From: Roseovarius aestuariivivens
GTDB taxonomy: Bacteria > Pseudomonadota > Alphaproteobacteria > Rhodobacterales > Rhodobacteraceae
Direction: 5' to 3'
Assembly (NCBI RefSeq): GCF_004761875.1
Contig: NZ_SJEY01000001.1
Location: 186,001 to 250,000, forward strand
DNA: 64,000 bases
In this document: in pieces, positions 1 through 64,000 of the stretch
Layout: every line of letters starts with the position of its first letter
Position numbering within the stretch: the first letter of the stretch is position 1
The notes under the pieces: generated by a model
Told to the model about the DNA's origin: nothing
The model's input: the letters and a program-made list of their open reading frames with translations, nothing else
Database searches by the model: none
Program-made: the position numbers and the translations under genes

Positions 1-547
1 CGATAGACATCATCGTGACGCCGTGGTTGCGCATTGGCAGGATGGTCTTTCCATCGGGGCTGGCGGGCCGGCCCGAGACGCCCAGCATCCGCGGCTGGGA
101 CGGGCCATAAACATCTGCATCCAGTAGCCCGACGCGCCGCCCTTCGGCGGCCAGAGCGCAGGCAAGATTTGCCGAGACGGTCGACTTGCCGACACCACCC
201 TTGCCGCTTGCGATGGCGATGATGTGGTTGACACCCGGCACTTTTTGCGGCCCCTGCTGGGTGGCCGGTTGCTTGGGCTTGAGTTCGGGTGGCGCCTTGG
301 CCTGATGGGCGGTCAGGACCGCCGAAACCTCGGTCGCGCCGTCCAGCGCCTCGACCGCCTTCTGGGCCGCGTCACGGACCGTTTCGTACATTTTGGCCTT
401 ACTTGGATCGATCTCCAGTACAAAACGTACAAGTCCGTTTTCCACGTTCAGGCCGCGGGTGACGCCCGCGCTCACGATGTCGTCGCCCGACACCGGATCG
501 GAAATGGTCTTGAGCGCGCCAAGCACGCTCTCTCGTGTCAGTGCCAC
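1..547 (-). CDS. mrp: Mrp/NBP35-type Fe-S cluster carrier ATPase (partial)
   Basis: Cytosolic P-loop ATPase of the Mrp/ApbC/NBP35 group, which in its characterised members carries and transfers Fe-S clusters. About 182 residues are inside the window; the C-terminal half, including any CxxC cluster-binding motif, lies beyond the left edge. The N-terminal ~85 residues look like the MIP18/DUF59 domain often fused to bacterial Mrp, followed by a Pro/Gln-rich linker and the deviant Walker A GKGGVGKS at about residues 115-122. The following [10 protein letters not shown] is also typical. The best start is GTG at 547 (then ALTRESV), one base after the stop of the DUF6494 gene, suggesting co-transcription. 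Proximity to a formate dehydrogenase with many Fe-S clusters is suggestive but could be coincidence. Confidence 0.9.
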
Positions 548-548
548 G

Positions 549-743
549 TTATTCGCCGCCCTTGATCTTGCCCGTCACCTCGTGCTGCACGTCGATCCCG
601 TCGACGGTCAGCGTCACCTTCGCGGTGAATTCCTTGCCCAAGGTGTCGGGCGTGTTGCGCATGCCTTCCTCGATGGCCTGCTGCGAGGTCACGCCGACCT
701 GCTTGAGGAATTTGCGCATCGACATGTTGAAATCGTCGCTCAT
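549..743 (-). CDS. DUF6494 family small protein
   Basis: A 64-residue soluble protein beginning [20 protein letters not shown], which I recognise as the DUF6494 type (short conserved proteins with an N-terminal helix and a C-terminal beta-rich half, EVTGKIK at the end). No function is known to me. The ATG at 743 is chosen over upstream in-frame codons because it is preceded by GAGAGACGAG, a plausible ribosome site, and matches the family's N-terminus. It ends one base before the GTG of the mrp gene, so the two are probably translated from one message. Confidence 0.75.
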
Positions 744-809
744 CTCGTCTCTCCCGTCTGGTGTCGTTTCTGTTGACGCGTGGGGTACGCTGTTTTTACC
801 GTAAAGCCC

Positions 810-1565
810 ATGCACCGATTAAAAAGATATCTCTGTGCCGCCGCCGTCGCCCTTGCCGGGGCCGCAGCGCCGGGATGGGCCGAGGATCTGCGTCTCGCCG
901 CCCCGGCCTCGCTGGTCGACAGCGGCCTTCTGAAATATGTCCTTCCGCGCTTCTCGCTCAAGACCGGTGTGCGGATCGAGGTGGTGGGCCCGGAAGAGCC
1001 CGCGCAGATCGTGCTGTCGCCAGAGGCGGACGGGCCGCGGGTCTTCAGCGGACCGAATGCCACCTGGCGTCTGGGCCTGAGGGCCGCCGACAACGCCGAC
1101 GCGGTGCGCTTTGCCGACTGGCTGACGTCCGAAATCGGGCAACGCACGGTCACCTCCTACACGCGGGACGGCACAGCGCCCTTTACCTTGCCAAAGGCCA
1201 AGGTGGCCGAGGTGGCACCGGTCACCTTCGATGGGGATCCGGTGCAGGGCGCAAAGCTGTCGGTGGTGCATTGTGCCCGCTGCCACGCGGTCAGCGAGGC
1301 GACCCGGATGAACGCCATCGGCTCCACCCCCAGCTTTTTCGTGCTGCGCGCGATGCGCGACTGGGACAGCCGCTTTGCCGCCTTCTACGCGCTCAATCCG
1401 CATCCCGCCTTTACACAGGTGGATGAGGTCACGCCGCCTTTTCCCATAAACCGCCCGTCGCCCATCGTGCCGGTCGAGATCACGCTCGACGAGCTCGAGG
1501 CGATCCTCGCCTATGTGAACGGCATGCCGCCGGCGGATCTGGGGGCGCCGATCCGGCATCAGTGA
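810..1565 (+). CDS. Tungstate-binding-like half domain fused to c-type cytochrome
   Basis: A 251-residue exported protein. A signal peptide (MHRLKRYLCAAAVALAGA...) should be cut near WAE-D at residues 23-25. Residues 26-145 resemble TupA tungstate-binding proteins, but only their beginning (LAAPASLVDSGLLKYVLPRF, then KTGVRIEVV) and end (FADWLTSEIGQ, then a DG-containing segment ending FTLP); the middle of a normal solute-binding protein is absent. A single haem-c motif CARCH follows at 155-159 with a C-terminal helix (LDELEAILAYVNGM). Start at ATG 810 gives a clean signal peptide; the in-frame upstream ATG at 780 does not. The stop overlaps the stop of the convergent 4Fe-4S gene by seven bases. 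A periplasmic electron carrier is likely; any oxyanion binding is inference from the TupA-like segments. Confidence 0.8.
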   Translation: MHRLKRYLCAAAVALAGAAAPGWAEDLRLAAPASLVDSGLLKYVLPRFSLKTGVRIEVVGPEEPAQIVLSPEADGPRVFSGPNATWRLGLRAADNADAVRFADWLTSEIGQRTVTSYTRDGTAPFTLPKAKVAEVAPVTFDGDPVQGAKLSVVHCARCHAVSEATRMNAIGSTPSFFVLRAMRDWDSRFAAFYALNPHPAFTQVDEVTPPFPINRPSPIVPVEITLDELEAILAYVNGMPPADLGAPIRHQ

Positions 1566-3517
1566 TCCCGGCGCTTGGAAAAATAATCGTCCGTGGTGCG
1601 CACACGCGGCTTTTCACCGGCGGCGAAGGGATTGTCCTTTGAGTGGAACTGCGCCTTGACCCGGCAATCGTCGCACATCTGAATTAGCTTCGCCGCGCTG
1701 TCGGTGCCGAACATCGAGTGTTTGCCGGCAAGCTTTTCGGTGATCCGCTCGATGGTGGATTTGACTCCGAAAAGCGATCCGCATTCGATGCAGGCAAAGG
1801 GCTCTTCCTCGTTCAGCACGACCTGACCCAGGGCCTCATCCCGCAGGTTCATGCGCGGCTCGTAGCTGATGGCATCCTCGGGGCAGACATTGGAACACAG
1901 TCCGCATTGCAGACAGGCATCTTCCTGAAAGCGCAGTTCGGGCCGGTCGGGGTTTTCCACCAGCGCGCCGGAAGGGCAGAGCGAGACGCAGCTGAGGCAA
2001 AGCGTGCAGGCGTCGATATCGACAAGCACAGCGCCATAGGGCGCATCTTCGGGCAGGGGCAGGACGTCGTCCTCGCCGCGCAGCGCGCGGGCCGAAAGAC
2101 GCGCGACCTGGCGGCGGCTGCCCATCGGCAGAACCGGCGTGTCCAGCGGGGTGGCGGGCGCCTCGGCGTTATACAGCGCGTCGCAGAGCGCATCGGGATC
2201 CGCCACGTCCAGCAGGCGCAGCTTGCCGGGGCCGGCGATTGCCTCGGCCATGGGCAATTCGCGGTCGAGCGCGTCGCGTTCCGTCGTGGGGGCAAGCAGG
2301 ATGGCGACATCCGCAAAGCCCGAGGCGAGCGCGGCCAGCATCTCGGCATGGCCGAAGCCCGAAAGTGCGGGCACCTCCAGCGGGATGACATCGGCCGGCA
2401 GACCACGAGAATAGCGCGCGGCGAGCGAGATCATCTCTTGCCCGAACCCGGTGTCGCAGACCAAAAGGCGCGGGGCGGTGCCGCCTGCCTTGCGATAGGT
2501 CGAGGCCAACACCTGGATCCGGCGAAAGATCGTTGCGGGCGAGGGGGCGTCATAGCTGATCGCACCGGACGGGCAGAGCGCCGAGCAGGCGCCACAGCCC
2601 GCGCAGATCATGGGATCGACGGTCACGTGATCGCCGTCGGGCCGGATCGCGCCGGTGGGGCAAACATCAAGGCAGTTCGTGCAGCCGATCTTGGACGCCC
2701 GGGAATGGGCGCAGAGCAGCGGCTCGGTCGCGACATAAAGCGGTTTCTCAAAGGTGCCGACCATCTGGCTTGCCTGAAGCGTGGCGTCGGCCACCGCCGT
2801 GACGCTGCCCGGATCGGCGCGCAGATAGCCCTCGCGCTTTTGCGGCGCGGGGAAAAGCGGCGTGCCGCCGGTCAGATCGAGGATGATGTCGCACTCGGTG
2901 CGCGCGCCGTCCTTGGGGGCGGTCCATTGAAGGGGGCCACGGCCTGCGGGGTCGACCTGTTGCAGCGCGTCGATCCGAAGGCTGAACCCGCCAAGCGCAC
3001 CCTCGGCGCGTTTCAGATCGCCGCGGATGACGTCATAGGCGCGGGTGTCGGGCGGATCGGTATCGTCCGTCAGCAGGACGGTCACGCCAAGCGCGTCCTT
3101 CAGGCGATCGGCCGCGGCGAGCGCCACGTCGCCCGCGCCGATAACTAGGCAAAGCCCCTCGCTGATCACGTCGAGGCTTTTCTCGGCGGGGACGTCCAAC
3201 GCGGCCTCGGCCAGAAGCGCGGCCATTTTGGGTAGTTTGGGCGCGGGGTCGTCGGACCATCCTGCGCGGTCGCGCAGGTCGGTCAGCGGCGCGGCAGGCT
3301 GGTCCAGTTCGGCGGCCAGCTCTTCGAAAAAGCGGTGTTCCTGCCGGCAGCAGATCAACGCATCGCCTTCTGCGAGTGCGGCGGCGGCCTGTTCGCCCTG
3401 CGTCGTGCAAAGTGCGGAATGCACCGCGCTGCAGCGCAGGCCTGTCGCCTGTTCGAGCCCGGCCTTGTCGATGTCCTGCGTGCCCGAACAGTTGCACAAA
3501 ATCAATTGTTTAGCCAT
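1559..3517 (-). CDS. Multi-cluster 4Fe-4S protein of the formate dehydrogenase locus
   Basis: A 652-residue cytosolic protein with two ferredoxin modules, each carrying two CxxCxxC...CP motifs: one at about residues 269-320 (GCTNCLDVCPTGAI, CAGCGACSALCPSGAI), the second at about 504-549 (CTLCLSCVSLCPSGAL, CLQCGLCSNVCPEDAI). Two further CxxC pairs lie at 576/579 and 615/618. The first ~250 residues hold a Cys-rich start (CNC at 8-10) and a GAGD segment near 127 that could bind a nucleotide. Homologues regularly sit beside DUF3305, DUF3306 and TorD-like genes in formate dehydrogenase clusters, so a role in maturation or electron supply is likely but unproven. It is transcribed divergently from those genes across a 346-base gap. 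Confidence 0.85.
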   Translation of the reverse strand: MAKQLILCNCSGTQDIDKAGLEQATGLRCSAVHSALCTTQGEQAAAALAEGDALICCRQEHRFFEELAAELDQPAAPLTDLRDRAGWSDDPAPKLPKMAALLAEAALDVPAEKSLDVISEGLCLVIGAGDVALAAADRLKDALGVTVLLTDDTDPPDTRAYDVIRGDLKRAEGALGGFSLRIDALQQVDPAGRGPLQWTAPKDGARTECDIILDLTGGTPLFPAPQKREGYLRADPGSVTAVADATLQASQMVGTFEKPLYVATEPLLCAHSRASKIGCTNCLDVCPTGAIRPDGDHVTVDPMICAGCGACSALCPSGAISYDAPSPATIFRRIQVLASTYRKAGGTAPRLLVCDTGFGQEMISLAARYSRGLPADVIPLEVPALSGFGHAEMLAALASGFADVAILLAPTTERDALDRELPMAEAIAGPGKLRLLDVADPDALCDALYNAEAPATPLDTPVLPMGSRRQVARLSARALRGEDDVLPLPEDAPYGAVLVDIDACTLCLSCVSLCPSGALVENPDRPELRFQEDACLQCGLCSNVCPEDAISYEPRMNLRDEALGQVVLNEEEPFACIECGSLFGVKSTIERITEKLAGKHSMFGTDSAAKLIQMCDDCRVKAQFHSKDNPFAAGEKPRVRTTDDYFSKRRDH

Positions 3518-3863
3518 AGGTTTTTCGGTGCTCCCCTCACCTTGCCACGGGCCTTGCGGTTGCGCGCGGCGGCGCTACCTAGACATGATTCGCGCTGCGC
3601 GTAAACCTGCGCCGCACTTGTGCGCGTGGCGGTCTCCGCCAGCCCGTCAGCGCGGCGATTCTTCGTCTCTGGACCGCGATCTTTCAAGGCGCAAAGCGGC
3701 GGCGCGATACGATTCGGTCATTCTGTCCCATGCGCCCTGCGCCCTTGCAGGAAGCTGCCCATTTTGTCCAGTCGGCGGCTTTGTCCACGAGCGCATGCAA
3801 AAAACTCCTTTCACTGCTTCGGTTTTTTTTCCAATCTGATTCTAACGGGAGAAAACGACCTTC
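3518..3863. other. Divergent intergenic region of the fdh locus (346 bp)
   Basis: This gap separates the outward-reading 4Fe-4S gene (minus) and DUF3305 gene (plus), so promoters of both arms should be here. I see no convincing gene. The right end is T-rich (3825-3838) and a ribosome site CGGGAGA precedes the ATG at 3864. A weak sigma-54-like string at 3542-3558 lacks the key GG of the -24 element and was not accepted. No clear FNR-type palindrome was found. Confidence 0.5.
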
Positions 3864-4433
3864 ATGATCCACAATCCGGACATGTACGCCACGATGCCGC
3901 TCGGGGTCGTCATTCGACGCACACCCGGTGTAACGCGTTGGGCGGCTTGGGCATGGAAGGCTGTCGCGGTCCTGCCGGGCGCGGGCCCGGCGGACTGGCG
4001 CGTTCTGCGAGAGGAACAGGATATCACCGAGTATCACGCGGCGACCCTGACGCTCGAACTGCACGGCGCGGAGACAGAGGCCTATCTGCACGGGCTGTCG
4101 TCGCGCACGCCGTCCGTCTATGTCGTGCTGCGCCAGACGACGTCGCCCGAATGCCCGCTCGACGCGGTGCTGGTCACCGCCTCGCCTTATGAGGCGCAGG
4201 ACTATGCCGACAATGGCGAGGATATCGTCGAGAAGGTGCCGATGCCAGAAGGGCTGGCGGCGTGGGTGCGCGATTTCGCGCGGGCCTACCATAAGGAAGA
4301 GGAATTCAAGAAGCGCCGCCGCGACCGGGTTGATGTGGACCGCAAGCAGGACGGCATCGGCGATCCGCGCATCGCGCAGACCAGCGATGTGTTCCGGTCC
4401 CCCACGTTGAAGCGCAAGGAGCGTTTGCAATGA
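3864..4433 (+). CDS. DUF3305 family formate dehydrogenase accessory protein
   Basis: A 189-residue soluble protein, recognised as DUF3305 from the start (MPLGVVIRR near residue 11, then W-rich VTRWAAWAWKAVAVLPG) and from its place before a DUF3306 gene and a TorD-like gene. The C-terminal ~40 residues are Lys/Arg-rich (KKRRRDR). Family members occur almost only in formate dehydrogenase clusters, but their biochemical role is not established as far as I know. The stop overlaps the next ATG by four bases (ATGA), implying translational coupling. Confidence 0.85.
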   Translation: MIHNPDMYATMPLGVVIRRTPGVTRWAAWAWKAVAVLPGAGPADWRVLREEQDITEYHAATLTLELHGAETEAYLHGLSSRTPSVYVVLRQTTSPECPLDAVLVTASPYEAQDYADNGEDIVEKVPMPEGLAAWVRDFARAYHKEEEFKKRRRDRVDVDRKQDGIGDPRIAQTSDVFRSPTLKRKERLQ

Positions 4434-5080
4434 GCCGGGGCGGCGATTTCTGGTCGCGCCGCAAGGCGCAGGTGGAGGCCGAGGAGCGCGCTGAGGCCAA
4501 GGCCCGCGAGGCCGCCGAGCTTGCCGCGCGCGACGAGGCGCTTAAAGAGAAGACCGATGAGGAGATCCTCGAAGATCTCGGTCTTCCCGATCCTGACACG
4601 CTGGGCGAGGGCGCGGATTTCAAGGCCTTCATGGCCAAGGCCGTGCCGGACCGCATCCGCCGCCGTGCGCTGCGCCGGCTCTGGCTCAGCAATCCGGCGC
4701 TGGCCAATCTCGACGGCCTACTGGATTACGGCGAGGATTTCACCGACAAGGCCACCGTGGTCGAAAACCTTCAGACAGCCTACCAGGTTGGCAAGGGCAT
4801 GATGGCCCATGTCGAGGAACTGGCGCGGCAGGACGCTGCCAGAGAGGCCGGCGAGGATCCGTTCGCGCGGCCAGGCCGCGACGAGGCGCCGGAAGATACT
4901 GCCGAAGCCGATGCCGAGGCGGATGACACGCCCGAGACCGAGGCCGAAACCGACGCCAATTCACCGCTCGCCGCAGTGCAGGATGACCCGGTTGCGCACG
5001 GAGAAGATGTAGCGGAAGATGCGGGTCCCCGTCGCAGAATGCGCTTTGCATTCGAAGATCACGCAGGCGGTACTGCATGA
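4430..5080 (+). CDS. DUF3306 family formate dehydrogenase accessory protein
   Basis: A 216-residue acidic protein. The first ~45 residues form a charged helix (FWSRRKAQVEAEERAEAKAR). A conserved core at about 50-125 contains FKAFMAKAVPDRIRRRALRR and LWLSNPALANLDGLLDY, typical of DUF3306, followed by a long Asp/Glu/Ala/Thr-rich tail that is probably disordered. It partners DUF3305 in formate dehydrogenase loci; function unproven. It overlaps by ATGA both with the upstream DUF3305 gene and with the downstream chaperone gene. Confidence 0.85.
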   Translation: MSRGGDFWSRRKAQVEAEERAEAKAREAAELAARDEALKEKTDEEILEDLGLPDPDTLGEGADFKAFMAKAVPDRIRRRALRRLWLSNPALANLDGLLDYGEDFTDKATVVENLQTAYQVGKGMMAHVEELARQDAAREAGEDPFARPGRDEAPEDTAEADAEADDTPETEAETDANSPLAAVQDDPVAHGEDVAEDAGPRRRMRFAFEDHAGGTA

Positions 5081-5718
5081 CCCAGCAAGAGGTACGGATG
5101 ACACCCACCGAGGCACCCCAGAAGATCGCCGAAGAAGACCGGCTGCGCGCCGATCTTTATGATTTTCTTGGCCTTTTGCTGTCGGCCCCGCCGGCTGAGC
5201 GGCTTTTGAAGCAGACCGCCGGCCTGTCGGGCGACGATCAGACCGACCTGGGCACCGCTGTCGCCGCGCTGTCGCGGATCGCAAAGCACAGCAAGCCGCA
5301 GGCGGTGGAGCGGGAATTCAATGCGCTTTTCATCGGGTTGGGCCGTGGCGAGCTTTTACCCTATGCCAGCTATTACCTGACGGGGTTCCTGAACGAAAAA
5401 CCGCTGGCGGCGCTGCGCCGGGACATGGCGGCGCGCGGCATGACCCGCGCGCAGAATGTCTATGAGCCCGAGGATAATATCGCGTCGCTGATGGAGATGA
5501 TGGCCGGTCTGATTGCCGGGCGTTTCGGCAAGCCCGCGTCGCTGAGCGATCAGAAGACGTTCTTCAACAAGCATATCGGCCCCTGGGCCGGGCATTTTTT
5601 CACGGATTTGGAGGCCGCCAAGAATTCGGTTCTCTATGCCTCGGTCGGCGCTGTCGGCCGGGTGTTCATGGAGATCGAGGCCGAGGGTTTCCGGATGAGC
5701 GCGGAGAGATCCGCATGA
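5077..5718 (+). CDS. TorD/DmsD-like molybdoenzyme chaperone
   Basis: A 213-residue all-alpha cytosolic protein of the TorD family. Such chaperones bind the Tat signal of a molybdoenzyme catalytic subunit and hold export until the cofactor is inserted. Family-like features are an N-terminal helix ADLYDFLGLLLSAPP, the motif EREFNALFIGLGRGELLPYAS, YYLTGFLNEKPLAALRRDMA, and the C-terminal PWAGHFFTDLEAA. The client is presumably FdhA, encoded two genes downstream with a strong Tat signal. Start ATG 5077 overlaps the DUF3306 stop; an internal ATG at 5098 is possible. Confidence 0.88.
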   Translation: MTQQEVRMTPTEAPQKIAEEDRLRADLYDFLGLLLSAPPAERLLKQTAGLSGDDQTDLGTAVAALSRIAKHSKPQAVEREFNALFIGLGRGELLPYASYYLTGFLNEKPLAALRRDMAARGMTRAQNVYEPEDNIASLMEMMAGLIAGRFGKPASLSDQKTFFNKHIGPWAGHFFTDLEAAKNSVLYASVGAVGRVFMEIEAEGFRMSAERSA

Positions 5719-5759
5719 ACCGGCGGGCTTGCCCGTCACCAAAAGAGAGGAGGACTCTC

Positions 5760-5948
5760 ATGAGCCAGAAAACCGAGGGCAGCAGCCGTCGCGATTTTCT
5801 CAAACTGGCCGCCACCGGCGCGCCCGCGGTCGCGGTCGCAACTGTTGCGTCCACCGGCACGGCCGAAGCCGCCGCGCCCGACCTGTCGTCTGAAAAGATG
5901 CAGGACACTGCGCATACGCGCGCCTACTTCGACAGCGCCCGCTTTTAA
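5760..5948 (+). CDS. Small Tat-signal protein of formate dehydrogenase operon
   Basis: A 62-residue protein that is mostly a twin-arginine signal: SSRRDFLKLAATGAP at about residues 8-22, then an Ala-rich stretch to TAEAAAP, leaving about 25 residues ending in AYFDSARF. Similar tiny Tat proteins lie directly before the catalytic subunit in many formate dehydrogenase operons; a role as accessory or small subunit is proposed, not shown. Start 5760 is chosen because a strong GAGAGGAGGA site lies just upstream; an earlier in-frame ATG at 5715, overlapping the TorD stop, would bury the Tat motif. A 120-base gap with a GGAGGAG site separates it from fdhA. Confidence 0.85.
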   Translation: MSQKTEGSSRRDFLKLAATGAPAVAVATVASTGTAEAAAPDLSSEKMQDTAHTRAYFDSARF

Positions 5949-6068
5949 AGGCGGACGACGTCACCCCCGCTGTGCCGGCAACTGGTAGCGATTGGCCCGA
6001 CCGCTGGTGCTTGACCATCCTTAGTACCCAACCCCTGAGATAAAGGGGCACAGGGAGGAGATTGAAAC

Positions 6069-8966
6069 ATGCTTAGGAAAAAGACCAACGGGGTTGCGAG
6101 ACGCCCCCAGCGGACAAGTATCCTGTCTGAGGTCGCCGGCAAATCCGTCGACCGCCGTGCATTTCTGCGCGGCTCCGGTCTGGCCATTGGTGGCCTTGCC
6201 GCAATCGGCGCAACCGGTGGCACCGTCACCCGCGCCAACGCCCAGACTGCTGCGACGCAGGCTGTCGAGACCGTCAAATCGGTCTGCACGCACTGCTCGG
6301 TCGGCTGTACGGTCGTCGCCGAGGTAAGCGATGGCGTCTGGGTCGGCCAGGAACCCGGCTGGGACAGCCCGTTCAACCTGGGCGCCCACTGCGCGAAAGG
6401 TGCCGCGGTCCGCGAGCACGCCCACGGCGAACGCCGCCTCAAGTACCCGATGAAGAAAGAGGGCGGCGAGTGGAAGAAGATCAGCTGGGAACAGGCGATC
6501 AACGAGATCGGCGACGGCATGATGTCGATCCGCGAAGAAAGCGGTCCCGACAGCGTCTACTGGCTCGGCTCGGCCAAGCATAACAACGAACAGGCCTACC
6601 TGTTCCGCAAGTTCGCCGCCTACTGGGGCACGAACAACGTGGATCACCAGGCCCGGATCTGTCACTCGACCACGGTCGCCGGTGTTGCGAACACCTGGGG
6701 CTACGGGGCGATGACGAACTCGTATAACGACATCCACAATTCCAAGGCCATCTTCATCATCGGCGGCAACCCGGCGGAAGCACACCCCGTTTCGCTGCTG
6801 CACGTTCTGAAGGCCAAGGAGCAGAACAACGCGCCGCTTATCGTGTGCGACCCGCGTTTCACCCGCACCGCGGCCCATGCCGACGAGTTCGTCCGGTTCC
6901 GTCCGGGCTCCGACGTGGCGCTGGTCTGGGGGATCCTGTGGCACATCTTCGAGAACGGCTGGGAGGACAAGGAGTTCATCCGCACCCGCGTCTGGGGGAT
7001 GGACCAGATCAAGACCGAGGTGGCCAAGTGGACGCCCGAAGAGGTCGAGCGCGTCACCGGCACGCCGGGCAGCCAGCTTGAGCGCGTTGCGCGCACCCTG
7101 GCCAACAACCGTCCGGGCACCGTGATCTGGTGCATGGGCGGCACCCAGCACACCAACGGCAACAACAACACCCGCGCCTACTGCATCCTGCAGCTGGCCC
7201 TTGGCAACATGGGCACCAGCGGTGGTGGCACCAACATCTTCCGCGGCCACGACAACGTGCAGGGCGCGACGGACCTTGGTGTTCTGAGCCACACCCTGCC
7301 AGGCTATTACGGCCTGTCGGGCGGGGCCTGGGCCCACTGGGCGCGTGTCTGGGGTGAAGATCCCGAATGGCTTGCCGGTCAGTTCGACAAGATCACTGGC
7401 AAGGATGGCAAGGAAAGCTCGCTTCAGAATCTGAAGGGCATTCCCGTGTCGCGCTGGATCGACGGCGTTCTGGAAGACGAAGCCAACATGGACCAGCCGA
7501 ACAAGGTGCGGGCCATGGTGCTTTGGGGCCACGCGCCCAACTCTCAGACCCGTATGACCGAGATGAAGACGGCGATGGAAAAGCTCGACATGCTTGTCGT
7601 GATCGATCCCTATCCGACCGTCTCGGCCGTGCTGCATGACCGCACCGACGGTGTCTACCTGCTGCCGGCGTGCACGCAGTTCGAGACCTATGGTTCGGTC
7701 ACCGCGTCCAACCGGTCGATCCAGTGGCGCGAGAAGGTGGTCGATCCGCTTTTCGAGTCGAAGACGGATCACGAGATCATCGGTCTTTTCGCGCAGAAGT
7801 TCGGCTTCCACGACCGGATGTTCCGCAACATCGCGATCGAGGATGACGGCGTGACGCCGAACATCGAAGACACGCTGCGCGAGATCAACCGCGGTATGTG
7901 GACAATCGGCTATACTGGCCAGAGCCCGGAGCGTCTGCGGATGCACATGGCCAACCAGCACACCTTTGACCGTACGACGCTCAAGGCGTTGGGCGGTCCG
8001 GCCGATGGCGACTACTATGGTCTGCCGTGGCCGAGCTGGGGCACGCCCGAGATGAAACACCCGGGCACGCCGAACCTCTACGACATGTCCAAGCCGGTGG
8101 CCGAGGGTGGTCTCACCTTCCGCGCGCGCTTCGGCGTGGAGCGGGACGGCGACAACCTCTTGGCCGAAGGCGTCTACTCGGTGGGATCGGAAATCCAGGA
8201 CGGGTATCCGGAATTCACCATGCAGATGCTGATGGATCTTGGCTGGGACGGCGATCTGACCGCGGAAGAGCGCGAGACGATCGACGCCATCGCAGGCCCC
8301 GACACCAACTGGAAGACCGACCTGTCGGGCGGCATCCAGCGTGTCGCGATCGCGCATGGTTGTGCGCCCTTCGGCAACGCCAAGGCGCGGGCTGTGGTGT
8401 GGACCTTCCCCGACCCGGTGCCGGTGCACCGCGAGCCGCTCTACACGAGCCGCTACGATCTGGTCGCGGATTACCCCACCTATGAGGACCGTCACGACTA
8501 TCGCCTGCCCACCTTGTATGCGTCGATTCAGAAGAACGACTTCTCCAAGGACTTCCCGATCATTCTGACCTCGGGGCGCCTTGTGGAATACGAGGGCGGC
8601 GGCGACGAGACGCGGTCGAACCCGTGGCTGGCCGAGCTTCAGCAGGACATGTTCGTGGAAATCAACCCGCGCGACGCCAACAACCTTGGTGTGCGGGATG
8701 GCGAGCAGGTCTGGGTCGAAGGACCCGAAGGCGGCAAGGTCAAGGTCATGGCGATGGTCACCAACCGGGTGGGCGAGGGCGTAGCCTTCATGCCATTCCA
8801 CTTCGGCGGCCATTACCAGGGCGAGGATCAGCGGTCCAAATATCCGGACGGCGCCGATCCTTATGTGCTGGGCGAAAGCACCAACACAGCGCAGACCTAC
8901 GGCTACGACTCGGTAACCCAGATGCAGGAGACGAAGGCGACTCTCTGCAAAATCACGGCAGCTTAA
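6069..8966 (+). CDS. fdhA: Formate dehydrogenase catalytic (alpha) subunit, Cys-type
   Basis: A 965-residue periplasmic molybdenum/tungsten bis-MGD enzyme oxidising formate to CO2. A Tat signal lies at about 29-50 (DRRAFLRGSGLAIGG). Cys73, Cys76, Cys80 and Cys108 bind the proximal 4Fe-4S cluster. The metal ligand is in ARICHS, with Cys198 where selenoproteins have Sec, followed by the catalytic-type His199, so no SECIS element is needed. The C-terminal molydopterin-dinucleotide-binding domain (LTSGRLVEYEGGG, then VWVEGPEGGKVKVMAM) is complete and length is normal. It is preceded by AGGGAGGAG and followed after 13 bases by fdhB. Whether Mo or W is used cannot be read from sequence. Confidence 0.96.
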   Translation: MLRKKTNGVARRPQRTSILSEVAGKSVDRRAFLRGSGLAIGGLAAIGATGGTVTRANAQTAATQAVETVKSVCTHCSVGCTVVAEVSDGVWVGQEPGWDSPFNLGAHCAKGAAVREHAHGERRLKYPMKKEGGEWKKISWEQAINEIGDGMMSIREESGPDSVYWLGSAKHNNEQAYLFRKFAAYWGTNNVDHQARICHSTTVAGVANTWGYGAMTNSYNDIHNSKAIFIIGGNPAEAHPVSLLHVLKAKEQNNAPLIVCDPRFTRTAAHADEFVRFRPGSDVALVWGILWHIFENGWEDKEFIRTRVWGMDQIKTEVAKWTPEEVERVTGTPGSQLERVARTLANNRPGTVIWCMGGTQHTNGNNNTRAYCILQLALGNMGTSGGGTNIFRGHDNVQGATDLGVLSHTLPGYYGLSGGAWAHWARVWGEDPEWLAGQFDKITGKDGKESSLQNLKGIPVSRWIDGVLEDEANMDQPNKVRAMVLWGHAPNSQTRMTEMKTAMEKLDMLVVIDPYPTVSAVLHDRTDGVYLLPACTQFETYGSVTASNRSIQWREKVVDPLFESKTDHEIIGLFAQKFGFHDRMFRNIAIEDDGVTPNIEDTLREINRGMWTIGYTGQSPERLRMHMANQHTFDRTTLKALGGPADGDYYGLPWPSWGTPEMKHPGTPNLYDMSKPVAEGGLTFRARFGVERDGDNLLAEGVYSVGSEIQDGYPEFTMQMLMDLGWDGDLTAEERETIDAIAGPDTNWKTDLSGGIQRVAIAHGCAPFGNAKARAVVWTFPDPVPVHREPLYTSRYDLVADYPTYEDRHDYRLPTLYASIQKNDFSKDFPIILTSGRLVEYEGGGDETRSNPWLAELQQDMFVEINPRDANNLGVRDGEQVWVEGPEGGKVKVMAMVTNRVGEGVAFMPFHFGGHYQGEDQRSKYPDGADPYVLGESTNTAQTYGYDSVTQMQETKATLCKITAA

Positions 8967-8979
8967 GGAGATATAGGAT

Positions 8980-9573
8980 ATGGCAAGAGCTAAATTCCTC
9001 TGTGACGCCGAACGCTGCATCGAGTGCAACGCCTGCGTGACCGCCTGTAAGAACGAGCACGAGGTGCCCTGGGGCATCAACCGGCGCCGCGTGGTGACCA
9101 TCGAGGATGGTAACCCCGGGGAACGTTCGATCTCGGTGGCCTGCATGCACTGTTCCGATGCGCCTTGTATGGCGGTCTGCCCGGTGGACTGCTTCTACCA
9201 GAACGAGGAAGGGGTGGTGCTCCACTCCAAGGACCTCTGCATCGGCTGCGGCTATTGCTTCTACGCGTGCCCCTTCGGCGCGCCGCAATTCCCGCAGGCT
9301 GGCAACTTCGGATCGCGCGGCAAGATGGACAAGTGCACCTTCTGCGCCGGCGGCCCCGAAGAGAACAACAGCCAGGCCGAGTTCCAGAAGTACGGGCGCA
9401 ACCGGATCGCGGAAGGCAAACTGCCGATCTGCGCCGAGATGTGCTCGACGAAGGCGCTTCTGGCCGGGGACGGGGACATCGTCGCGAATATCTATCGCGA
9501 GCGTGTCGTCTCCCGTGGCTTCGGCTCGGGCGCCTGGGGTTGGGGCACGGCCTACGACCAGAAGGGCGGCTAA
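8980..9573 (+). CDS. fdhB: Formate dehydrogenase iron-sulfur (beta) subunit
   Basis: A 197-residue ferredoxin-like electron-transfer subunit with four Cys groups for 4Fe-4S clusters: CIECNACVTACKNEHEVPWG, CMHCSDAPCMAVCPVDC, CIGCGYCFYACPFGAPQ and a final set CTFC...CAEMCSTKALLAGD. No signal peptide, so it should be exported together with FdhA through the Tat system. It lacks the C-terminal membrane helix of the E. coli FdnH type, so contact with the membrane must go through FdhC. Clear ribosome site (TAAGGAGATATAGG) between fdhA and this gene. Confidence 0.95.
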   Translation: MARAKFLCDAERCIECNACVTACKNEHEVPWGINRRRVVTIEDGNPGERSISVACMHCSDAPCMAVCPVDCFYQNEEGVVLHSKDLCIGCGYCFYACPFGAPQFPQAGNFGSRGKMDKCTFCAGGPEENNSQAEFQKYGRNRIAEGKLPICAEMCSTKALLAGDGDIVANIYRERVVSRGFGSGAWGWGTAYDQKGG

Positions 9574-9603
9574 GGACGCGCGCGGCCCGCAAACGGTCGC
9601 GCA

Positions 9604-9673
9604 GGGTGGGCAAACTGCCCACCCGATCTGTCCAGCCAAAAACAACCGGGTGGGCGGCCTGATCGGGCCGCCC
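9604..9673 (+). other. Two strong hairpins between fdhB and fdhC
   Basis: The 139-base spacer between fdhB and fdhC contains a perfect 9-bp stem (9604-9612 with 9616-9624, loop AAC) and a perfect 8-bp GC stem (9652-9659 with 9666-9673, loop TGATCG). Neither is followed by a T-run, so they look more like mRNA-processing or stability elements, or a partial block reducing fdhC expression, than full terminators. Confidence 0.5.
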
Positions 9674-9712
9674 CCCGTGCTCAATGTCCAACGACATTCA
9701 GGAATCACACCC

Positions 9713-10930
9713 ATGGCACGACTTCTGCTCACCCTCGTTCTTTCGCTGATCCTGGCCGCGCCGCTGACCCAAGGGGCCGCCGCGCAGGACGCAACCGAAG
9801 CGCCGGTGTCCGATCGCTCCGCCACCGGCGGCGCGCAGACGCTGGAGGACATCCTGGCCCGCCAGCGCGGCGAAGAGGTGCCGAGCCGCGCGCGGTCCGA
9901 CGATCCCGACAGCGCCGGCGCCATGGTCGGTCAGCTTGGATCTCTAGGCGGCGCGTCAGATTCTGACGTCTGGAGCGCGCTGCGCTATGGCACCGCCGAC
10001 GTGACCGTCTCTTCCGGCGGCGCCCCGGCCCGCGTTCTCATCCAGGACCGCGGCATGTGGTGGCTGGAGTTCCGCGAGGGGCCGCTGACGAAATACGGTG
10101 GCTGGCTGCTTCTGGGCACGATCATCGCCCTTGCCGTCTTCTACGTTGTCCGCGGCCGGATCCGAATCGACGGCAAGAAGACCGGACGCACTGTGACGCG
10201 GTTCGGCGCCGTCGAACGGTTTGCCCACTGGCTCATGGCCGGGTCCTTCATCCTGTTGGGGATCACCGGACTTCTGGTTCTAATGGGCCGGCAATTCATC
10301 ATTCCCGTTTTCGGACACGAGGCGTTTTCAACCGCCGCCATCGCGTCGAAATGGATCCACAACAATGTCTCCTGGGCCTTCATGTTGGGGCTCGTGCTGG
10401 CCTTCGTCTTCTGGGTTGGTCACAATATCCCCAACAAGACCGACCTGAAATGGATCGCCGTGGGCGGTGGCATCTTCAAGAAGGGGGTGCACCCGCCCGC
10501 CAAGAAATTCAACGCCGGCCAGAAGGTGATTTTCTGGTCCGTGATCATCCTCGGCGCGTCGATCTCGGCCTCGGGCCTGTCGCTGCTGTTCCCGTTCGAA
10601 CTGCCGATGTTCGCCAAGACGTTCAACATCCTGAACGATACCGGTCTGCCGCAAACCCTTGGGTTCGGCGCGTTGCCATCGCAGCTCGCCCCGCATGAGG
10701 AGATGCAGTACGCGCAGCTCTGGCACGCGATCGTCAGCTTTGTGCTGATGGCGATCATCATCGCGCATATCTACATCGGCTCGGTCGGCATGGAAGGCGC
10801 TTATGACGCCATGGGCTCTGGCGAGGTCGAGGAACAATGGGCGCGCGAGCACCATTCGCTCTGGCTCGAGGAGCTGCAGGAAAAGGGCAAGGCCGCCGAT
10901 CCCTCCAAGGCGGCGACCCCCGCCGAGTGA
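9713..10930 (+). CDS. fdhC: Formate dehydrogenase cytochrome b (gamma) subunit
   Basis: A 405-residue inner-membrane di-haem cytochrome b that would pass electrons from FdhB to the quinone pool. A signal peptide (MARLLLTLVLSLILAAPLTQG) and a ~95-residue periplasmic segment precede membrane helices. The first helix is near LLLGTIIALAVFYVV; the cytochrome b core has four helices including FAHWLMAGSFILLGITGLL and FMLGLVLAFVFWVGHNIPN, and ends with LWHAIVSFVLMAIIIAHIYIG, supplying the usual His ligands. The C-terminal tail (GSGEVEEQWAREHH) is characteristic. Start ATG 9713 gives the clean signal peptide; the reading frame is open upstream but overlaps fdhB. Confidence 0.94.
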   Translation: MARLLLTLVLSLILAAPLTQGAAAQDATEAPVSDRSATGGAQTLEDILARQRGEEVPSRARSDDPDSAGAMVGQLGSLGGASDSDVWSALRYGTADVTVSSGGAPARVLIQDRGMWWLEFREGPLTKYGGWLLLGTIIALAVFYVVRGRIRIDGKKTGRTVTRFGAVERFAHWLMAGSFILLGITGLLVLMGRQFIIPVFGHEAFSTAAIASKWIHNNVSWAFMLGLVLAFVFWVGHNIPNKTDLKWIAVGGGIFKKGVHPPAKKFNAGQKVIFWSVIILGASISASGLSLLFPFELPMFAKTFNILNDTGLPQTLGFGALPSQLAPHEEMQYAQLWHAIVSFVLMAIIIAHIYIGSVGMEGAYDAMGSGEVEEQWAREHHSLWLEELQEKGKAADPSKAATPAE

Positions 10931-10931
10931 C

Positions 10932-12254
10932 ATGCGCGCAAGGCTCGCTTCCCTTCTGGGGTTTCTCGCCGTGGCCGGCCTGACACCGGCCGCGGCGCAG
11001 GACTTCACCACGCTCAAGGGGCATGGCGGCCCGGTCATGGGCCTTGATGTGCACGACGTGACCGGGCAGGTGGCCACCGCCAGTTTCGACAATTCCGTGG
11101 GGCTGTGGGAAGACCGGACACCGCGCTGGATGGACGGGCACGAGGCGGCGGTGATCACCGTGCGGTTCCTGGACGAACGCATGGCGATGTCGGGCGGCGA
11201 CGATTTTGACGTCATCCTGTGGAACCTCGAAAGCGGAGCCTCCACGCGCCTGGAAGGGCATCAGGGAAAAGTCGCGGAACTGCGCCTGTCGCCCGACGGA
11301 CAGACCATCGCCTCGGCCAGCTGGGATGGCTCTATCGGGCTTTGGCCGCGATCGGGCGGCTCTGGTACGTTCCTGAAAGGCCACGGCGCGGGCGTGAGTG
11401 ACCTTGCGTTTTCGCCGGATGGCACGCGTCTTTATTCCTCGTCCGCGGACGGGACGATCCGGGTCTGGAACCTGAACGCGCCGGAGGACAAGCCGCGTGT
11501 GATCGTCGATCAGGGATTTGGCGTGAACCGGTTGATCCTTGCCCCGGACGAGACATGGCTGGCCTATGGCGCGGTCGATGGCGTCACCCGCGTGGTCGCG
11601 CCGGAGACCGGCGAGACATTGCGCGATTTCTCGCTCGACAGGCGGCCGATCCTGTCGATGGCCTATCACGAGGGCACGGCGCAACTGGCGGTGGGCGACG
11701 GGCACGGCTTTATCATGATGATCGACACCGCCGAATGGCGGATCATGCGGGATTTCCGCGCCATGCGGCAGGGACCGGTCTGGGCGCTGGATTTCTCGCC
11801 TGACGGCCGCCGCATCTATGCCGGCGGGATCGAGGACGTGGCCTTTGCCTGGCCGGTGGCGCTCTTGGACGAGTTCGAGCCCGTGGGCGGCGCGACGCGG
11901 TCCTTCCTGCGCGACCCCGAGGACATGCCCAATGGCGAACGGCAGTTCATGCGCAAATGCTCGATCTGCCATGCGCTGACGCCGCCGCCCTCGCGCAAGG
12001 CCGGGCCGACGCTTTATGGTCTTTTCGGGCGACGCGCGGGCGCGGTCGAGGGTTATCCCTATTCCGAGACGCTGGCCGGGTCGGACATCGTCTGGTCGGA
12101 TGACACGATCGATGCCCTGTTCGATCTCGGTCCGGATCATTATATTCCCGGGTCCAAGATGCCGATGCAGCGCATCACCGCCGCCGCGGACCGCCGTGAC
12201 CTCGTGGAGTTCCTGCGCGTTGCGTCAACCGCCAAAAAGGAGACAGACCAATGA
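10932..12254 (+). CDS. Periplasmic WD40 beta-propeller fused to cytochrome c
   Basis: A 440-residue exported protein. A signal peptide ends near AAAQD (residue ~23). It then has about six or seven WD40-like blades (for example LKGHGGPVMGLDVHD, ILWNLESGASTRLEGHQGKV, ADGTIRVWNLNAPED) up to about residue 320, then one haem-c motif CSICHAL near 346-350 with probable distal Met in SKMPMQRI. Beta-propeller plus class-I cytochrome c suggests a docking scaffold plus electron carrier, possibly accepting electrons in the periplasm near the formate dehydrogenase. It starts one base after the fdhC stop and its own stop overlaps the next ATG, so it belongs to the fdh operon. Confidence 0.88.
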   Translation: MRARLASLLGFLAVAGLTPAAAQDFTTLKGHGGPVMGLDVHDVTGQVATASFDNSVGLWEDRTPRWMDGHEAAVITVRFLDERMAMSGGDDFDVILWNLESGASTRLEGHQGKVAELRLSPDGQTIASASWDGSIGLWPRSGGSGTFLKGHGAGVSDLAFSPDGTRLYSSSADGTIRVWNLNAPEDKPRVIVDQGFGVNRLILAPDETWLAYGAVDGVTRVVAPETGETLRDFSLDRRPILSMAYHEGTAQLAVGDGHGFIMMIDTAEWRIMRDFRAMRQGPVWALDFSPDGRRIYAGGIEDVAFAWPVALLDEFEPVGGATRSFLRDPEDMPNGERQFMRKCSICHALTPPPSRKAGPTLYGLFGRRAGAVEGYPYSETLAGSDIVWSDDTIDALFDLGPDHYIPGSKMPMQRITAAADRRDLVEFLRVASTAKKETDQ

Positions 12255-12388
12255 AAGCGATGCTGACGGCCTTCGTGGCCATAGGGCTGATCTCGGTCGG
12301 GGCGTGGTACGCGCTCCATGAGATCGGGTTCGGTACGGGCGAGGTCAATGCCGGACCAGACGTGCGTCTGGGTGACGCCGACGAATGA
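12251..12388 (+). CDS. 45-residue single-pass membrane protein
   Basis: A short gene squeezed between the WD40-cytochrome gene and the response regulator, overlapping both by ATGA. It encodes 45 residues: one hydrophobic helix (AMLTAFVAIGLISVGAWYAL) and a hydrophilic tail ending DADE. The double overlap and in-operon ribosome site (AAGGAGACAGACC) argue it is real. It could be a small anchor or assembly subunit for the cytochrome or FdhC. I do not recognise a family. Confidence 0.7.
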   Translation: MKAMLTAFVAIGLISVGAWYALHEIGFGTGEVNAGPDVRLGDADE

Positions 12389-13770
12389 CGGCGCCGCACG
12401 CCGCGACACGGGCCCGTCCCCCTGAGACGGAGCCGCGCCGTGACGACTACGGGGAGAACCTGCAGGCGGCGTCGGTGCTTGTCATCGACGACGAGCCGGG
12501 GATGCGGAACTTTCTCACCAAGATCCTCGAGCCGCGCGTCAAGCGGGTGGAGCAGGCGCGCTCGGCGGCGCAGGCCGCCGAGATCCTGGACCAGGCGCAT
12601 TTCGACCTGATCATTCTCGACAACATCATGCCCGGAAAGACCGGGCTGGAGTGGCTGGGCGAACAGCGGCGCGTCGGGCTTTTCGCCGACGCCATCATGA
12701 TCACCGCCTATGCCGATCTCGACACCGCCATTCAGGCCCTGCGCACCGGCGTTGCGGATTTCGTGCTCAAGCCGTTTCGCGCCAACCAGATCCTCAACGC
12801 CGTGGCGCGCGCGCTCGACCGCAAGTGTCTGGCGCGCGAGAACTATCTTCTGAAACACGCGCTGTCGGATGGCGGCACGGCGGCGCAGGGGCGTCTTCTG
12901 GGCAACTCGCCGGCCATCACGCGGGTCCGCGAGATGCTGGTGAAGGTGGCGCCCACGCCCAGCACGGTGCTGTTCACTGGGGCGAGCGGGACCGGCAAGG
13001 AGATCGCCGCGCGCACGCTGCACGGGCTGTCGGACCGCGCCGAGGCGCCCTTCGTGGCGGTCAATTGCGCCGCGATTTCGCCCGATCACATCGCCGAGGA
13101 GCTTTTCGGCGTGGTCGAGGGGGGCGCGCGGCGCAAGGACGGGCTTTTTCTGCATGCCGACGGGGGCGTGCTCTTTCTCGACGAGGTGGCGCAACTGCCC
13201 GAACAGGTGCAGGCGGCGCTTTTGCGCGTGCTGGAGGACCGGCGCATCCGCCCCCTCGGCGCTGAGCGCGAGATCCCGCTTAACCTGCGCTTTTTCTTTG
13301 CCACCAATGCCGATCTGGAGGCGGCCGTCGCCGAAGGCCGGTTCCGGGCAGACCTCTTTCACCGCATCAATGTGGTCAACATAGAGATGCCGCCCCTGCG
13401 CGAGCGCACCGAGGATATCGTGGAGCTTGCGGCGCTCTTCATGAGCGAGATGTCGCGGGGTCTGGCTCTGCCGGCGCTGGAACTCAACGAGGACGTGCTG
13501 TTGAAGCTGGCGCGCTACGACTGGCCGGGCAATGTGCGCGAGCTGCGCAACATGATCGAACGGTCGGTCATCCTGGGCCAGTTCCCCGAGGAATTCGCCG
13601 GCCACGGGCGGATCACCGGCGAGGCCGCGATCGAAACGCTCGAACTGGTCGAGCAGCGCCATATCCTGAGCGTTCTGGACAGCTGCGGCGGCAACCGCGC
13701 CGAGGCCGCGCGCCGCCTTGGGGTGTCGCGCAAGACCATCGACCGCAAATGCGCGGCCTGGGATCTGTGA
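12385..13770 (+). CDS. NtrC-like response regulator lacking the GAFTGA motif
   Basis: A 461-residue cytosolic regulator. The receiver domain (about 28-145) has acidic pair D35/D36, phospho-acceptor D79 (FDLIILDNIMPG) and K129. The AAA+ domain has Walker A GASGTGKE (199-206) and Walker B VLFLDEVAQL (262-271). A Fis-type helix-turn-helix lies at about 438-455 (NRAEAARRLGVSRKTIDRK). Where sigma-54 activators have ELFG...GAFTGA, this protein reads ELFGVVEGGARRKDGLF, so the sigma-54-contacting loop is missing. Rhodobacter NtrC and HupR, which act without sigma-54, show the same kind of loss. It overlaps the preceding gene by ATGA and presumably pairs with the convergent kinase at 13861-15840. Confidence 0.92.
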   Translation: MTAPHAATRARPPETEPRRDDYGENLQAASVLVIDDEPGMRNFLTKILEPRVKRVEQARSAAQAAEILDQAHFDLIILDNIMPGKTGLEWLGEQRRVGLFADAIMITAYADLDTAIQALRTGVADFVLKPFRANQILNAVARALDRKCLARENYLLKHALSDGGTAAQGRLLGNSPAITRVREMLVKVAPTPSTVLFTGASGTGKEIAARTLHGLSDRAEAPFVAVNCAAISPDHIAEELFGVVEGGARRKDGLFLHADGGVLFLDEVAQLPEQVQAALLRVLEDRRIRPLGAEREIPLNLRFFFATNADLEAAVAEGRFRADLFHRINVVNIEMPPLRERTEDIVELAALFMSEMSRGLALPALELNEDVLLKLARYDWPGNVRELRNMIERSVILGQFPEEFAGHGRITGEAAIETLELVEQRHILSVLDSCGGNRAEAARRLGVSRKTIDRKCAAWDL

Positions 13771-13799
13771 GTGAGCGGTGCGGCTGCGCTGCGCAGGTT

Positions 13800-13856
13800 T
13801 CTTCGTCGGGGGCGCTGCCCCCGAACCCCCGAGGTACTTTTCGCCAGATGAAAGAG
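13800..13856. repeat. Intergenic hairpin repeat typical of Rhodobacteraceae
   Basis: Between the convergent regulator and kinase genes lies a perfect 8-bp stem (13806-13813 with 13817-13824, loop GCT) followed by ACCCCCGAGG and then TACTTTTCGCCAGATGAAAG. I recognise the second half, close to the string TTTTCGCCAGATGAA, as a motif that recurs in intergenic regions of roseobacter genomes. It probably also acts as a bidirectional transcription terminator here. Only one copy was noticed in this window. Confidence 0.6.
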
Positions 13857-13860
13857 CGGC

Positions 13861-15840
13861 TCAGGCGGCGTCTTCGGCCTGATCTTCGCTTGCCGGCAGC
13901 CAGACCGTGAATTCCGCGCCGCCGGTGGCGCGATTGCGCACGCTGATAAGCCCGCCGGCCTGCCGGATAAGCGTCTGGCTGACCGAAAGCCCCAAGCCGG
14001 TGCCTTCGCCGGGCTTGGTGGTGTAGAACGGATCGAAAACCGAGGTCAGCCGGTCCGTGTCGATGCCCGGCCCGGTGTCGGAAACGACGAGCGCGGCGCC
14101 ATCGCGCCCGTTGCGGTCCGCGGCCGTGACGCGGATGTCGAGCCGGCCTTGGGTTTCCATCGCCTGGGCCGCGTTGACGATAAGGTTGATGATCACCTGC
14201 TGCAGCTCTCCGGGGTTGATGCGCACGTCCGGGGCCGCGTCTCGGGTGATGTTCACGGCGATGTCGCCGCGCGCGAAGACGTGATCCACGAGCACCAGAC
14301 AATCGTCGAGCACGGCAGAGATATCGACGCTTTCCTCGAACGCACCGAATTCGGAGGGCCGCGCGAATTGCAGCAGCTTGCCGACGATGGCGTTGATGCG
14401 CCCGACCTGGCGATCGATGAGCGCCAGCTCCGTGGCCACCGGTTCCGCGTCCGCGCCGAGCACTTCGCGCATCACGTCGAGATTGCCCTGAATCACGGCC
14501 ACCGGGTTGTTGATTTCATGCGCCACGCCGGCGGTGATTTCGCCGATCGCGGCCAGTTTCTCGCTCATCACGAGCTGCTGGTAGGTGGCTTCAAGCTTCT
14601 GGTTGGCTGCGCGCAGCTCGGCGGTGCGATCCTCGACGCGGGCGTTGAGTTCGTCGGCCCAGGACCGCAGCGCACGGTCACGTTCCTGTACCTGGTCGAG
14701 CAGGCTGTCGAGATGGGCCGCCACCGCGCCGATCTCGTCGCGTGCGGCCACCGGACCGATGCGCGCCTCCAGATGGCCCGCCTCGACGCGCTGCATCGTG
14801 CGCGTCATGCGTTCGAGCGGCGAAAAAATGCCCCCCGCCAGCCGCAGGAAGAGCGGCACGGTCAAGGCCAGTACGCCCGCGAAGGCCCCGAAGATGAGCC
14901 AGTAGGCCGCGCGCTTGGCCGCGACGAAGGGCGCTTCGAGAAAACCCACATAAAGCATGCCGACCCGGGTGCCGAAGCTATCGGTCAGCGGCAGGTAGCC
15001 CGAGATGTACCAGTCGTTCACCACGAAGGCCCGGTTGAGCCACGTCCGCCCCTCGTCGAGCACCGCGCGGCGCACCACCGCCGAGACGCGCGTGCCAAGC
15101 GCGCGCGCGCCTTCGAACAGCCGCACATTGGTCGACACGCGCACATCCTCCAGAAAGAGCGTCGCCGTGCCCTGCCGTTCGCCGTCCTCTGGTGGGGCGG
15201 CGTCGGACTGGTAGACCAGCGCGTTGATCGTATCGATGAAATCGAGGTTGCGATTGAGAAGAATGCCCCCCACCAGCACGCCACCCACCCCCGGAAGGGC
15301 CAGATCGGTGGCGGTGTGCACCACCATGCCGCGATCCTCGACAATGCGGTCGGTGGGCACCGCGGCTTCGGTGTCGATCAGCGGAATGCGCGCGCGGGCC
15401 GACAGGAGGGGATCGATCTTGCGCAGCTGGCGGGGTCCGAAAATGTCGATCTCGGTGGCGTTGCCGCCGGCATGGGCCGCCGCGATCACCGGCCAGTCGC
15501 GCGCGGCGGCGCGCGCCGCCTCGGGCGGGAGGTGGTAAAGGAAATCTAGGCCGAGCCGGGCGCGTTCGGAATTCAGGAAGGCCTGAAACCCCTGCGGGCT
15601 GAGCCCCGTGGCCTGGTGCAGTTGCGCCGAACGCGCAAGCGCCGTGACGTCGCGGCCCGTGGTGATGAGGATCTGGTCGAGATATTGCTCGGCGATGCGC
15701 AGGTCGCTTTCCACGTTGCGCGTCAGCACGTCGTCGTAGTTGGCCGCCCACCGCCCGACCGCAAGCGCAAGCAGGAGCGGCAGAAGCACCACAAGCGGAA
15801 GAAGCGCCAGAACCAGCAGCCTGAGCCGCACCGATGTCAT
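13861..15840 (-). CDS. Membrane sensor histidine kinase
   Basis: A 659-residue kinase (ATG 15840; an upstream in-frame start at 15861 would add seven residues). One N-terminal helix (LLVLALLPLVVLLPLLLALA) is followed by a ~290-residue periplasmic cache-like domain whose end reads WYISGYLPLTD...GMLYVGFLEAPF. Then come a second helix (WLIFGAFAGVLALTVPLFL), HAMP segment, coiled coil, HisKA H-box (GVAHEINNPVAVIQGN) and catalytic domain with DTGPGID and GEGTGLGLS. It is convergent with, and very likely partner of, the NtrC-like regulator. The proximity suggests sensing of a small periplasmic molecule linked to formate or envelope redox state; the ligand is unknown. Confidence 0.93.
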   Translation of the reverse strand: MTSVRLRLLVLALLPLVVLLPLLLALAVGRWAANYDDVLTRNVESDLRIAEQYLDQILITTGRDVTALARSAQLHQATGLSPQGFQAFLNSERARLGLDFLYHLPPEAARAAARDWPVIAAAHAGGNATEIDIFGPRQLRKIDPLLSARARIPLIDTEAAVPTDRIVEDRGMVVHTATDLALPGVGGVLVGGILLNRNLDFIDTINALVYQSDAAPPEDGERQGTATLFLEDVRVSTNVRLFEGARALGTRVSAVVRRAVLDEGRTWLNRAFVVNDWYISGYLPLTDSFGTRVGMLYVGFLEAPFVAAKRAAYWLIFGAFAGVLALTVPLFLRLAGGIFSPLERMTRTMQRVEAGHLEARIGPVAARDEIGAVAAHLDSLLDQVQERDRALRSWADELNARVEDRTAELRAANQKLEATYQQLVMSEKLAAIGEITAGVAHEINNPVAVIQGNLDVMREVLGADAEPVATELALIDRQVGRINAIVGKLLQFARPSEFGAFEESVDISAVLDDCLVLVDHVFARGDIAVNITRDAAPDVRINPGELQQVIINLIVNAAQAMETQGRLDIRVTAADRNGRDGAALVVSDTGPGIDTDRLTSVFDPFYTTKPGEGTGLGLSVSQTLIRQAGGLISVRNRATGGAEFTVWLPASEDQAEDAA

Positions 15841-15992
15841 GCCGTCTCCTCTTTTCCGCAAAGCCCCGACGCCGGATCATAGGCGATCACACCGCGCCGG
15901 TCCATCACGGGGCGGGACGCGAAAACTTCCCCCTAGCAAGGTGCGGGTCCATCGCCTAAGTTCAATGGGCATTGACGGGACCGAGGGGGCAC

Positions 15993-16076
15993 ATGTCTGA
16001 AACCGGGCTGCAGAAACTGGCGTTTTTTCTGCTGGTGCTTCTCATTCTGTTTGTATCCGTCGCCGGGGGCGTGTGA
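15993..16076 (+). CDS. 27-residue membrane microprotein before xpaC
   Basis: A tiny gene of 28 codons including stop. The product is an N-terminal amphipathic start (MSETGLQKL) and one hydrophobic helix (AFFLLVLLILFVSVAGGV). The stop TGA shares bases with the ATG of the xpaC-like gene (TGATG at 16074-16078), the same junction type used elsewhere in the operon, which supports translation. No family known to me. Confidence 0.55.
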   Translation: MSETGLQKLAFFLLVLLILFVSVAGGV

Positions 16077-16972
16077 TGGCGCGGCGCTATGGCGGAAAAT
16101 ACAGCCCCGAGGGGGGGGGACCGGAACAAAGCCCCGTCGCACGCGGCACGTTCCACGGCGCGCGCCGCACTCGCGCGGGCGGGCGCGTCAACCTGCTCTT
16201 TCTCGCGCCGCTGCCGCTCGTCTGGCAGGCCTTCAGTTCGGGGCCGACGGGCCTCATCCTCAACCTTCTGGCGCTGGGCATGCTGCTGCTGGCGGCGTGG
16301 CTGACGCGCGAGGGGATCCTCGCGCAGGAAGCTTACGAGGCGCGCAAGGTGGCGCGCGCGCCGGGCATCCCGCGCAAGCTCTTCGGCTCGGTTCTGACGG
16401 GGCTCGGGCTGGGCCTTGCGGGCTTCGCGGCCTCGGATGGGATCGTGGCGCCGTTGATCTATGCCGTGGTGGGGGCCGTTCTGCACAGCTTCGCCTTCGG
16501 GCTCGACCCGATGAAGGACAAGGGGATGGAGGGCATCGACAAGATGCAGACCGACCGCGTGGCGCGCGTGGTCGATCAGGCCGAAACCTATCTTTCCGCC
16601 ATGACAGACGCGATCAAGCGCGCCGGCGACCGGCAGGCCGAGGCGCGGCTGGAACGATTTCAGCTATCTGTGCGCGACATGCTGCGCACGGTCGAGGACG
16701 ATCCGCGCGATCTGACCGCGGCGCGCAAATACCTGGGCGTCTACCTCATGGGCGCGCGCGACGCGACGGTGAAGTTTGCAGATATCTACGCGCGATCCCG
16801 CGATGCCGACGCACGGTCCGATTACATGATGCTACTGACTGATCTCGAAGAGAATTTCGTCGCCAAGACACGCAAGCTTCTGGAAGATAACAACACCGAT
16901 CTGGAAGTGGAAATCGGCGTCTTGCGCGACCGGCTGGAACGCGAGGGCGTCCGGCTTGGAGATACTCCCTAA
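16076..16972 (+). CDS. XpaC-like protein (5-bromo-4-chloroindolyl phosphate hydrolysis family)
   Basis: A 298-residue protein with a basic N-terminus and two pairs of hydrophobic helices at about 40-80 and 105-145 (LLFLAPLPLVWQAF, LLALGMLLLAAWL, SVLTGLGLGLAGFAAS). A long cytosolic helical domain follows (IDKMQTDRVARVVDQAETYL onwards). This matches the XpaC family, usually found next to TelA homologues. The family name derives from an old phosphatase phenotype and says little about function. Start 16076 ATG is preferred over GTG 16073. It is followed after 17 bases by telA. Confidence 0.82.
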   Translation: MARRYGGKYSPEGGGPEQSPVARGTFHGARRTRAGGRVNLLFLAPLPLVWQAFSSGPTGLILNLLALGMLLLAAWLTREGILAQEAYEARKVARAPGIPRKLFGSVLTGLGLGLAGFAASDGIVAPLIYAVVGAVLHSFAFGLDPMKDKGMEGIDKMQTDRVARVVDQAETYLSAMTDAIKRAGDRQAEARLERFQLSVRDMLRTVEDDPRDLTAARKYLGVYLMGARDATVKFADIYARSRDADARSDYMMLLTDLEENFVAKTRKLLEDNNTDLEVEIGVLRDRLEREGVRLGDTP

Positions 16973-16989
16973 CCTAAGAGGACACATTC

Positions 16990-18189
16990 ATGTCAGACGA
17001 TATTCGCAGTAAGGCCGAGGCGGCGCTGGCCGAGGTGGAGGAAGTCAGCCGGGTGATCCTGCCCGAACCGAAGCCCGCGACCGAGATCGTGGCCCTGGAA
17101 AAGGCCGCGCCCGAGGAAAGCGCCGAGATCCGTCAGCGGATAGACGAGATCGACATGGCCGACACGAACTCGATCGTGTCTTTCGGGTCCGCCGCGCAGG
17201 CCGAGTTGCAGGAGATCTCGCAGGCCATGCTTCAGGGCGTGCGTAACAAGGATGTGGGCCCAGCGGGCAATTCGCTGCGCTCCATCGTCACCACGATCCG
17301 GGGCTTTTCGGTGTCCGAACTCGATGTGCGGCGCGAGCGGACCTTCTGGGAAAAACTTCTGGGGCGCGCCGCGCCCTTCGCCAAGTTCACGGCGCAGTTC
17401 GAGACTGTGCAGGCGCAGATCGACAAGATCACCGATGACCTGCTGAAGCACGAGCATGTGCTTTTGAAGGACATCAAGTCGCTCGACCTGCTCTATGAGA
17501 AGACGCTGCAATTTTACGACGAACTGGCGCTCTATATCGCCGCCGGCGAGGAAAAGCTGAAGCAGCTTGATGACAAGGAGATCCCCGCCAAGGAGCAGGA
17601 GGTGCAGGACGCCCCAGAGAATGACCAGGTGATGAAGGCGCAGGAATTGCGCGACCTGCGTGCGGCGCGCGACGACCTTGAACGCCGGGTGCATGATCTG
17701 AAACTGACGCGTCAGGTGACGATGCAGTCGCTGCCCTCGATCCGGCTGGTGCAGGAAAACGACAAGAGCCTTGTCACCAAGATCAATTCGACGCTCGTTA
17801 ACACCGTGCCGCTGTGGGAGACGCAGCTGGCGCAGGCGGTTACGATCCAGCGCTCGGCCGAGGCCGCCGGTGCGGTGCGCGACGCCAATGACCTGACGAA
17901 CGAGCTTCTGACGGCCAACGCCAAGAACCTGCGCGACGCCAACAAGATGATCCGCGAGGAGATGGAACGCGGCGTCTTCGATATCGCGGCGGTGAAACAG
18001 GCCAACGCGGATCTGATCGGCACCATCGAGGAAAGCCTGCAGATCGCCGATGAAGGCAAAGCACGCCGCGCCGCCGCCGAGGAAGAGCTCAAGAAAATGG
18101 AAAAAGAGCTGCGCGACACGCTGGCCGCCGCCAAGGCGCGCCGGGACGGGGTGGGCGACAACGCCGGCACCGCCGTGCCGCAAGGCTGA
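16990..18189 (+). CDS. telA: TelA-like toxic anion resistance protein
   Basis: A 399-residue soluble, almost entirely helical protein of the TelA/YaaN family, linked to tellurite and cell-envelope stress. Recognisable segments are SIVSFGSAAQAELQEISQAML near residue 58, then RGFSVSELDVRRERTFWEKLLG, TAQFETVQAQIDKI, and the C-terminal ANKMIREEMERGVFDI and QANADLIGTIEESL. The C-terminus is a coiled coil rich in Lys/Glu/Ala. It lies in an operon with XpaC-, SPFH- and zinc-ribbon genes. Its exact biochemical role is unknown; partners in Bacillus (XpaC-YaaN) have the same gene order. Confidence 0.93.
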   Translation: MSDDIRSKAEAALAEVEEVSRVILPEPKPATEIVALEKAAPEESAEIRQRIDEIDMADTNSIVSFGSAAQAELQEISQAMLQGVRNKDVGPAGNSLRSIVTTIRGFSVSELDVRRERTFWEKLLGRAAPFAKFTAQFETVQAQIDKITDDLLKHEHVLLKDIKSLDLLYEKTLQFYDELALYIAAGEEKLKQLDDKEIPAKEQEVQDAPENDQVMKAQELRDLRAARDDLERRVHDLKLTRQVTMQSLPSIRLVQENDKSLVTKINSTLVNTVPLWETQLAQAVTIQRSAEAAGAVRDANDLTNELLTANAKNLRDANKMIREEMERGVFDIAAVKQANADLIGTIEESLQIADEGKARRAAAEEELKKMEKELRDTLAAAKARRDGVGDNAGTAVPQG

Positions 18190-18206
18190 GAGGGCAGGCA
18201 GGGCGC

Positions 18207-19166
18207 ATGGGCAGGCGAATAAGGGCAGGGCGGGCGTGTGCCGCCGTGATCGGGGCGTTCGCGCTTGCGGGGTGTCTGGCCGCGCCGCCGCCCGCGCCGA
18301 CGGCCAAGCCGCAGGCCCGGCCCGCAGGCCTTGTGCCGCCCGCGCCCGAGGGCTCTGCGCCCTCTGCCGCGAGCCAGGCTTTGACGCGCTATTACCGGCG
18401 GCTGGAAAACGACCTTGTGGCGCAGGATCTGATGCGCACCGGCGGTGGCGGGATCGACACGCCCTATACCGACACCGACCTCAAGCGCAATTTCGAGCGC
18501 ATCGCGTTCTACAACGAATACCAGCGCAATGGTGGTCTGCGCCCGTCCGACGGGCGGGCCGGTCGGCTTAAGAAGTGGCGCGTGCCTATCCGTATTGGCG
18601 TGGAATTTGGCGCGAATGTGCCGCAAGAGCACCGCGCGCGCGACCGCGCCAACGTGGCCAAATACGCCGCGCGCCTGGCGCGTCTCACCGGCCATTCGAT
18701 TTCCGTCAGCAACCGGGATCCCAATTTCACGGTCATGATCATGAGCGCCGATGACGGCGCGCAGGCGCGGACGCGCGCGCTTGAAATCATGCCGAATTTT
18801 CAGGAGCCGAACCTCGTCTTCTTCTCGAACCTGCCGCGCGCGATTCAGTGTTTCGTGATCGCGGCGGGCTACGAGAACGAGCATGAGTACCGCGTCGCAC
18901 TGGCCTATATCCGTTCGGAAAACACCGCGCTGCAGCGGCTGGCCTGCATTCACGAGGAACTGGCGCAGGGGCTTGGCCTGGCCAATGACAGCCCGCGCGC
19001 GCGCCCGTCGATCTTCAACGATGACGAGGAATTCGCGCTTCTGACGACGCATGACGAGGAGCTGCTGCGCATCCTCTACAATCCCGCGCTCGAGCCGGGC
19101 ATGTCTTTGGAAGAGGCGCGCCCGATCATCACCCGCATCCTTGCCGGCCGGCTGGGGCCGAGCTGA
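18207..19166 (+). CDS. DUF2927 lipoprotein with metallopeptidase-like HEExxQ motif
   Basis: A 319-residue predicted lipoprotein. The signal ends in lipobox LAGC with Cys23, followed by a Pro/Ala-rich linker. The remainder is a DUF2927-type domain (ARLTGHSISVSNRDPNFTVM, NLPRAIQCFV, CIHEELAQGLGLAND). HEELAQ at 249-254 resembles the HExxH-related motif of zincins, with downstream acidic/His residues (TTHDEELL) that might complete a metal site. Proteolysis is inferred only. The gene lies between telA and the SPFH gene on the same strand, with gaps of about 20 bases, so it is part of the operon. Confidence 0.8.
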   Translation: MGRRIRAGRACAAVIGAFALAGCLAAPPPAPTAKPQARPAGLVPPAPEGSAPSAASQALTRYYRRLENDLVAQDLMRTGGGGIDTPYTDTDLKRNFERIAFYNEYQRNGGLRPSDGRAGRLKKWRVPIRIGVEFGANVPQEHRARDRANVAKYAARLARLTGHSISVSNRDPNFTVMIMSADDGAQARTRALEIMPNFQEPNLVFFSNLPRAIQCFVIAAGYENEHEYRVALAYIRSENTALQRLACIHEELAQGLGLANDSPRARPSIFNDDEEFALLTTHDEELLRILYNPALEPGMSLEEARPIITRILAGRLGPS

Positions 19167-19185
19167 CCATCTCAGGAGGTTTTTC

Positions 19186-20307
19186 ATGGGCATTTTCGAT
19201 TTCCTCTCCGGTGAATTCATCGACGTCATCCACTGGACGGACGACACCCGCGACACGATGGTCTGGCGGTTCGAACGCGAAGGTCACGAGATCAAGTACG
19301 GCGCCAAGCTCACCGTGCGCGAGGGGCAGGCGGCGGTCTTTGTGCACGAGGGCCAGCTTGCGGATGTGTTCACGCCCGGTCTCTACCTGCTTGAGACCAA
19401 CAACATGCCGATCCTGACGACGCTGCAGCATTGGGATCACGGTTTCAGAAGCCCGTTCAAATCCGAGATCTACTTCGTCAACACGACGCGGTTCAACGAC
19501 CTCAAATGGGGCACGAAGAACCCGATCATGCTGCGCGACCCCGAGTTCGGGCCGACGCGCATCCGCGCCTTCGGCAGCTATTCGGTGCGTGTGACCGATC
19601 CCGCCCGGTTCCTGACCGAGATCGTCGGCACCGATGGCGAGTTCACGATGGACGAGATCTCGTACCAGATCCGCAACGTGATCGTGCAGGCCTTTTCCCG
19701 GATCATCGCAGGCAGCGGTATTCCGGTGCTCGACATGGCGGCCAACACCGCCGATCTGGGCAAGCTGGTGGCCAAGGAAATCTCGGTGGTGGTGGCCGAA
19801 TACGGGCTGACGATCCCGGAATTCTATATCGAGAACATCTCGCTTCCGCCTGCGGTGGAAAAGGCGCTGGACAAGCGGACCTCGATGGGATTGGCGGGCG
19901 ATCTTGGCAGGTTCACCGAATACTCCGCCGCCGAGGCGATGACGCAGGCCGCCTCCAACCCCTCGGGCGGGGGTGGCATGGGGGCGGGCCTCGGCATGGG
20001 GATGGGGATGGCGATGGCCAACCAGATGGGCCGGGTCGGGCCGTGGGGCGCCGCGCCGCAGCCGAACACGGCGTCCGTGCCCGCGCCGCCGCCGCCACCG
20101 GTCGAACATGTCTGGCACATCGCAGAGAACGGCCAGACGCACGGTCCTTATTCCAAGGCCGCGCTGGGGCGCATGGCCACGGACGGCAAACTGACGCGCG
20201 ACACCCATGTATGGACCGCAGGGCAGGATGGCTGGATGACGGCGGGCGAGGTTCAGGAACTGGCGCAGCTCTTCACCGTGTTGCCGCCGCCGCCGCCGGG
20301 CGCGTGA
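19186..20307 (+). CDS. SPFH-domain protein with C-terminal GYF_2 domain
   Basis: A 373-residue protein of the virion-core/YdjI-like SPFH group. The SPFH domain covers about 25-250 (LTVREGQAAVFVHEGQLADVF, FGSYSVRVTDPARFL, EISVVVAEYGLTIPEFYIENI). A Gly/Met-rich linker (275-300, GMGAGLGMGMGMAM) and a Pro-rich spacer follow. A GYF_2/DUF4339 domain (WHIAENGQTHGPYSKAALGRM near 315-335, then WMTAGEV) ends the protein. There is no classical transmembrane anchor, fitting peripheral membrane association. A strong CAGGAGGT ribosome site at 19172-19180 fixes the start. Its stop overlaps the next start (GTGA). Confidence 0.9.
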   Translation: MGIFDFLSGEFIDVIHWTDDTRDTMVWRFEREGHEIKYGAKLTVREGQAAVFVHEGQLADVFTPGLYLLETNNMPILTTLQHWDHGFRSPFKSEIYFVNTTRFNDLKWGTKNPIMLRDPEFGPTRIRAFGSYSVRVTDPARFLTEIVGTDGEFTMDEISYQIRNVIVQAFSRIIAGSGIPVLDMAANTADLGKLVAKEISVVVAEYGLTIPEFYIENISLPPAVEKALDKRTSMGLAGDLGRFTEYSAAEAMTQAASNPSGGGGMGAGLGMGMGMAMANQMGRVGPWGAAPQPNTASVPAPPPPPVEHVWHIAENGQTHGPYSKAALGRMATDGKLTRDTHVWTAGQDGWMTAGEVQELAQLFTVLPPPPPGA

Positions 20308-20747
20308 CGCGGGCGGTGATGTCCCGCCAGTTGCTCACCTCGATCCTGCACTGGACGGCGGCGCTGTCGCTGCTGTTCCTGCTGTCGGTCGATAACAGGA
20401 TCTACGGCGCGTTGGGCTGGGTCTTTATCCTGTCCGGCGGCGCGATGGTCGCGATCTGGGCCGTGCTGGGTCTGCAGAACGGCCCCGGTCCGGCACTGAC
20501 CGGGCCGCTGCGCGCGGCCCACCCTTGGCTCAGCCGGGCGATGTATGCGCTATTGGGCTGGTCCGCGCTTTCGCTGGCGCTGGCGAGCCTTGGCGTGACG
20601 CTCCCCGGTCCGCATCCGCGCAGCCTCTTGCTCATCCTGGGCGGCGCGGCGCTGGGCCACGCGATCTTCCACCTCTGGCGGCATACGGCGCTGCGCGACG
20701 GCGCGCTGCGCCGGATCACGCCGCGCCCGTTGCACAAGTATCTCTGA
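20304..20747 (+). CDS. Small four-helix membrane protein, possibly cytochrome b561-like
   Basis: A 147-residue protein with four hydrophobic segments. It starts at GTG 20304 (overlapping the SPFH stop) or at in-frame ATG 20319. Histidines occur in helix 1 (ILHWTAALSLLFLL) and helix 4 (GHAIFHLWRHT), reminiscent of bacterial cytochrome b561 or ferric-reductase-like b-type cytochromes, but the protein is short and not all four ligands are obvious. Its stop overlaps the ATG of the zinc-ribbon gene (TGATG), so it is translationally embedded in the operon. Confidence 0.6.
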   Translation: MTRAVMSRQLLTSILHWTAALSLLFLLSVDNRIYGALGWVFILSGGAMVAIWAVLGLQNGPGPALTGPLRAAHPWLSRAMYALLGWSALSLALASLGVTLPGPHPRSLLLILGGAALGHAIFHLWRHTALRDGALRRITPRPLHKYL

Positions 20748-21847
20748 TGGCTGACACCGCCCCGACCCCGGCCGAGCATCGGTTCCCCTGCGATCAGTGT
20801 GGCGCCGACCTGCGCTTCGATCCCGGGGCGGGGGCGCTGGTCTGCGACTATTGCGGTCACGCGCAGGCAGCCGAACCTGCCGCGCACCCCGTCACGGCCA
20901 TCCGCGAGCTGAGCTTCGACAAGGCCGTCGCCGGGCAGCTGGCCACCGAGGAGATCGAGGAAACCCGGGTCCTGAGCTGCACCAATTGCGGTGCGCAGGT
21001 GGAATTCGCCCCAGATATCCACGCCGCCGAATGCCCGTTCTGCGCCACGCCCGTTGTCACCGACACCGGCACCCACCGGCATATCAAGCCGCGCGGTCTC
21101 TTGCCCTTCGCGCTTGATGAGGGCGCGGCGCGGCGGGCCATGACCGACTGGCTTGGCAGCCTCTGGTTCGCGCCTTCAGGGTTGCAGGACTATGCCCGCA
21201 ATGGCCGCCGGATGCAGGGCATTTACGTGCCCTACTGGACCTTCGATGCCGACACTACCTCGCGCTATACCGGCGAACGCGGCACGGTCTACTACGAAAC
21301 GGTCACCGTCATGCACGAGGGCAAACGCCAGCGTCGTCAGGTCGCCAAGATCCGCTGGACGCCGGCGTCGGGAAGGGTTGCGCGTGCCTTTGACGACGTG
21401 CTGGTGCTGGCGTCGCGATCCTTGCCCGCGCGCTATACCGATGCGCTCGAGCCGTGGGATCTTGGCGCGCTGAAGCCCTACAGCCCGCAATTTCTTGCCG
21501 GGTTCCGCGCCGAGGGCTATCAGGTTCCGCTGGCGACCGGGTTCGAACAGGCGCGGGTGAAAATGGACGCGGTGATCATCCGCGACGTACGGTTCGACAT
21601 CGGCGGCGATCAGCAACGCATCCACCGCATCGACACCGACATGCGCGATGTCACCTTCAAGCATATCCTGCTGCCGGTCTGGCTGGCCGCCTACAAGTAC
21701 CGCGGCAAGACCTATCGCTTCGTGGTCAACGGTCGCAGCGGGCGGGTCCAGGGCGAGCGACCCTGGTCGCCGGTCAAGATCGCCATCGCCGTGGTGCTGG
21801 GCCTCATCGTCGCCGGCGCGGTGGGTTACGTGATGGCCAACAGCTAG
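20747..21847 (+). CDS. Double zinc-ribbon membrane protein (TFIIB-type, YdjG-like)
   Basis: A 366-residue protein with two zinc ribbons: Cys15/18 with Cys33/36, and Cys78/81 with Cys96/99. A ~230-residue beta-rich region follows (YVPYWTFDADTTSRYTGERG, ILLPVWLAAYKYRGKTYRFV), then a single C-terminal transmembrane helix (IAIAVVLGLIVAGAVGYVMA). Such proteins are often mis-annotated as primosomal N'-like. They accompany SPFH proteins in PspA/YdjFGHI-like membrane-stress loci. It is the last gene of the seven-gene operon; a nitroreductase follows 11 bases later. Confidence 0.85.
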   Translation: MADTAPTPAEHRFPCDQCGADLRFDPGAGALVCDYCGHAQAAEPAAHPVTAIRELSFDKAVAGQLATEEIEETRVLSCTNCGAQVEFAPDIHAAECPFCATPVVTDTGTHRHIKPRGLLPFALDEGAARRAMTDWLGSLWFAPSGLQDYARNGRRMQGIYVPYWTFDADTTSRYTGERGTVYYETVTVMHEGKRQRRQVAKIRWTPASGRVARAFDDVLVLASRSLPARYTDALEPWDLGALKPYSPQFLAGFRAEGYQVPLATGFEQARVKMDAVIIRDVRFDIGGDQQRIHRIDTDMRDVTFKHILLPVWLAAYKYRGKTYRFVVNGRSGRVQGERPWSPVKIAIAVVLGLIVAGAVGYVMANS

Positions 21848-21858
21848 GGGGGGTGCGC

Positions 21859-22536
21859 ATGACCGAGGACGCCGAGACGCTCAATCGCCTGATGCAGGCA
21901 CGATGGTCCTGCCGGGCCTTCCGGCCCGATCCCGTCGCCGACGCCGTGATCGAAGAGATCGTGGACACCGCCCGCCATACCGCGAGCTGGAACAACGTCC
22001 AGCCCTGGGAGCTGATCGTGACCCGCGCGCCCGAGACCGAGCGCTTTCGCACGGCGCTTCTGGCCGAGGTCGACAGCGGCGCTGTGCCCGCGCCGGACCT
22101 GTCGTGGCCCGAGGGCTATCCCGGTGTCCTCGGCGACCGGCGGCGGGCCTGCGGTTACGCGCTTTACGAGGCGGCGGGCATCGCACGCGAGGACAAGCCC
22201 GCCCGCGCGCGCCAGTCGCGCCGCAATTTCGAACTATTCGATGCGCCCCACGTCGCGATCCTGCATATCCCGAAGGTGCTTGGCCCCTATGGCGCGCTCG
22301 ATGCGGGCGGCTTCCTGACCGCCTTCATGCTGGCGGCCACCGCCCGGGGCGTGGCCACCATCGCGCAGGCTGCCGTGGCCGCCTATCCGGAACTGATCCG
22401 GCGGCATTTCAACCTGTCCGAGGACCGCGTGGTGCTGTGCGCCGTCAGTTTCGGCTATGCGGACGAGACCGCTGCGGTGAACCGCTACCGGACTGAGCGG
22501 CGCGCGGCCTCCGAGATCCTCGATCTGCGCGGCTGA
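21859..22536 (+). CDS. Nitroreductase family flavoprotein
   Basis: A 225-residue FMN-dependent NAD(P)H oxidoreductase. Typical features are the N-terminal RWSCRAFRPDPV (FMN phosphate binding), ARHTASWNNVQPWELIV, and the C-terminal FGYADETAAVNRYRTER. The substrate cannot be predicted; members reduce nitroaromatics, quinones or thiazole-like compounds. The ATG at 21859 follows a GGGGGGG stretch, and the gene may be transcribed with the preceding stress operon. It is convergent with hsp20, six bases separating the two stops. Confidence 0.9.
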   Translation: MTEDAETLNRLMQARWSCRAFRPDPVADAVIEEIVDTARHTASWNNVQPWELIVTRAPETERFRTALLAEVDSGAVPAPDLSWPEGYPGVLGDRRRACGYALYEAAGIAREDKPARARQSRRNFELFDAPHVAILHIPKVLGPYGALDAGGFLTAFMLAATARGVATIAQAAVAAYPELIRRHFNLSEDRVVLCAVSFGYADETAAVNRYRTERRAASEILDLRG

Positions 22537-22542
22537 CCGGGC

Positions 22543-22959
22543 TCAGCCGGTTTTTATCGCAACCTTTGCGGCCTCGCGTGTCTTGGGCGCCGATTTCGGC
22601 ACCGTGATGGTCAGCACCCCGTCCTTGAGATGCGCCTCCACCTTGTCGCCCTCTGCGTCGCCGGGCAGACGGAAGGTGCGGCTGAACGCGCCATACTGCC
22701 GCTCGGAAAAGAACCACGTATCGCTCTTTTCTTCGCGCTCGGCGGTCTTCTCGCCCTTCACGCTCACCACGCCGTCATGCACGGTGACGTCGATATCCTT
22801 TTCCTCGACGCCCGGCAGTTCAAGGCTGATGCGGTAGGCGCTGTCATCCGCCTTGGCGTCCGAAGCGGGCGACAGCCAGTCGGCCACGCGGGTGCCGAAC
22901 TGGCGGAAAGGTTCGTAAAAGGCCGGCCACATACCGGCAGTGTGCGATTTCTCGACCAT
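22543..22959 (-). CDS. Hsp20/alpha-crystallin small heat-shock protein
   Basis: A 138-residue ATP-independent chaperone that prevents aggregation of unfolded proteins. The alpha-crystallin domain spans about 40-130, with AYRISLELPGVEEKDIDVTV, FSRTFRLPGDAEGDKVEAHL and DGVLTITVPKS; the usual IxI tail motif is weak (VAIKTG). Start ATG 22959 is preceded by GGATGGAG on the coding strand. The upstream region holds an FNR-type palindrome and a hairpin in the presumed 5' leader, pointing to oxygen-linked control. Confidence 0.92.
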   Translation of the reverse strand: MVEKSHTAGMWPAFYEPFRQFGTRVADWLSPASDAKADDSAYRISLELPGVEEKDIDVTVHDGVVSVKGEKTAEREEKSDTWFFSERQYGAFSRTFRLPGDAEGDKVEAHLKDGVLTITVPKSAPKTREAAKVAIKTG

Positions 22960-22980
22960 GTTAGAGCTCCATCCTTGCAA

Positions 22981-22999
22981 CCGGGCAAGATCTGCCCGG
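22981..22999 (-). other. Hairpin in the hsp20 leader
   Basis: A 7-bp GC stem (22981-22987 with 22993-22999) lies about 20 bases upstream of the hsp20 start on its leader. It might be an RNA thermometer element or a processing stem; it is not followed by a T-run, so it is not a classic terminator for the upstream acyl-CoA synthetase gene. Confidence 0.4.
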
Positions 23000-23032
23000 C
23001 GCACACTGTGCTCTGTCCCTCCGACCGCCGCT

Positions 23033-23046
23033 TTGATCGGCGTCAA
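23033..23046 (-). promoter_or_regulatory. FNR/FnrL-type binding site upstream of hsp20
   Basis: The sequence TTGATCGGCGTCAA matches the FNR consensus TTGATnnnnATCAA in nine of ten fixed bases. It is centred about 80 bases upstream of the hsp20 start and just outside the stop of the minus-strand acyl-CoA synthetase gene. FnrL/DnrD-type regulators in Rhodobacteraceae use this motif, so low-oxygen induction of hsp20 is a reasonable inference. Confidence 0.55.
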
Positions 23047-23063
23047 GTCCCGACCTGGTCGTT

Positions 23064-24953
23064 TCAGTCGGTCTTCCACTCCCACGGACGGGTGAACTGG
23101 CCAAGGGTCTCGGCCAGCGCGGTCTCGTCCACGGCGTCGCCGGTCTTTTCAAGCCGGGCCACCAGACCCCGCTTCTTGTCGTCGATCACCTCGGCGACAT
23201 GGGCGGCCACTCCGGCCTGCGAGAGCGCATCGTCGTAGATCCGGGTGATGGCCCGCTTTCGCAGGTCCGGCTTGAAGACCTTGCCGACGGCGGTCTTTGG
23301 CAATTCGTCCAGCACTTCGACGTGGCGCGGCACGGCGGCGCGCTCGTGCACGTGAACCTTGCAGTGCTCGCGCAGCTCTTCACCCGTGACGCTGCCGCCT
23401 TCGACCAGTTCGACATAGGCGCAGGGGATCTCGCCCGCATGCGCATCGGGCTGACCGATCGCACCGGCCATGGCGACCTGCGTGTGCGCCATCAGCGCCT
23501 CCTCGATCTCGGCGGGGTCGATATTGTGCCCGCCGCGAATGATCAGGTCTTTGGCCCGGCCAGTGATCCAAAGATACCCGTCCGCGTCGATCCGGCCCAG
23601 ATCGCCGGTGCGCAGATACCTGTCGTTGAAGAAGAGATCGGCGTTCTTGGCGGCCTCGGTATAGGTGTTGCCCGCATAGACGCCGGGGCTCGAGATGCAG
23701 ATCTCGCCGACCTCGTCGGTGTCGCATTCCACCGAAGCGCTGTTTTTCTGAGTAAAGATCTTCACATCCGTATGCGGAAACGGCACGCCGACCGAGCCGA
23801 CCTTCTTTTCGCCTGAGGGCGGATTGCAGGACACAAGGCAGGTCGCCTCGGTCAGGCCGTAGCCCTCGATCACCGTCATGCCTGTGGCACTCTCGAACCG
23901 CTTGAACAGTTCCAGCGGCATCGGGGCCGAGCCGGAAAACGCATTCTTCACCGTCGAGACATCGGCATCGACCTTGCGCTGCATAAGGGCGGCGACCGCG
24001 GTGGGCACGGTGATGACAAAGGTCGTCTTCCAGCGCTCGCAGAGCTTCCAGAAATTGTCGAACACACCATCGCCGCGATAGCCCGCGGGTGTGGGGAAGA
24101 CCACATGCGCACCGGACTTGATCATCGCCATCAGGATGACGTGACAGGCGAAGACGTGAAATAGCGGCAGCGGGCACATCACGCTGTCCTTCTCGGTGAA
24201 GAGAAGCCGGTGCCCGATCCAGCCGTTATAGACCATGCCGGAAAACTTGTGCTGCGCCACTTTGGGCATGCCGGTCGTGCCGCCGGTGTGGAAATAGGCC
24301 CCCACCCGATCTTCGGTATCCGGGGCGAAGGTCAGCGATTTGGGTTGTTTCTTCATCTCCGCGGCGAAGCTTTTGACATCGGCGTGATGGTTGTCGGGGT
24401 TCTTGGGCCGCACCAGCGGCACGATCCAGCTTTTGGGCGGCGTGAGATAACGGTTGAGATCGACCTCCAGCACCGTGTGTACGCGCGGCGCGTGACGCAC
24501 CGCCTCGGAAAGCTTTTGGGCGATATCGGTCTTGGGGAAGGCGCGCAGGGTCACCACGACATTGGCGTCGGTCTCGCGCAGGATCGCGCCGATCTGCTCG
24601 GGCTCCAGCAGGGGGTTGATCGGGTTGGCGATCCCGGCGACCATCGCCCCGATCGTGGCCACCGCCGTTTCCAGCGTGTTGGGCATGACCAGCGCGACCA
24701 CATCCGTCGGGCCGATCTTGAGGCTGCGAAAGAGGTTGGCGGCCTGGCACACCTGCTCGTGGAACTCTTTCCAGCTGAGCGTGGTCGCCCTGTCCGTGGG
24801 TCCGGAGAAAAGCTGATAGCTTATCGCGGGTCGCTCGGGGAAGGCCGCCGCTGTCTCCGCAAGCATCTGATAGACGGTGGCGGGCACGTCGCGCGCGTCC
24901 CATGGCATTTCGTTCTGGATGTCCAGCACATCCTGCCGCGTGGCAAAGCTCAT
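23064..24953 (-). CDS. Acyl-CoA synthetase (AMP-binding family)
   Basis: A 629-residue adenylate-forming enzyme activating a carboxylic acid to its CoA thioester with ATP. The P-loop-like motif YFHTGGTTGMPKVAQ, the A5-like EGYGLTEAT, the A7-like YLRTGDLGRID and the A10 lysine in ELPKTAVGKVFKPDLR are all present. The first ~60 residues (NEMPWDARDVPATVYQML) match the long-chain/unknown-specificity group common in proteobacteria. Start ATG 24953 is chosen because upstream in-frame sequence is not protein-like. It lies downstream of nothing on its strand; its promoter should lie in the 210-base gap to the divergent Fe(III)-binding protein gene. Confidence 0.92.
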   Translation of the reverse strand: MSFATRQDVLDIQNEMPWDARDVPATVYQMLAETAAAFPERPAISYQLFSGPTDRATTLSWKEFHEQVCQAANLFRSLKIGPTDVVALVMPNTLETAVATIGAMVAGIANPINPLLEPEQIGAILRETDANVVVTLRAFPKTDIAQKLSEAVRHAPRVHTVLEVDLNRYLTPPKSWIVPLVRPKNPDNHHADVKSFAAEMKKQPKSLTFAPDTEDRVGAYFHTGGTTGMPKVAQHKFSGMVYNGWIGHRLLFTEKDSVMCPLPLFHVFACHVILMAMIKSGAHVVFPTPAGYRGDGVFDNFWKLCERWKTTFVITVPTAVAALMQRKVDADVSTVKNAFSGSAPMPLELFKRFESATGMTVIEGYGLTEATCLVSCNPPSGEKKVGSVGVPFPHTDVKIFTQKNSASVECDTDEVGEICISSPGVYAGNTYTEAAKNADLFFNDRYLRTGDLGRIDADGYLWITGRAKDLIIRGGHNIDPAEIEEALMAHTQVAMAGAIGQPDAHAGEIPCAYVELVEGGSVTGEELREHCKVHVHERAAVPRHVEVLDELPKTAVGKVFKPDLRKRAITRIYDDALSQAGVAAHVAEVIDDKKRGLVARLEKTGDAVDETALAETLGQFTRPWEWKTD

Positions 24954-25165
24954 TCTCAATCCTCCAAAAAGCACGGCCCATGATTTGGGGGGCTTTCTCT
25001 CCCGTGGGGCGCAGCATGGGGATGAAGCGGGGGCTGCGCAAGTTTTACGCTGCGTTTGTTTTTCGCCCGCTGAAGATAGGAGCCGGAAAAGCGCTTGACT
25101 CTTTTTGTCGGAAATCCCAGACATTCCTTATCAAATGACTCGGAAATGAAAGGACGCGTTCCAGC

Positions 25166-26188
25166 ATGACCACTTTTACCGCGCGAACCCTCACTGCCGC
25201 CGCTGCCTTTGCGGCCTTCGGCGCACCGGCGCTGGCGCAGGATGTGAATGTCTATTCCAGCCGTCACTACGAATCCGATGACGCGCTTTATGCCCAGTTC
25301 ACCGAAGAAACGGGAATCACCGTCAACCGCATCGAGGCAAAGGCGGACGAGCTGATCGCCCGGCTTGAGGCGGAAGGCGACAACAGCCCGGCCGATGTGC
25401 TGATCACCGTCGATGTCGGCCGCATGGACCGCGCCGAAAAGGCCGGTCTCCTGCAGGCCTACGACTCGGACACAATCGAAGAGCGTATTCCCGAGCGGTT
25501 CCAGCACCCCGAGGACCTGTGGTTCGGCATCTCGCAGCGCGCGCGCATCATCTTCTACGCCAAGGACCGCGTCGATAACCCGCCGCAAAGCTACGAGGAA
25601 CTGGCCGACCCCACGTGGAAGGGCAAGATCTGCATCCGGTCGTCCTCGAACATTTACAACCAGTCGCTGCTTGCCTCGATCATTGAAACCCACGGGGAAG
25701 AGGCGGCGAAAGACTGGGCCGCCGGTGTGCTCGACAACATGGCGCGCGCGCCTCAGGGGGGTGACACCGACCAGCTGCGCGGCCTTGTGTCGGGCGAATG
25801 CGACATCGCGGTCTCGAACCACTATTACTACGTGCGCGGCTATGCCGGGCAGGTCGACGGGCTGACCGAAGGCGTCGACAATATCGGCTGGGTCTGGCCC
25901 AACCAGGACGGGCGCGGCACGCATGTGAACCTGACCACGGCGGCGATCACCGCCCACGCGCCCAACGCTGAGAACGCGCAGAAGCTGCTGGAATTCCTGG
26001 TCAGCGACGCGGCACAAACCCTGCTCGCCGAAGGTAATCACGAATACCCCGCGGTCGACGGCGTCGAAGGTACCGAAACCACCGACCGGCTCGGCACGTT
26101 CAAAGGCGACGAGACGACGCCCACCGCCGCCTTCAGCCGCAACGCGGCCAAGGCGCAGGCGATCTTCAACGAGGTCGGCTGGGACTGA
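25166..26188 (+). CDS. Periplasmic Fe(III)-binding protein of an ABC transporter
   Basis: A 340-residue exported solute-binding protein of the FutA/FbpA/AfuA group. The signal ends near ALAQD. The mature start NVYSSRHYESDDALYAQFTEE and the Tyr cluster in SNHYYYVRG are typical, Tyr residues being the usual iron ligands. No permease or ATPase gene is adjacent, so the transporter components must be elsewhere. A TTGACT box at 25095-25100 may belong to its promoter, but the -10 region is unclear. A strong terminator follows the stop. Confidence 0.93.
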   Translation: MTTFTARTLTAAAAFAAFGAPALAQDVNVYSSRHYESDDALYAQFTEETGITVNRIEAKADELIARLEAEGDNSPADVLITVDVGRMDRAEKAGLLQAYDSDTIEERIPERFQHPEDLWFGISQRARIIFYAKDRVDNPPQSYEELADPTWKGKICIRSSSNIYNQSLLASIIETHGEEAAKDWAAGVLDNMARAPQGGDTDQLRGLVSGECDIAVSNHYYYVRGYAGQVDGLTEGVDNIGWVWPNQDGRGTHVNLTTAAITAHAPNAENAQKLLEFLVSDAAQTLLAEGNHEYPAVDGVEGTETTDRLGTFKGDETTPTAAFSRNAAKAQAIFNEVGWD

Positions 26189-26210
26189 TCCCCCATCCTG
26201 GACCGATCGG

Positions 26211-26243
26211 AACGGCGCCCCTCGCGGGCGCCGTTTTAATTTT
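26211..26243 (+). terminator. Rho-independent terminator after the Fe-binding protein gene
   Basis: A perfect 10-bp stem (26211-26220 with 26226-26235, loop CTCGC) is followed by TTAATTTT, a standard intrinsic terminator, 23 bases after the stop codon. Confidence 0.9.
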
Positions 26244-26314
26244 GCGCGCTCTTTTAAAACGGGTCAGCCCGGCGTCGCCGAGCGCTGCGGCAAACCGGCG
26301 CCGGCCCGCTCCGT

Positions 26315-26902
26315 CTACCCATCCAGCAAGGCCGCCCGCGCCAGCCGCTGCACCTCGTCCAGATACGCCTTCTGCGTCCAGCCGCAGTCCCGCACCAACC
26401 GCTCCCACAGGCCCACCGACAACAGCGACCACAAAAGATCGGTCGCTTGGGCCTCGGTCAGGCCGGGACGCAGATCGCCGTCCCGGGCAAGCGCGGCCAC
26501 CGCCGCCGCGCATCCCTCCTTCATGTCGGCCATCCGTTCGGCCCAGGCATGCGCGGCGTCTTCATCTGTCTCGCCCAGAACGATCAGGGTTTTCGCCACG
26601 CCGTGGATGTCGGGAATGTAATTGCCCCACGCCTCGACGAAGGCGGCAAGCCTCTCCCGCCCTGTCTTGGCCGCGCGGCTCGGGGCGAGACGCGCATCGA
26701 TGTGGAACTCGGCGTCCTTCGCCTTGGTCGCGGCGATGAACAATTCGGTGCGATTCGGAAAATGCAGGTACAGCGCCTGACGGCTTACGCCCGCCTTTTT
26801 GGCAATGTCCGACATCCGCGCCGCCACGCCGGGCCGGGAGTCCAGCAGATCCCAGGCTGCCGCGAGAATTCGCGCACGGGTCGATGGATTTGAACTTGAC
26901 AC
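26315..26902 (-). CDS. TetR-family repressor
   Basis: A 195-residue repressor with an N-terminal helix-turn-helix (MSDIAKKAGVSRQALYLHF at about 31-49) and a C-terminal ligand domain (WSLLSVGLWERLVRDCGW). The start GTG 26902 is preferred because GGAG lies about nine bases upstream; an upstream in-frame TTG at 26917 lacks a ribosome site. The first of three operator copies overlaps this start and ribosome-site region. It likely represses itself and the divergent quinone reductase/DUF1772 pair. The inducer is unknown, perhaps a quinone or electrophile. Confidence 0.92.
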   Translation of the reverse strand: MSSSNPSTRARILAAAWDLLDSRPGVAARMSDIAKKAGVSRQALYLHFPNRTELFIAATKAKDAEFHIDARLAPSRAAKTGRERLAAFVEAWGNYIPDIHGVAKTLIVLGETDEDAAHAWAERMADMKEGCAAAVAALARDGDLRPGLTEAQATDLLWSLLSVGLWERLVRDCGWTQKAYLDEVQRLARAALLDG

Positions 26903-26950
26903 AGTGTAAATCTCCAATTATTTGACACCGTGTCAATTGACACCGTGTAA
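26896..26950. promoter_or_regulatory. Three TetR operator copies in the divergent promoter
   Basis: Three copies of a 14-15-base motif of the form TTGACACnGTGTnAA: at 26896-26909, 26922-26936 (perfect palindrome TTGACACCGTGTCAA) and 26937-26950. The last two abut. TTGACA of copies 2 and 3 can serve as -35 boxes for the rightward gene; for example 26922-26927 with TGTAAA at 26946-26951 (18-base spacing). Binding would block both directions, and copy 1 lies over the repressor's own translation start. Confidence 0.85.
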
Positions 26951-26980
26951 AGTCAACCACCATTTTCCCGGAGCACACCA

Positions 26981-27562
26981 ATGCCAAAGAAAATATTCAT
27001 CTGGGAGGCCCACCCGGCACCCGCCTCCTTCAGCGCCGCACTGGCCGACGCCTATGCCGCCGGCGCGTCATCTCAAGGGGCCGAGATTCGCCGCATGGCG
27101 CTGTCGGACATGACGTTCGAGCCGCGTTTCGAAGGCTATCACCATCCCGCGCCAGACCTGGAACCGGACCTTCTGCAATGGCAGGACGCCATCGCCTGGG
27201 CCGACCATCTGTTTGTCGTCCATCCCTATTGGTGGGGGGCCATGCCCGCCACGGCCAAGGCCGTGCTCGATCGTGCGCTGATCTCGGGGTTCGGGTTCAA
27301 GTATCACAAGGGCGGGCTGGGCTGGGACAAGCTGCTGACCGGCAAAACCGCCGATGTGATCATCACCTCCGACACGCCGCCGCTGATCGACACTCTGGTC
27401 TATGGCCGGCCCGGACGCCGTGTGATCCGCAACCAGGTGCTGAAGTTCTGCGGCATCACACCCCGCCACGTCCTGCAATTCGGCCCGATCAAGACCTCGA
27501 CCGCCGAACGGCGATCCCGCTGGCTTTCGCGGGCCGAAACCCTTGGCCGCCACGCGGCCTGA
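26981..27562 (+). CDS. Flavodoxin-fold NAD(P)H-dependent quinone oxidoreductase
   Basis: A 193-residue FMN/FAD enzyme of the MdaB/NQO1-like Flavodoxin_2 family, giving two-electron reduction of quinones. Recognised by the N-terminal strand KKIFIWEAHPAPASFSAALA, the conserved HLFVVHPYWWGAMPATAKAVLDR and GKTADVIITSDTPP. The ATG at 26981 follows CCCGGAGC. It is divergent from the TetR repressor with shared operators, and 26 bases before the DUF1772 gene on the same strand. Confidence 0.93.
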   Translation: MPKKIFIWEAHPAPASFSAALADAYAAGASSQGAEIRRMALSDMTFEPRFEGYHHPAPDLEPDLLQWQDAIAWADHLFVVHPYWWGAMPATAKAVLDRALISGFGFKYHKGGLGWDKLLTGKTADVIITSDTPPLIDTLVYGRPGRRVIRNQVLKFCGITPRHVLQFGPIKTSTAERRSRWLSRAETLGRHAA

Positions 27563-27588
27563 CCATCCTTGCCTTAGGAGAAACGGAT

Positions 27589-28089
27589 ATGACCGACGTC
27601 CTCGTTTTAACCGCGTTTTCGACGCTGACCCTCATTCTCGCCCTCATCGCGGGCGTATTCCTCGCCTTCTCGGATTTCATCATGCGCTCGTTGCGCGCGG
27701 CCCACGTGCCCGCCGGGATCGAGGCCATGCAGGAGATCAACCGGGAAGTCATCTCCTCGGCCTTCGTGTTTTCCCTGATCGCGATGGTGCCGCTTACTGC
27801 GCTTTCCGCACTTTTTGCCGCAACGACGCTTGACGGCACATCGCAAACGCTGATCCTCGCGGGATCGGCCAGCTATGTGTTCGGCACCTTCGGGGTGACC
27901 ATTCTCGGAAACGTGCCGATGAATAACAGGCTGGACAAGATGAGCCTCAACTCACCGGACATCTCGGCCTATTGGCGCATTTATGCCCGCGACTGGACCC
28001 GTTGGAACCACCTGCGCACAGGGGCCGCGATCCTGTCTGCGGGGCTTTACATGATGGCAACAATCCTGCTGGTCGGGCAGGGGAGCTGA
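27589..28089 (+). CDS. DUF1772 (anthrone oxygenase-like) membrane protein
   Basis: A 166-residue protein with four hydrophobic helices (LTAFSTLTLILALIAGVFLAF, VFSLIAMVPLTALSALFA, GSASYVFGTFGVTIL, AAILSAGLYMMATILLV) and the family signature GNVPMNNRLDKM plus RDWTRWNHLRT. DUF1772 includes fungal anthrone oxygenases, so a role in aromatic or quinone metabolism fits the neighbouring quinone reductase. It is probably co-transcribed with that gene and regulated by the TetR protein. ATG 27589 follows TTAGGAGAAACG. Confidence 0.85.
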   Translation: MTDVLVLTAFSTLTLILALIAGVFLAFSDFIMRSLRAAHVPAGIEAMQEINREVISSAFVFSLIAMVPLTALSALFAATTLDGTSQTLILAGSASYVFGTFGVTILGNVPMNNRLDKMSLNSPDISAYWRIYARDWTRWNHLRTGAAILSAGLYMMATILLVGQGS

Positions 28090-28093
28090 AAGG

Positions 28094-28125
28094 ACAAGGG
28101 CACCTCGTCGGATGCCCTTGTTACA
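28094..28125. terminator. Hairpin terminator between DUF1772 gene and leuA
   Basis: A perfect 9-bp stem (28094-28102 with 28113-28121, 10-base loop) lies between the convergent stops. Only short T-tracts flank it, so termination efficiency is uncertain. Confidence 0.6.
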
Positions 28126-28131
28126 AATGCC

Positions 28132-29697
<1,566 letters not shown>

Positions 29698-29716
29698 GTC
29701 CGTATCTCGCAAATTT

Positions 29717-29793
29717 TCCTAAGCCTAAGGCGCGAAAGGCATCCCCTCTGAGCGGTCGCGCCGGTTCAGGGCACGCTCAGAGGCGGCTTAGGA
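29717..29793 (-). promoter_or_regulatory. leuA leader: alternative RNA stems (leucine attenuator)
   Basis: In the leuA leader (minus strand), segment 1 (29785-29793), which contains leucine codons of the leader peptide, is a perfect 9-base complement of segment 4 (29717-29725), the AGGA-containing stretch just before leuA. Between them is a perfect 10-bp stem (29774-29783 with 29745-29754), and a third alternative stem (GGCGCGA with TCGCGCC) overlaps it. Such mutually exclusive pairings are the hallmark of amino-acid attenuators. There is no long T-run, so control may act through access to the ribosome site rather than through termination. Confidence 0.75.
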
Positions 29794-29863
29794 GTAGCAG
29801 GACGGAAACGCAACCCGCACGGGGCAGCGTTTGCGGCGTTTTGATATGGTCCTGCCTGGTCAT
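29777..29863 (-). CDS. leuL: Leucine leader peptide upstream of leuA
   Basis: A 28-residue leader peptide, ATG 29863 to TGA 29777, ending VLLLLSRL. Six of 28 codons are leucine, four of them in a row (CTG CTA CTC CTA). Ribosome stalling there at low leucine would cover the RNA segment that otherwise pairs with the leuA upstream region. It is not an independent functional protein. It lies in the same gap as the start of the divergent SDR-photolyase operon. Confidence 0.85.
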   Translation of the reverse strand: MTRQDHIKTPQTLPRAGCVSVLLLLSRL

Positions 29864-29957
29864 GCAGTGATGATAAGAGCGGGGCGCGCGTTTGAAAACC
29901 CCCGGAATGCGCGCCATCGGCTTGAAGCGGTGCGGCTTCCCGCTAGCTAGCAGTGCC

Positions 29958-30623
29958 ATGGAAAACGCACTAGTTATCGGTAGCTCCGGCGGTATCGGAA
30001 AGGCGCTTGTCACGGCGCTCGAGACGCGCGGGGTCAGGGTCACGGGTCTCTCGCGCTCGGGCGACGGTCTCGACGTGACGGATGAATCGTCGGTCGAGGC
30101 AAAACTCGGCGCGCTGGACGGTCCCTTTGATCTCATCTTCGTGGCCACCGGCGCGCTGGAACTCAATGGTCATGGCCCCGAAAAGGCGCTCAAGCAGCTC
30201 ACGCCAGAGGCGATGATCGCCCAGTTCAAGCTCAATTGCCTGGGGCCCTCGCTGATCCTGAAACACGGGATGCACCTTCTGCCGCGCGAACGGGAATGCC
30301 GCTTTGCCGCGCTGTCGGCGCGCGTGGGCTCCATCGGCGACAACGGCATGGGCGGCTGGTACAGCTATCGCACGTCAAAGGCGGCGCTCAACCAGATGAT
30401 CCATGGCGGCGCGATCGAACTCAGCCGCACCCACAAGAAATCCATCTGCGTGGCTTTGCATCCCGGCACGGTGGAAACGCCGCTGACGGCGAAATACGCC
30501 GACGGGCATCCAACGGTGACGCCCGAACAGGCGGCGCAGAATCTGCTTGGCGTGCTGGACGGGCTGACCCCAAACGAGACCGGGCTCTTCTTTGATTGGC
30601 AGGGGGAGCGGGTCGAATGGTAA
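29958..30623 (+). CDS. Short-chain dehydrogenase (C-factor/CsgA-like SDR)
   Basis: A 221-residue NAD(P)-binding SDR. The cofactor motif ALVIGSSGGIGKALV is at the N-terminus; the catalytic set is Ser in ARVGSIGDNGMGGWYSYRTSKAA with Tyr and Lys (YSYRTSK); ALHPGTVETPLTAKY follows. The ATG at 29958 is chosen because the Rossmann strand begins at once. Its end overlaps the photolyase start by seven bases, so the two are co-translated. SDRs of this type are often next to CryB-like photolyases in this group; substrate unknown. Confidence 0.9.
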   Translation: MENALVIGSSGGIGKALVTALETRGVRVTGLSRSGDGLDVTDESSVEAKLGALDGPFDLIFVATGALELNGHGPEKALKQLTPEAMIAQFKLNCLGPSLILKHGMHLLPRERECRFAALSARVGSIGDNGMGGWYSYRTSKAALNQMIHGGAIELSRTHKKSICVALHPGTVETPLTAKYADGHPTVTPEQAAQNLLGVLDGLTPNETGLFFDWQGERVEW

Positions 30624-32146
30624 AGCGCCTGATCCTCGTGCTGGGCGACCAGTTGAGCGACGACCTTTCCGCCTTGCGCGAGGCCGACAAGGACAGTGAC
30701 CTGATCGTGATGGCCGAGGTCAAGGATGAGGCGTCTTACGTCAAGCACCACCCGCGCAAGATCGCGCTGGTTTTTTCCGCGATGCGCCATTTCGCCGAAA
30801 AGCTGCGCGAGGACGGCTGGCAGGTGGCCTATGGCAAGTACGACGACGAGAACACCTCGACCTCGATCGTCGGAGAGCTGATGCGGCGCGGTCAGGAACA
30901 CGACACGACCGAGGTTCTGGCCACCCGCCCCGGCGAATGGCGGCTGATCGAGGCGCTGGAAAACGCGCCCCTGTCGGTGAGCCTGATGCCCGACGACCGC
31001 TTTATCTGTTCGCTGGACGAGTTCGATGACTGGGCCGAGGGGCGCAAATCACTGCGGATGGAGTATTTCTATCGCGAGATGCGCCGCAAGACGGGCCTTC
31101 TGATGGAGGGCGACGAGCCTGCGGGGGGCAAATGGAATTTCGATCACGACAATCGCAAGCCCGCCTCGGACGACATGCTGCGCGCCGGGCCGATGGAATT
31201 TACACCGGATGAGACCACTGAAGAGGTGCTCGATCTGGTGGAGAAGCATTTCCCCAGCAATTTCGGCAAGCTGCGGCCCTTCAATTACGCCGTTACACAA
31301 GGCCAGGCGCGTCGCGCGCTGGATCACTTCGCCAAGAACCTGCTGGCCGAATTCGGCGATTATCAGGACGCGATGCTGCGCGGGGACGAATACCTCAACC
31401 ACTCGCTTCTGTCGCAATATCTGAACCTCGGCCTGCTGTCGCCGCTGGAGATCTGTCAGCGCATCGAACAGGAGTGGAAAGACGGCAACGCGCCGATCAA
31501 CGCCGTCGAGGGCTATATCCGCCAGATCATCGGCTGGCGGGAATACATGCGGGGCATCTATTTTCGCGAAGGCCCGGACTATGTGCATCGCAACGCGCTG
31601 GGCCATACCCGCGACCTGCCGGCGATGTATTGGGGCGGAGAGACCAAGATGGCCTGCGTCGAGCATGCAGTCGCCCAGACTCGCGATCTGGCCTACGCGC
31701 ATCATATCCAGCGGCTGATGGTGACCGGCAATTTCGCGTTGCTGGCGGGGTTGGACCCGCACCAGCTGCACGAATGGTACCTCGCCGTCTATCACGACGC
31801 CTATGAATGGGTCGAGGCGCCCAACGTGATCGGGATGAGCCAGTACGCCGATGACGGGATCATCGCGTCGAAACCCTATGTCAGTTCCGGCAACTACATC
31901 GACAAGATGTCGGATTACTGCAAGGACTGCGCCTATTCGGTGAAGGACAAGACGGGGGATAACGCCTGTCCCTTTAACCTTTTGTACTGGGATTTCATGG
32001 TGCGCCATCGCGAGAAGTTTTCCAACAACCCGCGCATGGCACAGATGTATTCCACCTGGGACCGGATGAAGGACGACCGCAAAGAGGCCGTTCGCGACGG
32101 CGCCGCGCGCATTCTGGACAGGCTGGACAAGGGCGAGGTGGTCTGA
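30617..32146 (+). CDS. FeS-BCP family photolyase/cryptochrome (CryB/PhrB-like)
   Basis: A 509-residue flavoprotein of the iron-sulfur bacterial cryptochrome/photolyase group, whose members repair (6-4) photoproducts or act as blue-light regulators. It starts with the antenna-domain strand LILVLGDQLSDDL. The FAD-binding helical domain has EGYIRQIIGWREYMRGIY and HHIQRLMVTGNFALL. The four 4Fe-4S ligands are Cys347, Cys435, Cys438 and Cys451 (YCKDCAYSVKD, ACPFN). In Rhodobacter sphaeroides the CryB homologue belongs to the singlet-oxygen/light response; the same is plausible here but no promoter was confirmed. Confidence 0.94.
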   Translation: MVKRLILVLGDQLSDDLSALREADKDSDLIVMAEVKDEASYVKHHPRKIALVFSAMRHFAEKLREDGWQVAYGKYDDENTSTSIVGELMRRGQEHDTTEVLATRPGEWRLIEALENAPLSVSLMPDDRFICSLDEFDDWAEGRKSLRMEYFYREMRRKTGLLMEGDEPAGGKWNFDHDNRKPASDDMLRAGPMEFTPDETTEEVLDLVEKHFPSNFGKLRPFNYAVTQGQARRALDHFAKNLLAEFGDYQDAMLRGDEYLNHSLLSQYLNLGLLSPLEICQRIEQEWKDGNAPINAVEGYIRQIIGWREYMRGIYFREGPDYVHRNALGHTRDLPAMYWGGETKMACVEHAVAQTRDLAYAHHIQRLMVTGNFALLAGLDPHQLHEWYLAVYHDAYEWVEAPNVIGMSQYADDGIIASKPYVSSGNYIDKMSDYCKDCAYSVKDKTGDNACPFNLLYWDFMVRHREKFSNNPRMAQMYSTWDRMKDDRKEAVRDGAARILDRLDKGEVV

Positions 32147-32150
32147 GCGC

Positions 32151-33638
32151 CTACTCGCCCGGCGCGGTCTCGCCGGTCTCGGTGGGTGCTGCCTCTTCGG
32201 GTGCGGTTTCAGGCTCCGGTGTGGTCTCGGCATCCTGAGTCTGCCCGCTTAGCGCGCCATCCTCCCAGTCGCCGCTGGCCTCTTCGCCCGTGGCGTAGCG
32301 CATCGTGCCCTCGCCCTGCCGCTTGCCGTTGCGGAACATGCCCTCATAGACATCGCCATTCGCATAGGTCGCCACGCCTTGACCGGAAATCTCGCCCTGC
32401 TGCCACTGGCCTTCATAGGTAAAGCCGTCTGGCATCACGATCTTGCCCTGTCCGTGACGCTGACCGTCAAGGAACTGACCTTCATAGATCGTGCCGTCGG
32501 CATAGGTGGCGGTGCCTTTCCCCTCGCGCTGTCCGTCGGCCCATTCGCCTTCATAGCGGTACCCGTCGGGATAGGTCATCACGCCGTAGCCGTGGTTCTT
32601 GGCGTTCTGGAATTCGCCCTCGTAGACAAGGCCATTGGGATATGTCGCGACACCCGTGCCGTCGATCACGCCGCCCGACCAGTCGCCCTCGTAGGTCGCG
32701 CCGTCGGGATAGGTGACCTTGCCCTGACCGTTGGCCAGATCGTCGCGGAACTCGCCCACATAGACCGACCCGTCGGGATAGGTCACCTGACCGGTCCCCG
32801 AGATCTTGCCCGCGACCCACGACCCCTCGTAACGGTAGCCGTCAGACCCTGTGAAGATACCCTGACCGTGCCGGCGGTCATCGACGAAGTCGCCTTCGTA
32901 GACATCACCGTTGTTGTAGACGACGCGCCCCTGACCTTCGCGCCGCCCGGCCACAAGCTGGCCTTCATAGACGTCGCCATTGGGCTGCGTCAGCTTGCCG
33001 GTGCCATTGATCTGCCCGTCCGCCCAGGTGCCAGCATAGACAAGCCCGTCCGGCATTGTCAGCGTGCCCTGACCGTGGCGCGCGCCGCGCTGCACCTCGC
33101 CTTCGTAGACCGCGCCGTCGGGATAGGTGATGGTGGCCGTGCCCTCTTTCACCCCGTTCAGCCAGTCCCCGTCATAGACATAACCGCCAGGGCTTTCCAT
33201 CCGGCCGCGCCCGTGATGCATCGCGTTGAGGAACCCGCCCTCGTAGCGCACGCCGTTGGCATAGATCGCCACGCCCTGGCCTGTGATCTTGCCGTCCGCC
33301 CAGGTGCCTTCATAGGTGCCGCCGTCGGAAAAGACGATTCTGCCCACGCCCTCGGGCTTGCCCTTGGCGAACTCACCCTCGTAGACCGATCCGTTCGGAA
33401 ACCGCGCCACGCCAAGGCCGCGGATCTCGCCGTCGACCCATTCGCCGGAATATTCATAGCCGTTGGGCAGCGTGTAGGTGCCGGTGCCATGCTGAAGCCC
33501 GTTCTTGAACGTGCCCTCGTAGATGCCGCCATCCTCGTACTGCTTGGTGCGCACATCGCCGTCCTGGGCCAAGGCCAGTCCGCCGAACCCGGCCAAGGCT
33601 CCGGCCAAGATGAGTCGCGTGATCTTTGCGTGCTGCAT
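32151..33638 (-). CDS. Exported protein with 18-19 MORN repeats
   Basis: A 495-residue protein with a signal peptide (ends near ALAQD) and an uninterrupted array of 23-residue MORN repeats from about residue 38 to 455: 18 full copies and one partial, consensus YEGEF-xx-G-xx-HGQG-xx-TYPDG. Repeats mostly alternate between a Phe-type (YEGEF...HGQG) and a Trp-type (YEGEW...GTG), giving a 46-residue period. The C-terminal ~35 residues are Thr/Pro/Glu-rich and probably disordered. Function unknown; exported MORN arrays may bind envelope lipids or act as a structural strap. Start ATG 33638 gives the signal peptide. It is divergent from nadE. Confidence 0.93.
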   Translation of the reverse strand: MQHAKITRLILAGALAGFGGLALAQDGDVRTKQYEDGGIYEGTFKNGLQHGTGTYTLPNGYEYSGEWVDGEIRGLGVARFPNGSVYEGEFAKGKPEGVGRIVFSDGGTYEGTWADGKITGQGVAIYANGVRYEGGFLNAMHHGRGRMESPGGYVYDGDWLNGVKEGTATITYPDGAVYEGEVQRGARHGQGTLTMPDGLVYAGTWADGQINGTGKLTQPNGDVYEGQLVAGRREGQGRVVYNNGDVYEGDFVDDRRHGQGIFTGSDGYRYEGSWVAGKISGTGQVTYPDGSVYVGEFRDDLANGQGKVTYPDGATYEGDWSGGVIDGTGVATYPNGLVYEGEFQNAKNHGYGVMTYPDGYRYEGEWADGQREGKGTATYADGTIYEGQFLDGQRHGQGKIVMPDGFTYEGQWQQGEISGQGVATYANGDVYEGMFRNGKRQGEGTMRYATGEEASGDWEDGALSGQTQDAETTPEPETAPEEAAPTETGETAPGE

Positions 33639-33801
33639 GTATGCCCCTGATGCTCCCGGCTTTGCGTACCCCAAGCAGGTGCTGGAAAACCTAGTGGACG
33701 GGCGCGGCACTGACAACGGCTTTTGCCGGGTTTCGGCTTTCCCTCCGGCAAGGTTCTGCTACATCAAGGCCCCAACCGAAGCCGCATGAGGGGCCACCAA
33801 C

Positions 33802-35460
33802 ATGGCCGACCGCTTTCGCCTGACACTGGCGCAGCTTAACCCGACCGTGGGCGATCTGGCCGGGAATGCACGGCTGGCGCGCGACGCGTGGGAGCAGGGC
33901 CGCGCCGCCGGGGCGAATCTGGTGGCGCTGCCCGAGATGTTCATCACCGGCTACAACACGCAGGATCTTGTGATGAAGCCGGCCTTTCACCAGGCCGCCA
34001 TCGCCGAGATCGAAAAGCTGGCCCGCGACTGCGCCGACGGTCCTGCGCTGGCCATAGGCGGCCCGGCGCTGGAAGGGGCAGAACTTTACAACGCCTATTA
34101 CATCCTCAAGGGCGGGCAGGTGACGGCCTGCGTGCTCAAGCACGAACTGCCCAACGAAACGGTGTTCGACGAAAAGCGCATCTACGCCTCGGGCGACGTG
34201 GGCGGGCCCTACGCCGTCGACGGCGTGCGCATAGGCTCGCCCATCTGCGAGGACAGCTGGCACGAGGACGTGCCCGAAACGCTGGCCGAGACCGGCGCGG
34301 AGTTTCTGCTCGTGCCCAATGGTTCGCCCTACTACCGTGGCAAGCGCGAAACGCGCGTGAACCTGATGGTATCCCGCGTGATCGAGACCGGTCTGCCGCT
34401 TGTCTATCTCAACCTCGTGGGCGGTCAGGACGATCAGGTCTTCGACGGCGGCAGTTTCGCGCTCAACCCGCATGGCGCGCTGGCGCTGCAGATGCCGCTG
34501 ATGCAAGAGGCGGTGGCGCATATCGATCTGACGCGCGGCAAGGACGGCTGGGTGATCGAGCAGACGCCGCTGGCGCAGATCCCCGACCTGTTGGAGCAGG
34601 ATTATCACGCGATGGTGCTCGCCTTGCGCGACTACCTGCGCAAGACCGGCTTTTCCAGGGTGCTGCTGGGCCTTTCGGGCGGCATCGACAGCGCCATCGT
34701 CGCGACCATCGCCGTCGATGCGCTAGGGGCCGAGAATGTTCGCTGCGTGATGCTGCCGTCGGAATACACCTCGCAGGCTTCCTTGGACGACGCGCAGGCG
34801 CTCGCCGAAAACCTCGGCTGCCGCTACGATTTCGTGCCGATCCAGCAGGGGCGCAAGGCGGTCACCGAGACCCTCGCACCGCTTTTCGAGGGTACCGAGC
34901 CGGATATCACCGAGGAAAACATCCAATCCCGCCTGCGCGGGCTCCTGCTCATGGCGCTTTCCAACAAGTTCGGTGAGATGCTGTTGACCACCGGCAACAA
35001 GTCCGAGGTGGCGGTGGGCTATGCCACGATCTATGGCGACATGGCGGGCGGCTACAATCCGATCAAGGATCTCTACAAGACGCGGGTCTTCGAGATCTGC
35101 CGCTGGCGCAATGAAAGCCACCGCGACTGGATGCACGGACCCGACGGCGCACCGATCCCGGAAAACATCATCTCCAAGCCGCCCTCGGCCGAGCTGCGCG
35201 AGGACCAGAAGGACAGCGATTCGCTGCCCGATTACCCGGTGCTTGACGGCATCCTGCAGATCCTCGTGGATCAGGACGGCTCGATCGCAGATTGCGTCGC
35301 GGCAGGGTATTCGGCGGAAGACGCCAAGAAGGTCCAGCACCTCCTCTACATCTCCGAATACAAACGCTTCCAGTCTGCCCCCGGCACCCGCCTGTCCAAG
35401 AAAGCCTTCTGGCTCGACCGACGCTATCCCATCGTCAATCGCTGGCGGGACGACGGCTGA
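33802..35460 (+). CDS. nadE: Glutamine-dependent NAD+ synthetase
   Basis: A 552-residue two-domain enzyme that amidates nicotinate adenine dinucleotide. The N-terminal nitrilase-type glutaminase carries the Glu-Lys-Cys triad (ALPEMFITGY, LKHELPNETVFDEKRIY, GSPICEDSW). The C-terminal synthetase has the pyrophosphate loop LGLSGGIDSAIV and TTGNKSEVAVGYATIYGD. Length is normal. nadD is also in the window (60748-61362), about 25 kb away, not in an operon with it. Confidence 0.95.
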   Translation: MADRFRLTLAQLNPTVGDLAGNARLARDAWEQGRAAGANLVALPEMFITGYNTQDLVMKPAFHQAAIAEIEKLARDCADGPALAIGGPALEGAELYNAYYILKGGQVTACVLKHELPNETVFDEKRIYASGDVGGPYAVDGVRIGSPICEDSWHEDVPETLAETGAEFLLVPNGSPYYRGKRETRVNLMVSRVIETGLPLVYLNLVGGQDDQVFDGGSFALNPHGALALQMPLMQEAVAHIDLTRGKDGWVIEQTPLAQIPDLLEQDYHAMVLALRDYLRKTGFSRVLLGLSGGIDSAIVATIAVDALGAENVRCVMLPSEYTSQASLDDAQALAENLGCRYDFVPIQQGRKAVTETLAPLFEGTEPDITEENIQSRLRGLLLMALSNKFGEMLLTTGNKSEVAVGYATIYGDMAGGYNPIKDLYKTRVFEICRWRNESHRDWMHGPDGAPIPENIISKPPSAELREDQKDSDSLPDYPVLDGILQILVDQDGSIADCVAAGYSAEDAKKVQHLLYISEYKRFQSAPGTRLSKKAFWLDRRYPIVNRWRDDG

Positions 35461-35577
35461 CCGGGCGGCGAAGCCCAAGGTTCCATTGCATCGACTTGAA
35501 ATTCGGATCCCGGGGTTTCCTGATCGGAACACGCTTGTTACCGTGCCTGTAAATATCTGCCGACAAAGGAGTTTTAC

Positions 35578-36114
35578 ATGATCCGTTTCGCCCCGACCTT
35601 TTGCGCCGCTCTGATTGCCGCCCCGCTTTGGGCCGCCGAGCTGAATGATCGTTACGAGCAAATCGGCACGCTTCAATTCACGCGCGGCGGCGAGACGCTT
35701 GATCTGGTTATTCCCTACGACACCGAACGCGACCGCGCTTATGCCGAGCAGAAGGTTTTCATGGGCTCCTACCTGACCATCAACGTGCTGGGCCGCAGCG
35801 TGGACGAAACGGGCAAGCCCGGCTCGCCGATGGTGCAGGTCACGTTGCAGAAGCGCTCGGGCGAAATGGCCTTCCTCACGGCTGAGCTCTTCGATGAACA
35901 GGGCTATTCGGCGCCGCTCTCCATGGGGCCGGATGGCGGTAAGGGAACGCTGACCTCTTTCGAGATGACCGACGACAACGCGGTGTCCGCCACCATCGAA
36001 GGAGAGATGCTGCGCCTTCAGGATTACACCGGCGAGCCGAAGGTCGCCGAAGGCGCAACCCCGGAGCCGGTCACGATCTCTTTCTCCGCGCAGCTCGCGC
36101 CGCTGGAAGACTGA
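35578..36114 (+). CDS. Exported hypothetical protein
   Basis: A 178-residue secreted protein with a short signal peptide (MIRFAPTFCAALIAAPLWAAE). The mature part is beta-rich (FTRGGETLDLVIPYDT, SYLTINVLGRSV, MVQVTLQKRSGEMAFLTAEL, ATIEGEMLRLQDY), resembling small periplasmic or outer-surface beta sandwich proteins. I do not recognise a family. An AAAGGAGTTTTAC ribosome site precedes ATG 35578. It ends four bases before the convergent zincin gene. Confidence 0.75.
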   Translation: MIRFAPTFCAALIAAPLWAAELNDRYEQIGTLQFTRGGETLDLVIPYDTERDRAYAEQKVFMGSYLTINVLGRSVDETGKPGSPMVQVTLQKRSGEMAFLTAELFDEQGYSAPLSMGPDGGKGTLTSFEMTDDNAVSATIEGEMLRLQDYTGEPKVAEGATPEPVTISFSAQLAPLED

Positions 36115-36118
36115 AGCG

Positions 36119-36511
36119 TTATTCCCACCAGCGGTCGATCACGGCGATATCTTCGTCCGACCAGCCGAAGTGATGCGCGAACTCGTGCACCACGACATGT
36201 GCCACCAGATCGCGCAGGGCGATATCGCCCCGGTCGCGCCATTCCTCGAGGATGGGCTGGCGGAAAAGCCAGACGGTATCGGGTCCCATCGGCTGATCGA
36301 ACACGGATTTTTCGGTCAGAGGGATGCCGTCGTAAAGCCCGGTCAGGTCAAGCGGATCGTCCATGCCAAGCTCGGCCAGCATGTCGTCGTCGGGCCAATC
36401 CACCACCTGCAGATTGACCTCGCTTGCGGCGGCGCGGAAGGCGGCCGGAAAGGCCGCGATGGCCGCAAGGGCGGCATCATGCATCTCGTCAAGGGAAAAG
36501 GCGCGGTCCAT
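36119..36511 (-). CDS. Small metallopeptidase-family protein (zincin)
   Basis: A 130-residue protein with the zinc motif VVHEFAHHFGWSDEDI: HEFAH gives two His ligands and the catalytic Glu, and a downstream acidic residue (SDEDI) probably is the third ligand, as in the minimal zincin family PF06262. No signal peptide, so cytosolic. Its substrates are unknown in this family. Start ATG 36511 (MDRAFSLDEMHDAAL) is preferred over an upstream Arg/Cys-rich extension. Confidence 0.87.
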   Translation of the reverse strand: MDRAFSLDEMHDAALAAIAAFPAAFRAAASEVNLQVVDWPDDDMLAELGMDDPLDLTGLYDGIPLTEKSVFDQPMGPDTVWLFRQPILEEWRDRGDIALRDLVAHVVVHEFAHHFGWSDEDIAVIDRWWE

Positions 36512-36561
36512 GCGCCGGGTTCTGCCGCAAGTCGCGCCCTTGCGCCAGCCGCAAAGCAAAG

Positions 36562-36591
36562 GGGGCCGGGCGCGTGTCGCGTCCCGGCCCC
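36562..36591 (-). terminator. Terminator downstream of the MBL-fold gene
   Basis: A 9-bp GC stem (36562-36570 with 36583-36591) lies just after the stop of the minus-strand MBL-fold gene. On that strand it is followed by CTTTGCTTTG. It is also near the upstream end of the zincin gene. Confidence 0.7.
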
Positions 36592-36618
36592 TTTATCGTG
36601 ATCGGCAAAGTGCCCGGA

Positions 36619-37536
36619 TCAGAGCATCAGCTGATAGCTCGTCGGCACGTAGCGAAACCCGTCGCCCGCCTGCTCGACATAGCCCGTGCCGGGCCAGGGC
36701 ATGTGGTAGCCCACGAACGGAATCCCGTCAGACGCCAGCATGCCCAGGATGCGCTTGCGCGTCGCGGCGGCGGCGGCCTTGTCCATGTCAAAGGTCACCT
36801 CCCAATCGGGATGGGCCAGCGAGAACACGTAATGATTGGCGAAATCGGCGGCCAGCAGCAGGCTCTCGCCCTCGCTTTCGATCATGTGCACCATGTGCCC
36901 GGGCGTGTGGCCGAAGGCCGCCATCGCGGTATGCCCGGCAAACCCGTTCGCGCCGTCGTCGATCATCGTGGTCTGCTCGGCCAGCGGGCGCATCTTCGCC
37001 TCGAAGGTCTCGTTATCCTGCGCGGCCCACGCGTCGAACTCCACAGCGCCGGTGATATAGCTGGCATTGGGGAAGGTCGGCGTGTCGCCGTCCATAAGCC
37101 CGCCGATATGGTCGCCGTGCATGTGGGTGATCACAACCTTGTCGACCATGTCCGCGCTGTAACCAGCGGCCTCAAGCGCGCCGGTGATGCCTTCGGCGTT
37201 CAGGCCGGTGTCGAACAGGACAAGCTCGGACCCGGTGTTGACCACCGTCGGCGTGAAGAAGAACTGCGCGGTATCGGTGGGAAGGTTTGCGGCCTTTGCG
37301 GCGGCTGCGAATTCGTCGTCGCTCACGTTCAGTCCGAAGATCGAATGCGGGTCGGGCCGCTCGACCGTGGCGGCCAGCAAGGTGGTGACCTCGAACGCGC
37401 CCAGCTTGAAGCGGTTGAAGGGCGCCGTGGCCGGCCCCAGCATCGGCGCACCGGCCCAGGCGGGCAGGGCGGCGGTGACGGGAAGAGCCGCGGCAGAGGC
37501 CAGCAGCGACCGGCGGGTGATGAGCGTGTCGGACAT
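36619..37536 (-). CDS. Tat-exported MBL-fold metallo-hydrolase
   Basis: A 305-residue periplasmic hydrolase of the metallo-beta-lactamase fold. A Tat signal (ITRRSLLASAAALPVTAALP) leads to a cleavage site near AWAGA. The metal motif HMHGDHIGG gives the HxHxDH site, with further ligands in FGHTPGHMVHM and LLAADFANHYV, ending with GYHMPWPGTG. Substrate unknown; lactonase- or sulfatase-like relatives exist. ATG 37536 is chosen to start the Tat signal; the frame continues far upstream without start-like context. Confidence 0.9.
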   Translation of the reverse strand: MSDTLITRRSLLASAAALPVTAALPAWAGAPMLGPATAPFNRFKLGAFEVTTLLAATVERPDPHSIFGLNVSDDEFAAAAKAANLPTDTAQFFFTPTVVNTGSELVLFDTGLNAEGITGALEAAGYSADMVDKVVITHMHGDHIGGLMDGDTPTFPNASYITGAVEFDAWAAQDNETFEAKMRPLAEQTTMIDDGANGFAGHTAMAAFGHTPGHMVHMIESEGESLLLAADFANHYVFSLAHPDWEVTFDMDKAAAAATRKRILGMLASDGIPFVGYHMPWPGTGYVEQAGDGFRYVPTSYQLML

Positions 37537-37657
37537 GTAAAGAGCACTCCTTTTGGTTGCGTTGCGAAAAAAGTAGTGCGGCGCGCGGTCCCGCCTCCGC
37601 CGATCACACCAACGTGAAGCCTGTTTCACGGCAACACGCTGGCTTATCTTCGCCGGC

Positions 37658-38989
37658 ATGATCGGGATTCTCTCCAACCGTAGCTTCGCCGCGCTTTTCG
37701 CCGCGCAGGTCGTGGCCCTTCTGGGCACCGGTCTTCTGACCGTTGCGCTGGGGCTTCTGGCCTATGATCTGGCGGGCGACCGTGCCGGCGCGGTGCTCGG
37801 CACAGCGCTGACGATCAAGATGGTGGCCTATGTCGGCCTGTCCCCGATCGCGCAGGCGCTGGTGCAGCGCCTGCCGCGCCGTGCCGTTCTGGTCGCCGCG
37901 GATCTCATCCGCGCCGCCGTGGCGCTCTGCCTGCCCTTTGTGACCGAGATCTGGCAGGTCTACGCGCTCATCTTCGTGCTTCAGGCGGCCTCGGCCACCT
38001 TCACGCCGGCCTTTCAGGCGACGATCCCGGATATCCTGCCGGACGAGGCCGATTACACCCGGGCGCTGTCGCTGTCGCGGCTCGCCTACGATCTGGAAAA
38101 CCTGCTCAGCCCGGCGCTCGCGGGCCTTCTGCTGACCGTGCTCAGCTACAACGCGCTTTTTCTTGGCACCGTGCTGGGCTTCGCCGTCTCGGCGGCGCTT
38201 ATCGCGCGCACAGCCCTGCCGCCGGCGGGCGGCGAGGTGGCGCAACGACCCTTTCGTGAACGCCTGACGCGCGGCACGCGCATCTACCTCGCCACGCCAC
38301 GTCTGCGCGGGCTTCTGAGCCTCAATCTTGCGGCCTCGGCGGCGGGCGCCTTTGTACTGGTCAATACCGTGGTGGTGGTGCGCGGGGTCTACGGCGGATC
38401 CGAAAGCGATCTGGCCGTCGCCATGGCGGCTTTTGGCGCGGGGTCGATGGCCGGCGCGCTCATGCTTCCGCGTCTGCTCGACCGGCTCGACGACCGCCCG
38501 GTGATGCTGGGCGGCGCGCAGGCCCTGGTGGCGCTTACGCTGGGGCTTGCCGCGACGGTCTGGGCAGCGGGCTGGCCCGCCTGGCCGATCTTTCTCGCGC
38601 TCTGGGCGCTGTTCGGGCTGGCCTATGCCTGTGTGCTCACGCCCTCGGGTCGGCTCTTGCGTCGTTCCGCGCATCAGCAGGACCGCCCGGCGGTCTTCGC
38701 GGCGCAATTCGCGCTCAGCCACGCCTGCTGGCTCGTGACCTATCCGCTGGCGGGCTGGGCGGGGGCGGCCCTTGGCATGGTCCCGACGCTTGCGCTGCTG
38801 TCGGGGCTGGCCTTGCTCGGCGTTGGTGCCGCGCGCCGTCTCTGGCCCGCCGATACGCCGCGCAGCCTGCCGCACGAGCATCCCGATCTGCCGCCCGACC
38901 ACCCCCATCTGCGTGCCCATGGCGGGCGGCGTCACGCGCATCCCTTCGTGATCGACGACGAGCATCGCGTCTGGCCCACCCACGGCTGA
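37658..38989 (+). CDS. MFS transporter with His-rich C-terminal tail
   Basis: A 443-residue inner-membrane carrier with about 12 hydrophobic helices and central loop FRERLTRGTRIYL. The N-terminal half resembles DHA/NreB-like exporters (LLGTGLLTVALGLLAYDLAG). The last ~40 residues (404-443) are soluble and contain nine histidines, with runs such as HEHPDLPPDHPHLRAHGG. Such tails bind Ni/Zn/Co in metal exporters, so metal efflux is a reasonable guess; the transported substrate is not established. It starts 121 bases after the divergent MBL-fold gene. Confidence 0.85.
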   Translation: MIGILSNRSFAALFAAQVVALLGTGLLTVALGLLAYDLAGDRAGAVLGTALTIKMVAYVGLSPIAQALVQRLPRRAVLVAADLIRAAVALCLPFVTEIWQVYALIFVLQAASATFTPAFQATIPDILPDEADYTRALSLSRLAYDLENLLSPALAGLLLTVLSYNALFLGTVLGFAVSAALIARTALPPAGGEVAQRPFRERLTRGTRIYLATPRLRGLLSLNLAASAAGAFVLVNTVVVVRGVYGGSESDLAVAMAAFGAGSMAGALMLPRLLDRLDDRPVMLGGAQALVALTLGLAATVWAAGWPAWPIFLALWALFGLAYACVLTPSGRLLRRSAHQQDRPAVFAAQFALSHACWLVTYPLAGWAGAALGMVPTLALLSGLALLGVGAARRLWPADTPRSLPHEHPDLPPDHPHLRAHGGRRHAHPFVIDDEHRVWPTHG

Positions 38990-39058
38990 CGCGCACCGCG
39001 CGCAAACTGGACAAATCCCCCGCCATGTGACATCTCGCGCAGCGACAGGAGACACCCC

Positions 39059-40384
39059 ATGACAATCACCCGTTTCGCGCCGTCCCCCACTGGCTATATC
39101 CACGTCGGCAACCTGCGCACCGCGCTGATGAATTTCCTGATCGCGCGCAAGGCGGGCGGTACCTTCATCCTGCGGATCGACGACACCGATCCCGAGCGCT
39201 CGAAAGAAGAATATGTCGACGCGATCAAGGAAGATCTCGACTGGCTCGGCCTGCATTGGGACCGGGTGGAACGCCAATCGCAGCGCCTTGACCGCTATGC
39301 CGAGGCCGCGGATCGTCTGCGTGAGATGGGCCGCTTCTACGAGGCCTTCGAGACGCCGACCGAACTGGATCTCAAGCGCAAGAAGCAGCTCAACATGGGC
39401 AAGCCCCCGGTCTATGACCGCGCCGCGCTCACCCTTTCGGACGCCCAGAAAGATGCCCTGCGAGCTGAACGCGGCGACGGCGTCTGGCGGTTCAAGCTGA
39501 ACCACGAGCGGATCATCTGGGATGACGGCATTCTGGGCGAGATCTCCATCGACGCGGCCAGCGTCAGCGACCCGGTTCTGATCCGGGGCGACGGGCAGGT
39601 GCTTTACACGCTCGCCTCGGTGGTGGACGACATGGAAATGGGTGTGACCCATGTCGTGCGCGGCTCCGACCATGTCACCAACACCGCCACCCAGATCCAG
39701 ATCATCGAGGCGCTGGGCGGCACCGTGCCCCAGTTCGCGCATCATTCCCTTCTGACCGGCCCGCAGGGTGAATCGCTCTCCAAACGCCTCGGCACGCTCA
39801 GCCTGCGCGACCTGCGCGCCCAGGGCGTCCAGCCCGCCGCGCTTCTGTCGTTGATGGCCCGGCTCGGCTCGGCCGATCCGATCGAGCTGCGCACCGACAT
39901 GGCAGAGCTGATCGAGGGCTTCGACATCTCGCGGTTCAGCTCTGCGCCGACGAAATTCGACGCGCAGGATCTCTTCCCCCTGACGGCGCGCTACCTGCAG
40001 ACACTGCCCTATGCAGATGTGGCCGACCGCATCCGCGCGCTGGGCGTGCCCGACGACAAGGCAGAACTTTTCTGGCAGGTCACACGCGAAAACATCACCA
40101 CGCTCGACGATCTCGAAGGCTGGTGGGTGATGTTCCGCGACGGGGCCGAGCCGGTGATCGCCGAGGAAGATAAGGCTTTCGTGGCCGAGGCGATGGCACT
40201 TTTGCCCGAAGGCCCCCACGATACCGAGACATGGGGCACCTGGACGAACGAGGTCAAAGAGGCCACGGGCCGCAAGGGCAAGGGGCTTTTCATGCCGCTG
40301 CGCCTGGCGCTGACGGGGCAGCCGCGCGGCCCGGAAATGGCGCAGGTCCTGCCGCTCTTGCAGGTGATCCGCGCCAAGGGCTGA
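39059..40384 (+). CDS. gltX: Glutamyl-tRNA synthetase
   Basis: A 441-residue class I aminoacyl-tRNA synthetase. The HIGH-like motif is FAPSPTGYIHVGNLRTAL and the KMSKS-like motif is SLSKRLG. IDDTDPERSKEEYVDAI is typical of GluRS. The C-terminal helical anticodon domain is present. Whether this copy charges tRNA-Glu only or also tRNA-Gln cannot be said; alphaproteobacteria often have two GltX copies. The ATG follows GACAGGAGAC at 39044-39053. Confidence 0.95.
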   Translation: MTITRFAPSPTGYIHVGNLRTALMNFLIARKAGGTFILRIDDTDPERSKEEYVDAIKEDLDWLGLHWDRVERQSQRLDRYAEAADRLREMGRFYEAFETPTELDLKRKKQLNMGKPPVYDRAALTLSDAQKDALRAERGDGVWRFKLNHERIIWDDGILGEISIDAASVSDPVLIRGDGQVLYTLASVVDDMEMGVTHVVRGSDHVTNTATQIQIIEALGGTVPQFAHHSLLTGPQGESLSKRLGTLSLRDLRAQGVQPAALLSLMARLGSADPIELRTDMAELIEGFDISRFSSAPTKFDAQDLFPLTARYLQTLPYADVADRIRALGVPDDKAELFWQVTRENITTLDDLEGWWVMFRDGAEPVIAEEDKAFVAEAMALLPEGPHDTETWGTWTNEVKEATGRKGKGLFMPLRLALTGQPRGPEMAQVLPLLQVIRAKG

Positions 40385-40397
40385 TCTTGCCCGCGCC

Positions 40398-41675
40398 CTA
40401 GCGCCGCCGGGCAAACCCGGTGCCGTCCTGCTCGTCGCGCAGGGTCTCGCGCTCCTGGGCCAGGGGCAGCGCCCGCATGGCATAGGCCTCGGCCCGCGCG
40501 GCCATCTCGCGGCTGGCCTCGGCCAGCTCCGCGTCCGGGCCCGAAGCCAGGTGATCGAGTGCCTGCAGCAGCCGCCGCACGACCTCGATATTGCCCGCCA
40601 CGTCCCGCGCCAGCATGCCAAAGGCGTTTTCGATCAGCGTTCCGGCGTCGAGCGGCGGCAGGAACACCCGCGACTGCGCCGGCGGCGCGTCCGAGACCGG
40701 CGCGCGCGCCCAGTCCCACAAAAGCCGCTCCTGCCGGCCTATCACGTCGATGGCGGTGCCCGGATCGTTGATGCCTGGCGACATCGCCCGCACGCCGATC
40801 TCGGCCAGGACCAGCGGACCATAGGTGGCGTCCTGCTCGAAGGTCCGGTGCGCGCCGATGACAAGCGCCTCGGTCACGCCCTGCGCCTGCGCGTCGGACA
40901 GCCCGGCGGCATGGCCGATCGTGTCGCCCTCGCGCACGAACCGGCCGGCCGGTACGTGCAGCCACACCAGCCCCTGACCGTCACCAAGACAGGCGGCGAT
41001 ACCGGCCGTGTCGACGATCTGCAGATACCCTGTAGATCCTGCGCGCAGCGGCGCGGCATCGGGCGGGAGGACCGTGTCGGGGGTCAGCGGCCGCGCGCCG
41101 TGACAGGGCCGGCTGCGGCTGCGCATCAGCGGCCCGCGCGCCTTGTCCTCGGTGGCGCGCAGGGTGGCGTCCATGCTGCCCAGCTCGCTCAGGTGGTCGA
41201 TCCAGCGCAGCATCGCGAGGATCACCAGAACGACGACCACCACCGTCACCGCCATGAGCGTGACCGGCGCGCCGGGGGCCTGCAATTCGGATTTCAGCAG
41301 GATGATTGCGCTCAGCGCGTAGACGAAGGCGCCGATGAAGGTGGCCAGCACGGTTTGCGTGGTGCCGTCGTCCAGCAGGACCCGGTGCGCGCGCGGCGTG
41401 GCCTGCGCCGCCGCGGCCCGATGGGCCGAAACCATGACGTTAAGCGAGAACGTGCTGACCGCCAGCATGCCCGAGGCCAGGATCGTCAGCACCGGCAGAA
41501 CCGCCTCGGGCCCAAGCCATCCCATCAGGTCGACGGGCAAGACCGGCTCCAGCAGGCCCGCCCCCAGCGTGGCAAGCACGGCCAGCACAGCCATAAGCGT
41601 CACTCGGACCCAAAGCTGCTTGAGAAAGCGCAGGGCGATCATGAACTTGCCTGAAACGGCGTCCGCTCCGGTCAT
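40398..41675 (-). CDS. DUF2254 membrane protein
   Basis: A 425-residue predicted inner-membrane protein. Four hydrophobic segments lie in the first ~150 residues (VTLMAVLAVLATLGAGLL, AVLPVLTILASGMLAVSTFSL, TFIGAFVYALSAIILL, VTVVVVVLVILAMLRWIDHL). A cytosolic/peripheral region follows with GYLQIVDTAG, and the DUF2254 signature GPLVLAEIGVRAMSPGINDPGTA. Function unknown. ATG 41675 is chosen because upstream in-frame sequence is shadow-like. It is convergent with gltX. Confidence 0.88.
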   Translation of the reverse strand: MTGADAVSGKFMIALRFLKQLWVRVTLMAVLAVLATLGAGLLEPVLPVDLMGWLGPEAVLPVLTILASGMLAVSTFSLNVMVSAHRAAAAQATPRAHRVLLDDGTTQTVLATFIGAFVYALSAIILLKSELQAPGAPVTLMAVTVVVVVLVILAMLRWIDHLSELGSMDATLRATEDKARGPLMRSRSRPCHGARPLTPDTVLPPDAAPLRAGSTGYLQIVDTAGIAACLGDGQGLVWLHVPAGRFVREGDTIGHAAGLSDAQAQGVTEALVIGAHRTFEQDATYGPLVLAEIGVRAMSPGINDPGTAIDVIGRQERLLWDWARAPVSDAPPAQSRVFLPPLDAGTLIENAFGMLARDVAGNIEVVRRLLQALDHLASGPDAELAEASREMAARAEAYAMRALPLAQERETLRDEQDGTGFARRR

Positions 41676-41749
41676 GTCGCTCCCTTTCACATGGCGTTTC
41701 CCGGTCACGATGCGCCAGCCGCGCCGCGCGGTCCAGTCCGGTGATGCGC

Positions 41750-42325
41750 TCAGGCCTTCAGAAGGCGCACGCGCTTGTCGGCCAGATGCGCGTCGACCAT
41801 CTCGCGCTCCTCGACGCTCAGCACGCAGTGCCGCGGATAACGCGGCGCGCCGCGATCGTTCAACACCGGCGCCTCCCAACCGTCGGTCGTGTCGAAAAAC
41901 CGCGCCACGCCCTCGGCGCCGAACTCGCGCAGATAGCCCTGCACCACGACGTCGATATAGCTCAGCAGGACCGGGCTTTCGGGATCGGGCGGATGGTGCG
42001 CGCCGGGGGCGATGGCGTAAACCGCGATGCGCGGCCGCGTAGTCTCCGGCGCCTGGGGCAGGTCGATCTGGTGGGCGGCGTCGCGCCGCTCATAGGCTTT
42101 TTCGCGCAGATCGAGCGCGGCCCAGTCGCCCTGCGGCACGGCTGCGATCAGCCCGTCGATCTCGGTGCTGTCATCCGGCACGGCGGTCAGATAGGCGACC
42201 TCGCGCAGCGCCGTTTTGCGCCACATGCGCTTCCAGCCCCGAAGCCGCGCGGTCTGCGCCTCGGCAAAGCCATGCGTGCCCCGATTGACGAGCGATCCGT
42301 ATCCGAAAAAGAAATCATGCGACAT
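41750..42325 (-). CDS. Gamma-glutamylcyclotransferase-fold protein
   Basis: A 191-residue cytosolic protein of the GGCT/AIG2-like fold. The substrate-loop motif FFFGYGSLVNRGTH and the AVPDDSTEIDGLIAAVP region are typical. ChaC-like enzymes release 5-oxoproline from glutathione or gamma-glutamyl amines; which reaction applies here is open. Start ATG 42325. It is divergent from the glycine riboswitch and gcvTHP operon. Confidence 0.8.
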   Translation of the reverse strand: MSHDFFFGYGSLVNRGTHGFAEAQTARLRGWKRMWRKTALREVAYLTAVPDDSTEIDGLIAAVPQGDWAALDLREKAYERRDAAHQIDLPQAPETTRPRIAVYAIAPGAHHPPDPESPVLLSYIDVVVQGYLREFGAEGVARFFDTTDGWEAPVLNDRGAPRYPRHCVLSVEEREMVDAHLADKRVRLLKA

Positions 42326-42442
42326 GGCCCTTGTCCTGCCCGAACCGTGCGGGCATCGCAACCGGTTCTCCGCCTCGCGGCACATCAGGCGCTAAAGGGC
42401 AGGGGGTTGCGGGCCGATACCGACGAAAGTATCGTTTCTTCA

Positions 42443-42597
42443 TCGGATCGGGAGAATCGGCTTTGCCGGTGCCGAAGGAGCAACCGCCCCGGAAACTCTC
42501 AGGCGCAAGGACCGACCGGAAACAGACTCTGGAGAGATCTCCGCGATGACGGGGGCGCCGAAGGGATAGCGATCTCAGGCGAAAGGACAGAGGGGGC
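42443..42597 (+). promoter_or_regulatory. Tandem glycine riboswitch upstream of gcvT
   Basis: Two consecutive glycine aptamers. The first (about 42443-42519) carries GGGAGAAT...GCCGAAGGAGCAA...CTCAGGCGCAAGGACCG; the second (about 42526-42597) carries GGCGCCGAAGGGATAGC...CTCAGGCGAAAGGACAGAG. A stem at about 42591-42598/42614-42621 may be the expression platform. Glycine binding normally switches on the cleavage operon, fitting gcvTHP directly downstream. Confidence 0.93.
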
Positions 42598-42685
42598 ATC
42601 GCATGCGGGGGTGTTGCCCCTCGCGCCACTGACGATGCCGGACGCTGCACCCGCCAAAGCCCGGCCAACCCGAGGGAGACCGGCC

Positions 42686-43810
42686 TTGAGCGACCTTCAC
42701 ACCACGCCGCTGACCGCGTTGCACAAGGAACTTGGCGCCAAGATGACCGGCTTCGCCGGCTACGAGATGCCGGTGCAGTTTTCCCTGGGCGTTATGAAAG
42801 AACACCTGCACACACGCGAAAAGGCCGGGCTCTTCGACGTCTCGCACATGGGACAGGTGCTGATCCGGCACGAAGCGGGCTATGGCGGCGCGGCCGCCGA
42901 CCTTGAAACGCTGGTGCCCGCCGACCTTCTGGGACTGGGCGAGAAGCGCCAGCGCTACGGGCTTTTCACCAATGATACGGGCGGCATCCTCGACGATCTG
43001 ATGATCACCAACCGGGGCGATCACATCTTTGCCGTGGTCAACGCCGCCTGCAAGGGCGCCGATATCGCGCATATGCGCGCGGGCCTGCCCGACTGCGAGG
43101 TCGTGGCGGTGACCGACCGCGCCCTGCTGGCGCTTCAGGGGCCCGAGGCGGCCGGGGCGCTCGCCCCGATCGCTGCGGGCTGCGAGATCATGCGCTTCAT
43201 GGACACCGGTATTTTCACCTCGGACTATGGCGAACTCTGGATTTCGCGCTCGGGCTATACCGGCGAGGACGGGTTCGAGATTTCCGTACCCGAGGCCGAG
43301 GCCGAACGCCTAGCGCGCGATCTTCTTGCGCAGGACGCGGTGGAACCGGTCGGCCTTGGCGCTCGGGACAGCCTGCGGCTGGAAGCCGGGCTTTGCCTTT
43401 ACGGACAGGACATCGACACCACGACCACGCCGGTCGAGGCCGGGCTGAGCTGGTCCATCGGCAAGGCGCGCCGCGCCGATGGCGCCCGCGCCGGCGGGTT
43501 CCCGGGGGCCGAGCGGATCCTCGACGAGATCGCGGGCGGGGTCGCGCGCTGCCGCATGGGGCTTGCGCCCGAGGGGCGCGCGCCGATGCGCGCGGGCACA
43601 GAGCTTTTCGCCAACGAAGATGCCGACACGCCGATCGGTCAGGTCACCTCGGGCGCGTTCGGCCCGTCCGTGGGCGCGCCGGTCGCGATGGGCTATGTCG
43701 CCGCCAGCCACGCCTCCGAAGGCACCCGCATCTTCGGCGAACTGCGCGGCAAGCGACTGCCGGTCGAGGTGGCGAAGCTGCCCTTCGTCGCCCCCGGTTT
43801 CAAACGTTGA
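42686..43810 (+). CDS. gcvT: Glycine cleavage T-protein (aminomethyltransferase)
   Basis: A 374-residue enzyme that transfers the aminomethyl carbon from GcvH to tetrahydrofolate, releasing ammonia. Typical segments are [46 protein letters not shown] and [18 protein letters not shown]. Start TTG 42686 has a strong GAGGGAGA site 7-14 bases upstream; the in-frame ATG at 42635 would add 17 Pro/Ala/Arg-rich residues not typical of the family. First gene of gcvTHP and under the glycine riboswitch. Confidence 0.95.
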
Positions 43811-43832
43811 TCATCAGGAAGGAGACCCCCCA

Positions 43833-44192
43833 ATGAAATTCACCGAAGAGCACGAATGGCTCGACGAGGAGGATGGCGTCGTCACCGTCGGCATCACCGA
43901 GCATGCCGCCGAACAGCTGGGCGATATCGTTTTCGTCGAACTGCCCGAGGTCGGTGCAGAAGTGAGCAAGGACGACGAGATCGTGGTGATCGAAAGCGTC
44001 AAGGCCGCCTCGGACATCCTCGCGCCGCTCGACGGCGAGATCGTGGAGGTCAACGAGGCGTTGGTCGACGAGCCCTCGAAGATCAACGAAGATCCGATGG
44101 GGGCTGCGTGGTTCTTCAAGATGAAGCCCGCCGACACAAGCCAGATGGACGATTACATGGATGAAGCCGCCTACAAGGCCTTCATCGACTGA
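43833..44192 (+). CDS. gcvH: Glycine cleavage H-protein
   Basis: A 119-residue lipoyl carrier that shuttles aminomethyl groups between P- and T-proteins. [10 protein letters not shown] at the start, the lipoylation site in [18 protein letters not shown] (Lys at about 60) and [14 protein letters not shown] are typical. A clear GGAAGGAGAC site precedes ATG 43833, 22 bases after the gcvT stop. Confidence 0.96.
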
Positions 44193-44342
44193 TCCGAACC
44201 CGCCGGGCGGCGCGACGGCTTTGCCCTTAAAGCTTTGCCAAGATCCTCATGCGGGATTTGGCGCCGACGGCGGGATTATTCGAGGCACGGAGGACAGGGC
44301 AGGGCGCGCGCCGTGCCCCGACCCGACGCAAAGGAGACTGAC

Positions 44343-47186
44343 ATGCCGTTCCAGCCCACAGATTACCAGCCCTATGATTTCGCCAACCGTCGTCACATAG
44401 GCCCCTCGCCCGAGGAAATGGCCGAGATGCTGGAAGCCGTGGGCGCAAAGTCGCTCGACGCGCTCATCGACGAAACCGTGCCGAAATCCATCCGGCAGGA
44501 CACGCCGCTCGATTTTGGCCCGCCGAAGTCGGAGCGTGAGTTGATGCACGACATGCGCATGGTCGCAGCCAAGAACAAGGTGCTCGTCAGCCTGATCGGT
44601 CAGGGTTATCACGGCACCGTCACGCCCCCCGCGATCCAGCGCAATATTCTCGAAAACCCCGCCTGGTACACAGCCTATACCCCATATCAGCCCGAGATCA
44701 GCCAGGGCCGGCTCGAGGCGCTGCTGAATTTCCAGACGATGATCTCCGACCTGACCGGGCTCGAGATCGCCAACGCCTCTCTGCTGGACGAATCGACCGC
44801 CTGCGCCGAGGCGATGACCATGGCGCAGCGCGTGGCCAAGTCGAAAGCGACCGCGTTTTTCGTCGATGAAAACTGCCATCCGCAGAACATCGCCGTGATG
44901 CGCACCCGGGCGGAACCCCTGGGCATCGAGATCGTGGTCGGCGCGCCCGAGGATCTGGACGCCACCGCCGTCTTCGGCGCGATCTTCCAGTATCCCGGCA
45001 CCTTCGGGCATCTGCGCGACGTGTCCGACCAGATGTCGGCGCTTCACGAACAGAACGCCATCGGCATCGTGTCCGCCGATCCGCTGGCGCTGACCCTGCT
45101 CAAGGAGCCCGGCGCGATGGGCGCCGATATCGCGGTGGGCAGCGTGCAGCGCTTCGGTGTGCCGATGGGCTATGGCGGGCCGCACGCGGCCTATATCGCT
45201 TGCCGCGACGCCTACAAGCGCGCGCTGCCGGGTCGGCTTGTCGGGGTCAGCGTCGACAGCCACGGCAACCGCGCCTACCGCCTCAGCCTGCAAACGCGCG
45301 AGCAGCACATCCGCCGCGAAAAGGCCACGTCGAACGTCTGCACCGCGCAGGCGCTTCTGGCGGTCATGGCGTCGATGTACGCGGTCTTTCACGGTCCCAA
45401 GGGCCTGCGCGCCATCGCCGAGCGTATTCACGCCAAGACCGCGCGCCTTGCTGCGGGGCTGGAAGCGGCGGGCTTCACGGTCGAGCCCGAAACCTTTTTC
45501 GACACGATCACCGTCGATGTCGGCCCGCTCCAGTCCGCGGTGATGAAATCCGCCGTGGACGAGGGCATCAACCTGCGCGCCGTGGGCAAGACCCGCATCG
45601 GCATCACGTTGGACGAGGCGACGCTGCCGGCCAATGTGGATGCGGTCTGGCGCGCCTTCGGCATCACGGGCCTGTCGGTGGACGAACAGCACCCGCGCCT
45701 GCCCGAAAATCTTCTGCGGCGCTCGGACTATCTCACGCATCCCATTTTCCACATGAACCGCGCGGAAACCGAGATGATGCGCTACATGCGCCGCCTTGCG
45801 GACCGCGACCTCGCGCTTGACCGGGCGATGATCCCGCTCGGGTCCTGCACGATGAAGCTCAACGCGGCGGCCGAGATGATGCCGATCAGCTGGCGCGACT
45901 TCGCGCGCCTGCACCCGTTCGTGCCCGCTGATCAGGCCGAAGGATATGCCGAACTGATCGGCGACCTGTCGCACAAGCTCTGCGTGATCACCGGCTACGA
46001 CGATATGTCGATGCAGCCCAATTCGGGCGCGCAGGGCGAATATGCGGGGCTTCTGACCATCGCCGCCTATCACCGTGCCAATGGCGACGAGAATCGCAAT
46101 GTCTGCATCATCCCCGTCAGTGCGCATGGCACCAACCCCGCCTCGGCCCAGATGGTCGGCTGGAAAGTGGTGCCGGTCAAATCCGACAAGAACGGCGATA
46201 TCGACGTCGAGGATTTCCGCGCCAAGGCCGAGAAGCATTCCGAAAACCTCGCCGGGTGCATGATCACCTATCCCTCTACCCACGGCGTTTTCGAGGAAAC
46301 CGTGCGCGAGGTCTGCCAGATCACCCACGATCACGGCGGGCAGGTCTATATCGACGGCGCGAACCTCAACGCCATGGTGGGCTTGGCACGCCCCGGTGAC
46401 GTCGGCGGCGACGTGAGCCATCTCAACCTGCACAAAACGTTCTGCATCCCCCATGGCGGGGGCGGGCCCGGCATGGGGCCGATCGGCGTCAAGGCGCATC
46501 TTGCGCCGCATCTGCCTGCCAATCCCCTCTCGGGCACGGGCGGGGCGGTGTCCGCCGCGCCCTTCGGCTCGGCCTCGATCCTGCCGATCAGCTGGGCCTA
46601 TACCCTTCTGATGGGCGGCGAGGGGATGACGCAGGCCACCCGCGTGGCGATCCTCAACGCCAATTACATCGCCCGGCGGCTCGAGGGGGCGTATGACGTG
46701 CTTTACAAGGGCCGCAACGGGCGCATCGCGCATGAATGCATCCTTGATACGCGTCCCTTCGCCGACAGTGCGGGCGTGACCGTCGATGATATCGCCAAGC
46801 GGCTCATCGACAACGGCTTTCATGCCCCTACGATGAGCTGGCCGGTCTCCGGCACCCTGATGGTCGAACCGACCGAGTCCGAGACCAAGGCCGAGCTCGA
46901 TCGCTTCTGCGACGCCATGCTGGCGATCCGCGAAGAGATCCGCGATATCGAGGAAGAGCGCATCGACCGCGACAACAACCCGCTCAAGAACGCGCCGCAC
47001 ACGATGGAGGACCTCGTGCGCGACTGGGATCGGCCCTATAGCCGCGAACAGGCGTGTTTCCCGCCGGGCGCCTTCCGGGTGGACAAGTACTGGCCGCCGG
47101 TCAATCGCGTCGACAACGCCTATGGCGACCGCAACCTCGTGTGCACCTGCCCACCGATGGAGGACTACGCCGAAGCCGCCGAATAA
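44343..47186 (+). CDS. gcvP: Glycine cleavage P-protein (glycine decarboxylase)
   Basis: A 947-residue PLP-dependent decarboxylase, the fused single-chain P-protein. The N-terminal half has [18 protein letters not shown]; the C-terminal half has the PLP lysine in [21 protein letters not shown] near residue 699. The C-terminus ([20 protein letters not shown]) is typical. The start follows GCAAAGGAGACTGAC; a 150-base gap from gcvH holds no gene I can see. Confidence 0.97.
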
Positions 47187-47305
47187 GGGCGGCGCCTCCC
47201 GGCGTGCGGGTACCTTGATCCAGACCCGGGGCAGCGCACCTGTCCCGGGCCGCAGATGTCTTGTAGGGTCAAAGGGTTTTCATCCACCTATTTGAAAGGC
47301 AATGC

Positions 47306-47968
47306 ATGTCCAGCCCCTACAATTCTACTCCCACCGTTTCCGTCATCGGCTGCCCCCGGAACGACGCGCTGCGCACGCGGCCCTACGCGCCGCTCGGCGC
47401 GGCGGTCTGGACGTCCTCGGGCGATCTTGCGCAGCGCGGCATCACGGCCATCGCGCAGGCCGCGACAGGCACCATGTCGCCCTTCGCCGTTCAGGGCGGC
47501 GAACCCACGCGGAAGTCCGTCTCCGACAGCGTCGTCAACGCGCTGGCGCTCGCGTCCCAGAACGGGCGGGCAAGGCTGGCAATCCCGTTTGTGGCCAGCG
47601 GGATCTTTCTCACCCGGATCATGCCCGCCTGCACCAAGGCCGAACTGGCCGAGATCATCGTCAAGGCGGCGCAGGATAATGACTGCGGCGTGCAGCCGGT
47701 GATCGTCGCCTACGGGGCCGAGGATTTCGGCCTCTTCCAGACCGCGATCTCGTCGCTCGGCGCAACGGGAGTGGAGCTTGTCGAAGGCTCCGTGACGGAT
47801 CACGCCCTGCATGGCTGCGACGTGATCGTCAACGCCGCCAACATGGAGGTGGAGTTCGGCGGCGGCATGTCCGGCAAGATCGGCAGCGCCACCGGCCAGG
47901 AAGCGCAGATCAACGCCGAAGCCCGCAAAGAGCTGCAGGCGTTCTGGGCGGCGAACCCGCCCGGCTGA
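47306..47968 (+). CDS. Macro-domain-like protein, apparently circularly permuted
   Basis: A 220-residue cytosolic protein. The C-terminal third has the macro-domain ADP-ribose motif: VIVNAANMEVEFGGG (Asn176, Gly185-187) followed by the helix SGKIGSATG. The strand and helix pattern usually following that motif appears instead at the N-terminus: GDLAQRGITAIAQAATGT, helix SVSDSVVNALALASQ, then LAIPFVASGIF (resembling the IAFPxISTGIY strand) at about 91-101 and EIIVKAAQDN. So the two halves seem swapped. Binding or hydrolysis of ADP-ribose is inference. It follows gcvP by 119 bases, which contain a GC inverted repeat (47225-47230/47244-47249). A terminator follows. Confidence 0.65.
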   Translation: MSSPYNSTPTVSVIGCPRNDALRTRPYAPLGAAVWTSSGDLAQRGITAIAQAATGTMSPFAVQGGEPTRKSVSDSVVNALALASQNGRARLAIPFVASGIFLTRIMPACTKAELAEIIVKAAQDNDCGVQPVIVAYGAEDFGLFQTAISSLGATGVELVEGSVTDHALHGCDVIVNAANMEVEFGGGMSGKIGSATGQEAQINAEARKELQAFWAANPPG

Positions 47969-47983
47969 GCGCGCAACGAAATC

Positions 47984-48012
47984 GGGGCGGCCCGTCCGGA
48001 CCGCCCCGTCTT
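47984..48012 (+). terminator. Terminator after the macro-domain-like gene
   Basis: A 7-bp GC stem (47984-47990 with 48001-48007), extended by two pairs after a mismatch, is followed by GTCTTTG, 15 bases after the stop codon. Confidence 0.7.
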
Positions 48013-48045
48013 TGGTACTCAAAATGACTGCCTTAAATGGGGCGG

Positions 48046-48101
48046 GCCACGCGGGACAGGCGCGGCCCCTGCCGACGCACTTGGGGAAAAGGCCGCGTGG
48101 C
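48046..48101. other. Structured convergent intergenic region, possible small RNA
   Basis: The 291-base gap between the two convergent genes has no convincing ORF. It holds a perfect 9-bp stem (48046-48054 with 48093-48101) enclosing a CCCC/GGGG inner stem (48066-48069/48083-48086), and to the right an AT-richer block with the palindrome GGTGAAAGAATTCACC at 48158-48173. A small RNA or regulatory-protein site is possible; nothing proves expression. Confidence 0.3.
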
Positions 48102-48259
48102 AGTTAAACGTCTGTCGCGGCCATAGCGCGAAAGGTTCAAAACTTTTGTAACGTTTGGGTGAAAGAATTCACCGTGCCGAGGTAAAAGCGGCTTGCCCTT
48201 GGCCCGGGGTGCGGCGACAGGCACCCGCGACGCGCCCCATACGCGGTGCGCGGACCGCT

Positions 48260-48919
48260 CTAGGTCTCGTCGGTCCAGGGCAGCAGGGCTTTTTCAAGAT
48301 GGTCCTGAAGCTCCTGCTTGATCCGGCGCTGTCGCTTGCCGCGCACGGATTCCGTCGTCATCCGCTCGGCGCGCAGAGCCCAACGTCCGTCGCGATGCGC
48401 GATCTGAAACACCCGGCGCGCGAAGACCAGCTTTTGCTCGGCCGAATAATCGGCAATGACCCAGATCTCGAAACTGTCGAACTCCATGCGGTCGGGCGAC
48501 GCCTCGTTTTCTCCGGCCTTGCCGTAGGTGCGCTCGACAAGGTCCTGAAACCGACCGATATTCAGAAACTCGCCAGATTTCAGCGGCCCGTCATGCGGCG
48601 TCACGATGCGTGCCCCGCTTTTGGTCGTCGCCTCTTCCGACAGGCCGCCCGCCGCCGTGATCGCCGTGCTCCAGCGCTGCTTACCGCATTTTAGCACGAG
48701 GATGATGCCTTCCACATGGATGGCCTCGGCGCTCATGTTGCTGATCAGGCATTGCGCGTCCATGCCCGTGCCCGCCCCGGGATGGATGATCAGGCTTGCG
48801 CGCAGCTGGCGGCGGTAGCTGCTCCAGAAAAGCTGCAGATAGGTCATCCAGATGGGCACCATGGCGACACTCGCCACCACGGTGATCAGATCGCTGTTCT
48901 GTCGCAGAAAATCGAGCAT
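48260..48919 (-). CDS. Membrane-anchored hypothetical protein
   Basis: A 219-residue protein with one N-terminal helix (LITVVASVAMVPIWMTYLQL) and a beta-rich body (ASLIIHPGAG, CLISNMSAEAIHVEGIILVL, FEIWVIADYSAEQKLVFARRVF), ending with a basic helix (RGKRQRRIKQELQDHLEK). I do not recognise a family. ATG 48919 starts 10 bases after the stop of the inositol monophosphatase gene on the same strand, so the two are probably one operon. Confidence 0.75.
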   Translation of the reverse strand: MLDFLRQNSDLITVVASVAMVPIWMTYLQLFWSSYRRQLRASLIIHPGAGTGMDAQCLISNMSAEAIHVEGIILVLKCGKQRWSTAITAAGGLSEEATTKSGARIVTPHDGPLKSGEFLNIGRFQDLVERTYGKAGENEASPDRMEFDSFEIWVIADYSAEQKLVFARRVFQIAHRDGRWALRAERMTTESVRGKRQRRIKQELQDHLEKALLPWTDET

Positions 48920-48929
48920 ATCGTCCTTT

Positions 48930-49793
48930 TCAATCCGCGAGGAAGGCGAACATAGCGGCCAGCTTGTCCCAGGTTGCCTGATCCGGCGCGGCCAGAAGAT
49001 AGCCGTCCTCGAGGCCCGCGTTGTAGTCCGAGCCATCCAGCATCCGCACCACGCCGCCCGCGCGCTGAAAGATCAGAACGCCCGCCGCGTGGTCCCACGG
49101 GTTCATCGTGCCGGAGATGGTGAAATCCATCGCCCCCTGCGCCAGCATCCGGTACTCGTGGCACGAACAGCGCAGCATCTGCGTGCGCGCGAATTGCGGC
49201 AGCAGGGCCGCCGCCTGCGCGCGCTTGTCCTCTGGCAAAAGGTACAGATGCACGAACCCCGACAGATCCTGCGGTGCGCCACCCCTGGCCACGGACAGGC
49301 TGCGCGCCGCCCCTTGCTTGCGCGACATCCGCGCAGGCCCGTTTTCCTCGGCGAGGATCCAGTCATCCATGATCGGATCGTAAAGCAGCCCGAAGACCGG
49401 CACGCCAAAGCGGGCGACCGACAGGATCACCCCGAATAGCGGCAGCCCATGCGCAAAGTTCCACGTCCCGTCCAACGGGTCGACGATAAAGGCAAGCTCC
49501 GCCTCGGCCAGCCTGGCGCGCACGCCGTCTTCCCTTGCGGCCATTTCCTCGCCCACGACCAGCGCGTGGGGAAACATGCGCTGAATGCCGCGCAGGATCA
49601 TCGCCTCGGCGGCCTCGTCGGCCTCGGTCACAAGGTCGAACCGATGCGCCTTGGTGCCCACGTCGCCCGCACCCAGATTACGAAAGCGCGGCAGGATCTC
49701 GGCCCTGGCGGCGCGCCGCACGAGATTTAGGATGGCGGTCGTTTGCGCAAGGCTCAGCGGCGAACTGAGCGGGATGGGCAGGCTGTCGGACAT
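48930..49793 (-). CDS. Inositol monophosphatase family protein
   Basis: A 287-residue Mg2+-dependent phosphatase. The motifs VGEEMA (GEE), IVDPLDGTWNFAHGLPLF (metal-binding DPLDGT) and GTMNPWDHAAGVLIFQRAGG are all conserved. In bacteria these enzymes (SuhB, CysQ-like) act on inositol phosphate, histidinol phosphate, or PAP; which one cannot be decided. The hypothetical membrane protein gene follows directly. Confidence 0.92.
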   Translation of the reverse strand: MSDSLPIPLSSPLSLAQTTAILNLVRRAARAEILPRFRNLGAGDVGTKAHRFDLVTEADEAAEAMILRGIQRMFPHALVVGEEMAAREDGVRARLAEAELAFIVDPLDGTWNFAHGLPLFGVILSVARFGVPVFGLLYDPIMDDWILAEENGPARMSRKQGAARSLSVARGGAPQDLSGFVHLYLLPEDKRAQAAALLPQFARTQMLRCSCHEYRMLAQGAMDFTISGTMNPWDHAAGVLIFQRAGGVVRMLDGSDYNAGLEDGYLLAAPDQATWDKLAAMFAFLAD

Positions 49794-49871
49794 TCGGCGC
49801 GGGCTCCCGTCACAGGCGAATCCAAAAGGGGGTCGGGTGCGCCACTCAATAGGCCGTGACGGCGGACGGGA

Positions 49872-52391
49872 TCAACCGCGCTCGTCTCGCGCCCGCAGCG
49901 TCCGCGCCGGCCGGGCCGAGATCGGGCCAAGCGAAAAGATCAACCCGGCCAGCAGGCTGATCGCCGCGCCGCCGGCCACCACGATCACGCCCGGGCCCCA
50001 CGCCACCGCGAACTCCGTGCCCATCACGTAATGACTCACCGCCCAGGCCCCGGCCAGTCCCGCGCCAAGCGCCACCGCGCCCGCCGCGGCCCCCAGAAGC
50101 CCCGCGCGCAGGCTTAAGCCCCACAGGATCCGCGCCCGGCTCGCGCCCAGCACCTTCAGGATCGCCGCCTCGTAGCTGCGGCTGCGCTGGTCTGCCGCCG
50201 CCGCCCCGATCAGCACCAGGAACCCGGTCAGAAGCGTCGCCGCCGCCCCCCAGGCGATGGCCGAGGCGAGCCCCGCCAGAAGGCCGGACACCTGCTCGAC
50301 CGCGTCCTTGACGCGGATCGCGGTGATGTTGGGATAGGCGCTGCTCAAATCGCGCAGGATCGCGGTTTCGGCCTCCGGCTCGGCATAGACCGTGGCGATG
50401 AAACTGTGCGGTGCCGCGGCAAGCGCGGCCTCGTTCATGATCATGATGAACCCCATGCCTGCGCTGGAAAAATCCACTTCACGGAAAGAGGTGAGCGTCG
50501 CCGTCATGTCGCGGCCAAGAATGTTGACGGTGATCTCGTCGCCAAGGCTCAATCCCATCTCGGCGGCCTCTTCGGCGGCGAAACTGACCTGCGGCGCGCC
50601 GTCATAGCCCGCGTCCCACCATTCGCCCGCCGTCACCGTGCTCCGCTTCGGCAACTCGGCGGCATAGCTTACCCCGCGATCCCCCTGCAGCACCCAGTGA
50701 TCGCCCGCGACCTCGCTGGCCTCCCGGCCGTTGATCTGCGTGATCACCCCACGCAGCATCGGCGCGGCGTCAACCCGCGTGACACCGTCATCCTCGTCCA
50801 GACGGGCGCGAAATCCCGGCATCTGGTCGCGCTGGATATCGACGAAGAAATAGCTCGGCGCGCGCGTCGGCAGATCGCGTGCGATGGCGTCGCGCAGGTT
50901 GCGGTCGATCTGCCCCACGGCGGCCATAACGGTCAAGCCAAGACCCAGCGACAGCACCACGGGTCCCGCCGTGCTGCCCGGGCCGCCGATCGCGGCCAGC
51001 GCCCAGCCCAGGGCCACGCGCCCGCGCACCCGGGGCCGCACCAGCCGCGCCAGCGCGCGCAGGCCCCGCCCCGCCACCGACAGCGCCGCCAGCGCCCCGG
51101 CGATGCCGGCCGCCGCCCACAGCGTCAGCGTTGTATTACCGGAAAACCACGCCGCCACGGCCACCAGCGCGGCCACCAGCGCCAAGGTGAGCGCCACCAG
51201 CCCCGCACCGGGTCTTCCCGCGCCGTCCGCGCCCCGGTAAAGCGCGGCGGGGCGTACCTCGCGCACCCGCGCCAGCGGCCAAAGCGTGAAGATCAGCACC
51301 GTCAGCAGGCTATAGACCACCGCCTCGGCCATCGGGGCGGGATAGGGGGCGAAGACCGCCGGCACCGGCAGCCGCGCCTCGATCAGGGGCGCCAGCAGGA
51401 TCGGCGCGCCCACGCCCAGAACAAGCCCCGCCGCAATCCCCAACAGCGCCAGCACGCCCACCTGAAGGAAATAAACGGTAAAGACCATCCGCTGATCCGC
51501 GCCCAGCGTGCGCAATACCGCGATGACCCGCGTCTTGCCCGCCAGATACGCCCGCAGCGCGGCGGAAATGCCCACGCCGCCCACCGCCAGCCCCGACAGG
51601 CCCACGAGGATCAGGAACGCGCCCAGCCGGTCGACGAACTCGGCCACGCCCGGCGCGCCGTTGCGCGCGTCCGACCAGCGCATGCCGCTGCCCGCAAGCG
51701 CGTCCTCGGCCTCGGCGCGCAGCGCCTCCAGATCGGCCCCTTGCGGCAGGTCGAGCCGGTAATGCGCCGAGAAGAGCGTACCGGGCTCCAGAAGGCCGGA
51801 CGTGTCCAGCGCGTCCCGGGCCACGATGATGCGCGGCCCAAGCCCGAAGCCCGCCGTGCGCGTGTCGGGCTCTCGCGTCAGCCGCGCCATCAGGCGAAAG
51901 TCCTGCGTGCCCAGCCGCACGGTGTCGCCCGGCTCAACCCCCAACCGGGCCACCAGCGTCGGGTGCATCACCATGCCCGGCAGGTCCGCGTCCCCCGCCA
52001 GCGCCACGTTCAGAGGCATCGGGGGGTCCAGCCCCACTTCACCAATCAGCGGATAAAGGTCATCGACCGCTTTCACCTGCGCCAGACCACGTTCCGCGCC
52101 CGCCACGGCCATCGACCGGAAATCGGCGATTTCCGATACTTGCGTGGCCTCGCGCTCCATCCAGGCGCGTTCGCCGGCATCGGCAAACCGATAGGTCAGC
52201 TCGATCTCGGCATCCCCACCCAAAAGGGCCGCCCCTTCCTCGGCCAGCCCTGTCGCGATGCTGGCCCGCACCGTGCCGATGGCGGCGATCGCCGCCACGC
52301 CCAGCACGACACACGCGAGGAAAATCCGGAACCCCCGGATACCGCCGCGCAACTCCCGCGCGGCGATCCTTACGGCAACGGCCAGATTCAC
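49872..52391 (-). CDS. FtsX-like ABC transporter permease (YbbP type)
   Basis: An 839-residue inner-membrane protein with ten or so hydrophobic segments and large periplasmic loops, two FtsX domains and a MacB-like periplasmic domain (ITQINGREASEVAGDHWVLQ, ITVNILGRDMTATLTSFR). It matches the YbbP permease, which with YbbA and TesA forms a common locus. Such mechanotransmission-type ABC systems act on lipoproteins, peptides or lipids in the periplasm rather than importing. It overlaps the ATPase gene by ATGA. Confidence 0.9.
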   Translation of the reverse strand: MNLAVAVRIAARELRGGIRGFRIFLACVVLGVAAIAAIGTVRASIATGLAEEGAALLGGDAEIELTYRFADAGERAWMEREATQVSEIADFRSMAVAGAERGLAQVKAVDDLYPLIGEVGLDPPMPLNVALAGDADLPGMVMHPTLVARLGVEPGDTVRLGTQDFRLMARLTREPDTRTAGFGLGPRIIVARDALDTSGLLEPGTLFSAHYRLDLPQGADLEALRAEAEDALAGSGMRWSDARNGAPGVAEFVDRLGAFLILVGLSGLAVGGVGISAALRAYLAGKTRVIAVLRTLGADQRMVFTVYFLQVGVLALLGIAAGLVLGVGAPILLAPLIEARLPVPAVFAPYPAPMAEAVVYSLLTVLIFTLWPLARVREVRPAALYRGADGAGRPGAGLVALTLALVAALVAVAAWFSGNTTLTLWAAAGIAGALAALSVAGRGLRALARLVRPRVRGRVALGWALAAIGGPGSTAGPVVLSLGLGLTVMAAVGQIDRNLRDAIARDLPTRAPSYFFVDIQRDQMPGFRARLDEDDGVTRVDAAPMLRGVITQINGREASEVAGDHWVLQGDRGVSYAAELPKRSTVTAGEWWDAGYDGAPQVSFAAEEAAEMGLSLGDEITVNILGRDMTATLTSFREVDFSSAGMGFIMIMNEAALAAAPHSFIATVYAEPEAETAILRDLSSAYPNITAIRVKDAVEQVSGLLAGLASAIAWGAAATLLTGFLVLIGAAAADQRSRSYEAAILKVLGASRARILWGLSLRAGLLGAAAGAVALGAGLAGAWAVSHYVMGTEFAVAWGPGVIVVAGGAAISLLAGLIFSLGPISARPARTLRARDERG

Positions 52392-53074
52392 GCCGCCTCC
52401 GCCGCCCGGTCGATCCGCCCGTCGCGCAGACGAACAACGCGCCCGCAGCGATCCGCCAGCGCGGGATCGTGCGTCACCATCACCAACGTCGCACCCTGCC
52501 GCTCCGCCAGCCCGAAGAGCAGCTCGATGATCGCCGCCCCGGTCGCGCTATCGAGATTGCCCGTCGGTTCGTCGGCCAGAAGGATGTCGGGACGCGGCGC
52601 CACCGCGCGCGCCAGCGCCACGCGCTGCTGCTCGCCCCCAGACAACTGCGACGGGTAATGCCCCGCGCGCTTTGCAAGGCCCACCGTGTCAAGCGCCGCC
52701 TCCGCGCGGTCCATCGCGTCGCCCGCGCCCGCCAGTTCCAGCGGTGTCGCCACGTTTTCCAGCGCCGTCATCGTGGGGATCAGGTGGAAGGACTGAAAGA
52801 CCACGCCGATATGGTCTCGCCTGAGCCGCGCCAGCGCGTCCTCGCCCATCGCCGTCAGGTCCTGCCCCAGCGCCTTGACCGTGCCGCCGGTCGCGCGCTC
52901 CAGCCCGCCCATCAGCATCAGCAGTGAGGATTTGCCCGAGCCGCTGGGCCCAACAAGGCCAAGTGTCTCGCCCCTGTGGACATCGAGATCGATTGCCTCA
53001 AGTATCCGCACAAGACCGGCGTTGCCATCAAGGGACAACGACGCCTGCCGCAGCGATAACACGGGATCGGACAT
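52388..53074 (-). CDS. ABC transporter ATP-binding protein (YbbA/LolD type)
   Basis: A 228-residue ATPase with Walker A VGPSGSGKSSLLML, signature LSGGEQQRVALARAV, Walker B ILLADEPTGNLDSATG and switch His in MVTHDPAL. The pattern (LADEPTGNLD) is that of the LolD/MacB/FtsE group. ATG 53074 is used; its codon shares two bases with the ATG of the divergent tesA (CATG at 53072-53075). The long upstream frame extension inside tesA is not protein-like. Confidence 0.93.
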   Translation of the reverse strand: MSDPVLSLRQASLSLDGNAGLVRILEAIDLDVHRGETLGLVGPSGSGKSSLLMLMGGLERATGGTVKALGQDLTAMGEDALARLRRDHIGVVFQSFHLIPTMTALENVATPLELAGAGDAMDRAEAALDTVGLAKRAGHYPSQLSGGEQQRVALARAVAPRPDILLADEPTGNLDSATGAAIIELLFGLAERQGATLVMVTHDPALADRCGRVVRLRDGRIDRAAEAA

Positions 53075-53762
53075 GAAAATGCGCCTGTTTTGCAAGGGTT
53101 TTGGGACATATGGGGTCCGCCGGCTGGTGGGCAAGGCCGCAATCGGGCTTTTCCTGTCGGCCGCTCCGGCGCTGGCCGATCCGGTGCGGATTCTGGCCTT
53201 TGGCGACAGCCTCACGCAGGGCTACGGTCTGATCGCGGACGAGGGATTCGTGCCGCAGCTTGACGCGTGGCTCGATGAAAACGGCGCCGAGGCCACCGTG
53301 GTCAATGGCGGCGTCTCGGGCGACACCACCGCAGGCGGCGCGGCCCGCGTCGACTGGAGCCTGACACCCGATATCGACGCCATGATCGTCACGCTTGGCG
53401 GCAATGACATGCTGCGCGGGCTTGATCCGGCCGAGGCGCGCAAGAACCTGGCCGCAATCCTTGACAGCGCGGCAGCACAGGATCTGCCGGTCCTGCTTGT
53501 CGGCATGACCGCGCCGGGCAATTTCGGCCCCGACTACAAGGCGTCGTTCGACGCGATCTATCCCGACCTCGCAGACACCTACAACACACTCTATTTCAGG
53601 GATTTCTTCGCCGGTCTGGGCGCGGGCGACCCGGCCTCTCTGCAACCCTATTTCCAGCCCGACGGCATCCATCCCAATGCCGAGGGCGTGGAAAAGATCG
53701 TCGCGGCGCTGGGCCCGAAAGTGCTGAAGCTGATCGCGGCGGCCAAAGGGCAGGGCAGCTGA
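53073..53762 (+). CDS. tesA: TesA-like GDSL/SGNH arylesterase or lysophospholipase
   Basis: A 229-residue exported SGNH hydrolase. A signal peptide ends around ALADP. Block I ILAFGDSLTQGYGL (nucleophile Ser), block II NGGVSGDTTAGG, block III LGGNDMLRG and block V GIHPNAEG give the full catalytic set. TesA enzymes hydrolyse thioesters and lysophospholipids in the periplasm. The start may be ATG 53073, overlapping the divergent ATPase gene's start, or ATG 53079 two codons later. Confidence 0.92.
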   Translation: MKMRLFCKGFGTYGVRRLVGKAAIGLFLSAAPALADPVRILAFGDSLTQGYGLIADEGFVPQLDAWLDENGAEATVVNGGVSGDTTAGGAARVDWSLTPDIDAMIVTLGGNDMLRGLDPAEARKNLAAILDSAAAQDLPVLLVGMTAPGNFGPDYKASFDAIYPDLADTYNTLYFRDFFAGLGAGDPASLQPYFQPDGIHPNAEGVEKIVAALGPKVLKLIAAAKGQGS

Positions 53763-53804
53763 CCCGGCACGCGCGCGGCGCGGCGGCGTCCAGGACCCTG
53801 CGCA

Positions 53805-53834
53805 AAAGAAAAGGGCCCCGCAAAGGGCCCTTCC
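53805..53834 (-). terminator. Terminator of cspA
   Basis: An 8-bp GC stem (53811-53818 with 53825-53832) is followed, on the minus strand, by TTTTCTTTTG. It is an intrinsic terminator for cspA, in the gap to the convergent tesA stop. Confidence 0.85.
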
Positions 53835-53855
53835 GGTGTCATATCGCGTGAAAGC

Positions 53856-54062
53856 TTACGCCAGAGCTAGATTCGTCGCCGAGCTGCGGCCGTCACGGCC
53901 GGCTTCGATGTCGAAGGTCACTTTCTGGTCGTCCCGCAGGCCGGTCAGACCGGCGCGCTCAACGGCAGAGATGTGCACGAACACGTCCTTGCCGCCCTCA
54001 TCGGGGGCGATAAATCCAAAACCTTTGGTTGCATTGAACCATTTCACGGTGCCACTGGCCAT
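53856..54062 (-). CDS. cspA: Cold-shock protein
   Basis: A 68-residue OB-fold nucleic-acid-binding protein with both RNP motifs: GTVKWFNATKGFGFI and DVFVHISA. RNA chaperone at low temperature or during growth changes. The ATG at 54062 has AAGGAGTAGACGG upstream. A long inverted repeat (54171-54201) lies in the region that could form its 5' leader. Confidence 0.97.
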   Translation of the reverse strand: MASGTVKWFNATKGFGFIAPDEGGKDVFVHISAVERAGLTGLRDDQKVTFDIEAGRDGRSSATNLALA

Positions 54063-54170
54063 CCGTCTACTCCTTAGAATTGCGCTGCCCGCGGAAGTGC
54101 GGCAGCCCGGCGTGTCAGTGCAAGATCGAATAACTGAGCCGGGTCTCGGAGCAGGGGTCGATAGAGGTAA

Positions 54171-54201
54171 CGTCGCACGCCCCATATGAGGGTGTGCGAC
54201 G
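54171..54201. repeat. Long inverted repeat upstream of cspA
   Basis: A 12-bp stem (54171-54182 with 54190-54201, one G-T pair) with loop CATATGA lies 109 bases upstream of the cspA start and 33 bases after the end of the L,D-transpeptidase gene. No T-run follows on the minus strand, so it is not an obvious terminator. It could be part of a structured cspA leader or a binding site. Confidence 0.4.
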
Positions 54202-54233
54202 CGAAAATCAAGGGAATTCGCAGATGCGGCGTC

Positions 54234-54788
54234 TTACAGAACGGTGACGACCGTCCCCACCGGCACACGCTCATAAAGATCGATCACGTGGTCGTTGATC
54301 ATCCGGATGCACCCGTTCGACACCGACCGGCCGATCGACCGCGGCGCCGTCGTGCCGTGGATCCGGAAATACGTGTCGCGCCCGTTCTGGAAGAGGTACA
54401 GCGCGCGCGCGCCAAGCGGGTTGCCGGGCCCGCCGGGCTGGACATAATCGTTGTCCTTGAACCGGCCATAGGTCTGCGGCTCACGCTCGATCATCTCCTG
54501 CGTCGGGCGCCAGGTGGGCCATTTCTTCTTGACATCGATGGTCGCGGTGCCGGTGAATTCCAGGCCGGCCTTGCCGACGCCCACGCCGTACCGGCGGGCA
54601 CGCCCCGGCTCGGTGATGTAATACAGAAAATGCGCCCGCGGCAGGATAAGCAGCTGTCCGGGCGCGTATTTGCGCGAAATCGCCACTTCCTGCGGCATGA
54701 ATTTCGAATCCAGCTCAAAGGCCCGCGCCGCGGCTGGCAGCATCGCGGCAGCAAGACCCGTGGCCACGAATTGGCGTCGGTCGATCAT
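54234..54788 (-). CDS. L,D-transpeptidase
   Basis: A 184-residue exported YkuD-type peptidoglycan cross-linking enzyme. A Tat-like or Sec signal (DRRQFVATGLAAAMLPAAARA) leads to the catalytic domain with HGTTAPRSIGRSVSNGCIRM, containing the His and Cys of the HxxxxxxxxxxGCxR motif. Probably forms 3-3 crosslinks or attaches lipoproteins. Start ATG 54788. Confidence 0.93.
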   Translation of the reverse strand: MIDRRQFVATGLAAAMLPAAARAFELDSKFMPQEVAISRKYAPGQLLILPRAHFLYYITEPGRARRYGVGVGKAGLEFTGTATIDVKKKWPTWRPTQEMIEREPQTYGRFKDNDYVQPGGPGNPLGARALYLFQNGRDTYFRIHGTTAPRSIGRSVSNGCIRMINDHVIDLYERVPVGTVVTVL

Positions 54789-54849
54789 GATCGGTCTTCC
54801 CCTCAAAAAATCGTCAATCCTGTCAAGTGGCAATAATCTGCCACCGTCT

Positions 54850-54882
54850 CCAAAAAAAATCAAAACCCGGTGAGCCGGGTCG
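54850..54882 (-). terminator. Terminator of the geranylgeranyl-reductase-like gene
   Basis: On the minus strand a short stem (54875-54880 with 54865-54870, loop CTCA) is followed by TTTTGATTTTTTTT, a good intrinsic terminator 30 bases after the stop. Confidence 0.85.
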
Positions 54883-54910
54883 TTTCAACGACTGGCGTGG
54901 CGTTTCGGTG

Positions 54911-56077
54911 TCACCCGGCCCTGCCGCGCGTCACAAGGTGGCGCGTGATCTTGCCGGGCAGCCGCACCAGCACCCGCGACAGGATCGCGGGATAGCTCGT
55001 ATCCCCCGATAAAAGATGCATATACGCGCGTTTCAAGCCGCGTGACGCCGCGAAACTTCGCGCAAAGAACGGCTGCAGCCGTCGTGAGAACATGAGCGGA
55101 CGCAGCATGCGGGCCTGCGCGATCGACGTCCGGATGGGCCGTGTCGCCGCGCGGTAATACCCCGCCGCCAGGATGGGACGGCCCTCGCGGATCGCCCGAG
55201 CGCCCACCTCTGCGGCCAGCGCGCCCGACTCGATGGCATAGCCGATCCCCTCGCCGGTCAGCGGATCGACGAATCCCGCCGCATCACCGGCCAAAAGCAC
55301 GTTTTCCCGCCCGGGCCGGGTCTTGGCTTCGCCGAAAGGCAGGAAATGTCCCTTCACCTTCGCCCCCTCGGGCAGGGTCAGCTTCGCGCGATAGGCCGCC
55401 AGCGCCGCGCCCATATCCGCGTTGCGCGCCTGGATCCCGCCTAGCCCCACCGTCGTGCTGCGGCTCTTGGGAAAGACCCAGCCATAGCCCCAGTCGGCGG
55501 CGGCGAAATCGATGCGCAGGGGCGTGTCCTCGTCCGGCATCTCGCTCGGCGCCTCGATTTCAAGCGCGAAACCGATTTTTTCAGGGTCGAAGGCGCGCCC
55601 GAAAAGCGCCTTGGCCACGAAGCTCTGCACCCCGTCCGCGCCGATCAGAACGCCATAGCGCAGCACCTGGCCGCCCTCCAGCGTGACGGTGTTGTGCTCA
55701 AGATCGAGGTTTTCGACCCGTCGCCCGGTGAAATCCGTCGCCCCCGCCTTGATCGCGCGGGCGTAAAGCAGCCGGTCGAAATCCCACCGCATGGTAAGGT
55801 GAACCGGCGGCACATCGTCGAGCCGCCCCAGATCGTCCGCACCCAGATGAAACGTGAAGTTCTTGCGCGTCTCGAACAGCCCGGGAATGAGATCGAGATC
55901 GAAGACCTCTTTCAAATGCGCCGCACACCGCCCCGTCACCAGCCCCCCGCACAGCTTCGCCCGCGGAAACACCGCCTTGTCCACCAAGGCCACGCTGAGG
56001 CCCCGTTTCCGCGCCGTCACCGCCGATGCAGCACCAGCGGGGCCGGCCCCGATGATCACGATGTCGAAGGTTTGCAT
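54911..56077 (-). CDS. Geranylgeranyl reductase family FAD oxidoreductase
   Basis: A 388-residue flavoprotein. FAD is bound by the N-terminal IVIIGAGPAGAASAVTARKRGLS and by LLAGDAAGFVDPLTGEGIGYAIESG. The segment FPRAKLCGGLVTGRC contains the Cys typical of the geranylgeranyl reductase/lycopene cyclase-like group. No photosynthesis genes are nearby in the window, so a role in isoprenoid lipid or quinone-tail reduction is possible but not shown. Start ATG 56077. Confidence 0.9.
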   Translation of the reverse strand: MQTFDIVIIGAGPAGAASAVTARKRGLSVALVDKAVFPRAKLCGGLVTGRCAAHLKEVFDLDLIPGLFETRKNFTFHLGADDLGRLDDVPPVHLTMRWDFDRLLYARAIKAGATDFTGRRVENLDLEHNTVTLEGGQVLRYGVLIGADGVQSFVAKALFGRAFDPEKIGFALEIEAPSEMPDEDTPLRIDFAAADWGYGWVFPKSRSTTVGLGGIQARNADMGAALAAYRAKLTLPEGAKVKGHFLPFGEAKTRPGRENVLLAGDAAGFVDPLTGEGIGYAIESGALAAEVGARAIREGRPILAAGYYRAATRPIRTSIAQARMLRPLMFSRRLQPFFARSFAASRGLKRAYMHLLSGDTSYPAILSRVLVRLPGKITRHLVTRGRAG

Positions 56078-56364
56078 GGTAAAATCCAGCTTTGTCCGGG
56101 TGTCTTGTGACCCAGCCCACGCCAACGATCAACAGCGCAAACGGTCGCTATTCACACCCGCGCGGTGTCAAGGCCGAAGGCCGCCGCGCGATCGCCAGAC
56201 CGCCCGAACGGGCTGGCGATTGGATGCCGTTGGCGCGCCGCTCAAATCTCGTGCGGACACATCAGCATAAAGCGCGTCGTTCATCCGTCGGATCGCCATC
56301 CCGCGGTCTGGCCATCGCGCGGCTAAGCAATCCTGAGCTACTCAGTTCTGCCGTGTCGAAAGAT

Positions 56365-56937
56365 TCAAAGTACCAGTGGTCTTTGATCTGTTTTATCATG
56401 GGCGAGCAGAGTTTCATCTGTCGAATATTTGATAATTTTTTTCCGAAGTTTTTCTTTACATCCGGATCTTGATAACGCCGATAAACTGCCAAAGATCTCG
56501 GTTTTGTCGACTTCTGGTTCTTGAGCCTCCGGATACATCTCGAAATACCAAACTTGAAAAACCTGAACGGCAATTGGCAAAGGTAATCTTGCGCTCGCAT
56601 AATCGTACCATACAATAAACAGCATATGGTCATTTGCGATATCAGAGAAATCAGCCAGCTCTTTTTCGGGCAGGCGCAAAGAACCGTCGAGATGACGCGC
56701 ATGTTTAATCGCATTCCAATCGCGATTTCTCAATTGTCGGATATAGCGTATAGATTTCTCTGGAAATGTTTTGAGAATTTGATCGTTGAACGTCTCCCCT
56801 GACGTTTGTCTGGCCAGTTCAGCCGCATGTTCTCCCGCTGTACTTGCAAGACAATACACAGAAAACGGATCTTTGTCGTTGATGAAAAGATCCGTTGCAA
56901 CGCCGAGAAGGCGACGCACTAGTTCTTGTCGTTCCAT
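56365..56937 (-). CDS. AT-rich hypothetical protein, HEPN-like
   Basis: A 190-residue helical protein. Segments such as FSVYCLASTAGEHAAELARQ and the motif RNRDWNAIKHARHLDG recall a widespread uncharacterised family whose members have a similar RN...KHA motif. RDWNAIKH fits the R-polar-x(4-6)-H pattern of HEPN RNases loosely. The gene is clearly richer in A and T than its neighbours, with Lys-rich codon use, suggesting recent acquisition. It starts four bases after the stop of ettA on the same strand. A 287-base gap to the next gene holds an inverted repeat at 56191-56220. Confidence 0.6.
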   Translation of the reverse strand: MERQELVRRLLGVATDLFINDKDPFSVYCLASTAGEHAAELARQTSGETFNDQILKTFPEKSIRYIRQLRNRDWNAIKHARHLDGSLRLPEKELADFSDIANDHMLFIVWYDYASARLPLPIAVQVFQVWYFEMYPEAQEPEVDKTEIFGSLSALSRSGCKEKLRKKIIKYSTDETLLAHDKTDQRPLVL

Positions 56938-56941
56938 CAAT

Positions 56942-58597
56942 CTAGCGCGCAAACTTCTTGTGCTTGATCCGCTTTGGCTCCAGCGCGTCGGGGCCCAGCC
57001 GGCGCTTCTTGTCTTCCTCATAGTCCTCGAAGTTGCCCTCGAACCATTCCACATGCGCCTCGCCCTCGAAGGCCAGGATATGCGTGCAGATCCGGTCGAG
57101 GAAGAACCGGTCGTGGCTGATCACCACCGCACAGCCCGCGAAATCCACCAGCGCGTCTTCCAGCGCGCGCAGCGTCTCCACGTCCAGATCGTTCGTCGGC
57201 TCGTCGAGCAGGAGCACATTGCCGCCCTCTTTCAGAAGCCGCGCCATATGCACCCGGTTCCGCTCACCGCCAGAGAGCAGCGACACCTTCTTCTGCTGGT
57301 CGCCGCCCTTGAAGTTGAAGGCCGAGCAATAGGCGCGGGAATTCATCTGCGCGTCGCCCAGCTGAATGACCTCGGCCCCGCCGGTGATCGCCTCCCACAC
57401 CGTCTCGCCGTCCTTCAGATCATCGCGTGACTGATCCACATAAGAAAGCTGCACCGTGTCGCCGTACTCCACCGTGCCCGCGTCGGGCTTCTCTTGCCCC
57501 GTGAGCACCTTGAAGAGCGTCGATTTACCGGCCCCGTTCGGCCCGATCACGCCCACGATGCCCCCCGGAGGCAGAGAAAAACTCAGATCCTCGATCAAAA
57601 GTTTGTCGCCCATCGCCTTTTTCAGGCCCTCGACCTCGATCACCTTGTTGCCAAGGCGCGGGCCGTTCGGGATGACGATCTGCGCGCGCGCGATCTTCTC
57701 GCGCTCCGACTGGTTGGCCAGCTCGTTATAACGCTCGATCCGGGCCTTCTGCTTGGACTGGCGCGCCTTGGCGCCCTGCCGCATCCACTCCAGTTCCCGC
57801 TCCAGCGTCTTCTGCCGGCTCTTGTCTTCGCGCGCTTCCTGCGACAGCCGCTTGGCCTTCTGCTCGAGCCAGCTGGAATAATTGCCCTCGTAAGGCACCC
57901 CGCGCCCGCGATCGAGCTCAAGGATCCAGCCGGTGATATCGTCGAGGAAATACCGGTCGTGCGTGACGATCAGGATTGTGCCCTTGTAGTCGATGAGATG
58001 CTGCTGCAGCCACGCGATCGTCTCGGCATCCAGATGGTTCGTCGGCTCGTCCAGAAGCAGCATGTCCGGCGCTTCCAGAAGCAGCTTACACAGCGCCACC
58101 CGGCGCTTTTCCCCGCCCGAAAGAGAGGTGACATCCGCGTCGTCCGGCGGACAGCGCAGCGCCTCCATGCTCACGTCGATCTGTGCGTCGAGATCCCAGA
58201 GGTTCTGGCTGTCGATCTCGTCCTGCAGCTGCGCCATCTCGTCGGCGGTCTCGTCGGAATAATTCATGGCCAGCTCGTTGAACCGGTCGAGCTTGGCCTT
58301 CTTCTCGGCCACGCCCAGCATCACGTTCTCGCGCACCGTCAAAGACGCGTCGAGCTCGGGTTCCTGCGGCAGGTAGCCCACCTTGGCGCCTTCCGCGGCC
58401 CAGGCCTCGCCCGAGAAATCCGTGTCGAGCCCCGCCATGATCTTCATCAGCGTGGATTTACCTGCGCCGTTCACGCCCACGACGCCGATCTTCACGCCGG
58501 GAAGAAAGCTCAGGTGGATATTCTCGAAGCACTTCTTGCCGCCGGGATAGGTCTTGGAGACCCCCTGCATGTGATAGACGTACTGGTAGGATGCCAT
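56942..58597 (-). CDS. ettA: Energy-dependent translational throttle ABC-F ATPase
   Basis: A 551-residue cytosolic ABC-F protein that binds the ribosomal E site and couples translation initiation to energy charge. Two ATPase domains: Walker A GVNGAGKSTLMK and GPNGAGKSTLFK, signatures SLSGGEKRRVALCKL and LLSGGERNRVHMARL, Walker B LLLDEPTNHLD and LLLDEPTNDLD. The arm and linker (RLSQEAREDKSRQKTLEREL) and the C-terminal basic KRIKHKKFAR are EttA-like. ATG 58597. Confidence 0.95.
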   Translation of the reverse strand: MASYQYVYHMQGVSKTYPGGKKCFENIHLSFLPGVKIGVVGVNGAGKSTLMKIMAGLDTDFSGEAWAAEGAKVGYLPQEPELDASLTVRENVMLGVAEKKAKLDRFNELAMNYSDETADEMAQLQDEIDSQNLWDLDAQIDVSMEALRCPPDDADVTSLSGGEKRRVALCKLLLEAPDMLLLDEPTNHLDAETIAWLQQHLIDYKGTILIVTHDRYFLDDITGWILELDRGRGVPYEGNYSSWLEQKAKRLSQEAREDKSRQKTLERELEWMRQGAKARQSKQKARIERYNELANQSEREKIARAQIVIPNGPRLGNKVIEVEGLKKAMGDKLLIEDLSFSLPPGGIVGVIGPNGAGKSTLFKVLTGQEKPDAGTVEYGDTVQLSYVDQSRDDLKDGETVWEAITGGAEVIQLGDAQMNSRAYCSAFNFKGGDQQKKVSLLSGGERNRVHMARLLKEGGNVLLLDEPTNDLDVETLRALEDALVDFAGCAVVISHDRFFLDRICTHILAFEGEAHVEWFEGNFEDYEEDKKRRLGPDALEPKRIKHKKFAR

Positions 58598-58709
58598 GAT
58601 GCCTTTTCCTCGCCAAAGGGAACTGCCCTTCTCATTCATCCTGTCCCATACTAGGCGTGAGGCGCGAATTCAAACGGGGAAATGCCCGCTGCGCACGGCG
58701 CCCGCCGGC

Positions 58710-60629
58710 TCAGCCGTGCCAGTCCTGCCGCGCCGCGCCAGGCGCGCGTGCCAAAAGCCGCTCGGGCGCGGCGCCGTGGGTTTTCAGCCAGTCGATCATG
58801 GCCGCCACCGGCATCGGTCGGGCCAGCCCGAATCCCTGGATCATCGGGCATTTCGCGGCCCGCAGCACCTCGACCTGCACGGGCCGTTCCACCCCTTCGG
58901 CGACCACATTGGTGCCCAGCCGCCGGCACAGCGCGATCACCGCGCGCACGATGTCGCGGGCGCGGGCGTCCTCGGGCAGGCGCGCCACCAGCGACCTGTC
59001 GAGCTTGATCGCGTCGATCTCGATCGCCGACATATGCGCAAGCCCGGCATAGCCGGTGCCGAAATCGTCAAGCGCCACTTTCGCCCCCAGCCGTTTGAGC
59101 CGCTCCACCGCCTGGCTTACCGCACAATCGGCGCGCTCCATGATCGCCGTCTCGGTGATCTCCACGCACAGCGCCGCCGCCGAAAGGCCGCGCGACTGCA
59201 CGGCCCAGTCCAGCAGGCCGGGATAATTGGCATCCGCAAGGATCTCGGCCGAGACGTTGATCGCAAGCCCGAGCTCGGGAAATCCCGCCTCGCGAAGCCG
59301 CACCAGCGCGTCGAGCGACAGGTTGAGCGCCTGGTAATCCAGCTCGGCCAGCACGCCCGCGCGCCGCGCCACGGCTAGGAATTCGCCCGGGCTCAGCTGG
59401 CCCAGCTTCGGATGGTTCCAGCGCAGCAAGGCCTCGCAGCCGGTGATGCGCCCGCGCTGCAGGTGCATCTGCGGTTGCAGGTGGATCTCGAACGCCTCCT
59501 CGGCCAACGCGGTGCGGATGTCGCGCGCAAGCTGGTTGCGATCGGTCTGGGCGCGGCCCAGTTCCGGCGCATAGCTCACGATCTGACCTCGGCCGCGTTC
59601 CTTCGCGGCGTAAAGCGCCTGGTCGGCCTGCGTGATCAGCGTCTCACCCCGGCTGACCCCCGTTTCGGCAAGGCTCGCCCCGATGGAACAGCCGATGCGG
59701 ATGCTCTGATCGCGCCAGCGCAACGGCTGATTGACCGCGCGCAGGATCCGCTCGGCCCGGCTCAGAAGGGCGGCCTGCGTGCCGACGCGCTGGCACACCA
59801 GCAGAAATTCGTCGCCACCGGTGCGGCAGGCAAGGTCCCGCGTGCCGCTCGCCGCGCGCAGCGCGCGCGCCACATGCACCAGCGTCGCGTCGCCGGCACC
59901 GTGGCCCAGCGTGTCGTTGATTTCCTTGAACTTATCGAGATCAAGCTGCAGCACGCCCAGTTCCCGGCGCGCCAGCGCATGCTTCGCCAGATCGGATTGC
60001 AGATAGGCCGTCAGCCGCTTGCGGTTGGCCAGCCCCGTCAGGTCGTCGTGATGCGCGGCATGCTGCAGCTCGACCTTGGTGGCGCGCAGCTTGCGCTCGG
60101 TCTCGATCTGCTCGGTCACGTCGCGGCAGCTGATCGCGACCATTTCCTCGGGCATCGTCGCCACGTCCGGCCCCTCTGCGGCACAGCTGGCGCAGGGCGC
60201 GGGCCGCTCGATCAGGGTAAAGCTCTGCTGGTTCCAGAACAGGCTGCCGTCGCGCCGTTTCTGGCGCGCAATCACATAGCGCTCGAAGATCGTGCTGTCC
60301 GTGTCGTAGCGAAAATTATCAAGCTGTTCCGGCGTTCCGGCCTCTTCGTCGGGCTGCACCCGTGTCACGCCGCGCTGGCCGGCCACCTCGTTCAGCTGCC
60401 AGCCGAACATCGCTTCGGCGGCCGGGTTCATCCAGCGCACCCGCCCGTCGAGATCCTGCACGACAAGCGCGTCGCGCCCGCGCAGCAAAAGCTGCAGGCA
60501 AAACGCGCCCGTTCCCCTGCCGCAGGGCGGCGCGGAAGGTCTCTGGCCGGTGATGTCTGATCCGTCGGGCACGAGGCGGGATCCTGTCGGTTGCAAACTC
60601 GCCCGACCCTGACGCGCGCGTGTTAACAA
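58710..60629 (-). CDS. PAS-GGDEF-EAL c-di-GMP signalling protein
   Basis: A cytosolic (no clear membrane segment) 639-residue protein. A PAS domain (DGRVRWMNPAAEAMFGWQLNEV) lies near the N-terminus, then GGDEF with intact active site (CRTGGDEFLLV) and EAL with EALLRW and DDFGTGYAGLAHM. Both synthesis and breakdown of cyclic di-GMP are possible. The start is uncertain: TTG 60629 has no good ribosome site; GTG 60572 (VPDGSD) is an alternative removing 19 residues. Confidence 0.9.
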   Translation of the reverse strand: MLTRARQGRASLQPTGSRLVPDGSDITGQRPSAPPCGRGTGAFCLQLLLRGRDALVVQDLDGRVRWMNPAAEAMFGWQLNEVAGQRGVTRVQPDEEAGTPEQLDNFRYDTDSTIFERYVIARQKRRDGSLFWNQQSFTLIERPAPCASCAAEGPDVATMPEEMVAISCRDVTEQIETERKLRATKVELQHAAHHDDLTGLANRKRLTAYLQSDLAKHALARRELGVLQLDLDKFKEINDTLGHGAGDATLVHVARALRAASGTRDLACRTGGDEFLLVCQRVGTQAALLSRAERILRAVNQPLRWRDQSIRIGCSIGASLAETGVSRGETLITQADQALYAAKERGRGQIVSYAPELGRAQTDRNQLARDIRTALAEEAFEIHLQPQMHLQRGRITGCEALLRWNHPKLGQLSPGEFLAVARRAGVLAELDYQALNLSLDALVRLREAGFPELGLAINVSAEILADANYPGLLDWAVQSRGLSAAALCVEITETAIMERADCAVSQAVERLKRLGAKVALDDFGTGYAGLAHMSAIEIDAIKLDRSLVARLPEDARARDIVRAVIALCRRLGTNVVAEGVERPVQVEVLRAAKCPMIQGFGLARPMPVAAMIDWLKTHGAAPERLLARAPGAARQDWHG

Positions 60630-60747
60630 GCCGTCGCTGCCCGGCCCGCGAAATGGCTAAAATTGCAGGCACCACTCGGGCGCGGATCGGCCCCGCGCAG
60701 GCCGGAAAGGGCTGGACATCCGCCCGCCCGACCGCGAAAGGAAAACC

Positions 60748-61362
60748 ATGCGCTATGCATTGCCCCTTTCGCGTCCCGGCCAGGTGATCGGCCTGCTCGG
60801 CGGCTCCTTTGACCCGCCGCATGCGGGCCATACGCATATCTCGCGCGAGGCGCTGCGCCGCTTCGGGCTCGACGCCGTGTGGTGGCTGGTCAGCCCCGGA
60901 AATCCGCTCAAGGCCCACGGACCGGCCCCTCTGGCGCGGCGCCTGGCGGCCTGCCGTGCGCTGATCGACCATCCGCGCATCCATGTCAGCGATCTGGAGG
61001 CGCAGGCCGGCACGCGCTACACCGCGCAGACGCTTGCGCGGCTGCAGACGGCTTGTCCGGACCGGCGCTTCGTCTGGCTCATGGGGGCCGACAACCTTGC
61101 GCAACTCGACCGCTGGCAGGACTGGCGCGAGATCGTGGCGCGCGTGCCCATGGGGGTGCTGGCCCGGCCCGGCCAGCGCATCTCGGCACGCATGTCGAAG
61201 GCCGCGCGCATCTTTCGCGCCGCCCGGATCCCGGCACGCCACAGCCACCTTCTCGGCCGGGCCGACCCGCCGACCTGGTGCTTCGTCAACGTGCCGATGC
61301 TGGCGCAATCCTCCTCGGCGATCCGCGCGCGCGGCGACTGGGGCGGGATGCCGTCGGGCTAA
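60748..61362 (+). CDS. nadD: Nicotinate-nucleotide adenylyltransferase
   Basis: A 204-residue enzyme making deamido-NAD from nicotinate mononucleotide and ATP. The nucleotidyltransferase motif [17 protein letters not shown] and the C-terminal [11 protein letters not shown] (ISSTxIR-like) are both present. ATG 60748 follows GAAAGGAAAACC. In alphaproteobacteria the ribosomal silencing factor RsfS often follows; here a PBP4-type peptidase follows. Confidence 0.93.
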
Positions 61363-61423
61363 GTCACCCTGGACGGGTAATTGCTGATTGTCTGTGCCGC
61401 CCGGCTTGGGTTAACTGGCCTCC

Positions 61424-62914
61424 ATGACACAGGGGTATTCTCGGCGGTTCTTTCTCGGCACGGCGCTTGCGGCGCTGGCCTCGGGCGCGCACGCGGGGGC
61501 GCCCGCGGTTTCGCTGCGTCCGCAACTGCGCCCCAATGGGCTCGGCACGCGCCGCGCGCCCGCGCTCGACGCGCTTTTGCAAGGGGCGCAGCTTGGCGGG
61601 CAGGTCGGGGTCGCGGTGGTCGACACCGCGAGCGGCGAGATGCTGGAATCGCACGGCGCCGACACCGGTCTGCCGCCCGCGAGCGTGACCAAGGCGGTCA
61701 CGGCGCTCTACGCGCTCGACGCGCTGGGCGGCGCGCACCGGTTCGAAACCCGCCTCGTGGCGACCGGACAGGTCCGCGACGGCGTGCTTCACGGCGATCT
61801 GGTGCTGACCGGCGGCGGCGATCCGGTGCTCGACACCAACGCGCTCGCCGACATGGCGGCGCAGCTGGCCGCGTCGGGCCTGCGCGAGGTCCGGGGCCGG
61901 TTTTTCACCCATGGCGGCGCGGTGCCCTTCACGCGCGTGCTCGATCCCGGTCAGCCCGATCACGTGGGCTACAACCCGACGCTCTCGGGCCTCACCCTCA
62001 ATTTCAACCGGGTGCATTTCGAATGGCGCCGGCAGGGACAGGGCTACAGCGTCGCGCTCGATGCCCGCTCGGACCGGCACCGCCCGCCGGTCTCGGTGGC
62101 GCGCATGGCCGTCGCCGACCGCCGCGCGCCGGTCTACACCTACCGCGACGAGGGCGATCACGACGCCTGGACCGTGGCGCGCGGCGCGCTGGGGCAGGGC
62201 GGCACGCGCTGGCTGCCCGTGCGCCGCCCCGAGGCCTACGCGGCCGAGGTTTTCGCGCATTTCGCCCGCGCCGAGGGGATTGACCTGAGCTATGACGGCG
62301 CGCTCGCCGCGCCGCCGGGCGGCAGGATCCTCGTGCGTCACCGCAGCCCCGAGCTGACGGCGATCCTGCGCGGCATGCTGAAATACTCCACCAATCTCAC
62401 GGCAGAGCTGGTGGGCCTGGCCGCCACCAAAAAGCTCGTGGGCCCGCCCAAGGACCTCGCGGCGTCCGCTGCCGCCATGACCGACTGGGCGCGCGACAGC
62501 CTGGGCATGCAGGGCGCGCTTTTCGTCGACCACTCCGGCCTGGGCGAGGCGTCGCGGATGACCGCCGGCGGCATGGCCCGCGCGCTGGCGCAGGTGCATG
62601 GCGACGGGCAACTCGCGCCGCTGCTCAAGCCGATCCCGATGCGCGACGCCAAGGGCCGCACCCAACGCGATCACCCGGTGCGCGTCATGGCCAAGACCGG
62701 CACGCTCTATTTCGTCAGCTCGCTGGCCGGCTACGCCACCGCCGCCGACGGCACCGAGCTGGCCTTCGCCATTCTGACCGCCAATCTCGACCGGCGCGAC
62801 GCCGTCGACAGCCGGACCGAGGAACGCCCGCCCGGCGCCGCAAGCTTCAACGCCCGCGCCAAGCGCCTGCAACAGCAATTGATCGAGCGGTGGGGCATCG
62901 TGCATGGCGGGTGA
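61424..62914 (+). CDS. dacB: D-alanyl-D-alanine carboxypeptidase/endopeptidase (PBP4 type)
   Basis: A 496-residue periplasmic peptidoglycan hydrolase. Tat-like signal YSRRFFLGTALAALASGAHAG. The penicillin-binding triad is SVTK (PPASVTKAVTALYALD), SxN (YSTNLTAE) and KTG (MAKTGTLY), as in PBP4/DacB. It trims and cuts crosslinks for wall turnover. It follows nadD with a 61-base gap on the same strand. Confidence 0.93.
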   Translation: MTQGYSRRFFLGTALAALASGAHAGAPAVSLRPQLRPNGLGTRRAPALDALLQGAQLGGQVGVAVVDTASGEMLESHGADTGLPPASVTKAVTALYALDALGGAHRFETRLVATGQVRDGVLHGDLVLTGGGDPVLDTNALADMAAQLAASGLREVRGRFFTHGGAVPFTRVLDPGQPDHVGYNPTLSGLTLNFNRVHFEWRRQGQGYSVALDARSDRHRPPVSVARMAVADRRAPVYTYRDEGDHDAWTVARGALGQGGTRWLPVRRPEAYAAEVFAHFARAEGIDLSYDGALAAPPGGRILVRHRSPELTAILRGMLKYSTNLTAELVGLAATKKLVGPPKDLAASAAAMTDWARDSLGMQGALFVDHSGLGEASRMTAGGMARALAQVHGDGQLAPLLKPIPMRDAKGRTQRDHPVRVMAKTGTLYFVSSLAGYATAADGTELAFAILTANLDRRDAVDSRTEERPPGAASFNARAKRLQQQLIERWGIVHGG

Positions 62915-62968
62915 TCCGCGGCGCGCCGCATCCCCGCCCTATCTGTCGTCAGTCAAGGAGGACCCAGC

Positions 62969-63283
62969 ATGGACGTGACGAAATACGAGACCGCGCTGAA
63001 AGAGCGCCGCGCCGCGCTGACCGCGCATCTCGAAACGGTCGAACAGGAACTCGACGAAACACCGTCCAAGGACTGGGAAGACCGCTCGTCCGAGCGGCAG
63101 GGCGACGAGGTCCTGGAATCTCTCGGTCAGGCCGAACTGGCTGAGCTGCGCCGGATCGACGCGGCGCTGGGCCGGATCGAGGCGGGCACCTATGGGATCT
63201 GCCAGAAATGCGGCGAGGACATCTCGACCGCGCGGCTCGATATGCTGCCCGAAACGCCCTTCTGTAAGACCTGCGCGGTCTGA
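62969..63283 (+). CDS. TraR/DksA-type zinc finger protein
   Basis: A 104-residue protein with a helical N-terminus, then the DksA-type finger CQKCGEDISTARLDMLPETP and CKTC. It lacks the long DksA coiled coil with DxxDxA at the tip (here SKDWEDRSSERQGDE), so it is more like short YbiI/DksA-like proteins and its action on RNA polymerase is uncertain. Ribosome site CAAGGAGGACCC precedes ATG 62969. Confidence 0.9.
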   Translation: MDVTKYETALKERRAALTAHLETVEQELDETPSKDWEDRSSERQGDEVLESLGQAELAELRRIDAALGRIEAGTYGICQKCGEDISTARLDMLPETPFCKTCAV

Positions 63284-63319
63284 GGCGCGGCAGCGCCATT
63301 CGCCCCGGCCCCGGCCGCC

Positions 63320-63754
63320 TCAGCGTCCTCGGTCAAGCTTCGTGGCCAGGTGGATCAGGCTTTCCGAGCTGCGCACGCCCTTGGCCTCGCCAATCCGATC
63401 AAGCGTGTCGTCAAGCTCTTCGGTGGTCTCGGCCTCAAGCGTCACGATCAGATCGAACCGACCCGAGGTTGTGTGCACGCGTCGCACGTTGGGAAGCGAT
63501 TTTAACCGGGCCAGCACCGCGGGCTGGCTGCGCGCCTCGAGGCTCAGAAGGGCCGTGGCGCGCAGAGGCGCGCGGCGCGCCGTCGACAGCCGCAGCGTAT
63601 AACCTGCGATCACGCCGCCTGTCTCCAGCCGGTCCAGTCGCGCCTGCACCGTCGTCCGCGCCAGCCCCAGACGCCGCGCGAGCGTGGCCACCGGAAGGCG
63701 GGCATTGTCCTGTAAAAGCGCGATCAGCGCGGCATCAAGTTCGTCTGTTTGCAT
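63320..63754 (-). CDS. Lrp/AsnC-family regulator
   Basis: A 144-residue regulator. The helix-turn-helix PVATLARRLGLARTTVQARL lies at the N-terminus, and the C-terminal RAM domain (LIVTLEAETTEELDDTLDRI) binds amino acids. Start ATG 63754 is family-like; the longer frame upstream contains the promoter region. It is divergent from the PLP decarboxylase start, which it probably controls. Confidence 0.92.
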   Translation of the reverse strand: MQTDELDAALIALLQDNARLPVATLARRLGLARTTVQARLDRLETGGVIAGYTLRLSTARRAPLRATALLSLEARSQPAVLARLKSLPNVRRVHTTSGRFDLIVTLEAETTEELDDTLDRIGEAKGVRSSESLIHLATKLDRGR

Positions 63755-63767
63755 TATTCCCTCGGCG

Positions 63768-63779
63768 ATTCGCCCGAAT
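63768..63779. promoter_or_regulatory. Possible Lrp operator palindrome
   Basis: A short palindrome ATTCG-CC-CGAAT lies between the lrp-like gene and the divergent decarboxylase gene. It is a candidate half of an operator; no second copy was found. Confidence 0.25.
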
Positions 63780-63863
63780 TTTACGGCATATTGCTGGATG
63801 TGACGCCTGAAATCGTCCGGTTTTCGGGGCACACTGAAAGAAAACAAGTCACGAGGTCCGGGC

Positions 63864-64000
63864 ATGACCACACATCTTTCCTGGGGCACCCCCGTCGATC
63901 ACCTGCGCCGCACGCGGCCCGACCGGGCGGTGCTCTACCTGTCGCCGGCAGTGCTGCACGACACCGCGCGGCGCTTCACGGACGGCTTTCCGGGGCTTGT
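63864..64000 (+). CDS. Type III PLP-dependent decarboxylase (partial)
   Basis: The first 45 residues of a gene running off the right edge. MTTHLSWGTPVDHLRRTRPD and LYLSPAVLHDTARRFTDGFPG match the start of ornithine/diaminopimelate/lysine-type alanine-racemase-fold decarboxylases common in roseobacters next to an Lrp gene. ATG 63864 follows CGAGG. The catalytic lysine and C-terminus are not visible. Confidence 0.75.
   Translation, partial: MTTHLSWGTPVDHLRRTRPDRAVLYLSPAVLHDTARRFTDGFPGL

Follow-up and report, generated by a model that had tools for sequence, protein, structure and literature searches.

Circularly permuted macrodomains have been reported in Dictyostelium APL and in rice and Arabidopsis, together with crystal structures and binding of PAR or ADP-ribose; in the available part of that report, the rice and Dictyostelium domains are said to retain the usual fold, the Asp of GDIT is described as contacting the adenine, and Dictyostelium APL carries FHA and PBZ domains (PMC5087659). 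PDB entry 5lw0 has the title Oryza sativa APL macrodomain in complex with ADP-ribose and, judging from that title, is the rice protein (Q10MW4) of the partly available report. Within the available portions of the literature searched, permuted macrodomains appear only in PMC5087659 and a bacterial one was not seen, and the accessible parts of PMC9503650, PMC7824862, PMC8003356 and PMC8195603 contain nothing on a permuted macro domain.

Here we describe an open reading frame in a stretch of 64,000 nucleotides of Roseovarius aestuariivivens DNA (the window) that very probably encodes a single stand-alone circularly permuted macro domain, a predicted binder of ADP-ribose-type ligands. Permutation of the macrodomain as such is already known in eukaryotes; what is new here is the bacterial host and the site of the cut.

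Results

Domain order and conserved residues

The ORF occupies 47306-47968 on the forward strand, encodes 220 amino acids and is matched in Pfam and phmmer searches; its GC content per codon position (0.636/0.527/0.882) is near that of gcvP (0.653/0.451/0.847). A Shine-Dalgarno-like stretch, GAAAGG, is located immediately 5' of the ORF, the start of which lies 119 nt 3' of gcvP in a gcvT-gcvH-gcvP cluster (gene names assigned by eye). No counterpart of residues 1-27 was found by sequence. Residues 28-149 (47387-47752, forward strand) comprise the later part of a macro domain, running from the P.G.AV.T strands through a helix, the LAIPFVASGIF strand and loop, a further helix and the VIVAYG strand to the last helix. 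Within this part S98-G99-I100-F101 (47597-47608, forward strand), termed loop 2, is the counterpart of the ISTGVYG phosphate loop in alignments A2 and A5, with G99 invariant in A5. The linker SLGATG (residues 150-155; 47753-47770, forward strand) fills the gap between the matched pieces and joins the ancestral C and N termini, which are thus bridged by about six residues. The normally first part follows at residues 153-203 (47762-47914, forward strand; phmmer and hhalign) and is composed of the VELVEGSVTD strand, the DVIVNAAN strand, the GGGMSGKI loop and the start of a helix. The V175-N-A-A-N179 motif (47828-47842, forward strand) and G185-G186-G187 of loop 1 (47858-47866, forward strand) both fall on invariant columns of A2, and Asn176 and Gly185-187 are found in the last quarter of the chain, where the initial annotation had placed them. 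The cut is located between the helix that follows the GGG loop and the strand starting P.G.AV.T.

The NAAN (176-179), GGG (185-187) and S/T-G loop 2 (98-101) elements are all present. The adenine-contacting Asp of GDI(T) is absent, its place in GSVTD being taken by Ser162 with Asp165 nearby, and the IHTVGP segment is altered to IAQAATG. The loop-1 Asp, which characterizes MacroD-type hydrolases (GGGVDG), is also absent, the sequence here being GGGMSG with Ser189.

Sequence evidence for the permutation

Pfam Macro (PF01661) matches the whole protein with an E value of 5.5e-8, its 33.2 bits exceeding the cut-off of 22. The match falls into two stretches, of which the better aligns residues 28-103 with profile positions 40-109. 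In a genome-wide search with the same profile the separate halves reach 19.4 and 14.9 bits, both short of the cut-off, and profile positions 39-110 lie upstream of positions 1-34, so that the canonical order of elements is not found. The same reversal is apparent against Escherichia coli YmdB (PDB code 1spv), with phmmer aligning residues 154-198 with chain positions 3-44 and residues 28-148 with chain positions 60-171; the segments preceding the NAAN and GGG motifs, proposed from the sequence alone to be what normally follows them, are indeed the later part of the domain. With a profile built from eight ordinary macro domains the whole protein scores 42.6 bits and its best domain, in which residues 156-203 align with positions 5-49, scores 25.5 bits; positions 66-168 score 17.0 bits in those rotations where the later half becomes the best domain, and the two pieces have no overlap. 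Any reported domain was obtained from 160 of 200 shuffled controls, the best with 5.9 bits. The macro match is more than chance because the profile scores are far above those of the shuffles and the codon-position GC content is like that of gcvP.

Aligned by hhalign with the eight ordinary macro domains, the native sequence matches over only 51 columns (residues 146-199; score 54.3, E value 7.8e-8), whereas the sequence with its ends rejoined in silico matches over 161 columns spanning the whole domain (score 75.7, E value 2.3e-11). A scan of 44 rotations peaks at residue 155 with a score of 77.3 over 164 columns, compared with a maximum of 24.6 for 100 shuffled controls. The rotated sequence, aligning over 161-164 columns, contains all parts of a macro domain once. 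When five ordinary macro domains are rewritten in the permuted order (alignment A2) they align collinearly with the protein at 25-31% identity. Rotation brought no gain in HMMER, where the Pfam Macro score is 33.6 bits compared with 33.2, in two stretches as before, and the best PDB E value is slightly worse (4.6e-7 compared with 2.2e-7); we attribute this to an insert of ~50 residues, formed by the old C-terminal tail and residues 1-27, that parts the halves. The circular permutation claimed in the initial annotation is thereby borne out by two complementary pieces in reversed order and by an hhalign match that becomes full-length only with the ends rejoined.

Predicted structure

Alignments that mixed fragments of both halves were mostly misplaced by MAFFT, with some small mixes having the motifs right and the tails wrong, and for this reason two half-covered alignments, A5 and A7, were folded separately. 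The AlphaFold model from 34 later-half fragments (model 1) has a mean pLDDT of 69.9 and a pTM of 0.61, with values below 50 at residues 1-25, 55-62 and 166-194. Its secondary structure elements follow the macro order starting from the cut, and residues 151-160, which cross the junction, have a mean pLDDT of 95. Structural alignment with VIA-align matches residues 5-151 of this model to macro domains from about their residue 40 on, YmdB (PDB code 5cms, chain A, residues 40-174) giving a Z score of 8.9 and 3.2 A over 121 residues with 23% identity. The highest row for model 1 (Z score 9.1) is 3v45, a designed serine hydrolase that is likewise matched by the macro profile. Foldseek returned no match to model 1 at an E value of 1e-3 or better; macro domains make up most of the 50 rows listed.

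The model from 33 first-half fragments (model 2) is weaker, with a mean pLDDT of 58.9, a pTM of 0.52 and values below 50 at residues 1-65 and 97-103. The top row for model 2 is 5lw0 chain A, collinear over residues 85-210 (Z score 6.8, 3.7 A, 120 residues, 25% identity), a match that is suggestive only because unrelated folds reach a Z score of 6.6 there. Structure prediction, put forward in the initial annotation as a check, thus recovers a macro-like arrangement for residues 5-151 in model 1, but a complete fold is reached with confidence in neither model, and the two partial models show it only in part.

Comparison with known macrodomains

The halves are swapped in both the APL-type domains and the Roseovarius protein, with the NAAN/GGG part placed after the STG-loop part. 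The rice cut was located by profile matches to PDB sequences rather than from coordinates: a profile cut as in the Roseovarius protein (A2) aligns positions 40-165 with residues 23-159 of 5lw0 in one stretch, and a profile cut before FPAISTG (A6) aligns positions 1-143 with residues 40-198, also in one stretch. In 5lw0 the chain is cut after the IHTVGP strand, leaving the P.G.AV.T/IHTVGP pair C-terminal, whereas in the Roseovarius protein the cut precedes P.G.AV.T and the pair is N-terminal, the rice cut being one structural unit later. Separate permutation events are favored because the cuts differ and because 5lw0 is not among the 46 PDB matches of the native protein in phmmer at E values up to 10; from these sequence comparisons the permutation looks independent of the plant one. 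Further differences are that Dictyostelium APL carries additional domains whereas the Roseovarius protein stands alone with 220 amino acids, and that rice APL keeps the adenine Asp (D175, in the available part of PMC5087659) where the Roseovarius protein has Ser.

Each half also matches ordinary bacterial macro domains, including YmdB (PDB codes 1spv and 5cms), DR_2288 (PDB code 9w48) and the MacroD-type domain of Oceanobacillus iheyensis (PDB code 5fud), from all of which the Roseovarius protein differs in the order of the halves. MacroD-type domains differ further in having the loop-1 Asp in place of Ser189. A GGGxxG loop without Asp is shared with a group that we take by eye to be AF1521-like on the basis of GGGxAG and IQ.E (PDB code 1hjz and the genome loci L140, L144, L114 and L128). 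In this group the helix after the loop starts with IQ.E, to which INAEARKEL of the Roseovarius protein is similar, and L144 is the best phmmer match among the eight genome loci (41.2 bits). The four AF1521-like loci are unpermuted, however, and all keep the GD of GDI/GDL.

Search for relatives

No permuted relative came out of the search for homologues and their neighbors suggested in the initial annotation, which here covered sequence collections and genome samples. In the genome_contigs collection an 8-mer pattern scan, which by our estimate is insensitive below ~70% identity, gave 69 stretches with none confirmed, and a wider scan gave at least 593 stretches, with eight confirmed among the matches listed, all eight in the ordinary order. 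In viral_contigs none of six stretches was confirmed in one scan and two of 166 in a second, both in the ordinary order. The only viral_contigs match to the pattern VNAAN(4)FGGG belonged to a non-macro protein and was rejected. Neither the plasmids (72,556 records) nor the phages (50,697 records) contained a permuted relative.

The whole-genome samples overlap, and the Roseovarius genome is counted in each. Two of the 295 genomes of the family sample matched at an E value of 1e-3, its own and one (G235) over residues 148-201 only; eight of 398 matched in the phylum sample and, at an E value of 0.1, 14 of 84 in the genus sample (83 besides its own), in both cases full-length in its own genome only. 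In the samples of the order (390 genomes) and the class (385 genomes) its own genome was the single match at an E value of 1e-4. For Pfam Macro in 378 genomes of the phylum, the matches listed run through almost all of the profile in order with one exception, which covers positions 43-118 and lies at a contig edge; these matches are ranked best-first and a permuted protein would fall among the weak ones, so they say little on frequency. At E values up to 10 its own genome contains no Macro match besides the protein itself. Two genomes of the same class (G578, G643) contain weak Macro matches, two apiece with a best E value of 0.04, and no strong one, a pattern resembling that of the Roseovarius genome which may be due to chance. 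Taking the absence of a permuted relative from the samples together with the absence of the gene within 1.5 kb after gcvP in all 29 congeners (30 loci fetched, one being its own), the gene looks like a local gain.

A side observation concerns one of the eight confirmed genome_contigs matches (L138, 3803-4351), from an uncultured Aquimarina: this macro gene has one in-frame stop between its halves, a few residues from the equivalent of the Roseovarius cut.

Discussion

In the proposed arrangement the chain starts with the strand that normally comes after the post-GGG helix and runs to the normal C terminus, then passes through the SLGATG linker into the normal N-terminal strands and the NAAN and GGG motifs, ending with the post-GGG helix. 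With its ancestral termini near each other and the cut located in a surface loop, the permuted chain would fold into an ordinary macro sandwich. The usual pocket, which may accept an ADP-ribose-type ligand, would then be formed by loop 1 (N176-N179 and G185-G187) and loop 2 (S98-G-I-F101). A possible source of such a ligand is the one sirtuin of the genome, seen as a single SIR2 match; KptA and DarT gave no match there at an E value of 1e-3. With Ser162 and Ser189 replacing both Asp residues, a binder or a weak deacylase is expected rather than a MacroD-type hydrolase, an activity that is unlikely from the sequence. The chance that the protein binds ligands of the ADP-ribose type, with weak processing at most, is about even.

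Other explanations have to be weighed against a single permuted domain. The protein could be a decaying recombinant of two macro genes, its frame still open but its product neither folding nor binding. The changed GDIT Asp and IHTVGP segment, residues 1-27 of no traced source, the modest model confidence and the lack of a permuted relative in the searches made are all consistent with decay, which is nevertheless unlikely given 220 stop-free codons with GC content by position like that of gcvP, intact NAAN and glycine loops, and flanks (47187-47305 and 47969-48300) in which a six-frame search found no macro fragment better than an E value of 0.4. The two ends of the protein are not alike, a fraction of 0.574 of shuffles reaching their score. 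An internal DNA repeat matching at 22 of 25 positions (47488-47512 and 47940-47964) exceeds all of 300 codon shuffles and was considered as a trace of the origin; nothing is drawn from it because gcvP has a similar 85% repeat and its two copies do not share a reading frame.

Descent by transfer from a eukaryotic APL-type permuted macrodomain would account for the general likeness of the swap and for 5lw0 heading the rows of model 2. The opposite placement of the P.G.AV.T/IHTVGP pair and the absence of 5lw0 from the phmmer matches make this quite improbable. The short junction linker would also suit two incomplete macro modules acting as halves of a domain-swapped dimer; the pieces, however, do not overlap and jointly make one domain, the junction is confidently modeled within a single chain, and the rice and Dictyostelium permuted domains reportedly keep the usual fold in the available part of PMC5087659, leaving very little room for such a dimer. 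Hardly any probability attaches to an ordinary unpermuted domain with an unrelated N-terminal extension, a reading that could draw on the 51-column span of the unrotated hhalign match: residues 28-148 align on their own, in both sequence and structure, with the remainder of the macro domain, the ORF ends too early for those strands to follow, and phmmer, the model 1 match and the rotation scan all contradict it.

For the single permuted domain, an origin apart from the plant permutation would follow from the different cut sites. We consider it somewhat probable that this is the first prokaryotic circularly permuted macrodomain, independent of the plant and slime-mold ones and with a new cut before the strand after the post-GGG helix. 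If so, the macro fold has been permuted in nature at least twice, and the binding domain has its termini in a new position, with residues 1-27 perhaps forming a new lid over the cleft. Two permutations at different sites would offer a direct test of which connections are needed for folding and ADP-ribose binding, and a stand-alone bacterial example with new termini is a possible scaffold for ADP-ribose reagents and sensors. The gene reveals no new pathway. More permuted proteins may be overlooked because profile searches can split such a protein into fragments below the cut-off.

The placement of the gene behind the glycine-cleavage operon, as first described, is correct for its position after gcvP. 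Membership of the gcv operon is doubtful because the spacer 3' of gcvP can adopt a GC-rich hairpin of 10 bp (47225-47249, forward strand) and because none of the 29 congeners examined has the gene there; all 119 nt of the spacer fold no better than their own shuffles (z -0.10). On the opposite strand 3' of the macro ORF are a 258-amino acid protein with no family in a Pfam search (48260-49036, reverse strand) and then an inositol monophosphatase. In one of the 29 congeners (L030) a 55% homologue of the 258-amino acid protein sits between gcvP and the phosphatase gene, with no macro gene, indicating that the content of this spot differs between species. A permissive scan, run with no shuffled control, places a hairpin in the first 120 nt 3' of gcvP in 29 of 29 congeners (L012-L040), and in several of them it is of the GGGGCGGCC type. 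Directly 3' of the macro stop codon an 11-bp hairpin (47983-48008) has a terminator-like score on the reverse strand, the scan of the macro region finding one such hairpin compared with 1.1 expected from shuffles. This hairpin resembles those following gcvP in the congeners, and blastn ties it to some of those spots.
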